A DNA stretch of 40,002 bases, from assembly GCA_019635485.1 (NCBI GenBank), contig JAHBZL010000045.1, positions 1 to 40,002 on the forward strand, read 5' to 3'. The position numbers and the translations under genes are program-made. The notes beneath the pieces are model-generated. The model was not told where the DNA came from. It saw only the letters and a list, made by a program, of their open reading frames with translations, and searched no databases. This DNA comes from Piscinibacter sp. (GTDB lineage Bacteria > Pseudomonadota > Gammaproteobacteria > Burkholderiales > Burkholderiaceae_C). Below are positions 1-40,002 of this stretch, in pieces; the stretch's first letter is position 1; each line of letters opens with the position of its first letter.

Positions 1-2
1 CC

Positions 3-1283
3 GTGAGCACGCCGCGCACTCCGCGGCCAGGCGAGCAGGCGGCGGCTGCCGCCGTGGCGACCGCGGCGTCCGCCGCGGCGCTGGCGGAGGAGACGGCGGC
101 CGCAGTCGCCGCGGCCGCCAGCACAGCCAGTGCGGCCGAAGCCGCGCGTCAGCGCGTCGCGGCGCTCGAGGAGAACATGGCGCGGCTGCGCGAGGAATCG
201 CTGGCCACGCAGAAAGCCCTGGCGACGCTGCAGGCGAGCCTCGAGCAGGCACAGGCGGCGCGCTACTCGAACCCGCTGGTCTTCGCGCTGGCAGCCCTGT
301 CGGCGCTGCTGGCGCTGCTGGTGGCGATGCTGTGGTGGCGCCAGGCGCACACGCGGCCCGCCTCGCAATGGTGGCTTGCGCCCGCCGGCACGCCGCCGGT
401 GCCGCCGCGGCGCAGCGAATTGCCCACCGGGGCAGCGCGCCTCGAGACCGAACCGGCAGTGATGGACGACCGCGCCGTGCTGCGCAAGCTCGAGGAGCCC
501 ACCGCAACGTCGTTGCCGCCGGCGCCGCCTCCGCCACCGCCGGTGGCCGTGCCGGCCGTCGCACCCGCGGCGCCGGTGATGCTGGCCGATCCGCCGGTGC
601 TGCGCCGCGAGCTCTCGGTCGAGGAACTGATCGACCTCGAGCAGCAGGCCGACTTCTTCGTCGTGCTCGGCCAGGACGAGGCCGCGATCGACCTGCTGAT
701 GGGCCATGTGCGCAGCAGCGGCGGCGCGAGCCCGCTGCCGTACCTGAAGCTGCTGGAGATCTACCGGCGGCGCGGCGAGCGCGAGGCCTACGAGCGCATC
801 CGCGAGCGCTTCAACCGGCGCTTCAACGCCTATGCGCCGGAGTGGGACGTCGATCTGATGCAGGGCAAGTCGCTGGAGGACTATCCGCCCGTGATGGCCC
901 AGCTGCAGCGCCTGTGGAGCGAGCCGTCGCGCGTCACGCTGTCGCTGGACGCCGCACTGCTGCGCGAGGACGGCAACCCCGACACCTTCGACCTGCCGGC
1001 CTACCGCGAACTGCTGTTCCTCTACTCGATCGCGCGCGACCTGTGCGAACACCCGACCAGCGCGAGCGCCGTCGACCTGCTGCTGCCGCTGGACGGCGAA
1101 GAGCCGGAGCAGCCGATCGAGAAACTCTCGGCGAGCCGCATGATGGGCTTTGCCGCCACCGACCAGCTGACCACCTCGGTGGACCTGGACGTCACGACGG
1201 CGCTGCCCGGCCCGCCGCCGGCGCGCAGCGACGGCCTGATCGGCCTGATCAACGTCCGGCCGCAGGACGACGGCAAGGGCTGA
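3..1283 (+). CDS. FimV-like membrane protein, C-terminal part (5' end probably outside window)
   Basis: The visible 426 residues hold an Ala-rich stretch, a coiled coil (about residues 45-85), one membrane segment (about 92-112, LVFALAALSALLALLVAMLW), a Pro-rich linker (about 160-195) and a helical TPR-like region (about 200-280, with LEQQADFFVVLGQDEAAIDL). This order is that of the central-to-C-terminal part of FimV/HubP proteins, which organise the cell pole and type IV pili. FimV normally also has a long periplasmic LysM region before the membrane segment. A GTG at position 3 could start the gene, but the reading frame is open to the window edge, so I think the N-terminus is missing. The stop lies 11 nt from the convergent aminotransferase gene. 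The FimV assignment rests on architecture and is moderately sure; a membrane-anchored TPR protein of other role is the alternative. Confidence 0.6.
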   Translation: MSTPRTPRPGEQAAAAAVATAASAAALAEETAAAVAAAASTASAAEAARQRVAALEENMARLREESLATQKALATLQASLEQAQAARYSNPLVFALAALSALLALLVAMLWWRQAHTRPASQWWLAPAGTPPVPPRRSELPTGAARLETEPAVMDDRAVLRKLEEPTATSLPPAPPPPPPVAVPAVAPAAPVMLADPPVLRRELSVEELIDLEQQADFFVVLGQDEAAIDLLMGHVRSSGGASPLPYLKLLEIYRRRGEREAYERIRERFNRRFNAYAPEWDVDLMQGKSLEDYPPVMAQLQRLWSEPSRVTLSLDAALLREDGNPDTFDLPAYRELLFLYSIARDLCEHPTSASAVDLLLPLDGEEPEQPIEKLSASRMMGFAATDQLTTSVDLDVTTALPGPPPARSDGLIGLINVRPQDDGKG

Positions 1284-1294
1284 GCCCCGCCGCG

Positions 1295-2461
1295 TCAGAG
1301 CGCGGCCAGCCGTTCCAGCGCGAGGCCCATCGTCTCGTCCTTCTTCGCGAAGCAGAAGCGCACGATGCGCTGCTCGAAGCCGCCGGCGTAGAACGCCGAC
1401 AGCGGGATCGCGGCCACGCCGATCTCCGTGGTCAGGCGGCGGCAGAAGGCCTCCTCCGGCTCGTCGCTGATGGCGCCATAGTCGACACACTGGAAGTAGC
1501 TGCCCTGGCTCGGCAGCAGCGTGAAGCGGCTGCGCTGCAGCCCGGCCCGGAACAGGTCGCGCTTGCGCTGGTAGAACGCGGGGAGATTCAGGTGGTGCGA
1601 GGCGTCCGCCATGAAGGCTGCCAGGCCGTGCTGCATCGGCGTGTTGACGGTGAACACGTTGAACTGGTGCACCTTGCGGAACTCGGCGCTCAGCGCGGCC
1701 GGCGCGGCGACGTAGCCGACCTTCCAGCCGGTGACGTGGTAGGTCTTGCCGAAGCTCGAGACGATGAAGGCGCGCTGCGCCAGTTCCGGATGGCGCGCGA
1801 CGCTCTCGTGGCGCGCCCCGTCGTAGACCATGTGCTCGTACACCTCGTCGGCGATCAGCAGCGTGTCGGTCGGCCGCAGCAGCTCGGCCAGGCGCTCCAT
1901 CTCTTGCGCCGACCAGACGGTCGCGCTCGGGTTGTGCGGCGTGTTGACGATGATCGCCCGCGTGCGCGGGTTCAGCGCGGCGGCGATGCGCGCGAAGTCG
2001 GGGCGGAAGGTGCCGGGCGTCAGCGGCACGTGCACCGCCCGGCCGCCGGCCAGCTCGATGTTCGGCTCGTAGCTGTCGTAGCAGGGGTCGAGCACGATCA
2101 CCTCGTCGCCGGGATGCACAACGGCCAGGATGGCGGTGATGATCGCCTGCGTCGCACCGGCGGTGATCGTGATCTCGGTGCCCGGGTCGTAGCGGCGCCC
2201 GTACAGCGCCTCGATCTTCGCCGCGACGGCTTCGCGCAGCGCCGGCACGCCGGTCATCGGCGGGTACTGGTTCAGCCCGGCGCGCATCGCCTCGTTGACG
2301 GCATCCAGCAGGCGCGGATCGCAGTCGAAGTCCGGGAACCCCTGCCCGAGGTTGACCGCGCCGTGCTGCTGCGCGAGCGCCGACATCACGGTGAAGATGG
2401 TCGTGCCCACACGCGGCAGGCGGCTGGTCACGACGGGGGTGCGAAAGCTGGTGTCAGGCAT
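1295..2461 (-). CDS. PLP-dependent aminotransferase, methionine/YbdL type
   Basis: Fold-type I class I/II aminotransferase of 388 residues. The PLP lysine is K239 in SSFGKTYHVTGWKVGY; N177 (NTPHNPSA), D205 and Y208 (IADEVYEH) are the other cofactor contacts, and a conserved Arg near the C-terminus (QRIVRFCFAKK) would bind the substrate carboxylate. The VNLGQGFPDF start and the HVTGWK active-site segment are typical of the YbdL/MtnE-like methionine aminotransferases, which accept methionine and aromatic amino acids; kynurenine aminotransferases are close relatives, so the substrate is not certain. It follows cysB by 4 nt on the same strand and is probably co-transcribed, which fits a link to sulfur amino acid metabolism. 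Confidence 0.9.
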   Translation of the reverse strand: MPDTSFRTPVVTSRLPRVGTTIFTVMSALAQQHGAVNLGQGFPDFDCDPRLLDAVNEAMRAGLNQYPPMTGVPALREAVAAKIEALYGRRYDPGTEITITAGATQAIITAILAVVHPGDEVIVLDPCYDSYEPNIELAGGRAVHVPLTPGTFRPDFARIAAALNPRTRAIIVNTPHNPSATVWSAQEMERLAELLRPTDTLLIADEVYEHMVYDGARHESVARHPELAQRAFIVSSFGKTYHVTGWKVGYVAAPAALSAEFRKVHQFNVFTVNTPMQHGLAAFMADASHHLNLPAFYQRKRDLFRAGLQRSRFTLLPSQGSYFQCVDYGAISDEPEEAFCRRLTTEIGVAAIPLSAFYAGGFEQRIVRFCFAKKDETMGLALERLAAL

Positions 2462-2465
2462 GGGA

Positions 2466-3413
2466 TCAGAGCTGGTAGTCCTGCTGCTTCGGGCCGGTCA
2501 TCGCCTGCGTGACGAGCGCGCGGGACAGCCGGTCGGACAGCATCTCGGCAAAGGCGTAGACGAAGCTGCGCAGGTAGGCGCCGCGCTTGAAGGCGATGCG
2601 CGTGACGTTGCGGCCGAACAGGTGGCCGACCGGCCGCGCCACCAGCTCGCCGCCCGGAGGGTCGTCGCGCACCGCGATCTCGGCGACGATGCCGACGCCC
2701 AGCCCCAGCCGAACGTAGGTCTTGATCACGTCGGCGTCGATCGCTTCCAGCACGATGTTGGGCTTCAGGCGCCGGCCGGCGAAGGCCTGGTCGACACGCG
2801 TGCGGCCGCTGAACGACGGGTGGTAGGACACCAGCGGCTGCAGCGCCAGGTCCTCCAGCTCGATGCGATCGAGTTGCGCCAGCGGGTGGCCGGCCGGCAT
2901 CACCAGCGCATGCTGCCACTCGTAGCAGGGCAGGGTGACCAGTTCCTCGTGCGCGTCCAGCGCCTCGGTGGCCAGGCCGACGTCGGCCACCTCCTCGAGC
3001 ACCATGCGCGCCACCTGCTCGGGCGACCCCTGGTGCAGGCTGACGTTGACCTTCGGAAAGCGCCGGCGCAGCTGCGCGACCGGCTCGGGCAGGAAGTAGC
3101 GCGCCTGGCTGTGCGTGGTGGCGATCGACAGCGTGCCCGCGTCCTGCTTGGAGAATTCCTCGCCGATGCGCTTCAGGTTGCCGACCTCGCGCATGATCAG
3201 CTCGATCGACTTGAGCACCTGTTGGCCCGGCTCGGTCACGCGGCGCAGCCGCTTGCCGTGGCGGGCGAAGATGTCGACGCCGAGCTCGTCCTCCAGCTCG
3301 AGGATGGCCTTGGAGATGCCCGGCTGCGAGGTGTAGAGCGCCTTGGCCGTCTCGGTCAGGTTCAGGTTCTGCCGCACGGCCTCTTGCACGAAGCGGAACT
3401 GGTGCAGGTTCAT
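2466..3413 (-). CDS. cysB: CysB-family LysR transcriptional regulator
   Basis: The 315-residue protein starts MNLHQFRFVQEAVRQNLNLT, the typical CysB/Cbl N-terminus, with a winged helix-turn-helix over about residues 1-60 (TETAKALYTSQPGISKAILE as the recognition region) and a periplasmic-binding-protein-like effector domain from about residue 90 on. In proteobacteria CysB activates sulfate uptake and reduction in response to O- or N-acetylserine. Upstream, 67 nt away on the same strand, is the sirohydrochlorin chelatase gene, whose product makes the siroheme needed by sulfite reductase, so the context supports a sulfur role. CysB and its paralogue Cbl cannot be separated from sequence reading alone; as no second copy is in the window I use cysB. 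Confidence 0.9.
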   Translation of the reverse strand: MNLHQFRFVQEAVRQNLNLTETAKALYTSQPGISKAILELEDELGVDIFARHGKRLRRVTEPGQQVLKSIELIMREVGNLKRIGEEFSKQDAGTLSIATTHSQARYFLPEPVAQLRRRFPKVNVSLHQGSPEQVARMVLEEVADVGLATEALDAHEELVTLPCYEWQHALVMPAGHPLAQLDRIELEDLALQPLVSYHPSFSGRTRVDQAFAGRRLKPNIVLEAIDADVIKTYVRLGLGVGIVAEIAVRDDPPGGELVARPVGHLFGRNVTRIAFKRGAYLRSFVYAFAEMLSDRLSRALVTQAMTGPKQQDYQL

Positions 3414-3480
3414 ATGTCCGCGCGTTCTTTGGATCGCGCCGATTATTCCATCCGGCGCTGATTCGCGCCGCGGCCGGCCC

Positions 3481-3849
3481 TCAGGGCGCCGGCTGCAATG
3501 CCGCCAGAGCCATCGCCTCGATCACGGCCTCCACCTCGCCGATCGCCGGGCGCAGCCGCCAGGTCACCCCGGCGTGCGCGGCGCGCAGGCGGTCGAGCAG
3601 CGCCGGCAGGTCCTTGCGCACGTGGCCCCCGGCACCCAGGAACAGCGGCACCACCTCGACGGTGTCGCAACCCTGCGCCACCAGCGCGGCGCCGGCCTCC
3701 TCGAGCGGCGGCGCCATGAACTCCAGGTAGGCGAGCGCCACCGGGGTGCCCGGCGCATGGGCATGGATGCGCTGCACCACGGCCTCGAACGGCTGCGCCC
3801 AGCGCGGGTCGCGCGCGCCGTGGGCGAACAGCAGCAGCCCGCGCTTCAC
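3481..3849 (-). CDS. cbiX: Sirohydrochlorin chelatase, short CbiX type
   Basis: Predicted to insert a divalent metal into sirohydrochlorin (Fe for siroheme or Co for cobalamin). The 122-residue product matches the short CbiX form that works as a dimer. Metal-binding histidines are H10 in LLLFAHGARDP and H76 in PLFLGAGGHVRKDLP; the AYLEFMAPPLEEA segment (about residues 40-52) is also family-typical. I chose the GTG at 3849 because it overlaps the lptG stop as GTGA and puts H10 at the usual distance from the N-terminus; a longer in-frame start at 3927 would add 26 residues inside lptG. The overlap implies translational coupling to lptF-lptG, an odd partner. Downstream is cysB, which suggests that siroheme for sulfite reduction is the purpose. 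Confidence 0.88.
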   Translation of the reverse strand: MKRGLLLFAHGARDPRWAQPFEAVVQRIHAHAPGTPVALAYLEFMAPPLEEAGAALVAQGCDTVEVVPLFLGAGGHVRKDLPALLDRLRAAHAGVTWRLRPAIGEVEAVIEAMALAALQPAP

Positions 3850-4952
3850 CGGTAGCGCACCAGCCAGCTGAAGGCCGCCAGCGAGAGCAGCAGGAACAGC
3901 GCGCTGGGCGTGGCCGCGACGATCCACGGCGTCCAGTTGCGCAGCAGGCCCAGGTGGCTGGCCATGTTGTTGAGCAGCACGAACGAGATGCCCAGCATGA
4001 TGCCGCCGAACACCTTCAGGCTGATGCCGCCGGCGCGCGCGTGCAGGTAGGCGAACGGCAGGGCCAGCCCGACCATCACCAGGCAGGCGAACGGATACAG
4101 CGCCCGCTTCCAGAACTGGATCTCGTACTGCTGGGCCGCCTGCTCGTTGTCGGACAGGTGGCCGATGTAGCGGAACAGCTCGACCGTCGACATCGTCTTC
4201 AGCGGCAGCACGGCCGCCGCCACCACGCCGGCGGACAGCGTGCTCGGCCAGTCCAGCGCCTGCACCCGCTCGTCGTTCGCGACCGCCGCGCTGGCGCCGT
4301 CGCCGGGGTTCCAGCGCGTCACGAGCACGTTCTCGAGGTGCCAGCGGCCATCCTCGACGCGGGCGCGGCCGGCGGCGATGCGGCGCAGCAGCCGGCCGTC
4401 GGCGTCGAACTCGAAGATGCGCACGTCCTGCAGCGTGGCGTCGGAACGCGTCGCGCCGACGTTCACCGAGTAGCTGCGCTCGCCCTCGGGGGTGCTGGCG
4501 TGATCCTTCAGCCAGGCGCTGGTGCGGCCGATGCGCTGCGTGCCCTTCGCGCCGGCCTGCAGCTGGGCGGCCTCGCGCTCGCTCAGCGGCGCCAGGTAGT
4601 CGCCGACCAGGTAGGTGAGCAGCGCGAAGCCGAACCCCAGGCTGGCCAGCAGCGCCAGTGCGCGGCCCGGGCCGAGCCCGCCGGTACGCAGGATGGTGAA
4701 CTCGGAGGACTGCGCGAGGCGCGCCAGCGCGTAGATGGTGCCGATCAGCACCGCGATCGGCGCCAGCTCGTAGAGATGCCCCGGCACCAGCAGCAGCGAG
4801 TACACGGCCGCGTGCAGCAGCGTGTAGCCGCGCGCGACGTCGCCCAGCTCGTCGACGAAGTCGATGAAGAAGAACAGCGACAGGAAGGCCACCGCGACGA
4901 ACGTCACCGCGCCGACGATGTCCTTGTAGAACAGCCTGCGGACGGTCCTCAT
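3846..4952 (-). CDS. lptG: LPS export ABC transporter permease LptG
   Basis: LptG is one of the two inner-membrane permeases of the LptB2FG complex that extracts lipopolysaccharide and passes it to the LptC-A-D bridge. The 368-residue protein has the family layout: three N-terminal membrane helices (about 12-35, 55-85, 95-120), a large periplasmic beta-jellyroll (about 130-265), and three C-terminal helices ending FLLLSLAAFSWLVRYR. The start MRTVRRLFYKDIVGAVTFVA is typical. The ATG overlaps the lptF stop as ATGA, and its own stop overlaps the cbiX start as GTGA, so the three genes look translationally coupled. Confidence 0.95.
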   Translation of the reverse strand: MRTVRRLFYKDIVGAVTFVAVAFLSLFFFIDFVDELGDVARGYTLLHAAVYSLLLVPGHLYELAPIAVLIGTIYALARLAQSSEFTILRTGGLGPGRALALLASLGFGFALLTYLVGDYLAPLSEREAAQLQAGAKGTQRIGRTSAWLKDHASTPEGERSYSVNVGATRSDATLQDVRIFEFDADGRLLRRIAAGRARVEDGRWHLENVLVTRWNPGDGASAAVANDERVQALDWPSTLSAGVVAAAVLPLKTMSTVELFRYIGHLSDNEQAAQQYEIQFWKRALYPFACLVMVGLALPFAYLHARAGGISLKVFGGIMLGISFVLLNNMASHLGLLRNWTPWIVAATPSALFLLLSLAAFSWLVRYR

Positions 4953-6046
4953 GCGCCCGCCGCGCGCGGGCGCCGCCACCAGGCGCGCCGGTTGCCCTGT
5001 TCGCGCCACCACAGCATCGCCAGCGCGAGCACGAAGGCGCCGCCGTGGAAGAAGGTCAGCGCGGCGCCCATGCCCATCTTGCCGGACGCGACCCAGGCCT
5101 GCGACAGGTTGATCACGTTGTAGTAGACGACGAAGGTGAGCAGCGCGATCAGCAGGTTCCAGTTGCTGGCGCGCCGCGGGTTGGAGGCCGACAGCGGGAT
5201 CCCGAGCAGGACCAGGTTGGTGCCGCCGAACAGCAGGCCGAGGCGCCAGACCAGCTCGCCCTGGTGCTTGTTGCTCGGGTCGCGCAGCAGCTCGATGCTG
5301 CGGCGCGCGCGCGGCGGCAGTTCCTCGAGGCTGGACAGCGCACGTTCGCCGACCAGTACGCGATAGCTCTCGAAGCGCGACAGCGTCTTCTCGCCGGTCT
5401 TCGCGTCGCGCTCGTTGCGCTGGCCGCGGTCGAGCACCAGGAAGCGGTCGTCGCCCTCGTTGTCGATGTGCCCGCTGCGCGCGGACGTCACCGACTCGGT
5501 CTCGCCGACGTTGGAGAGGATGAACACGTTGCGCCCGGTGCGGCCGTCGCCCGCGTCGCGTTCGATGAAGAACACGCGCCGGCCGTCGCTGGAGGACTGG
5601 AACTGTCCGGGCACGACCCGCGACAGGTCGGAGCGGCGCTCGAAACGCTCTTTCAGTTCGGCCACGCGCTGGTTCATCCACGGCCAGACGAACAGCGCCA
5701 GCAGGCCGATCACCAGCAGCACCGGCCAGGCCGTGCGCAGCACCGGCCGGACGAAGCGAGTCAGCCCGACACCGCTGGCGAACCAGATCGTCATCTCGCT
5801 GTCGCGGTACATGCGCCCGAGCGTCGCCACCACGGAGATGAACAGCGACAGCGCCAGCATCGTCGGCAGGTGCCCGAGCGCCGTGTAGCCCAGCAGCAGC
5901 ACCACGTCCTGCGGCGCGATGCGCCCGACCGCGGCCTGGCCGAGCGTGCGGATCAGCATCATCGTGAGCACGATGGTCAGGATGACGACCAGCGTCGCTC
6001 CGAAACTGCGGGCCAGGTCGGTCCGCAGAGAGGAATCGAATAACAT
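4949..6046 (-). CDS. lptF: LPS export ABC transporter permease LptF
   Basis: Partner permease of LptG in the LptB2FG lipopolysaccharide extractor. The 365-residue product begins MLFDSSLRTDLARSFGATLV, with helices near residues 12-35, 50-80 and 95-115, a periplasmic jellyroll (about 130-255) and C-terminal helices (about 270-345). I start it at the ATG at 6046 because the homologous N-terminus begins there; an upstream in-frame ATG at 6073 would add nine residues and collide with pepA. The gene is divergent from pepA, the common proteobacterial order, with only 28 nt between start codons. Confidence 0.94.
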   Translation of the reverse strand: MLFDSSLRTDLARSFGATLVVILTIVLTMMLIRTLGQAAVGRIAPQDVVLLLGYTALGHLPTMLALSLFISVVATLGRMYRDSEMTIWFASGVGLTRFVRPVLRTAWPVLLVIGLLALFVWPWMNQRVAELKERFERRSDLSRVVPGQFQSSSDGRRVFFIERDAGDGRTGRNVFILSNVGETESVTSARSGHIDNEGDDRFLVLDRGQRNERDAKTGEKTLSRFESYRVLVGERALSSLEELPPRARRSIELLRDPSNKHQGELVWRLGLLFGGTNLVLLGIPLSASNPRRASNWNLLIALLTFVVYYNVINLSQAWVASGKMGMGAALTFFHGGAFVLALAMLWWREQGNRRAWWRRPRAAGA

Positions 6047-6074
6047 CGTGTGATTTTCTGGACCGATTCTCATT

Positions 6075-7535
6075 ATGGACTTCCGCCATCAGATTGCCCC
6101 GCTCGACGCCCTGGCCATGCAGCCCTGCGATGCGCTGCTCGTGGTGGTCGGCGGCGACGCGGCGGATGCGGCGCTCGATCCGCTGCTCGCCGAAGCGCTC
6201 TCCGATGCGGTCGCGCAGGGCGACTTCCAGTTCAAGGCCGGCAAGACGGTCTACCTGCACCGCCCGGCCGGCGTGAAGGCCGCGCGAGTCGTGTTCGCCG
6301 CCGCCGGCGCGCCGTCGGCCAAGTCGCTGAAGGCGGCGCTGGTCGCCGGCCTCGGCCTGATCAAGGGCGGCGGGGCCCGCCACCTCGCGGTGGCGGTCAG
6401 CGGCGCCGGCCCGCTGGACGCTTCGTTCGCCGAGTCGCTGGTCGCCGCGGTGCACGATGCCGTCTACGTCTACCGCCACACCAAGCCGAGCGCCCCGCCG
6501 GCGTCGGCGCTCGCCAAGGTGTCGCTGCTGTGCACGAAGCCGGAGGCCAAGGCCGTCGCGCAGGGCCTGGCACGCGGCGAGGCGATCGCCGCCGGCGTCG
6601 CGCTGGCCCGGGAATGTGCGAACCGCCCTGGCAACCACTGCACGCCGACCTTCCTCGGCGAGCAGGCGAAGAAGCTCGGCAAGGAGTTCGGCCTGAAGGT
6701 CGAGGTGCTGGACCGCAAGGCGCTCGAGAAGCTCGGCATGGGCTCGTTCCTCGCCGTGGCACAGGGCTCCGACGAGCCACCGCGTTTCATCGTGGCCCAG
6801 TACCAGGGGGCGCCGAAGTCGCAGCCGCCGATCGTGCTGGTGGGCAAGGGCATCACGTTCGACACCGGGGGCATCTCGATCAAGCCGGCCCCGGAGATGG
6901 ACGAGATGAAGTTCGACATGGGTGGTGCGGCCGGCGTGCTGGGCACGCTGCGGGCGGTGGCGCAGCTCAAGCCCAGGCTCAACCTCGTCGTGCTGGTGCC
7001 GACCTGCGAGAACATGCCCAGCGGCCGGGCGGTCAAGCCGGGCGACGTGGTGAAGAGCCTGTCCGGCCAGACGATCGAGATCCTGAACACCGACGCGGAA
7101 GGCCGGCTGATCCTGTGCGACGCGCTGACCTACGCGGAGCGCTTCAAGCCGGCGGCGGTGATCGACGTGGCCACGCTGACCGGCGCCTGCGTGATCGCGC
7201 TCGGCCACCATCACAGCGGGCTGTTCTGCGCCGACGACGCACTGGCGGGCCAGCTGCTGGAGGCCGGCCGCACGGCCCAGGACAGCTGCTGGCGCATGCC
7301 GCTGGACGAGGAATACGACGAGGCGCTGAAGAGCAACTTCGCCGACATGGCCAATGTCGGCTCGCGCGCCGGCGGTGCCATCACGGCGGCGATGTTCCTG
7401 CGTCGCTTCACCGGCAAGTTCCGCTGGGCCCACCTGGACATTGCCGGTACTGCCTGGAAGTCCGGCGCGGCCAAGGGCGCCACCGGCCGGCCGGTGCCGC
7501 TGCTGACCCACTTCGTGCTCGGCCAGGCGGGCTGA
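6075..7535 (+). CDS. pepA: Leucyl/cytosol aminopeptidase (M17 family)
   Basis: Two-metal cytosolic aminopeptidase that removes N-terminal residues from peptides; some PepA proteins also bind DNA. The 486 residues split into an N-terminal macro-like domain (about 1-165) and the catalytic domain. Visible metal and catalytic residues are K258 and D263 (VGKGITFDTGG), K270, D281 (MKFDMGG), and D340, E342 and R344 in the signature NTDAEGRL. No strong Shine-Dalgarno precedes the ATG at 6075, but MDFRHQIAPLDALA matches the usual N-terminus. It heads the pepA-holC-hypothetical run. Confidence 0.96.
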   Translation: MDFRHQIAPLDALAMQPCDALLVVVGGDAADAALDPLLAEALSDAVAQGDFQFKAGKTVYLHRPAGVKAARVVFAAAGAPSAKSLKAALVAGLGLIKGGGARHLAVAVSGAGPLDASFAESLVAAVHDAVYVYRHTKPSAPPASALAKVSLLCTKPEAKAVAQGLARGEAIAAGVALARECANRPGNHCTPTFLGEQAKKLGKEFGLKVEVLDRKALEKLGMGSFLAVAQGSDEPPRFIVAQYQGAPKSQPPIVLVGKGITFDTGGISIKPAPEMDEMKFDMGGAAGVLGTLRAVAQLKPRLNLVVLVPTCENMPSGRAVKPGDVVKSLSGQTIEILNTDAEGRLILCDALTYAERFKPAAVIDVATLTGACVIALGHHHSGLFCADDALAGQLLEAGRTAQDSCWRMPLDEEYDEALKSNFADMANVGSRAGGAITAAMFLRRFTGKFRWAHLDIAGTAWKSGAAKGATGRPVPLLTHFVLGQAG

Positions 7536-7551
7536 ACGCGCGTCCGGCGCA

Positions 7552-7983
7552 ATGACCCGGATCAGCTTCCACTTCAACGTGCCGGACCGGCTGCTCTATG
7601 CCTGCCGGCTGCTGCGCAAGGCGACGCGGCAGGGCGCCCGCGTGACCGCGACCGGCCCCGCGCCGCTGCTGGCGGAGCTGGACCGCGCGCTGTGGACTTT
7701 CGATCCGATCGAGTTCGTGCCGCACCTGAGGCTCGCCCCCGGCGAGACGCCGCCGGCCCGGCTGCGCGCCACGCCGGTGTGCCTCGTGGGCGATCCCGGC
7801 GCGGGGCTGCACCACGACGTGCTCGTCAACCTGGGGGTGGAGCCGCCCGCCGGTTTCGAGAGCTTCGAGCGCCTGGTGGAAATCGTCTCGACCGACGAGG
7901 CCGACCGGCTCGCCGCCCGGGTGCGCTGGAAGCACTACAGCGCGCGCGGGTATGAGATCGAGCGCCACGAGGTCGAGGCATGA
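7552..7983 (+). CDS. holC: DNA polymerase III chi subunit
   Basis: Chi (143 residues) is a clamp-loader accessory that pairs with psi and links the replisome to SSB. The start MTRISFHFNVPDRLLYACRLLRKA and the later segment WTFDPIEFVPHLRL are characteristic, as is LVNLGVEPPAGFESFERLVEIVS. It lies 16 nt after pepA, the standard pepA-holC order in proteobacteria, and is very likely co-transcribed with it. Confidence 0.94.
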   Translation: MTRISFHFNVPDRLLYACRLLRKATRQGARVTATGPAPLLAELDRALWTFDPIEFVPHLRLAPGETPPARLRATPVCLVGDPGAGLHHDVLVNLGVEPPAGFESFERLVEIVSTDEADRLAARVRWKHYSARGYEIERHEVEA

Positions 7984-8008
7984 GCGTCGCGATGCGGAGC
8001 GCCGCCCG

Positions 8009-8398
8009 ATGAACACGCGCCAGGTGCCGCCCACGCGCGTGCCGACACTGACCGAGGTGGTGCGCCTGCCCGAGGGAGGGGAGGTCGCGGTTCCGACGCC
8101 GCCACCCCCGCCGCCGGACCCGATGATCGCCCGGCCGCCCGCCGCGGCGCCCTTCGTCGAGCGGCGTGCCGGCTGGCCGCAGCTCAGCGAGGATCAGATC
8201 GTGCAGCGCGTGCTGTCCGACCTGCAGCGGCAGATCGACCTGATGCTCGAGGTGAAGCTGCGCGAGGTGCTGGCGCCGGTGCTGACTCGCGCCACCGACA
8301 CCATGCTGCGCGACGCCCGGGCCGAGCTGGCATCGACCTTGCGTGATGTGGTGGCTCGGGCCGTGGAGCAGGAATTGTCCCGTCATCGCGGGAGCTGA
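8009..8398 (+). CDS. Hypothetical protein downstream of holC
   Basis: I do not recognise a named family. The 129 residues have a Pro-rich N-terminal half (PTPPPPPPDP at about residues 29-38) and an amphipathic helical C-terminal half (about 65-125: EDQIVQRVLSDLQRQIDLML and then VKLREVLAPVLTRATDTMLR) that could form a coiled coil or oligomerise. There is no signal peptide or membrane segment. It begins 25 nt after holC on the same strand and is followed by an intrinsic terminator, so it is the last gene of the pepA-holC unit. A short protein after holC occurs in other Burkholderiales as I recall, which favours a real gene. I chose the ATG at 8009; an upstream in-frame ATG at 7952 would overlap holC. 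Confidence 0.7.
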   Translation: MNTRQVPPTRVPTLTEVVRLPEGGEVAVPTPPPPPPDPMIARPPAAAPFVERRAGWPQLSEDQIVQRVLSDLQRQIDLMLEVKLREVLAPVLTRATDTMLRDARAELASTLRDVVARAVEQELSRHRGS

Positions 8399-8444
8399 TC
8401 CGCGCGTTGTCGCCCGAGGCGGCCACGTCGCCACCCAAGGTTTC

Positions 8445-8467
8445 CCGGGGCGGAACCCGGTTTTTTT
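8445..8467 (+). terminator. Intrinsic terminator after the pepA-holC unit
   Basis: A short stem CCGGG (8445-8449) / CCCGG (8456-8460) with loop GCGGAA is followed directly by seven T residues (8461-8467). The stem is only 5 bp but wholly G-C, and the T-run stands out in this GC-rich sequence. It ends the unit whose last gene stops at 8398 and insulates the binding-protein gene starting at 8537. Confidence 0.65.
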
Positions 8468-8536
8468 GGGGTATCGTGGCGGCCGTTGAGAAAAACCCTC
8501 ACTCTCACTCTCAACATCCCATCCGGAGGATTCTGC

Positions 8537-9676
8537 ATGCAAGTCAAACTGAATGTCGTGGTGGCTGCGGCTGCGCTGATCGCTGCAGGTACCGCGTCGG
8601 CCCAGGACATGGTCGTCAAGATCGGCCACGTCGGGCCCACCAGCGGTGCCATCGCGCACCTCGGCAAGGACAACGAAAACGGCGCCCGCATGGCGATCGA
8701 CGAGCTGAACGCCAAGGGCGTGATGATCGGCGGCAAGAAGGCCAAGTTCGAGCTGCTCGCCGAAGACGACGCCGCCGATCCGAAGCAGGGCACCGCCGCC
8801 GCCCAGAAGCTGGTCGACTCCAAGGTCAACGGCGTGGTCGGCCACCTGAACTCCGGCACCACGATCCCGGCCTCGAAGATCTACTTCGATGCGGGCATCC
8901 CGCAGATCTCTCCCTCCGCGACCAACCCGAAGTACACCCGCCAGGGCTACAAGACCGCCTTCCGCGTCGTGGCCGACGACACGCAGCTCGGCGGCACGCT
9001 GGGCCGCTACGCCGTCAAGGAGCTGAAGGGCAAGTCCTTCGCGGTGATCGATGACCGCACGGCCTACGGCCAGGGCGTCGCCGAGGAATTCTCGAAGGCC
9101 GCGAAGGCCGCCGGCGGCACGATCGTCGAGCAGCAGTTCACCAACGACAAGGCGACCGACTTCACCGCCATCCTGACCGCGATCAAGGGCAAGAAGCCCG
9201 ACGTCGTGTTCTTCGGCGGCATGGACGCCGTGGCCGGCCCGATGCTGCGCCAGATGAAGCAGCTGGGCATCAGCGCCAAGTTCATGGGCGGCGACGGCAT
9301 CTGCTCGGGCGAACTGCCCAAGCTGGCCGCGGGCTCGATGGGCGACGGCCAGGTGGTCTGCGCCGAGGCCGGTGGCGTCGAGGGCGCCCAGAAGGCCGGC
9401 ATGGAGAAGTTCAAGGCCGACTTCAAGAAGAAGTTCAACGCCGACGTGCAGATCTACGCCCCGTACGTCTACGACGCGGTGATGGTGATGGCCGACTCGA
9501 TGGTCAAGGCCGGCTCGGCCGATCCGGCCAAGTACCTGCCGGTGCTGGCCAAGGCCAACTACAAGGGCGTGACCGGCAACATCACGTTCGACGAGAAGGG
9601 CGACATCAAGAACGGCGCGCTGACCCTGTTCACGTACAAGGGCGAGAAGCGCGAGCAGATCGCCGTGGTGCGCTGA
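8537..9676 (+). CDS. Branched-chain amino acid ABC transporter substrate-binding protein
   Basis: Periplasmic binding protein of the LivJ/LivK type (379 residues). A signal peptide (about 1-23, AAAALIAAGTASAQ with cleavage near ASA-QD) precedes the mature start DMVVKIGHVGPTSGAIAHLG, the classic Leu/Ile/Val-binding fold opening; later segments such as IDDRTAYGQGVAEEF and the GGMDAVAGPML stretch belong to the second lobe. The ATG at 8537 is fixed by a strong GGAGGA seven nt upstream; the in-frame ATG at 8486 would add 17 non-signal residues and is rejected. No permease or ATPase genes adjoin, so it must serve a transporter encoded elsewhere. It is monocistronic, flanked by terminators on both sides. 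Exact ligand is not known. Confidence 0.92.
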   Translation: MQVKLNVVVAAAALIAAGTASAQDMVVKIGHVGPTSGAIAHLGKDNENGARMAIDELNAKGVMIGGKKAKFELLAEDDAADPKQGTAAAQKLVDSKVNGVVGHLNSGTTIPASKIYFDAGIPQISPSATNPKYTRQGYKTAFRVVADDTQLGGTLGRYAVKELKGKSFAVIDDRTAYGQGVAEEFSKAAKAAGGTIVEQQFTNDKATDFTAILTAIKGKKPDVVFFGGMDAVAGPMLRQMKQLGISAKFMGGDGICSGELPKLAAGSMGDGQVVCAEAGGVEGAQKAGMEKFKADFKKKFNADVQIYAPYVYDAVMVMADSMVKAGSADPAKYLPVLAKANYKGVTGNITFDEKGDIKNGALTLFTYKGEKREQIAVVR

Positions 9677-9700
9677 GCACGTTTCCCGGCACGATCTGAA

Positions 9701-9729
9701 CGGGGCGCCTGCGGGCGCCCCGTTTCTTT
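9701..9729 (+). terminator. Strong intrinsic terminator of the binding-protein gene
   Basis: A perfect 9-bp stem CGGGGCGCC (9701-9709) / GGCGCCCCG (9714-9722) with loop TGCG is followed by TTTCTTT. It lies 24 nt after the binding-protein stop and directly before the convergent malQ stop at 9731. It lacks a matching U-run on the minus strand, so it should mainly act on rightward transcripts. Confidence 0.9.
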
Positions 9730-9730
9730 G

Positions 9731-11251
9731 TCAGCCCTGCAGCGGCGTACCGTCGCGCCGGTACAACCGGCCCAGCTGCACGAGGCGCTCGGCGTGGACC
9801 GGGTGCACCTGGTCCCAGGCGAAGCGCCAGACCCAGTAGCCCTCGCCGATGCCCGGGAAGTTCATGCGGTGCTCGCCGGACAGGCCCAGCACGTCCTGCA
9901 TCGGATGCACCACGGTATCGGCCACGCTGGCGCAGGCGGCCCGGATCAGGTGCCAGTGGATCTCGCGCCCCTCGGGATCGTGGTCCAGCGCGAGGTAGTC
10001 GCGCACACGCTGGCGCTGGGCCGCATCGAGCGCCGCCCACCAGCCCTGCGAGGTGTCGTTGTCGTGCGTGCCGGTGTAGACCACCGCGTCGACCTCGTGG
10101 TTGTGCGGCAGGTAGGCGTTGCCGCTGCCACCCTCGAAGGCGAAGTGCAGGATGCGCATGCCGGGGAAGGCGAACTGCTTGCGCAGCGCCAGCACGTCCG
10201 GCGTGATGACGCCCAGATCCTCCGCGATGATCGGCAACGGCCCGAGCGCCTTGGCGATCGCCTTGAACAATGCGGCGCCGGGGCCGGGCAGCCAGCGGCC
10301 GTGGATCGCGGTCGGCTCGCTAGCCGGGATCTCCCAGTAGCCGGCGAAGCCGCGGAAGTGGTCGATGCGCACGATGTCGACCAGCTCGAAGGTGCGGCGG
10401 ATGCGCTGGATCCACCAGGCGTAGTGCTCCTTGGCGTGGGCCTTCCAGCGGTACAGAGGGTTGCCCCAGCGCTGCCCGGTGGCACTGAACGCGTCCGGCG
10501 GCACGCCGGCCACCGCGGTCGGGCGACCCGCCGCGTCGAGCTCGAACAGTTCGCGCCGAGCCCACACCTCCGCGCTCTGGTAGGCGATGAAGATCGGAGC
10601 GTCGCCGACGATCTTCACCCCGCGCTGGTGCGCATAGGCCTTGACGGCCCGCCACTGGCGGAAGAAGCACCACTGGCAGAACTGCCAGAAGAACAGGCGT
10701 GGCGCATGCTCGCGGGCGGCGGCCATCAGTGCATCGGGCTGGCGCGTGGCGAGCGGCGCGTCCCAGTCGCACCAGTCGCGCCAGTCGTGCTGCTCGGCCA
10801 GCGTCATGAAGAGTGCGTAGTCCTGCAGCCAGTCGGCCTGCTGCTGGCAGAAGGTGGCGAAGTCCGCCCGCTCGGCCTCGCCGGCCAGCTGCGCGAAGCG
10901 TTCCGCGGCCCGCGCGAGGCGCTCCATGCGAAACGGCACGACGGCCGCGAAGTTCAGGCGGCGTTCGTCGAAGCCCGGTGCGGGGACCAGGTCGTCCGGA
11001 TCCAGCCACCCGCGCTGCTGCAGTTCGCCCAGGTCGATGAGCAGCACGTTGCCGGCAAACGCCGAACTGCTCATGTACGGCGAGTTACCCGGGCCGATGC
11101 CGCCCAGCGGCAGGATCTGCCAGAGTTTCTGGCCCGCAGAGACCAGCCAGTCGATGAAGTGATAGGCCGCGGGGCCGAAGTCCCCCGAACCGTGGGGCCC
11201 GGGCAGCGAGGTCGGGTGCAGCAGCACGCCGCTGGCGCGATCGAAACGCAT
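9731..11251 (-). CDS. malQ: 4-alpha-glucanotransferase (amylomaltase, GH77)
   Basis: Transfers alpha-1,4-glucan segments between maltodextrins, releasing glucose and producing longer chains that phosphorylase can use. The 506-residue protein opens MRFDRASGVLLHPTSLPGPH, the family hallmark. Catalytic residues are the nucleophile Asp in IVRIDHFRGFAGYWE, the acid/base Glu in IIAEDLGVITP, and the Asp of YTGTHDNDT. The ATG at 11251 starts one nt after the glgX stop (TGA-C-ATG), so translation is coupled; a longer open frame to 11437 lies inside glgX and is only a frame extension. Last gene of glgP-glgX-malQ. Confidence 0.95.
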   Translation of the reverse strand: MRFDRASGVLLHPTSLPGPHGSGDFGPAAYHFIDWLVSAGQKLWQILPLGGIGPGNSPYMSSSAFAGNVLLIDLGELQQRGWLDPDDLVPAPGFDERRLNFAAVVPFRMERLARAAERFAQLAGEAERADFATFCQQQADWLQDYALFMTLAEQHDWRDWCDWDAPLATRQPDALMAAAREHAPRLFFWQFCQWCFFRQWRAVKAYAHQRGVKIVGDAPIFIAYQSAEVWARRELFELDAAGRPTAVAGVPPDAFSATGQRWGNPLYRWKAHAKEHYAWWIQRIRRTFELVDIVRIDHFRGFAGYWEIPASEPTAIHGRWLPGPGAALFKAIAKALGPLPIIAEDLGVITPDVLALRKQFAFPGMRILHFAFEGGSGNAYLPHNHEVDAVVYTGTHDNDTSQGWWAALDAAQRQRVRDYLALDHDPEGREIHWHLIRAACASVADTVVHPMQDVLGLSGEHRMNFPGIGEGYWVWRFAWDQVHPVHAERLVQLGRLYRRDGTPLQG

Positions 11252-11252
11252 G

Positions 11253-13331
<2,079 letters not shown>

Positions 13332-13353
13332 GCGGCGATGGTACCCAGAGCCC

Positions 13354-15780
13354 TCAGGGTTGCGGCGTCATGCCCCAGATCTGCTGCGCGTACTCGCGGA
13401 TGGTGCGGTCGGACGAGAACGCGCCCATGCCGGCCACGTTGGCGATCGCCTTGCCGGCCCATTCGGCGCGCTCGCGGTACAGCGCATCGACCCGCCCCTG
13501 CGTCTTCACGTAGTCCGCATAGTCGGCCAGCAGCAGGTAGTGGTCGCCGCCCCACAGCAACGAGTCCACCAGGCCGCGGTAGCGCCCCGGCTCGCCGGGC
13601 GAGAACTGGCCGCCGCCGATCGCGTCGAGCACCGCCTTGAGCTTGGCGTCGGCCTCGTAGTAGCGCAGCGGCTGGTAGCCGCTGGCGCGCAGGGCCTGCA
13701 CCTCCGGCGTCTTGAGGCCGAAGATGAAGATGTTCTCGTCGCCGACGTTCTGCCGGATCTCGATGTTCGCGCCGTCGTCGGTGCCGATCGTCAGCGCGCC
13801 GTTCAGCGCCAGCTTCATGTTGCCGGTGCCCGATGCCTCGGTGCCGGCGGTGGAGATCTGCTCGGACAGGTCGGCGCCGGGCATGATCACCTCGGCCACC
13901 GAGACGCCGTAGTTCGGCACGAAGACGACCTTCAGCCTGTCGCCGACGCGCGGATCGCGATTGACCACGCTGCCGACATCGTGGATCAGCCGGATGATGT
14001 TCTTCGCCATCGCGTACGACGAGGCGGCCTTGCCGGCGAAGATCACCGTGCGCGGCTGCCAGTCGGCGTTCGGCTGGGCCAGGATGGCCTGGTAGCGCGT
14101 CACCACGTGCAGCAGGTTCAGCAGCTGGCGCTTGTACTCGTGGATCCGCTTGACCTGCACGTCGAACAGGCTGGCCGGGTCGATCGCGATGCCGGTGCTG
14201 CGCGCGACGTGGGCCGCGAGACGGACCTTGTTGGCCCGCTTGAGCGCCATGAACTCGTCGCGGAACGCGGCGTCGGCCCGGAACTCGCCCAGCCGGCGCA
14301 GCTGGTCGAGGTCGCCGCGCCAGCCGGTGCTGAGCGTGCGGTCCAGCAGCCCTGCGAGGCCGGCGTTGGCCTGTGCCAGCCAGCGGCGCGGGGTCACGCC
14401 GTTGGTCATGTTCGTGAAGCGCTCCGGCCAGAGTGCGGCGAAGTCGGCGAAGATGGTCTTGACCAGCAGGTCCGAGTGCAGCGCCGAGACGCCGTTGACC
14501 ATGTGGCTGCCGACGATCGACAGGTGCGCCATGCGCACGCGCCGTTCGCCGTTCTCGTCGATCAGCGACAGGCGGGACAGGAAGCCGATGTCGCCGGGCC
14601 GTTTCGTGGCCGCGAAGTCGAGGAACTCCTGGTTGATGCGGAAGATGATCTCCAGGTGGCGCGGCAGCACGTGCTGCATCAGCGACACCGGCCAGGTCTC
14701 CAGGGCCTCCGGCATCAGCGTGTGGTTGGTGTACGAGAACACCTGGCCGGTGACGGCCCAAGCCTCCTTCCAGCCCATGCCGTGTTCGTCGCACAGCAGG
14801 CGCATCAGCTCGGCCACGCCGATCGCCGGGTGGGTGTCGTTCAGGTGGATCGCCACGTGCTCGGCCAGGTTGGCCAGGCTCGGATGTTCCTCGAGATGGC
14901 GCCGCAGGATGTCCTGCACCGACGCGGTGACGAAGAAGTATTCCTGGCGCAGGCGCAGCTCGCGGCCGGCCGGCGTGCTGTCGTTCGGGTACAGCACCCA
15001 GGAGATGTTCTCGAACTCGTTCTTCAGGCCGGCCGCGCGGGCGTAGTCGCCGGTGTTGAAGGCATGCAGGTCGATGTGCTCCGGGGCGACCGCCTTCCAC
15101 AGCCGCAGCGTGCTGACCTTTTCGGTGCCGTGCCCGGGCACGACCATGTCGTGCGCCTTGGCGGCGACCTCGCCGGCCGGGCGCCAGACCGCCTTGTCGC
15201 CGTGGTGCTCGACCCAGCCGCCGAAGCGCACCGGGTAGGTGATCGCGGCGCGCGGGAACTCCCACGGCGTGCCGTTGGCCAGCCAGGGGTCCGGGAACTC
15301 GATCTGGCAGCCGTCGCGGATCTCCTGGGCGAACATGCCGTACTCGTAGCGGATGCCGTAGCCGAACGACGGCAGACCGAGCGTGGCCATCGAGTCCAGG
15401 AAGCAGGCCGCAAGCCGGCCGAGGCCGCCGTTGCCCAGCGCGGCGTCGGGCTCGCGGTCGGCCACGTCCTCCAGCCGCTGGGCGTGCTGCTTCAGGTCCT
15501 GGGCGACACCGTCGTTCAGCCCCAGCGCGGCCAGCGCGTTGCCCAGGGTGCGGCCGATCAGGAACTCCATCGACAGGTAGTAGACGCGCCGGGCCTTCGC
15601 GGCGCGTTCGCGGGCCTGGGTCGCGACCCAGCGGCGCGAGAGCTGCTCGCGCGCGACCTGGGCGACGGCCTGCATCAGGTCGGTGGTGCTGGCCCGGGCC
15701 GGGTCGACGCCGACCGTCTGGAGCAGGTGTTCCTCGATGCCGGAACAGATGGTGTCGTTGCTGAGCGGTGTGGTGGCCAC
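13354..15780 (-). CDS. glgP: Glycogen/maltodextrin phosphorylase
   Basis: PLP-dependent GT35 enzyme that releases glucose-1-phosphate from alpha-1,4-glucans. Diagnostic segments are [38 protein letters not shown], the [12 protein letters not shown] block and [20 protein letters not shown], whose Lys carries PLP. Start choice: GTG at 15780 has GGGGGA six nt upstream and gives 808 residues, near the 815 of E. coli GlgP; an ATG at 15828 gives 824 residues but lacks a clear ribosome site, and an open frame reaches 15888. I prefer the GTG, with modest certainty. First gene of glgP-glgX-malQ, divergent from glgC-glgA, so breakdown and synthesis arms share a 163-bp control region. Confidence 0.95.
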
Positions 15781-15890
15781 GTCGTATCCCCCGATGTCGG
15801 TCGCTTCCGCGGCGGGTGCCCGGAGCATCGCAATTTTCGCGCCGACTTTGAGTCGGCCCTGTTGCCGGCGCCCCCCTGGTGCCCCCATGA

Positions 15891-15927
15891 TCGTTGGTAG
15901 TGACCGACACTTCCACTACAGCAACGA
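15891..15927 (+). promoter_or_regulatory. Long inverted repeat in the glgP/glgC divergent region, just upstream of the glgC ribosome site
   Basis: TCGTTG-GTAGTG (15891-15902) pairs with CACTAC-(AG)-CAACGA (15914-15927): 12 bp with a 2-nt bulge and an 11-nt loop. It ends four nt before the glgC Shine-Dalgarno AGGAG (15932-15936). As RNA it would be a leader hairpin able to affect glgC translation; as DNA it could be an operator for both divergent units. Neither use is proven by the sequence. Confidence 0.5.
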
Positions 15928-15943
15928 CCGCAGGAGACAAACG

Positions 15944-17224
15944 ATGACCCCGAACGAACTGGCGCTCAGCCTGGACCTGCCCAAGCGCGCGGTCGCGCTG
16001 GTGCTGGCCGGCGGCCGCGGCAGCCGCCTGAAGCACCTGACCGACCGGCGCGCCAAACCGGCGGTGTACTTCGGCGGCAAGTTCCGGATCATCGACTTCG
16101 CGCTCTCCAACTGCCTGAATTCCGGCATCCGCCGCATCGGCGTCATCACCCAGTACAAGAGCCACAGCCTGATGCGCCACCTGCAGCGCGGCTGGGCCTT
16201 CCTGAAGAGCGAGATGAACGAGTTCGTCGACCTGATGCCGGCCCAGCAGCGGGTGGACGAGGAGAGCTGGTACCGCGGCACGGCCGATGCCGTCTACCAG
16301 AACCAGGACATCCTGGCCAGCTACGGTGCGGACTACATCGTCGTGCTGGCCGGCGACCACATCTACAAGATGAACTACGCGCTGATGCTGGCCGACCATG
16401 TGGCCAAGGGGCGGGATTGCACCGTCGGCTGCATCGAGGTGCCGCGCGAGGAGGCCAAGGGCTTCGGCGTGATGGCTGTCAACGACAAGAACCTGATCAC
16501 CGACTTCGTCGAGAAGCCGGCCGACCCGCCGGCGATGCCGGGCAAGCCGGACCGCGCGCTGGCCAGCATGGGCATCTACGTCTTCAACGCGCGCTACCTG
16601 TACCGCGAGCTCGAGCGCGACATCAACGACCCGAACTCCAGCCACGACTTCGGCAAGGACATCATCCCGCGTGCGGTGAAGAACGGGCAGGCCGCCGCGC
16701 ACCCGTTCGAGCTGAGCGCCGTCGGCACGCGCATGAACGAGGAGCCGTACTGGCGCGACGTCGGCACGATCGATGCCTATTGGGACGCCAACATCGACCT
16801 GACCGCGACCGATCCGCTGCTGAACCTGTACGACAACCGCTGGCCGATCTGGACGCACCAGCCGCAGCTGCCGCCCGCCAAGTTCGTGCACAACCAGGAC
16901 GACCGGCGCGGCCTGGCGATCGAGTCGATGGTATCCGGCGGCTGCATCGTCTCCGGCGCGGTGTTCCGCTCGGTGCTGTTCTCCAGCGTGCGGGTGCATT
17001 CGTACGCCAGTGCCAGCTGGGCGGTGCTGCTGCCGGGTGTGCAGGTCGGGCGCGGCGCGCGGCTGACGCGCGTGGTGGTGGATCGCGGCTGCCAGATCCC
17101 GGACGGCATGGTGATCGGCGAGGACGCTGCCCTCGACTCCGAGCGCTTCTACCGCAGCGACAACGGCATCACGCTCGTGACGCGCGAGATGCTGGCGCGG
17201 CTGGAGGAGCAGGGCCGCCCATGA
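15944..17224 (+). CDS. glgC: Glucose-1-phosphate adenylyltransferase
   Basis: Makes ADP-glucose from ATP and glucose-1-phosphate, the regulated first step of bacterial glycogen synthesis. The 426 residues include the nucleotide-binding start [19 protein letters not shown] (about 19-37), K38 and K46 around KPAVYFGGK (the allosteric activator region), the [10 protein letters not shown] segment, and a C-terminal left-handed beta-helix (about 330-420). The ATG at 15944 is supported by AGGAG seven nt upstream; the longer open frame from 15683 lies antisense to glgP. Its stop overlaps the glgA start as ATGA. Confidence 0.97.
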
Positions 17225-18675
17225 GGGTCCTGCACGTTGCCGCCGAACTGTTTCCGCTGATCAAGACGGGGGGGCTGGCCGACGTGGCCGGTGCACTGCC
17301 GGGGGCGCTGGCGCAGGCCGGCGCCGACGTGCGGGTGATGCTGCCCGGCTACCCGGCGATCCTCGATTCCGTGCTGCACCAGCGCCGGCTGCTCGAGATC
17401 GGCCCGCTGTTCGGCGCCGCGCGCGTCACGCTGCGACGCGGCCAGTTGCCGTACAGCCACCTGCCGGCCTACGTGATCGACGCGCCGTACCTGTACCGGC
17501 GCCCCGGCGGGCCCTACCAGGCCGGAGACGGGAGCGAGTGGAGCGACAACCTGCAGCGTTTCGCGCTGCTCGGCTGGATGGCCGCCCATGTCGCCGCCGG
17601 CGAGCTGGACCCGGAATGGACCCCCCAGGTGCTGCACGCGCACGACTGGCATGCCGCGATGGCCTGCGCCTACATGGCGGCGCACCCGGGGACCGGCGCC
17701 GCCTCGGTGTTCACCGTGCACAACCTGGCGTACCAGGGGCTGTTCCCGCATCACGAGTTCGCGCAGCTCGGGCTGCCGGTGCGCTTCATGCAGTCGCACG
17801 GACTCGAGTACCACGGGCAGCTGTCGTTCATGAAGGCGGGGCTCAAGTACGCGAACCGCATCACGACCGTGAGCCCGACCTATGCGCACGAGATCACCAC
17901 CCACGAGTACGGCTGCGGGCTGGACGGCGTGATCCGCAGCCGGGGCGGCGATCTGTCGGGCATCCTCAATGGCGTGGACGGGCGGGTCTGGGATCCGGCG
18001 CACGACACCGCGCTGGCCTCGCGGTACTCGGCGGACAACCTGGCCGGCAAGGCGTTGTGCAAGGCGGCGCTGCAGCGCGAGCTCGGCCTGGCCGAGGACG
18101 CCCGGGCGCCGCTGTTCGGCGTCGTCAGCCGGCTGACGGCGCAGAAAGGCCTGGACCTGGTGCTGGCCGCGTTGCCGGCGCTGCTGCGCCTGGGCGGCCA
18201 GGTGGCGTTGCAGGGCAGCGGCGACCCGGTGCTCGAGGCGGCCTTCCACGCCGCCGCGTTCAGCCACCCCGGGCAGGTGGCGGTGCGCATCGGCTACGAC
18301 GAGAACCTGGCCCACCGCCTGATCGCCGGTGCCGACGTGATCCTGGTGCCGTCGCGCTTCGAGCCCTGCGGGCTGACGCAGCTCTACGGGCTGCGCTACG
18401 GCACCTTGCCGCTGGTGCGGCGTGTCGGCGGGCTCGCGGACACGGTCGTCGATGCCGCCGAGCCGGCGCTGGCCGAGGGTCGCGCGACGGGCTTCGTCTT
18501 CGAGGCGGCCTCGCCGGCGGCGCTGGAAGGGGCGCTGCAGCGGGTGCTCCAGGCCTGGGCCCGTCCGGCGGACTGGTTGCGCCTGGTCCGTACGGCGATG
18601 GCGCAGGATTTTTCCTGGGCCGGTGCGGCAGCGAAGTACCTGGCGCTCTATGCCGGGCTGGTCGAGGCCCGGTAA
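17221..18675 (+). CDS. glgA: Glycogen synthase (ADP-glucose, GT5)
   Basis: Extends alpha-1,4-glucan chains from ADP-glucose. The 484-residue protein begins [20 protein letters not shown], with K15 of the KTGGL ADP-glucose motif, and carries the C-lobe motif [18 protein letters not shown] and [13 protein letters not shown] near residues 375-415. [17 protein letters not shown] marks the start of the C-terminal Rossmann lobe. It overlaps glgC by 4 nt (ATGA), so the two are coupled. No branching enzyme glgB follows, which is unusual for a glycogen locus. Confidence 0.97.
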
Positions 18676-18759
18676 TAGTTCACAGCATGTTTCGAAATGT
18701 AAGTTCGGCCCCGTGCTCGCGGGCTGCACGATGGCGAGGGGCCTCGAAAGAATGGCTGC

Positions 18760-19020
18760 ATGAGCCGATCAAGCCGCGATTTCAAGGACACGCAGGTCTA
18801 CGACTGGTCCACCGAGCCGAAGGACGAGCGGCCGAGCGAATTCATTCCGTCGACCGGGTTCTCGTCCCTTTCGGGTTACTACGCGATGCCCCCCGATGCG
18901 CGGGTTCAGCGCCGCCGGCGTGGCAGCAGCGGCGGGCTCTGGCTGTTGGCGGTGGTTGGCCTGGCCATCGGCCTCGGGGTTGCCGGGCTGGTCGGCCTCG
19001 TCCACCTGCTCAAGGGCTGA
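18760..19020 (+). CDS. Small single-pass membrane protein of unknown function
   Basis: Not recognised. The 86 residues have a hydrophilic N-terminus (KDTQVYDWSTEPKDERPSEF), a basic cluster RVQRRRRG (about 49-56) and a C-terminal membrane segment (about 59-83, LWLLAVVGLAIGLGVAGLVG), so the basic side should face the cytoplasm with the tail in the membrane. It follows glgA by 84 nt on the same strand and could be co-transcribed. There is no strong Shine-Dalgarno. A clean hydrophobic segment after a basic cluster favours a real gene over the antisense open frame at the same place. Confidence 0.6.
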   Translation: MSRSSRDFKDTQVYDWSTEPKDERPSEFIPSTGFSSLSGYYAMPPDARVQRRRRGSSGGLWLLAVVGLAIGLGVAGLVGLVHLLKG

Positions 19021-19044
19021 GCCGGGGAAGGGGCACGACGCGGA

Positions 19045-19368
19045 TCACACCCACAGCGCCGACGGGCTGGGCTGGTGGCGGCGCAGGAAGGCGCTCGTCG
19101 GCGCTGGGCTCTTGAAGTACCCGCGGTCCAGGTCCATCGCGATCGCGGCATACCACGCCGAGCCGGGGCCGGCGGCGTAGACCCGGATCTCGCCGGTGGA
19201 GCGGCGGCGCAGCGTGATGATCCCGCCGGCCAGACCGAGCAGCTGGCTGATCCCGGAGCGCGAGTCCTCCTCGATGTCGAAATCGCGCGCATCCAGGCCG
19301 CGGGCATGGAGCATCTGGCGCACGGCCAGGGCCTTGTCGCCGGTGTCGGAGTGGATCATGTGGGCCAT
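19045..19368 (-). CDS. Small soluble protein of unknown function
   Basis: Not recognised. The 107-residue product (MAHMIHSDTGDKALAVRQML at its start) has no signal peptide or membrane segment; LLGLAGGIITLRRRSTGEIR and YAAGPGSAWYAAIAMDLDRG suggest a small alpha/beta domain. The ATG at 19368 is supported by AGAGGA seven nt upstream. The open frame continues to 19533, but that extension runs into the tRNA-Ser gene and is not believable. It lies downstream of the tRNA on the same strand, convergent with the small membrane-protein gene, 24 nt apart. Confidence 0.65.
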   Translation of the reverse strand: MAHMIHSDTGDKALAVRQMLHARGLDARDFDIEEDSRSGISQLLGLAGGIITLRRRSTGEIRVYAAGPGSAWYAAIAMDLDRGYFKSPAPTSAFLRRHQPSPSALWV

Positions 19369-19483
19369 CGCGTCGTCCTCTTGCGCGGCCGTTCGGGCCG
19401 CCGATGCGAGGCATTCTTCGGCGCGTGCCGTTTCGCGCACATCCCCAAGGGGTGGGAACTCGACTGCGAAGCTAGGGGAGGAC

Positions 19484-19574
19484 TGGCGGAGAGAGCGGGA
19501 TTCGAACCCGCGGTGGGCTGTTAACCCACACACGCTTTCCAGGCGTGCGACTTAAACCGCTCATCCATCTCTCC
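19484..19574 (-). tRNA. tRNA-Ser (GGA anticodon)
   Basis: Read on the minus strand, a 91-nt class II tRNA with acceptor GGAGAGA / TCTCTCC, discriminator G and an encoded CCA (19484-19486). The anticodon stem CACGC / GCGTG closes the loop CTGGAAA with anticodon GGA (19538-19540), decoding UCC/UCU. A long variable arm (GTGGGTTAACAGCCCAC) and the T-arm GCGGGTTCGAATCCCGC complete it. The gene starts 16 nt after the qmcA stop, so it may be read through from that operon and processed. Confidence 0.97.
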
Positions 19575-19590
19575 GGGAGGCGGGAGTTTA

Positions 19591-20502
19591 TCAGCCGGGG
19601 GCCTTGCCCTTCAGCAGCGTCATGGCGGTGCCGATCAGCGCCGAGACCTCGCCCATGTGGCCCGGCACGATCATCGTGTTGTTCTTCTGCGCCAGCTGAC
19701 CGTAGGCCTCCACGGCGCGTTCGGCCACCTTCAGCTGGATCGCCTGCTCGCCGCCGGGCGACTGGATCGCGGCGGCGACCTTGCGGATCGCCTCGGCGGT
19801 GGCATCCGCCACCGCGACGATCGCGGCGGCCTCGCCCTGCGCCTTGTTGATCTCGGCCTGGCGTTCGCCCTCGGAGCGCGCGATGAAGGCCTCGCGCTCG
19901 CCGGTGGCGATGTTGATCTGCTCCTGCTTGCGGCCTTCCGAGGCGGCGATCAGCGCGCGCTTCTCGCGCTCGGCGGTGATCTGCGCCTGCATCGACCGCA
20001 GGATCTCGGCTGGCGGCGTCAGGTCCTTGATCTCGTAGCGCAGCACCTTCACGCCCCAGTTCATCGCCGCCTCGTCGAGCGCGCTGACCACCGAGGCGTT
20101 GATCGCGTCGCGCTCCTCGAAGGTTTTGTCCAGTTCCATCTTGCCGATCACCGAGCGCAGCAGTGTCTGCGCCAGCTGCGTGATCGCGAACACGTAGTTG
20201 CTCGAGCCGTAGCTCGCGCGCATCGGATCGGTGACCTGGAAGTAGATGATGCCGTCGACCTGCAGCTGGGTATTGTCCTTGGTGATGCAGACCTGGCTCG
20301 GCACGTCCAGTGGCACCTCCTTCAGCGAGTGCTTGTAGGCCACGCGCTCGATGAAGGGCACCACGAACTTCAGTCCGGGTGTCAGCGTGCGGTCGAACTT
20401 GCCGAGCCGCTCGACCACCCAGGCGTGCTGCTGCGGCACGATCTTGAAGGTGCGGACGATGAAGATCGCGGCGATGACGGCGATGATCAGGGCGATTTCC
20501 AT
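19591..20502 (-). CDS. qmcA: SPFH/stomatin-like membrane protein QmcA
   Basis: The 303-residue protein has an N-terminal membrane segment (about 3-19, IALIIAVIAAIFIVRTF), an SPFH/band-7 domain (about 22-190; VPQQHAWVVERLGKFDRTLT) and a long Ala/Glu-rich coiled coil (about 190-265), as in stomatins and E. coli QmcA. Such proteins form large membrane rings and affect membrane proteases and microdomains. The ATG at 20502 follows AAGGAAG. It lies 20 nt after nfeD, the common nfeD-stomatin pair, in which the NfeD partner is thought to work with the SPFH protein. Confidence 0.93.
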   Translation of the reverse strand: MEIALIIAVIAAIFIVRTFKIVPQQHAWVVERLGKFDRTLTPGLKFVVPFIERVAYKHSLKEVPLDVPSQVCITKDNTQLQVDGIIYFQVTDPMRASYGSSNYVFAITQLAQTLLRSVIGKMELDKTFEERDAINASVVSALDEAAMNWGVKVLRYEIKDLTPPAEILRSMQAQITAEREKRALIAASEGRKQEQINIATGEREAFIARSEGERQAEINKAQGEAAAIVAVADATAEAIRKVAAAIQSPGGEQAIQLKVAERAVEAYGQLAQKNNTMIVPGHMGEVSALIGTAMTLLKGKAPG

Positions 20503-20522
20503 GCGGGGTCTTCCTTCGTTGA

Positions 20523-20963
20523 TCAGGACGCGGAGGCCGGCGCCAGCACCAGCCAGTTGCCCTCGACCGCGGCGACGCGGTGCTCCCCGGGCGCGGCCGG
20601 CGCACCGGGCTGCAGCCGGGCCGACCATTGCGTGCCGCGGTAGTTGACGCGCGCCGTGCCGTCGGGCTTCCAGGCCTCGACGTGCACGCGTTCGCCGACA
20701 TCGAGGTTCACGTCGCGGTTGCTCGCCGGCGGCGCAGAACGAGGGTCGTGGGCGCGGCGCCAGTGCCACAGCGCCGTCGTGCAGGCGCCGACCAGCGCGG
20801 CGGCGATCCACTGCGCCGGCGAGGGGGCGCCGAGATGCGCCGCGATGGCCGCGGCGGCCAGCCCGAGCGCGATCATCAGCAGGTAGAACGTGCCCGTGGC
20901 CAGCTCGGCGGCCACGGCCGCCCCGGCGGCGAGCCACCACAGCGTCGCGGCGGACCAGTCCAT
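20523..20963 (-). CDS. NfeD-family membrane protein (short form)
   Basis: The 146 residues carry three or so N-terminal membrane helices (about 5-25, 27-46, 48-68) and a C-terminal OB-fold (about 85-142; VGERVHVEAWKPDGTARVNY and the final EGNWLVLAPA). This is the short NfeD (YbbK/YuaF-like) form without the ClpP-class protease domain. It forms a pair with the stomatin-like gene 20 nt downstream and is divergent from the decarboxylase gene across 110 bp. Confidence 0.88.
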   Translation of the reverse strand: MDWSAATLWWLAAGAAVAAELATGTFYLLMIALGLAAAAIAAHLGAPSPAQWIAAALVGACTTALWHWRRAHDPRSAPPASNRDVNLDVGERVHVEAWKPDGTARVNYRGTQWSARLQPGAPAAPGEHRVAAVEGNWLVLAPASAS

Positions 20964-21073
20964 GCACAGCCTCCGTGGAATGACTGCGCGCGAGTGTACG
21001 GCCTGGGTCGGCCCGTCACACGCTGGCCCTACACTTCGCGACTCCGTTCCGTCGTCGCCTCGAGGCCGCTGTC

Positions 21074-23335
21074 ATGCTGCGCTTTCACTTCCCGATCGTC
21101 ATCATCGACGAGGACTTCCGCTCCGAGAACGCCTCGGGCCTGGGCATCCGCGCGCTGGCCGCGGCGATCGAAAAGGAAGGCCTGGAGGTGCTGGGCGTCA
21201 CCAGCTACGGCGACCTGAGCCAGTTCGCGCAGCAGCAGAGCCGGGCCTCGGCCTTCATCCTTTCGATCGACGACGAGGAGTTCGGCGCCGGGCCGGAGGA
21301 CGTGCCGGCGGTGCTCTCGCTGCGCAAGTTCATCGGCGAGATCCGCTTCCGCAACGCCGACATCCCGATCTACCTGTACGGCGAGACGCGCACGTCGGAG
21401 CACATCCCGAACGACATCCTGCGCGAGCTGCACGGCTTCATCCACATGTTCGAGGACACGCCGGAGTTCGTCGCGCGCCACATCATCCGCGAGGCCAAGA
21501 GCTACCTCGACGGGCTGGCGCCGCCGTTCTTCAAGGCGCTGATGGACTATGCGCAGGACGGCTCGTATTCCTGGCACTGCCCGGGCCACTCGGGCGGCGT
21601 GGCGTTCCTGAAGAGCCCGGTCGGGCAGATGTTCCACCAGTTCTTCGGCGAGAACATGCTGCGCGCCGACGTCTGCAACGCGGTCGAGGAACTCGGCCAG
21701 CTGCTGGACCACACGGGCCCGGTGGCGCAGAGCGAGCGCAACGCGGCGCGCATCTTCAACGCCGACCACTGCTTCTTCGTCACCAACGGCACCAGCACCA
21801 GCAACAAGATGGTCTGGCACCACACGGTGGCGCCGGGCGACGTGGTGGTGGTGGACCGCAACTGCCACAAGTCCATCCTGCACTCGATCATCATGACCGG
21901 GGCGGTGCCGGTGTTCATGACGCCGACGCGCAATCACTTCGGCATCATCGGGCCGATCCCGGAGCGCGAATTCGCGCCGGAGACGATCCGCCGCAAGATC
22001 GCCGCCAACCCGCTGCTGGCCGGCGTCGACGCCGCCAAGGTCAAGCCGCGCATCATGACGGTGACGCAGAGCACCTACGACGGCGTGCTCTACAACACCG
22101 AGAACATCAAGGCCAAGCTCGACGGCTGGATCGACACGCTGCATTTCGACGAGGCCTGGCTGCCGCACGCGGCCTTCCACAAGTTCTACGGCAGCTTCCA
22201 CGCGATGGGCAAGGTCCGCCCGCGCCCGAAGGAGGCGATGGTGTACGCGACGCAGAGCACGCACAAGCTGCTCGCCGGCATCAGCCAGGCCTCGCAGGTG
22301 CTGGTGCAGGACTCGCAGACGGTGAAGCTCGACCGCCACCTCTTCAACGAGGCCTACCTGATGCACACGTCGACCTCGCCGCAGTACTCGATCATCGCGA
22401 GCTGCGACGTTGCGGCGGCGATGATGGAGCCGCCGGGCGGCACCGCGCTGGTCGAGGAGAGCCTGAAGGAGGCGCTCGACTTCCGCCGCGCGATGCGCAA
22501 GGTCGAGAAGGAGTTCGGCAAGGACTGGTGGTTCACCGTCTGGGGCCCGGACAAGCTCGCGGCCGAAGGCGTCGGCACGCAGGCCGACTGGGTGCTGAAA
22601 GCCGACGAGAAGTGGCACGGTTTCGGCAAGCTCGCCGCCGGCTTCAACATGCTCGACCCGATCAAGAGCACCATCATCACGCCGGGCCTGGACGTGTCGG
22701 GCAAGTTCGCGAAGACCGGCATTCCGGCATCGATCGTCACCAAGTTCCTCGCCGAGCATGGGGTGGTGGTCGAGAAGACGGGCCTGTACTCGTTCTTCAT
22801 CATGTTCACGATCGGCATCACGAAGGGCCGCTGGAACACGCTGCTGACCGCGCTGCAGCAGTTCAAGGACGACTACGACCGCAACCAGCCGATGTGGCGC
22901 ATCCTGCCGGAGTTCTGCGCGCACCATCCGCGCTACGAGCGCATGGGCCTGCGCGACCTGTGCCAGAGCATCCACGAGATGTACGCCAAGGGCGACATCG
23001 CGCGGCTGACGACGGAGATGTACCTGTCGGACCTGCAGCCGGCGATGAAGCCGAGCGACGCCTACGCCCACATCGCGCACCGCAAGACCGAGCGGGTCGG
23101 CGTCGACGCGCTCGAAGGGCGCATCACGACCTCGCTGCTGACGCCGTACCCGCCGGGCATCCCGCTGCTGATCCCGGGCGAGCGCTTCAACAAGCGCATC
23201 GTCGACTACCTGCGCTTCACGCGCGAGTTCAACGCGGCCTTCCCCGGTTTCGACACCGACGTGCACGGCCTCGTCGAGGACGAGCCGGATGCGAGCGGCG
23301 CACGCCGCTACTACGTCGACTGCGTGCGCGACTGA
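21074..23335 (+). CDS. Orn/Lys/Arg decarboxylase, large PLP type
   Basis: The 753-residue protein has the full architecture: an N-terminal response-regulator-like wing domain (about 1-135; FPIVIIDEDF), the PLP core (about 145-560) and a C-terminal domain (about 600-753). PLP residues visible are K398 (ATQSTHKLLAGISQAS), D359 (LHFDEAW) and H265 (DRNCHKS). Family members remove CO2 from lysine, arginine or ornithine, giving cadaverine, agmatine or putrescine, either for acid resistance or catabolism. By recalled similarity it lies between Pseudomonas LdcA and E. coli AdiA, so I do not assign the substrate or a symbol. No antiporter gene adjoins. Its TGA abuts the convergent stop of the Glk-RpiR gene with no gap. 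Confidence 0.92.
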   Translation: MLRFHFPIVIIDEDFRSENASGLGIRALAAAIEKEGLEVLGVTSYGDLSQFAQQQSRASAFILSIDDEEFGAGPEDVPAVLSLRKFIGEIRFRNADIPIYLYGETRTSEHIPNDILRELHGFIHMFEDTPEFVARHIIREAKSYLDGLAPPFFKALMDYAQDGSYSWHCPGHSGGVAFLKSPVGQMFHQFFGENMLRADVCNAVEELGQLLDHTGPVAQSERNAARIFNADHCFFVTNGTSTSNKMVWHHTVAPGDVVVVDRNCHKSILHSIIMTGAVPVFMTPTRNHFGIIGPIPEREFAPETIRRKIAANPLLAGVDAAKVKPRIMTVTQSTYDGVLYNTENIKAKLDGWIDTLHFDEAWLPHAAFHKFYGSFHAMGKVRPRPKEAMVYATQSTHKLLAGISQASQVLVQDSQTVKLDRHLFNEAYLMHTSTSPQYSIIASCDVAAAMMEPPGGTALVEESLKEALDFRRAMRKVEKEFGKDWWFTVWGPDKLAAEGVGTQADWVLKADEKWHGFGKLAAGFNMLDPIKSTIITPGLDVSGKFAKTGIPASIVTKFLAEHGVVVEKTGLYSFFIMFTIGITKGRWNTLLTALQQFKDDYDRNQPMWRILPEFCAHHPRYERMGLRDLCQSIHEMYAKGDIARLTTEMYLSDLQPAMKPSDAYAHIAHRKTERVGVDALEGRITTSLLTPYPPGIPLLIPGERFNKRIVDYLRFTREFNAAFPGFDTDVHGLVEDEPDASGARRYYVDCVRD

Positions 23336-25207
23336 TCAGGTGATGTGCGAGATCAGCACGCCCGGCGCCGGCTGCACCTGGCCGCCGGCAGGGCTCTGAC
23401 CGGGCGCCGGCACGTTGCCGCCCGGCGCCCCGGGACCGGGCCGGCGCATCGCGAGGCCGACCGACATCATGTCGACGACCAGCAGGTGCAGGATGCGCGA
23501 GATCATCGAGACGAAGGTCGTGGCGTCCTCGGTGTGCTCGACCGGGATGCAGACCGTCGAGCGTCGTGCCAGCGGCGACTGCCCCGCCGTGACGGCGATC
23601 ACCGAGGCGCCGTGGTCGACCGCCAGTCCGGCCGCGCGGGCCAGTTCCGGCGGCTGGCCGGAGCTCGAGACGAACACCGCGACGTCGTCCGGCCCGAGCA
23701 GTTCCGCCGCCATCGCGTGCATCGACACGTCGGTGTGCGCGACGGACGGGATGCGGAATCGGAACAGCTTGTGCTGGGCGTCCAGCGCGACCACGGCCGA
23801 GTTGCCCATCGCGTAGAACTCGACCCGCTTGGCACGCCGCAGCAGTTCGATCGCGCGGTCGACCGCCTCGACGTTGATCGACTCGCGGAACTGCACGATC
23901 GACGAGATCGTGTTGTCCAGCACCTTGGCGCACAGGTCGCCCGTGCTGTCCTGGCGGCGCACCTGCGTGCGCTGCACCGGCAGCGTGCCGGTCAGTCCCG
24001 AGCCGAGCTTGAGCTTGAAATCCGCCAGCCCCTGGAAGCCCAGCGAGCGGCAGAAGCGGATCACGGTCGGCTGGCTGACCTCGGCGCCCTGGGCAATCAG
24101 CGCGATAGGGTCGTTCAGCGCGGCGCGCGGGTTGTCGAGCACGTAGCTGGCCACGCGCTTCTCGGCGGGCGACAGCGAGTCGCGGGCGGCGCGCACGCGT
24201 TCCAGCAGCGGATTGCCGGCCTCGGCCTCGGGCATGTGGTCCGCCAGCAGCGACGAGACGCCGCGGAACGCGAGGTTCTCGGCGGTCAGCACGAAGGTCG
24301 GGATGCGCGCGACGAACTCGCTGAAGCGCCCCTTGGCCTCGAAGCGCTCCCGGAACGGGGAGCGGTCGAAGCGTTCACCGAGTCGCGGCACGATGCCTCC
24401 GCCGACGTAGATGCCGCCGCTGGCGCCGAGCGTCAGGGCCAGGTCCGAGGCCATCGTGCCGAGCATGCCGCAGAAGCAGTCGAGCGCGGCGTCGCAGGTG
24501 GCGTCGCCGCCGTGCAGCGCGCGGCGCACGATATCGGCCGCGCTCAGGTGCGCGTCCCCGTCGGACAGCGCCTGATGGATCAGTTCCAGCCCGGGCCCGG
24601 AGAGCATGCGCTCGGCCGAGACACGCGGCATCGTCTTCCATGCGTGCTGCAGCACGCGCAGTTCGCGCTCGTCGGTCGGCGCGAAGCTGACGTGGCCGCC
24701 CTCGGTGGCCAGCGTGACCCAGCGGTCGCCGCTCGGTACCAGCCCGGAAACGCCCAGGCCGGCGCCCGGGCCGATCAGCCCGATCACGCTGTCGGGCTGG
24801 GCCTCGCCGCCGCCGACCTGGCGCCGGTCCTCGGGGCCGACGTCGGGCAGCGACATGGCCAGCGCGGTGTAGTTGTTGACCACCAGCAGCGTCGACAGAT
24901 CGAGCTCGCCCTGGGCTTCCCGGATCGAGAACGCCCAGTCGCGATTGGTCATCTGGACGTGGTCGCCTTCGATCGGGTTGGCGATCGCCACTGCGCCGTG
25001 GCGTGGATGGATGCCGGGCAGCGTGGCGAGGTAGGCCTGCACCACGGCCGTGAAGCCGATGTAGTCGTCGCAGGGCAGCACCGCGATGTGCTCGAAGCTG
25101 CCGCGCACCCGTTCGATGCAGAACCGCGCGTAGGTGGCACCGATATCGGCCAGCAGCCGGGGCGCGGTGGCCGCGGGGACGGGAGGCGGGGGGCGCTCGA
25201 GGGACAT
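23336..25207 (-). CDS. Glucokinase-like domain fused to RpiR/HexR-type regulator (kinase half probably inactive)
   Basis: The 623 residues combine a Glk-type domain (about 17-325), an RpiR helix-turn-helix (about 331-405; EVSQPTVIRFCRSLGFQGLA), a SIS sugar-phosphate domain (about 440-580; YAMGNSAVVALD, VSSSGQPPELA) and a Pro/Gly-rich tail. Such fusions are known in Burkholderia. Here the kinase half departs from working Glk: the ATP motif DxGGTN reads DIGATY (A24, Y26), the catalytic Asp of the ND pair (D100 in E. coli Glk) is N112 (VVNNYTALAM), and GPGTGLG reads GPGAGLG (A149). The glucose-binding E169, H172 and E199 are kept. I infer a sugar-binding, non-phosphorylating sensor feeding a repressor. 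It is the last gene of the maltodextrin operon, 8 nt after the amylase; the SIS domain may sense a sugar phosphate such as KDPG, as in HexR. Confidence 0.9.
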   Translation of the reverse strand: MSLERPPPPVPAATAPRLLADIGATYARFCIERVRGSFEHIAVLPCDDYIGFTAVVQAYLATLPGIHPRHGAVAIANPIEGDHVQMTNRDWAFSIREAQGELDLSTLLVVNNYTALAMSLPDVGPEDRRQVGGGEAQPDSVIGLIGPGAGLGVSGLVPSGDRWVTLATEGGHVSFAPTDERELRVLQHAWKTMPRVSAERMLSGPGLELIHQALSDGDAHLSAADIVRRALHGGDATCDAALDCFCGMLGTMASDLALTLGASGGIYVGGGIVPRLGERFDRSPFRERFEAKGRFSEFVARIPTFVLTAENLAFRGVSSLLADHMPEAEAGNPLLERVRAARDSLSPAEKRVASYVLDNPRAALNDPIALIAQGAEVSQPTVIRFCRSLGFQGLADFKLKLGSGLTGTLPVQRTQVRRQDSTGDLCAKVLDNTISSIVQFRESINVEAVDRAIELLRRAKRVEFYAMGNSAVVALDAQHKLFRFRIPSVAHTDVSMHAMAAELLGPDDVAVFVSSSGQPPELARAAGLAVDHGASVIAVTAGQSPLARRSTVCIPVEHTEDATTFVSMISRILHLLVVDMMSVGLAMRRPGPGAPGGNVPAPGQSPAGGQVQPAPGVLISHIT

Positions 25208-25215
25208 GGGCGGGA

Positions 25216-26832
25216 TCAGGGCCGGGCTTTCAGCACGACCATCTGTTGCGGGGCCAGCTTCACCTGCAAGTTGCCGGCCGGACCGACGAGGGACGGCGTG
25301 GCGCCCGCCGGGAAGACCGGCTGCCAGCGGGCGGCCTCGAGCGGGGCGGGTACCGTCAGCGTGGCCTCGCGGTAGGCGTAGTTGATCAGCACCAGCAGGG
25401 TGCTGCCCTCGTGCTCGCGGGTGAAGGCGAAGATCGGCGCGTCGCGCTGCGACAGCGGGGTGAAGCGGCCGACCGAGAGCGCCGGTTCCGCGTTGCGCAG
25501 CGCGATCAGGCCCCGGTACCAGTGGAGCAGCGAACCGGGGTCGGCCTGCTCGGCGGCAACGTTGTGGGTTTTCCAGTTCGCCACCAGCGGGCGGAACGGC
25601 TGGGCGGCGGTCGTGAAGCCGGCCTGGCCCTCGCCGGACCAGCTCATCGGGCCGCGGATGGACTGGTCGTCGTTGGTGACGGGGGCCGATTCGCCGAGGC
25701 CGATCTCCTCGCCGTAGTAGACGAACGGCGTGCCCGGCAGCGTCAGCAGCGTGCCCGCGGCCAGCCGGTAGCTCTTCTCGTCGCCGCCGAACTGGCGGAT
25801 CAACCGCGCGCCGGCGAAGAAGTCGTGGTTCGCGAGCAGGGTGGCCAGCGGCGCCGCGGGCAGCTTCTCGAGGTTGTAGAGCAGGTCGCCGCGCAGGCGA
25901 CCCAGCTTTACCGAGGCGATGATGTGCTTCTGCAGGCCGAACCCGAACGCCGCGCCGCACGAGTCCGGCTGGGCGAACGGCGCCGGATCGCTCGGCGCCT
26001 CGCACACCATGTAGCGGTTGCCGTACTCGTCGAGCAGGTCGTGCACGCGCTTGAGCAGCACGTGGTTCTCCGGCTGGTTCTCCCAGGCGATCGCGCTGTT
26101 CTCGAACAACACGCCGACGGCATCGAAGCGGAAGCCGTCGACGCCGCGGTTCAGCCAGAAGCGCAGGTTGTCGAGGTGGAAGTCGACCACCTTCGGGTTG
26201 CGCAGGTTGAAGTCCGGCATGCCGGTGTCGAACACCGCGTAATACCAGCGTTGGTTGCCCTCGCGCCAGGGTTCGCCGGAGAAGGTGTTCCAGCCCTTCG
26301 GCCTGTCCTCGCTGAAGATGTACCAGTCGGCATACGGCGACTTGCGGCTGTCGTAGGCGCTCTCGAACAGCGGGTGGCCGGCGGCGCTGTGGTTCATCAC
26401 GTAGTCGACGATCACGCCGATGCCGCGCTTGTGGGCTTCGGCCAGCAGGCGGTCGAAATCCGCCAGCGTGCCGTAGTCGGGTTCGATCTCGCGGTAGTTC
26501 ACGACCGCGTAGCCGTGGTCGTGGTCCTCGCTCTTGAAGACCGGCATCAGCCACAGGCCCTTCACGCCCAGGCTCTGCAGGTAGTCGAGCCGCGAGGTGA
26601 GCCCGTTCAGGTCGCCGATGCCGTCGCCGTTGCTGTCCTGGTACGCGCGCACCAGGATCTCCATGAACACGCCGCGCTGCGCCCAGCCCGGCGGCAGCGC
26701 GCTGTCGCGCTTGAGCACCGGCACCGGGCCCAGGTCGGGGATGGCCGGCGTCTGCGCCGGGGCGGCGGCCGGGCAGGCCCACGCCCAGGCGGCGAGCAGC
26801 GCGGCCGCGGCGTGACGCCGCAGCGAAAGCAT
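25216..26832 (-). CDS. Secreted GH13 alpha-glucosidase / alpha-amylase
   Basis: The 538-residue enzyme has a signal peptide (about 1-28) and a GH13 barrel. Conserved regions are VDYVMNH, the nucleophile D237 ([10 protein letters not shown]), the acid E278 (MVCEAPSDP) and D337 (LLANHDF); the N-terminal [20 protein letters not shown] is the calcium/oligosaccharide loop found in oligo-1,6-glucosidase, alpha-glucosidase and trehalose synthase relatives. It should cut maltodextrins in the periplasm or outside the cell; exact bond preference cannot be read. The ATG at 26832 has GGGAG five nt upstream and starts the signal peptide. It sits between the starch-binding protein (11 nt) and the Glk-RpiR fusion in the mal operon. 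Confidence 0.9.
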
Positions 26833-26843
26833 GCCGGCTCCCG

Positions 26844-27287
26844 TCACTTGCAGGGGTTCTCGGCGCGGGCCTTCTTGGCGTCCTCGAGCGAGGTGTAGAT
26901 GTTGCGGTCGCCGTTGTTGACCCAGATCTCGGTCGTGGCGTTGCCGTCGAACTGCATGTCGCGGCCGCCCTGGTCCTTGCTGTTGCCCTTGTGGATGATG
27001 TAGTTGACCTTGCCGCCGGGGAAGTCCTCGAGCTTGACCTGCCAGTACACGCCGAAATCGTTCTTGCCGGTCTGCTGCACGCCGTTGTCCCAGCTGACGC
27101 CGGGCACGGCCGGGCCCCCGGGGCCGCGTTGCCAGATGTGCAGTTCCCAGCCGCCATAGCTGGCGTCGCAGCGGTTGTAGTTGATCGCCACCATGCCGGC
27201 CGGCGGAGCGGCCTGCACGACGACCGGGGCGAGCAGGCCCGCCGCGCAGGCGGCGGCGAGGCGGAGGAGGGCGGTGCGGTGGATCAT
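26844..27287 (-). CDS. Secreted single-domain CBM41 / pullulanase-associated starch-binding protein
   Basis: A 147-residue protein with a signal peptide (about 1-26, ending VVVQAAPPAG) and one domain resembling the pullulanase-associated CBM41 family: AINYNRCDASYGGWELHIWQ at its start, NDFGVYWQVKLEDF in the middle, then VNYIIHKGNSKDQGGRDMQF and TTEIWVNNGDRNIYTSLEDA. These Trp-rich strands bind alpha-glucans in pullulanases, where the domain is normally joined to an enzyme. Here there is no catalytic part. Two Cys (in NRCDAS and the final NPCK) could form a disulfide after export. The ATG follows GAGGT by five nt. It lies between malG (59 nt) and the amylase (11 nt), so it may hold glucan for the enzyme or for LamB/MalE. 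Confidence 0.8.
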   Translation of the reverse strand: MIHRTALLRLAAACAAGLLAPVVVQAAPPAGMVAINYNRCDASYGGWELHIWQRGPGGPAVPGVSWDNGVQQTGKNDFGVYWQVKLEDFPGGKVNYIIHKGNSKDQGGRDMQFDGNATTEIWVNNGDRNIYTSLEDAKKARAENPCK

Positions 27288-27346
27288 GGTGGACCTCGTG
27301 CGTCGGTGAGGGTGGGCCGCGTCGTGGCGGCGGAGGGGTTTCGGGT

Positions 27347-28237
27347 TCAGCCCTTGATGCCCCCGGCGGTCAGGCCGGAGATCATCCACTTCTGGGCCAG
27401 GATGAAGACGATGGTGATCGGCAGGCCGGACAGGATGGCCGCTGCGGCGAAATCGCCCCACAGGTACTTCTGCGCGTAGAGGAACTGCTGCGAGCCCACC
27501 GCCATCGTCAGGTTGTGCTGCTGCTTCAGCAGGATCGACGCGACCGGGTACTCGATGATCGCGCCGATGAACGCCAGCAGGAACACCACCATCAGGATCG
27601 GCACGGCCATCGGCAGCAGCACGAGCCAGAAGGCCTGCCACGGCGAGGCGCCGTCGACCTTGGCGGCTTCCTCGATCTCCACCGGGATGGTCTCGTAGTA
27701 GCCCTTGATGGTCCACACGTGCAGCGCGATGCCGCCCGAATAGGCCAGTAGCAGCGACCAGTGGCTGTCGATGCCGAAGGCGGGGAAGGCGTTGCCGATG
27801 CGGTCGAAGATCGCGTAGATCGCGATCAGCGCCAGCACGGCCGGGAACATCTGCATCAGCATCAGGCCGGTGAGCGCGGCCTTCTTGCCGGCGAACTTCA
27901 TGCGCGCGAACGCATACGCGGCGGTGGTCGACAGCAGCAGGCCGATGCAGGCCGACATCGTCGCGATCTTGGCCGAGTTCCACAGCCAGCGCAGCACCGG
28001 CAGGTCCGGCTCGACGAGGCGGCCGTCGGCCGCCTGGTAGGGGATGCCGAGCGCGAAGCGCCAGTGCTCGAGGCTGATCGACTCGGGAATGATGCTGCCG
28101 GTGGCGAAGTTGCCCGGCCGCAGCGAGATCGACAGGATCATCAGGAACGGGAAGATCACCAGCGCGCACAGCGCGACCAGGAACACGTGCGCCGCGATCA
28201 CGCGCCAGCGGTGGCTCTTGTCGAGAACGATGGCCAT
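27347..28237 (-). CDS. malG: Maltose/maltodextrin ABC transporter permease MalG
   Basis: Inner-membrane permease (296 residues) with six helices and the cytoplasmic EAA loop ([20 protein letters not shown], about 187-206) that docks onto the MalK ATPase. The length and the C-terminal [16 protein letters not shown] match E. coli MalG, whose C-terminal tail contacts MalK. It starts 4 nt after malF. With MalF and MalK2 it imports maltose and maltodextrins delivered by MalE. Confidence 0.96.
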
Positions 28238-28241
28238 GGCG

Positions 28242-29765
<1,524 letters not shown>

Positions 29766-29766
29766 C

Positions 29767-30963
<1,197 letters not shown>

Positions 30964-31056
30964 GAGCGTGTCTCCTTCGGAGTGAGGCCTCGCGGGCCGT
31001 GAGGGTGGGGTCTTGTGGGAACGCGCCGGGCCGTCGGGGGTTGTCGGGGCCGACCC

Positions 31057-32154
<1,098 letters not shown>

Positions 32155-32196
32155 GCCGGCGCGACCGTGCGGAGGGCGGGGAAAACGAAACGCGAG

Positions 32197-32218
32197 GGCC
32201 GGCCCCGCGGGGCCGGCC
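32197..32218 (-). other. Perfect 22-nt G+C palindrome between lamB and malK
   Basis: A self-complementary run made of GGCCGGCCCC and its mirror GGGGCCGGCC lies 26 nt after the lamB stop, followed on the minus strand by the T-richer CTCGCGTTTCGTTTTC. In RNA it would form a very stable hairpin. A leaky terminator or 3' processing block that keeps lamB mRNA in excess over malK-malG is the likely use, by analogy with hairpins in the E. coli malB region; there is no clean T-run. Confidence 0.55.
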
Positions 32219-32244
32219 GTTCGCTCGTCAGGACCGGAGGCCGG

Positions 32245-33405
32245 TCAGAACCAGATTTCGGCCTGGAAGCCGGCGGCCGTCTTGTTCGACTTCGTCTGGC
32301 CCTGGGCGGCCTGGTAGGCGTCGTTGAACTTGAAGGTCGACACGTAGAAGCGCAGTTCCGGACGGTCGTAGTAGTTCGGTCCGACCGTCAGCGTCGGGGC
32401 GATCGTGAACTTCGTGACGCGCTGGGTCTGGGCGCCGTCGGTCGGCTTCTGCGCTGCCGTGCCGAGTTCGGCCTGCAGTTTGAAGTTCTTCGTCATCGCG
32501 TAGGCGACACGACCGGCGATCTGGTTGTACTTGCGCTTGACGTCGCCCGTCTTCTCCTCGCCGAAGCTGACCATCGCCTGGCCCGTCAGCGGCCCCTTGA
32601 CCCAGGTCATCGCGTCGGTCAGGCGCCAGCGCTTCTTGTCGTTGTCGTCGGTGCCGCCGCCGAAGCCCATGTTCAGGTAGGCCGAGCCGGTGGCGTACTG
32701 CGCCCAGAAGGTGTTGTCGCCGCCGGCGAACAGGTTGGCCTGGTTGTGCTGCAGGCTGATGCCGAAGCCGTCTTCGCCGCCGGGGCCGGAGAAGTTCGTG
32801 TAGACACCGGTGAGGCGCAGCTTGCCGCCCGGGTTGGTGTTGATGCCCTCGAGGTCGAGGTTCAGGCGCGTGCCCGGGTTGTCGCCGGACTCGTCGCCGG
32901 TGCGGAACACCGCGGCGCTCAGCGAGCCGACGCCCATGTCGATGCCGTCCACGCCGGCGCCCGAGCCGCTCATGTCGACGATGAAGGTGTCGTCGAAGTG
33001 CACGTCGGCGCGATGGTAGAAGCGGCGGCCGACCCAGAAGGTCAGGTTCGGCGCGATGTCGAAGCCCTGGCCCTCGACATAGATCTGGTTCACCTTGGTC
33101 TCGTTGCCGCCCGGGTCGGAACCTTCGTTGAAGAAGTTCGCCATCAGCAGCGTCTTGTACTTGACGCCGCCCGCTTCGCCGCCCTGGCTCAGCGCGAACT
33201 CGCCATAGGTGTTGCACTCGTTGCCGAGGCGGCCGATGCCGCCGTGGCCGCCGTCGGCGCCGCCGTCGAAGCACTTCTTCTCGGTGCCGCTGTTCTGCTT
33301 CTGGCCCGGACCGACACGCACGTAGCCGCCCCAGTCGACCGCATAGGCGCCGGTCGAGAGCAGGCTGATCGCGGCTGCGGCGATCAGGGTGGGTTTGATT
33401 CTCAT
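32245..33405 (-). CDS. lamB: Maltoporin (LamB family)
   Basis: Outer-membrane trimeric channel for maltodextrins. The 386-residue precursor has a signal peptide (about 1-22, STGAYA-VDW), then VDWGGYVRVG and RLGNECNTYGEFALSQ, the conserved N-terminal strands and Cys-containing loop of LamB, and ends in the aromatic QAEIWF typical of Omp85-inserted barrels. GAGGAG six nt upstream fixes the ATG at 33405; the open frame up to 33576 has no signal-like start. It is the first gene of the maltodextrin operon and is divergent from glk across 451 bp. Confidence 0.95.
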   Translation of the reverse strand: MRIKPTLIAAAAISLLSTGAYAVDWGGYVRVGPGQKQNSGTEKKCFDGGADGGHGGIGRLGNECNTYGEFALSQGGEAGGVKYKTLLMANFFNEGSDPGGNETKVNQIYVEGQGFDIAPNLTFWVGRRFYHRADVHFDDTFIVDMSGSGAGVDGIDMGVGSLSAAVFRTGDESGDNPGTRLNLDLEGINTNPGGKLRLTGVYTNFSGPGGEDGFGISLQHNQANLFAGGDNTFWAQYATGSAYLNMGFGGGTDDNDKKRWRLTDAMTWVKGPLTGQAMVSFGEEKTGDVKRKYNQIAGRVAYAMTKNFKLQAELGTAAQKPTDGAQTQRVTKFTIAPTLTVGPNYYDRPELRFYVSTFKFNDAYQAAQGQTKSNKTAAGFQAEIWF

Positions 33406-33420
33406 CGTTGACTCCTCAGA

Positions 33421-33439
33421 GGTTCTGCATGAAGGAACC
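33421..33439 (-). promoter_or_regulatory. Small hairpin just upstream of the lamB ribosome site
   Basis: On the minus strand GGTTC-CTTCATGCA-GAACC forms a 5-bp stem with a 9-nt loop, ending a few nt before the lamB Shine-Dalgarno GAGGAG. It could modulate lamB translation or stabilise the message. Short stem, so the evidence is weak. Confidence 0.3.
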
Positions 33440-33640
33440 AGCGCTGACGCTCGGCATGCCTGCCCGCGCGGGCGCTGGCGGCGGGGGGAACCCGGTCGCA
33501 ACAGGGGAAGGCCGGCGAAAAAGGAGCGACGCCGCACGCGGCGCCGCGAACTCGCTCTTCCGACCTCCCAGGGCACTCGCCACCGGGGGGTGCCCGGCGG
33601 CGCGCGCGTCTTGTCTCCGCAACCGGCTCTTGGCGGCCGC

Positions 33641-33661
33641 GGGCAACCCGTGCGGGTGCCC
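33641..33661 (-). promoter_or_regulatory. G+C-rich hairpin in the long lamB leader region
   Basis: GGGCA and CCC (33641-33649) pair with GGG and TGCCC (33654-33661) around loop GTGC, with one bulged A. It lies between the upstream operator-like palindrome and lamB. The rest of 33440-33640 shows other G+C palindromes (for example GCCCGCGCGGGC at 33462-33473) but no convincing gene, so this 451-bp gap seems regulatory. Confidence 0.35.
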
Positions 33662-33683
33662 TGTTCAAGTCGCGATCGACTCT

Positions 33684-33698
33684 AGTAGTCGGACTACA
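33684..33698. promoter_or_regulatory. HexR/RpiR-like operator, site 1 (lamB side)
   Basis: AGTAGTCGGACTACA contains perfect arms GTAGTC / GACTAC around one G. Read on the minus strand (TGTAGTCCGACTACT) it fits the TGTARTnnnAYTACA pattern described for HexR, an RpiR-family repressor, save for the last base. It is 279 nt upstream of the lamB ATG and 117 bp from a near-identical site 2. The regulator is likely the Glk-RpiR fusion at the end of the lamB operon; this is inferred, not shown. Confidence 0.6.
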
Positions 33699-33788
33699 AA
33701 CGACGTACACGGGTTTACGCCAACTGTGCAGGATTGCAACAGATCCCGCAGAGGGGCTTGTCAGCGCGACTCAGGGTTTCACGCCGGT

Positions 33789-33817
33789 TTCAGACGCCGT
33801 AGTAGTTCGGCTACATT
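33789..33817 (+). promoter_or_regulatory. Predicted sigma70 promoter of glk
   Basis: TTCAGA (33789-33794), a 17-nt spacer and TACATT (33812-33817) each match four of six consensus bases. The predicted start would be near 33825, giving a leader of about 30 nt before glk. Operator-like site 2 covers the spacer and the -10, the classical place for repression. Confidence 0.5.
33801..33815. promoter_or_regulatory. HexR/RpiR-like operator, site 2 (glk side)
   Basis: AGTAGTTCGGCTACA shares 12 of 15 bases with site 1 in the same orientation, with arms AGTAGT / GCTACA. It overlaps the predicted glk -10 and ends 41 nt before the glk ATG. Centre-to-centre distance to site 1 is 117 bp, about 11 helical turns, which would allow looping between the two. 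Confidence 0.6.
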
Positions 33818-33856
33818 GCGCGCCTGATCGACTCGCCTGACCCCGCATCGCATTCG

Positions 33857-34828
33857 ATGGACTCGACTGGTTACCCGCGCCTGGTAGGCGACATCGGCGG
33901 TACCAACGCCCGGCTCGCGTGGCATGCCGCGGCAGGAGCCGCGCCGACCGACGTCGTCGCGCTGCCCTGTGCCGACCACGTGTCGCTGGAGGCGGCGATG
34001 CGGCACTACCTCGGCGCAATCGGTCGCAGCGCGCCGCGCTGGTGCGCCATCGGGATTGCGAACCCGGTGGTCGGCGACCAGGTGCGCATGACCAATCACG
34101 ACTGGAGCTTCTCGATCGAGGCGATGCGGCGCTCGCTCGGCTTCGAGCGCTTCCTGGTGATCAACGACTTCACCGCGCTCGCCCTGGCCCTGCCGGCGCT
34201 CGCGCCGGGGGATGTGCGCCAGGTCGGTGCCGGCCGGGCCGTGCCCGACGCGCCGCTGGGCCTGCTCGGCCCGGGAACCGGTCTGGGCGTGTCCGGTCTG
34301 CTGCCGGCGCGCAGCGGGCTGCGCTCGACGCCGGTCACCGGCGAGGGCGGCCATGTGACGCTGGCGGCGACCGACGACCTCGAGGAGGCGGTCGTGCGTC
34401 GCCTGCGCGAGCGCTTCGGGCACGCCTCCGCCGAGCGGGCGGTGTCCGGTCCCGGCCTCGTGAATCTGCATGAAGCGGTGTGCCATGTGCGCGGCGTCGA
34501 GGTGCCCGCGGTCGACCCGGCCGAGATCACGCGCCGCGCGGAGCAGGGCGAGGATCCGCACTGCGTGGAAGCGCTCGACCTGTTCTTCGCCTTCCTCGGC
34601 ACGACCGCCGGCAACCTCGCGCTCTCGCTGGGGACGCTCGGGGGCATGTACATTGGCGGCGGCATCGTGCCGCGCCTGGGTGACCGCATCGACCGTTCGC
34701 TCTTTCGCGAGCGCTTCGAGGCGAAGGGGCGGTTCCGCGCCTACCTGCAGGGCGTGCCGACCTATGTGCTGCAGGCGGGCGTGTCGCCTGCGCTGATCGG
34801 CGCCTCGCGCGCCCTGGACGACCTCTGA
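33857..34828 (+). CDS. glk: Glucokinase (Glk family)
   Basis: Phosphorylates glucose with ATP in the cytoplasm. The 323-residue protein keeps every key motif: D12-IGGTNARLA (ATP/phosphate loop), N103-D104 in VINDFTALALA (catalytic base), GPGTGLGVSGL with T141, and glucose contacts E163 and H166 (EGGHV) and E193 (SAERAVSGPG). It is not a ROK-family kinase. It is divergent from lamB, behind an operator-covered promoter, and has no clear Shine-Dalgarno, so it may be poorly translated or use a near-leaderless start. It contrasts with the defective kinase half of the Glk-RpiR fusion in the neighbouring operon. Confidence 0.94.
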   Translation: MDSTGYPRLVGDIGGTNARLAWHAAAGAAPTDVVALPCADHVSLEAAMRHYLGAIGRSAPRWCAIGIANPVVGDQVRMTNHDWSFSIEAMRRSLGFERFLVINDFTALALALPALAPGDVRQVGAGRAVPDAPLGLLGPGTGLGVSGLLPARSGLRSTPVTGEGGHVTLAATDDLEEAVVRRLRERFGHASAERAVSGPGLVNLHEAVCHVRGVEVPAVDPAEITRRAEQGEDPHCVEALDLFFAFLGTTAGNLALSLGTLGGMYIGGGIVPRLGDRIDRSLFRERFEAKGRFRAYLQGVPTYVLQAGVSPALIGASRALDDL

Positions 34829-34836
34829 ACACCTTC

Positions 34837-35739
34837 ATGAACACGACCCGAACCCCGCCCGCCCGCCTTGTCCCGCTGCTGATGGCCGGGCTGTTGCTCG
34901 TCCCGGGTGTCCCGGCCCATGCGGCGGGGCTGCTGGACGGCCTGTTCGGCAGCAGTTCCGCCGGCGGCGCGCAGGCGGAGCCGGGCCGGCGCAGCTGGAC
35001 CATCCACGAATTCACGACCATCCGCCTCGTGGCGCGTGAAAGCGGTGCCGTGCCGAACCAGCATCCGGCGGTGATCCAGCCCGAGGTGCTGCGCTCGCAG
35101 CTCGCCCAGGTGCGCTATGTCGTGCGCGGCGATGCGACGGAAGCGCTCTTCGCCGGCTCCGAACTCGACGAACTGGTCGAGCCGCTCTCGCAGGCCCTGG
35201 CGTCCGCCGGGCCCGGCGACGATGTGCTGCTGCTGTCGAGCTCGCGCCGCGGCGGCGGCATCCTGACCCAGCCGCAGGGCGTCACCGCGCGCCTGTTCGT
35301 GCAGGGCAACGCGCTGCAACTGATCGTGCACGACACGCGCTACGAGTTCATGAACCAGTACCTCGGTTCGCGCGTGCCGCCGACCTTCACCTATGGGTCG
35401 CGCGCGAGCAGCGGGTCGCCCCAGCTGCGCAGCGCCTCGGCCAAGGGGCCGCGCGGCGACTGGCTGGCGCTGCCGCTGATCGTGACCGCCGCGACCAACG
35501 CGCCCGCCGGGCCGATGCCGGCCGTGTTGCCGGCGGCCGCGGCTCCTGCGGCGGCGGCAACCCCGGCACCTGCACCCGCGGCCGCGCCGCCGGCGGCACC
35601 GATGCCGCGCCCGCGCGACCCCGGCTTCGCGGACGAGATCGAGCAGCGCCTGATCACGCTGAAGCGGCTGCGCGACCGCGGGCTGATCACCGAGGAGGAG
35701 TACCAGCAGAAGCGCAAGGAGATCCTGCAGCAGCTCTGA
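34837..35739 (+). CDS. Secreted protein with C-terminal SHOCT domain
   Basis: The 300-residue product has a signal peptide (about 1-29, VPGVPAHA-AGL), a globular region of unknown fold (about 48-190), a low-complexity Ala/Pro linker (about 222-262) and a C-terminal SHOCT domain (about 266-298; KRLRDRGLITEEEYQQKRKE). SHOCT domains are short oligomerising helices found at the ends of many unrelated proteins. The start lies 8 nt after the glk stop, so the two are probably co-transcribed and share control with maltodextrin uptake. I cannot give a function; the middle region is not recognised. Confidence 0.75.
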   Translation: MNTTRTPPARLVPLLMAGLLLVPGVPAHAAGLLDGLFGSSSAGGAQAEPGRRSWTIHEFTTIRLVARESGAVPNQHPAVIQPEVLRSQLAQVRYVVRGDATEALFAGSELDELVEPLSQALASAGPGDDVLLLSSSRRGGGILTQPQGVTARLFVQGNALQLIVHDTRYEFMNQYLGSRVPPTFTYGSRASSGSPQLRSASAKGPRGDWLALPLIVTAATNAPAGPMPAVLPAAAAPAAAATPAPAPAAAPPAAPMPRPRDPGFADEIEQRLITLKRLRDRGLITEEEYQQKRKEILQQL

Positions 35740-35777
35740 GCCGCTGTGGCGCCGGCCGCGGCCGGCGCGCCCGGCTC
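35738..35777. terminator. Large hairpin between the convergent SHOCT-protein and fabI genes
   Basis: A perfect 20-nt palindrome (35749-35768, arms GCGCCGGCCG / CGGCCGGCGC) is nested in an outer stem GAGCCG (35738-35743) / CGGCTC (35772-35777). It fills the whole gap between the stop codons. Symmetry would let it act on both strands, but there is no T-run on either side, so termination is only probable. Confidence 0.5.
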
Positions 35778-36561
35778 AGGCCTGGCCCGAGCCGCTCATC
35801 ACCTGGCTGAAGCCGCCGTCGACATAGGTGATCTCGGCGCTCACGCCGGCCGCCAGGTCGGACAGCAGGAACGCGGCGACATTGCCGACGTCCTCGATCG
35901 TCACCGTGCGGCGGATCGGCGCCGCCGCCGCGAAGTCGGCCAGCAGCTTGCCGAAGTCCTTGATGCCCGAGGCGGCCAGCGTCTTGATCGGACCGGCGGA
36001 GATGCCGTTCACGCGTACGCCCTTCGCCCCGAGGCTGTGCGCCAGGTAGCGCACGCTGGCCTCCAGCGAGGCCTTGGCGAGGCCCATCGTGTTGTAGTTG
36101 GGCACGTAGCGCACCGCGCCCAGGTAGGTCAGCGTGAGCAGCGAGGCGCCGGCGCGCAGCCGCGGTGCGGCGGCCTTGGCCATCGCCGGGAAGCTGTAGG
36201 CCGAGATGTCGTGGGCGATGCGGAAGTTCTCGCGCGACAGGCCGTCGAGGAAGTCGCCGGCGATCGCCTCGCGCGGCGCGAAGCCGATCGAGTGCACGAA
36301 GCCGTCGAACTCGCCCCAGGCGGCGCCGAGGCCGTCCATCAGCGCGGCGATCTGCGCATCGTCGGAGACGTCGCAGTCGAAGGTCAGCTTGGAATCGAAC
36401 TCGGCCGCGAACTCGGCGATGCGGTCCTTGAACCGCTCGCCCTGGTAGCTGAAGGCCAGTTCGGCACCCTCGCGGTGGCAGGCGCGCGCGATGCCGTAGG
36501 CGATGGAGCGGTTGTTCAGCAGGCCGGTGATGAGGAGCCGCTTGCCGGCAAGAAAGCCCAT
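35776..36561 (-). CDS. fabI: Enoyl-[acyl-carrier-protein] reductase (NADH), FabI
   Basis: Last step of each fatty acid elongation cycle, reducing enoyl-ACP. The 261-residue short-chain dehydrogenase starts [20 protein letters not shown] with the cofactor loop and has the catalytic Y146, Y156 and K163 (YNTMGLAK) at the same numbers as E. coli FabI. SIGFAPRE keeps G93, the site linked to triclosan resistance when changed. Ends [19 protein letters not shown] about four nt upstream supports the ATG. Divergent from the rimP operon. Confidence 0.96.
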
Positions 36562-36645
36562 GGAGTCTCCGCGCGTCGTGGGAATCGGGGGCCGGATTTT
36601 GGCATGCGCCTCCGGCCGCCCCAGGGGCCTTGACAGCCCTTTTCC

Positions 36646-36674
36646 TTGCCTGTACCTGAGCGCCGGAGTACAAT
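36646..36674 (+). promoter_or_regulatory. Predicted sigma70 promoter of rimP-nusA-infB
   Basis: TTGCCT (36646-36651), a 17-nt spacer and TACAAT (36669-36674) match four and five of six consensus bases. It predicts a start near 36682 and a leader of about 130 nt. A perfect TTGACA sits just upstream (36630-36635), but the hexamer 17 nt after it (TACCTG) is poor. Confidence 0.65.
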
Positions 36675-36710
36675 CCCGCGTTTCCTAGAAAGCTGCAGCA
36701 TCCTAGTGAT

Positions 36711-36739
36711 TGGGCGGATTCTTCCAGCCCATTTTTTTT
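36711..36739 (+). terminator. Terminator-like hairpin in the rimP-nusA-infB leader (possible attenuator)
   Basis: TGGGC-GGA (36711-36718), loop TTCT, then TCC-(A)-GCCCA (36723-36731) form an 8-bp stem with one bulge, followed by eight T residues (36732-36739). This is a textbook intrinsic terminator placed after the predicted promoter and before the first gene of the operon. NusA itself modulates termination at such hairpins, so autoregulation is a reasonable idea. After it, GAGTC recurs at 36743, 36758 and 36771. Confidence 0.7.
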
Positions 36740-36812
36740 GCCGAGTCGTTTTTCGTCGAGTCTTTTCGTTGAGTCACTGCCTGAGGATTGGTTGACAAGT
36801 CTGGACGCACCC

Positions 36813-37352
36813 GTGGGAAGCTGGCAAAGCGCCGTCGAACGCACCGTCACCGGGCTCGGGTACGAGCTCGTCGAGACCGAGCGTGCCGGTGGGGGCCTGC
36901 TGCGCGTCACGATCGACCGCCTGGCCGGCGACCCGAACGGCGCGTTCGTGACCGTCGAGGACTGCGAGAAGGTGACGCGGCAGCTTCAGCACGTGCTGGA
37001 GGTCGAGGGCTGCGACTATGCCCGGCTGGAGGTCTCCTCGCCGGGGCTGGACCGTCCGCTGCGGACCGCGGCGCACTTCGAGCGCTTCGTCGGCGTGCAG
37101 ATCGACCTGACCCTGAAGCTGGCCTTCCAGGGTCGCAAGAAGTACCGCGGCGAACTGCAGTGGCGCGAGGCGCCGCAGGACGGCTGGCGGCTGGTCTTCA
37201 ACGATGGCAAGGTCGACCAGGCCTTGGATTTTTCGCTCGACGAGGTCCGCGAGGCCCGGCTCGTGCCGGTGCTGGACTTCAAGGGGCGGCGTTTTGCGCC
37301 GGCCGGCCCGACGGCGGCGCATGATGGGGTAGACGGAGGACGGGACCGATGA
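36813..37352 (+). CDS. rimP: Ribosome maturation factor RimP
   Basis: Needed for 30S subunit maturation. The 179 residues comprise the N-terminal alpha/beta domain (about 4-88; [20 protein letters not shown] and [10 protein letters not shown]) and the C-terminal Sm-like barrel (about 90-165; [18 protein letters not shown]). Start is uncertain: GTG at 36813 gives the usual N-terminal length but a weak ribosome site, while TTG at 36792 has GAGG five nt upstream and adds seven residues. The end overlaps nusA as ATGA. Confidence 0.92.
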
Positions 37353-38839
37353 ACCGCGAATTGTTGATGCTGGTGGACGCCATCTCGCGCGAGAAGAGCG
37401 TGGACCGCGAGGTCGTGTTCGGCGCGGTCGAGGCGGCGCTCGCCTCGGCATCGAAGAAGCTGCATGGCGGCGAGGTCGACATGCGGGTGTCGGTCGACCG
37501 CGAGAGCGGCGAGTACGAGACCTTTCGCCGCTGGCACGTCGTGCCGGACGAGGCCGGCCTGCAGCTGCCCGACTCCGAGATCCTGCTCTTCGAGGCGAAG
37601 GAGCAGATCGCCGACATCGAGGTCGACGACTACATCGAGGAGCCGGTCGAGTCCGTCTCGATCGGCCGCATCGGCGCGCAGGCCGCCAAGCAGGTGATCC
37701 TGCAGAAGATCCGCGACGCCGAGCGCGAGCAGCTGCTGAACGACTTTCTGTCGCGCGGCGACAAGATCTTCGTCGGCACCGTCAAGCGCCTGGACAAGGG
37801 CGACGTGATCGTCGAATCCGGCCGGGTCGAGGGCCGGCTGCGCCGCAACGAGATGATCCCGAAGGAGAACCTGCGCAGCGGCGACCGCGTGCGGGCGTTC
37901 ATCCTCGAGGTCGACCCGACGCTGCGCGGCCCGCAGATCATCCTGTCGCGCTCGGCGCCGGGCTTCATGGTGGAACTGTTCGCCCAGGAAGTGCCCGAGA
38001 TCGAGCAGGGGCTCCTGGAGATCAAGAGCTGCGCCCGCGACCCGGGCAGCCGCGCGAAGATCGCGGTCGTCTCGCACGACAAGCGGGTCGACCCGATCGG
38101 CACCTGCGTCGGCGTGCGCGGCTCGCGGGTCACCGCGGTCACCAACGAGCTGGCCGGCGAGCGCGTGGACATCGTCCTGTGGTCCGAGGATCCGGCCCAG
38201 TTCGTGATCGGCGCGCTGGCGCCGGCCAACGTGCAGTCCATCGTCGTCGACGAGGAGCGCCATGCGATGGACGTAGTGGTCGACGAGGAGAACCTGGCGA
38301 TCGCGATCGGCCGCGGCGGCCAGAACGTGCGCCTCGCCTCCGAGCTGACCGGCTGGCGCATCAACATCATGACGGCCGAGGAGTCCGCCTCGAAGCAGGC
38401 GGAGGAGTCCGAGGGCGTGCGCAAGCTGTTCGTCGACAAGCTCGACGTCGACGAGGAGGTCGCCGACATCCTGATCGCCGAAGGCTTCACGAGCCTCGAG
38501 GAAGTGGCCTACGTGCCGATGCAGGAAATGCTCGAGATCGAGAGCTTCGACGAGGACACCGTCACCGAGCTGCGCAACCGCGCCAAGGACGCGCTGCTGA
38601 CGATGGAGATCGCGCGCGAGGAGCGTGTCGAGGAAGTCTCGCAGGATCTGCGCGACCTGCAGCTCGACGGCAAGGGACTGCCGCCGGAGCTGATCGCCAA
38701 GCTCGCCGAAGGCGGCATCCACACGCGCGACGACCTCGCCGACCTGGCCGTCGACGAGCTGACCGAGATGACCGGCGTCGAGGAATCAAGCGCCAAGGCG
38801 CTGATCATGAAGGCGCGCGAACACTGGTTCACTGCCTGA
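37349..38839 (+). CDS. nusA: Transcription termination/antitermination factor NusA
   Basis: RNA polymerase-associated factor (496 residues, E. coli 495). Domains in order: NTD (about 1-130; [20 protein letters not shown]), S1 (about 135-200; [20 protein letters not shown]), KH1-KH2 (about 205-345; [11 protein letters not shown] and [13 protein letters not shown]), and two acidic repeats (about 365-495; [12 protein letters not shown] and [20 protein letters not shown]). Its ATG overlaps the rimP stop, so translation is coupled. Confidence 0.98.
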
Positions 38840-38891
38840 CGCGCCGGCGCCACCGCGAACCGAATACGCCAGAACAAGCAAGGATTCACCA

Positions 38892-40002
38892 ATGGCTTCG
38901 ACCACCGTCGCCCAGCTGGCCGCCGAGCTGAACCGCCCGGCTGCTGCGCTGCTCGAGCAGCTGCAGTCGGCCGGCGTCAAGAAGGCGTCCACCGACGACA
39001 CGCTCAGCGAGTCGGACAAGGAGCGGCTGCTCGACTTCCTGCGCTCGGCACACGGCACGACCGGCGGTGAGCGCAAGAAGATCACGCTGACACGCAAGTC
39101 GACCAGCGAGATCAAGCAGGCCGACGCGAGCGGGCGCGCGCGAACCATCCAGGTCGAGGTCCGCAAGAAGCGCACCTTCGTCAAGCGCGACGACGCGCCG
39201 GCGCCCGAGGAAGCCGCGCCGGTGATCGACGAGGCCGAACTGAAGCGCCGCGAGGAAGAGGCGCGTGCCCAGGCCGAGCTGCTGCGCCGCCAGGAGGAAG
39301 ACCTGGCCGAGAAGCGTCGCCAGCGCGAGGAGCAGGAGCGCCGCGACCGCGAGGCCGCCGAGGCGCGCGCCGCGGAAGCCGCCCGCAAGGCGGCCGAGGA
39401 AGCTGCCGCCGCGCTCGCCGCGGCCGCGGCCAAGCCGGCCACAAAGGCCAAGGCGCCGGCCGAGCCGCCCAAGGTCGAGACGCCGCCGGCCCCGCCGGCC
39501 GAAGCCCCGAAGCCCGCGCTGCGGGTCATCAAGGCGGCCGACGTCGTCAACGAGGAAGCGCAGCGCGCGGCCGATCTGGCCAAGCGTCGCCAGGCCGCCG
39601 AGGCCGAGGCGCGCGCCATCCGCGAGATGATGAACGCGCCGAAGAAGGTGCTCGTCGCGCCGAAGCCGGAACCGGCCAAGCCGGCCGAGCCCGCCAAGGG
39701 CGTGACGGGCACGATCCACAAGAAGGCCGGCGCACCCGCCGCGCCGGGAACGGCGACGACCGCGACGGCCAAGCCGGGCGACAAGAAGTCGGTCAAGTCC
39801 GAGAAGCTGTCCTCGAGCTGGGCCGACGACGCCGCCAAGAAGCGCGCCGCGGTCAAGGGCCGCAGCGACGGCGCGGCCGGCGGTGCCCGGGCCGGCTGGC
39901 GTGCGCCGCGCGGCGGGCGCCGCGGCGACCGCGGCGACAGCGGGCAGTCGACCTTCGTCGCGCCGGTCGAGCAGCAGGTGCAGGAGGGGCATATGCCCGA
40001 GA
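38892..40002 (+). CDS. infB: Translation initiation factor IF-2, N-terminal part (runs off window)
   Basis: The first 370 residues are visible, beginning [20 protein letters not shown], the IF2-N domain, with a second IF2_assoc segment ([16 protein letters not shown], about 62-77; [16 protein letters not shown], about 88-103). A long charged Glu/Arg/Ala helix (about 115-175), Ala/Pro-rich linkers and GRRGDRG-type basic stretches follow, as in betaproteobacterial IF-2. The GTPase domain lies beyond the window. It starts 52 nt after nusA, in the conserved rimP-nusA-infB operon. Confidence 0.97.

Follow-up and report, generated by a model that had tools for sequence, protein, structure and literature searches.

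A Glk-RpiR fusion with a probable pseudokinase half encoded among mal genes of Piscinibacter, a candidate regulator of starch and maltodextrin utilization

The bifunctional regulator/glucokinases of the NF010701/PRK14101 family, which combine glucokinase (Glk), HTH_6 and SIS domains in a single frame, are the closest described relatives of the fusion protein analysed here; a representative of this family, the Glk of Paraburkholderia xenovorans, is drawn as a bifunctional glucokinase-HexR protein in PMC12568896. HexR is an RpiR regulator of central carbohydrate metabolism according to comparative regulon work (PMC5343134), and both HexR and RccR share a homologous HTH-SIS half with the present fusion, the solved RccR chains being about 280-293 residues long and without a Glk half. 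The window, that is, the whole 40,002-nucleotide stretch of a Piscinibacter sp. contig that was analysed, encodes a protein with the same domain order as the NF010701 fusions, and the profile of that family matches it over most of its length.

The fusion gene (23336..25207, minus strand; translation, Pfam and NCBIfam) closes a mal gene series and, in line with the original prediction, is intact across 623 codons: translation of the frame running from 25207 to 23336 yields 623 residues with one terminal stop only. On the minus strand, it comprises a Glk domain (residues 18-322, 24242..25156; PF02685, E 3.8e-98) that its residue states mark as a putative pseudokinase, an HTH_6 (RpiR) DNA-binding domain (residues 334-402, 24002..24208; Pfam) and a SIS domain (residues 456-580, 23468..23842; Pfam). 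The best full-length model is NF010701, at 771.5 bits, below the cut-off of 920, which none of the matches listed for the window's family in 200 genomes reached. The Glk half scores above the TIGR00749 glucokinase equivalog cut-off, which carries a risk for automated annotation, where an inactive enzyme might be entered as a glucokinase. The HTH-SIS half aligns with RccR (8ju9/8k3b, E 3e-57), its closest solved RpiR relative, of which 8k3b was solved with KDPG, and with the HexR model NF008451. When a full-length AlphaFold model (mean pLDDT 67.6) was compared with solved structures, the top hit was E. coli Glk with bound glucose (1sz2) and the fourth was RccR-KDPG (8k3b), which confirms the two folds only; the model is too weak for the active-site geometry to be read from it. 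Unlike the NF010701 fusions, the window protein scores below 920, has both GGTN and ND replaced, resides in a mal rather than a zwf context and is not the only glucokinase of its genome.

The original prediction held that the Glk half had lost its catalytic residues and kept its contacts to glucose, and the readings behind it proved accurate by translation and alignment. On the minus strand, the phosphate-1 motif DxGGTN is DIGATY (A24, Y26; 25130..25147), the ND pair, N99-D100 in E. coli Glk, is N111-N112 (AAC AAC; 24872..24877; codon 112 is AAC at 24874-24872, in the context VVNNY), and the phosphate-2 loop is GPGAGLG (A149; 24761..24763). In E. coli numbering these changes are G12A, N14Y, D100N and T137A, and the glucose contacts E157, H160 and E187 are retained as E169, H172 and E199. 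The residues of E. coli Glk in contact with glucose are N99, D100, H160 and E187 (PMC13133996); for human glucokinase, a model assigns two roles to the equivalent Asp, those of Mg ligand and base, and has the Asn of GGTN contact ATP through its backbone NH (PMC2706991). Given such a role as Mg ligand and base, replacement of the Asp by Asn should stop turnover and could preserve a hydrogen bond to the sugar. As signs of lost catalysis, however, the substitutions are not of equal value: the Asp-to-Asn change extends across a clade, but A149 is local (3 of the 21 distinct GATY/NN domains, namely those of the window, L006 and L007, where L numbers denote loci) and was dismissed as a defining change, and a changed DxGGTN motif is not diagnostic on its own. 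Loss of its Asn was discarded as proof of inactivity because stand-alone Glks with GGTH (L109) and GGSH (L147) exist and because this residue touches ATP via the backbone in the human model.

The relatives surveyed were the best 78 of the 168 loci found in a scan of species genomes, the closest being from Piscinibacter and one metagenome-assembled genome (MAG), at 82-88% identity. The P-loop could be read in 77 of these 78 loci (it is cut in L014) and is GAT[YHQ] instead of GGTN in all 77; the ND pair is NN in 16, NG in 2 and ND in 60, and all 15 NN loci with a readable P-loop have GATY. An additional fused copy in L032 has GGTN/ND and, among the readable fusions outside the family with intact motifs, is the only one with an unaltered P-loop. 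After removal of identical Glk domains, 124 distinct altered fused domains, from loci other than L207-L216, include 21 GATY/NN, 73 GATH/ND and 17 GGTY/ND domains along with several small classes; two GATY domains keep ND. The GATY and NN combination defines one clade of 21 distinct domains from Piscinibacter, Albitalea, Rhizobacter, Caldimonas, Aquabacterium and Aquincola, and loss of the Asp is confined to this clade plus an Asp-to-Gly pair. Accordingly, the expectation that the substitutions would recur in fusions placed beside mal genes was borne out for A24 and N112, with malK, malE, malF and malG present in 12 of the 16 NN loci, but not for A149. Because the substitutions are common to independent assemblies, they are not due to chance, and assembly error, one of the two conditions under which the prediction would have fallen, was eliminated.

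These counts come from a motif table without L014, whose N-terminus is cut by the contig end, and L020, in which the frame is in pieces, and from an alignment to E. coli Glk with 4 of 205 Glk domains (250 residues or fewer) set aside. The L020 copy, from Piscinibacter aquaticus (L020:10001-11885), aligns in pieces only, reflecting either a sequencing error or a broken gene. Two fused copies within about 16 kb of each other are found in several Massilia-type genomes (L028, L029, L035, L041, L051, L056, L065 and L072, and L030 with L062). A deep fusion branch (L120, L121 and L122) has GATN or GASN together with ND, with genes for a solute-binding protein and an amylase near L120 (in L181).

Among the matches listed for 43 genomes with fusions of the window's family, the P-loop was read in 42 and is altered in all 42 (L215 lacks it), and the ND pair is NN in 9 and ND in 34. 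Retention of the catalytic Asp in these 34 and in 60 of the best 78 loci counts against a pseudokinase reading. Four of the fusions (L211, L213, L214 and L216) diverge further from the canonical motifs; in L213 and L216, the P-loop Asp itself is replaced, by Ala and Glu, respectively, with ND and the glucose-contact motifs retained, which could reflect either another way of altering the kinase or a draft-genome error.

The statement that Burkholderia fusions keep GGTN and ND agrees with what we find in the family presumed to be theirs, where all 23 fusions over the NF010701 cut-off are GGTN/ND; one below it (L173) has GGTH. Taking these 23 as the definition of a competent motif pair, the window fusion, with GATY and NN, departs from it in both elements. 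In a tree of 90 Glk domains, built with the motif columns masked, the NN domains form one side of a branch with SH-aLRT support of 100, the NG domains are apart from them, nested in the GATH group, and fusions with intact GGTN/ND fall between altered groups. Loss of the P-loop Asn therefore appears to be a repeated event, the number of events being uncertain, given that this is a quick tree with 30 of the 87 inner branches open and some of the relevant forks below 95, for which 90 of 116 representatives were taken (most of the 26 dropped are of the Oxalobacteraceae type).

The window also encodes a stand-alone glucokinase (33857..34828, plus strand; motif reading, alignment and profile matches), divergent from lamB and located at the opposite end of the mal cluster from the fusion, in which DIGGTN, ND and GPGTGLG are all intact. 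In the window's family, a further Glk match is present in 43 of the 43 genomes with a match across both halves of the fusion (G549 matches only in part and was not counted), among the matches listed for the 200 genomes searched. By contrast, only 2 of 23 genomes with an intact-type fusion have a further Glk and 21 have none, a difference that rests on few independent lineages because the genomes are related. The 32 distinct single Glks whose motifs were read at sampled loci all have ND, with GGTN in 22 and GGSN in 7; an odd one with GGRR comes from the broken L020 assembly. Of 21 loci with GGTY, GGTF or GSTF fusions from the window's family, 18 have a single ND-type Glk no more than 1.5 kb away, a contig edge cutting one in L136 and L146, and no single Glk was found within 1.5 kb in the 24 intact-family loci L150-L173. 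A separate HexR-like gene of the window genome adjoins zwf.

Replacement of the catalytic Asp by Asn in the whole clade, together with an intact glucokinase gene in the same cluster, makes it very probable that the Glk half no longer works as a glucokinase. A weak or changed phosphotransfer, with the protein still a bifunctional regulator and enzyme, would account for the retention of much of the ATP site, for the TIGR00749 score and for the Asp being mostly kept by lineages outside the NN clade; nevertheless, we consider such a slow or altered kinase quite unlikely, considering that the human glucokinase model proposes this Asp as both base and Mg ligand (PMC2706991), that three phosphate and catalytic invariants are altered together across the clade, and that the intact glk gene is part of the same cluster.

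The losses in the NN clade were assessed against 58 positions, each at least 97% invariant in 46 distinct canonical Glks plus that of E. coli. With G12A, N14Y and D100N as its defining changes, the set of 21 distinct GATY/NN domains retains 48 of these 58 at 95% or more; in addition, the equivalent of G246 (S254 in the window) is lost in all 21, L111 in 13, H183 is replaced by Arg in 11, the window included, and T137 by Ala in 3. At the G246 position, where Gly is otherwise invariant, 119 of the 124 altered fused domains, from all three main classes, have Ala or Ser. The equivalents of N99, E157, H160, E187, S185 and R188 are invariant over the 124 domains aligned, the glucose contacts E157, H160 and E187 thus being kept in every one, and the NN clade retains D9, G11, T13, the phosphate-2 glycines and the adenosine-site glycines, so that nucleotide binding may persist. 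We infer from this pattern that the Glk half binds glucose. An alternative ligand would be glucose-6-phosphate or another anion-bearing sugar, with the anion pocket by the glucose site serving as the effector site. The phosphate pocket of E. coli Glk consists of H160, H183, S185, R188 and R286 (PMC13133996), and the equivalents of H160, S185, R188 and R286 are retained in 124 of 124 domains; the Arg in place of H183 would suit an anion as well but is limited to part of the clade, and we give this alternative little credence.

Evolution of the fusion was compared with that of the neighbouring glucokinase using the dN/dS ratios between the window and six relatives (L006, L007, L008, L009, L011 and L047). 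These are 0.19-0.30 for the Glk half, 0.08-0.15 for the RpiR half and 0.23-0.40 for the neighbouring intact Glk, the Glk half being more constrained than the neighbour in 5 of the 6 comparisons, with the exception of L009. Judging by these ratios, the Glk half is preserved by purifying selection, and the intact frame and low dN/dS rule out a decaying pseudogene. It is conceivable, if unlikely, that the inactive Glk half is a scaffold for dimerization or stability and that only a phosphosugar bound at the SIS domain governs regulation, in the manner of HexR and RccR. The RpiR half is indeed the slowest-evolving part, its nearest solved relative was captured with KDPG, and E. coli Glk has a dimer interface (PMC13133996); yet a scaffold need not retain all of the glucose contacts that are invariant in the 124 altered domains.

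The genes preceding the fusion on the same strand are, in order, those for LamB, a MalK-type ATPase, MalE, MalF, MalG, a pullulanase-associated (PUD) domain protein and an amylase, followed by the fusion as the last gene. All on the minus strand, these are the LamB porin (32245..33405; PF02264; start set at the ATG before a signal-peptide-like stretch), the MalK/UgpC-type ATPase (31057..32154; best model NF008233 MalK, below cut-off, and NF008653 UgpC subfamily, above cut-off), MalE (29767..30963; NF007011 above cut-off), MalF (28242..29765; NF008232 above cut-off, MalF_P2), MalG (27347..28237; NF008231 above cut-off), the PUD-domain protein (26847..27347, the scanned stretch, start provisional; PF03714) and the alpha-amylase family protein (25216..26847, the longest ORF, start provisional; PF00128), which ends 8 bp upstream of the fusion.

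The 12 NN loci with malK, malE, malF and malG upstream of the fusion belong to Piscinibacter, Albitalea, Caldimonas, Aquabacterium, Aquincola and one MAG; of the other four, Rhizobacter L013 has malF and malG only, and there are no mal genes in the stretches available for L010 and L012, with about 2 kb upstream, and L014, with none. An amylase match is present in 38 of the 62 non-NN loci, ending at most 600 bp before the fused copy in 12 of them. Other contexts include pullulanase and a POT-type transporter upstream (L022), a TonB receptor and a tryptophan-halogenase-family gene nearby (L175 and L179), and a glgB-type gene, a second GH13 gene and a 4-alpha-glucanotransferase (L178). In L183, the one intact-fusion locus inspected for context, with a wider flank, the neighbour is zwf, the place of which is taken by mal genes in the window. 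On the downstream side, an Orn/Lys/Arg decarboxylase-type gene (21074-23335, plus strand) converges on the fusion with abutting stop codons, and such a match on the opposite strand downstream of the fusion recurs in 13 of the 16 NN loci.

The gap between glk and lamB contains two operator-like palindromes of the type TGTAGT-N3-ACTACA, which resembles HexR (RpiR-family) sites, located by pattern scans. The first, TTGTAGTCCGACTACTA (33683..33699), is the best site in the genome, and the second, ATGTAGCCGAACTACTA (minus strand, 33800..33816), lies about 40 bp before the glk start. The window has 4 oriented matches at two places, compared to 0.20 expected in shuffles, and TGTAGTNNNACTACW occurs with at most one mismatch at only three places in the whole genome, two of them in this gap. 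The third (C12:168125) lies between divergent alpha-amylase and pullulanase genes, both with lipoprotein-like starts, that of pullulanase having been placed by hand. Oriented matches in the genome number 5 at one mismatch and 130 at two, and the 130 were not treated as a list of regulon members, only the three places with no more than one mismatch being used. A reversed-pattern control is commoner than the pattern itself (66 at one mismatch and 874 at two), so the scan shows only that the pattern is rare and it is the location of the three places that counts; the controls relied on were the shuffles of the window and 59 permuted half-sites.

The palindrome survey covered 12 of the 16 NN loci (L010, L012, L013 and L014 were left out on account of short flanks) and counted presence irrespective of gene position. 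A site with at most one mismatch was found in 7 of the 12 NN loci and 43 of 62 others, and was absent from the stretch examined in 5 and 19, respectively; the 59 permuted half-sites gave means of 0.15 NN loci and 0.69 others, with maxima of 4 and 5. Each of the 8 glk-lamB gaps examined has at least two sites with up to 2 mismatches. A perfect palindrome is located directly upstream of zwf in L183, so that the NF010701 fusions, to go by this locus, share with the window both the palindrome type and a similar recognition region. Sequences of the recognition region, SQPTVIRFCRSLG, hardly differ between the main fusion classes, as would suit a common operator, although the GATN/GASN group diverges more. 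Because L183 combines an intact Glk with the same palindrome and recognition region, control of DNA binding through the SIS domain alone, as the scaffold alternative has it, is possible. Predicted palindromic sites at target promoters, together with HTH_6 and SIS domains homologous to those of HexR and RccR, are what would be expected of an RpiR/HexR-type regulator, and synteny and the conserved operator-like palindrome support a tie of the fusion to the mal and starch genes.

Downstream of the palindromes, the lamB leader contains a terminator-like hairpin of the intrinsic type with a T tail (33526-33547, minus strand), and a strong G+C-rich hairpin with a T-rich tail, partly different in sequence, is present in the same gap in L006, L007, L008, L009 and L020. 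Such a hairpin thus occurs in 6 of 8 glk-lamB gaps; L011 has a weak stem elsewhere only and L047 has none. Attenuation of the mal genes by the hairpin is possible. No promoter-like site was found within 33400-33900.

Collectively, the Asp-to-Asn change, the intact partner Glk and the operator map favour a regulator of starch and maltodextrin genes in which a pseudokinase reads glucose, and we think it rather probable that the Glk domain of this RpiR regulator reports on glucose (or a close analogue) set free from maltodextrin and that the protein controls a starch/maltodextrin regulon. The series from mal genes through amylase to the fusion would be transcribed as one operon, and the HTH domain of the fusion would bind the glk-lamB and amylase-pullulanase palindromes. 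Glucose may close the Glk cleft and thereby change the DNA-binding state of the regulator, jointly with a phosphosugar on the SIS domain; repression relieved by the ligand appears likelier as the direction of control, by analogy with HexR. A non-phosphorylating sensor would read the glucose pool without draining it, and the neighbouring Glk would remove the signal. In the NN clade, with its kept ATP-site residues, a closed complex that does not turn over could be the signalling state.

A broader interpretation, to which we would give an even chance, is that the Glk-RpiR fusions of Burkholderiales were rewired from zwf to alpha-glucan genes, with the kinase switched off by separate routes, and constitute a bacterial, fused counterpart of Gal1/Gal3. 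The Piscinibacter group would have taken the route of GATY with NN, and the Oxalobacteraceae-type lineages that of GATH, two of them with NG as well; the remaining members of the window's family would have arrived at GGTY or GGTF, two having also lost the Asp of the P-loop. A further glucokinase match accompanies the fusion in all 43 genomes of the window's family for which this was counted. The Asn of the NN clade might keep glucose, perhaps together with ATP, in a closed state without turnover that is itself the signal.

Among the matches listed from the literature, at the level of titles and abstract openings, neither a mal-linked or catalytically dead Glk-RpiR protein nor a mal/starch regulator of the Glk-RpiR type is evident, and the fusion is a candidate regulator of the mal and starch genes in the bacteria concerned. 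The natural series that leads from an intact fusion, usually the only glucokinase of the genome, through P-loop-altered fusions to an Asp-less fusion with an intact Glk partner would show an enzyme becoming a sensor within a transcription factor, and the operator and regulon predicted here are open to test.

Nevertheless, the fusion family is known already, and the idea of a sugar kinase becoming a sensor is familiar from Gal3, HXK1 and ROK repressors, so that the present case is not a new kind of system. In ROK repressors (Mlc, NagC and XylR), a sugar-kinase fold serves as the effector domain of a transcription factor; these differ from the window protein, where PF02685 is followed by HTH_6 and SIS, in both kinase family and fusion partner. 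ROK kinases and regulators are the subject of PMC4856308. Gal3 is a sugar kinase turned sensor, and the Gal1/Gal3 kinase family differs from that of the window Glk. Gal3 acts through Gal80, whereas the window protein has its kinase-like and DNA-binding domains in one chain. The yeast pair is described as a bifunctional sugar kinase and co-inducer that was subfunctionalized into paralogues (PMC3048525). In Arabidopsis, a catalytically inactive mutant of HXK1 still binds and senses glucose (PMC8256278); in contrast to the window fusion, HXK1 is a plant protein with an active wild type and no fused DNA-binding domain.
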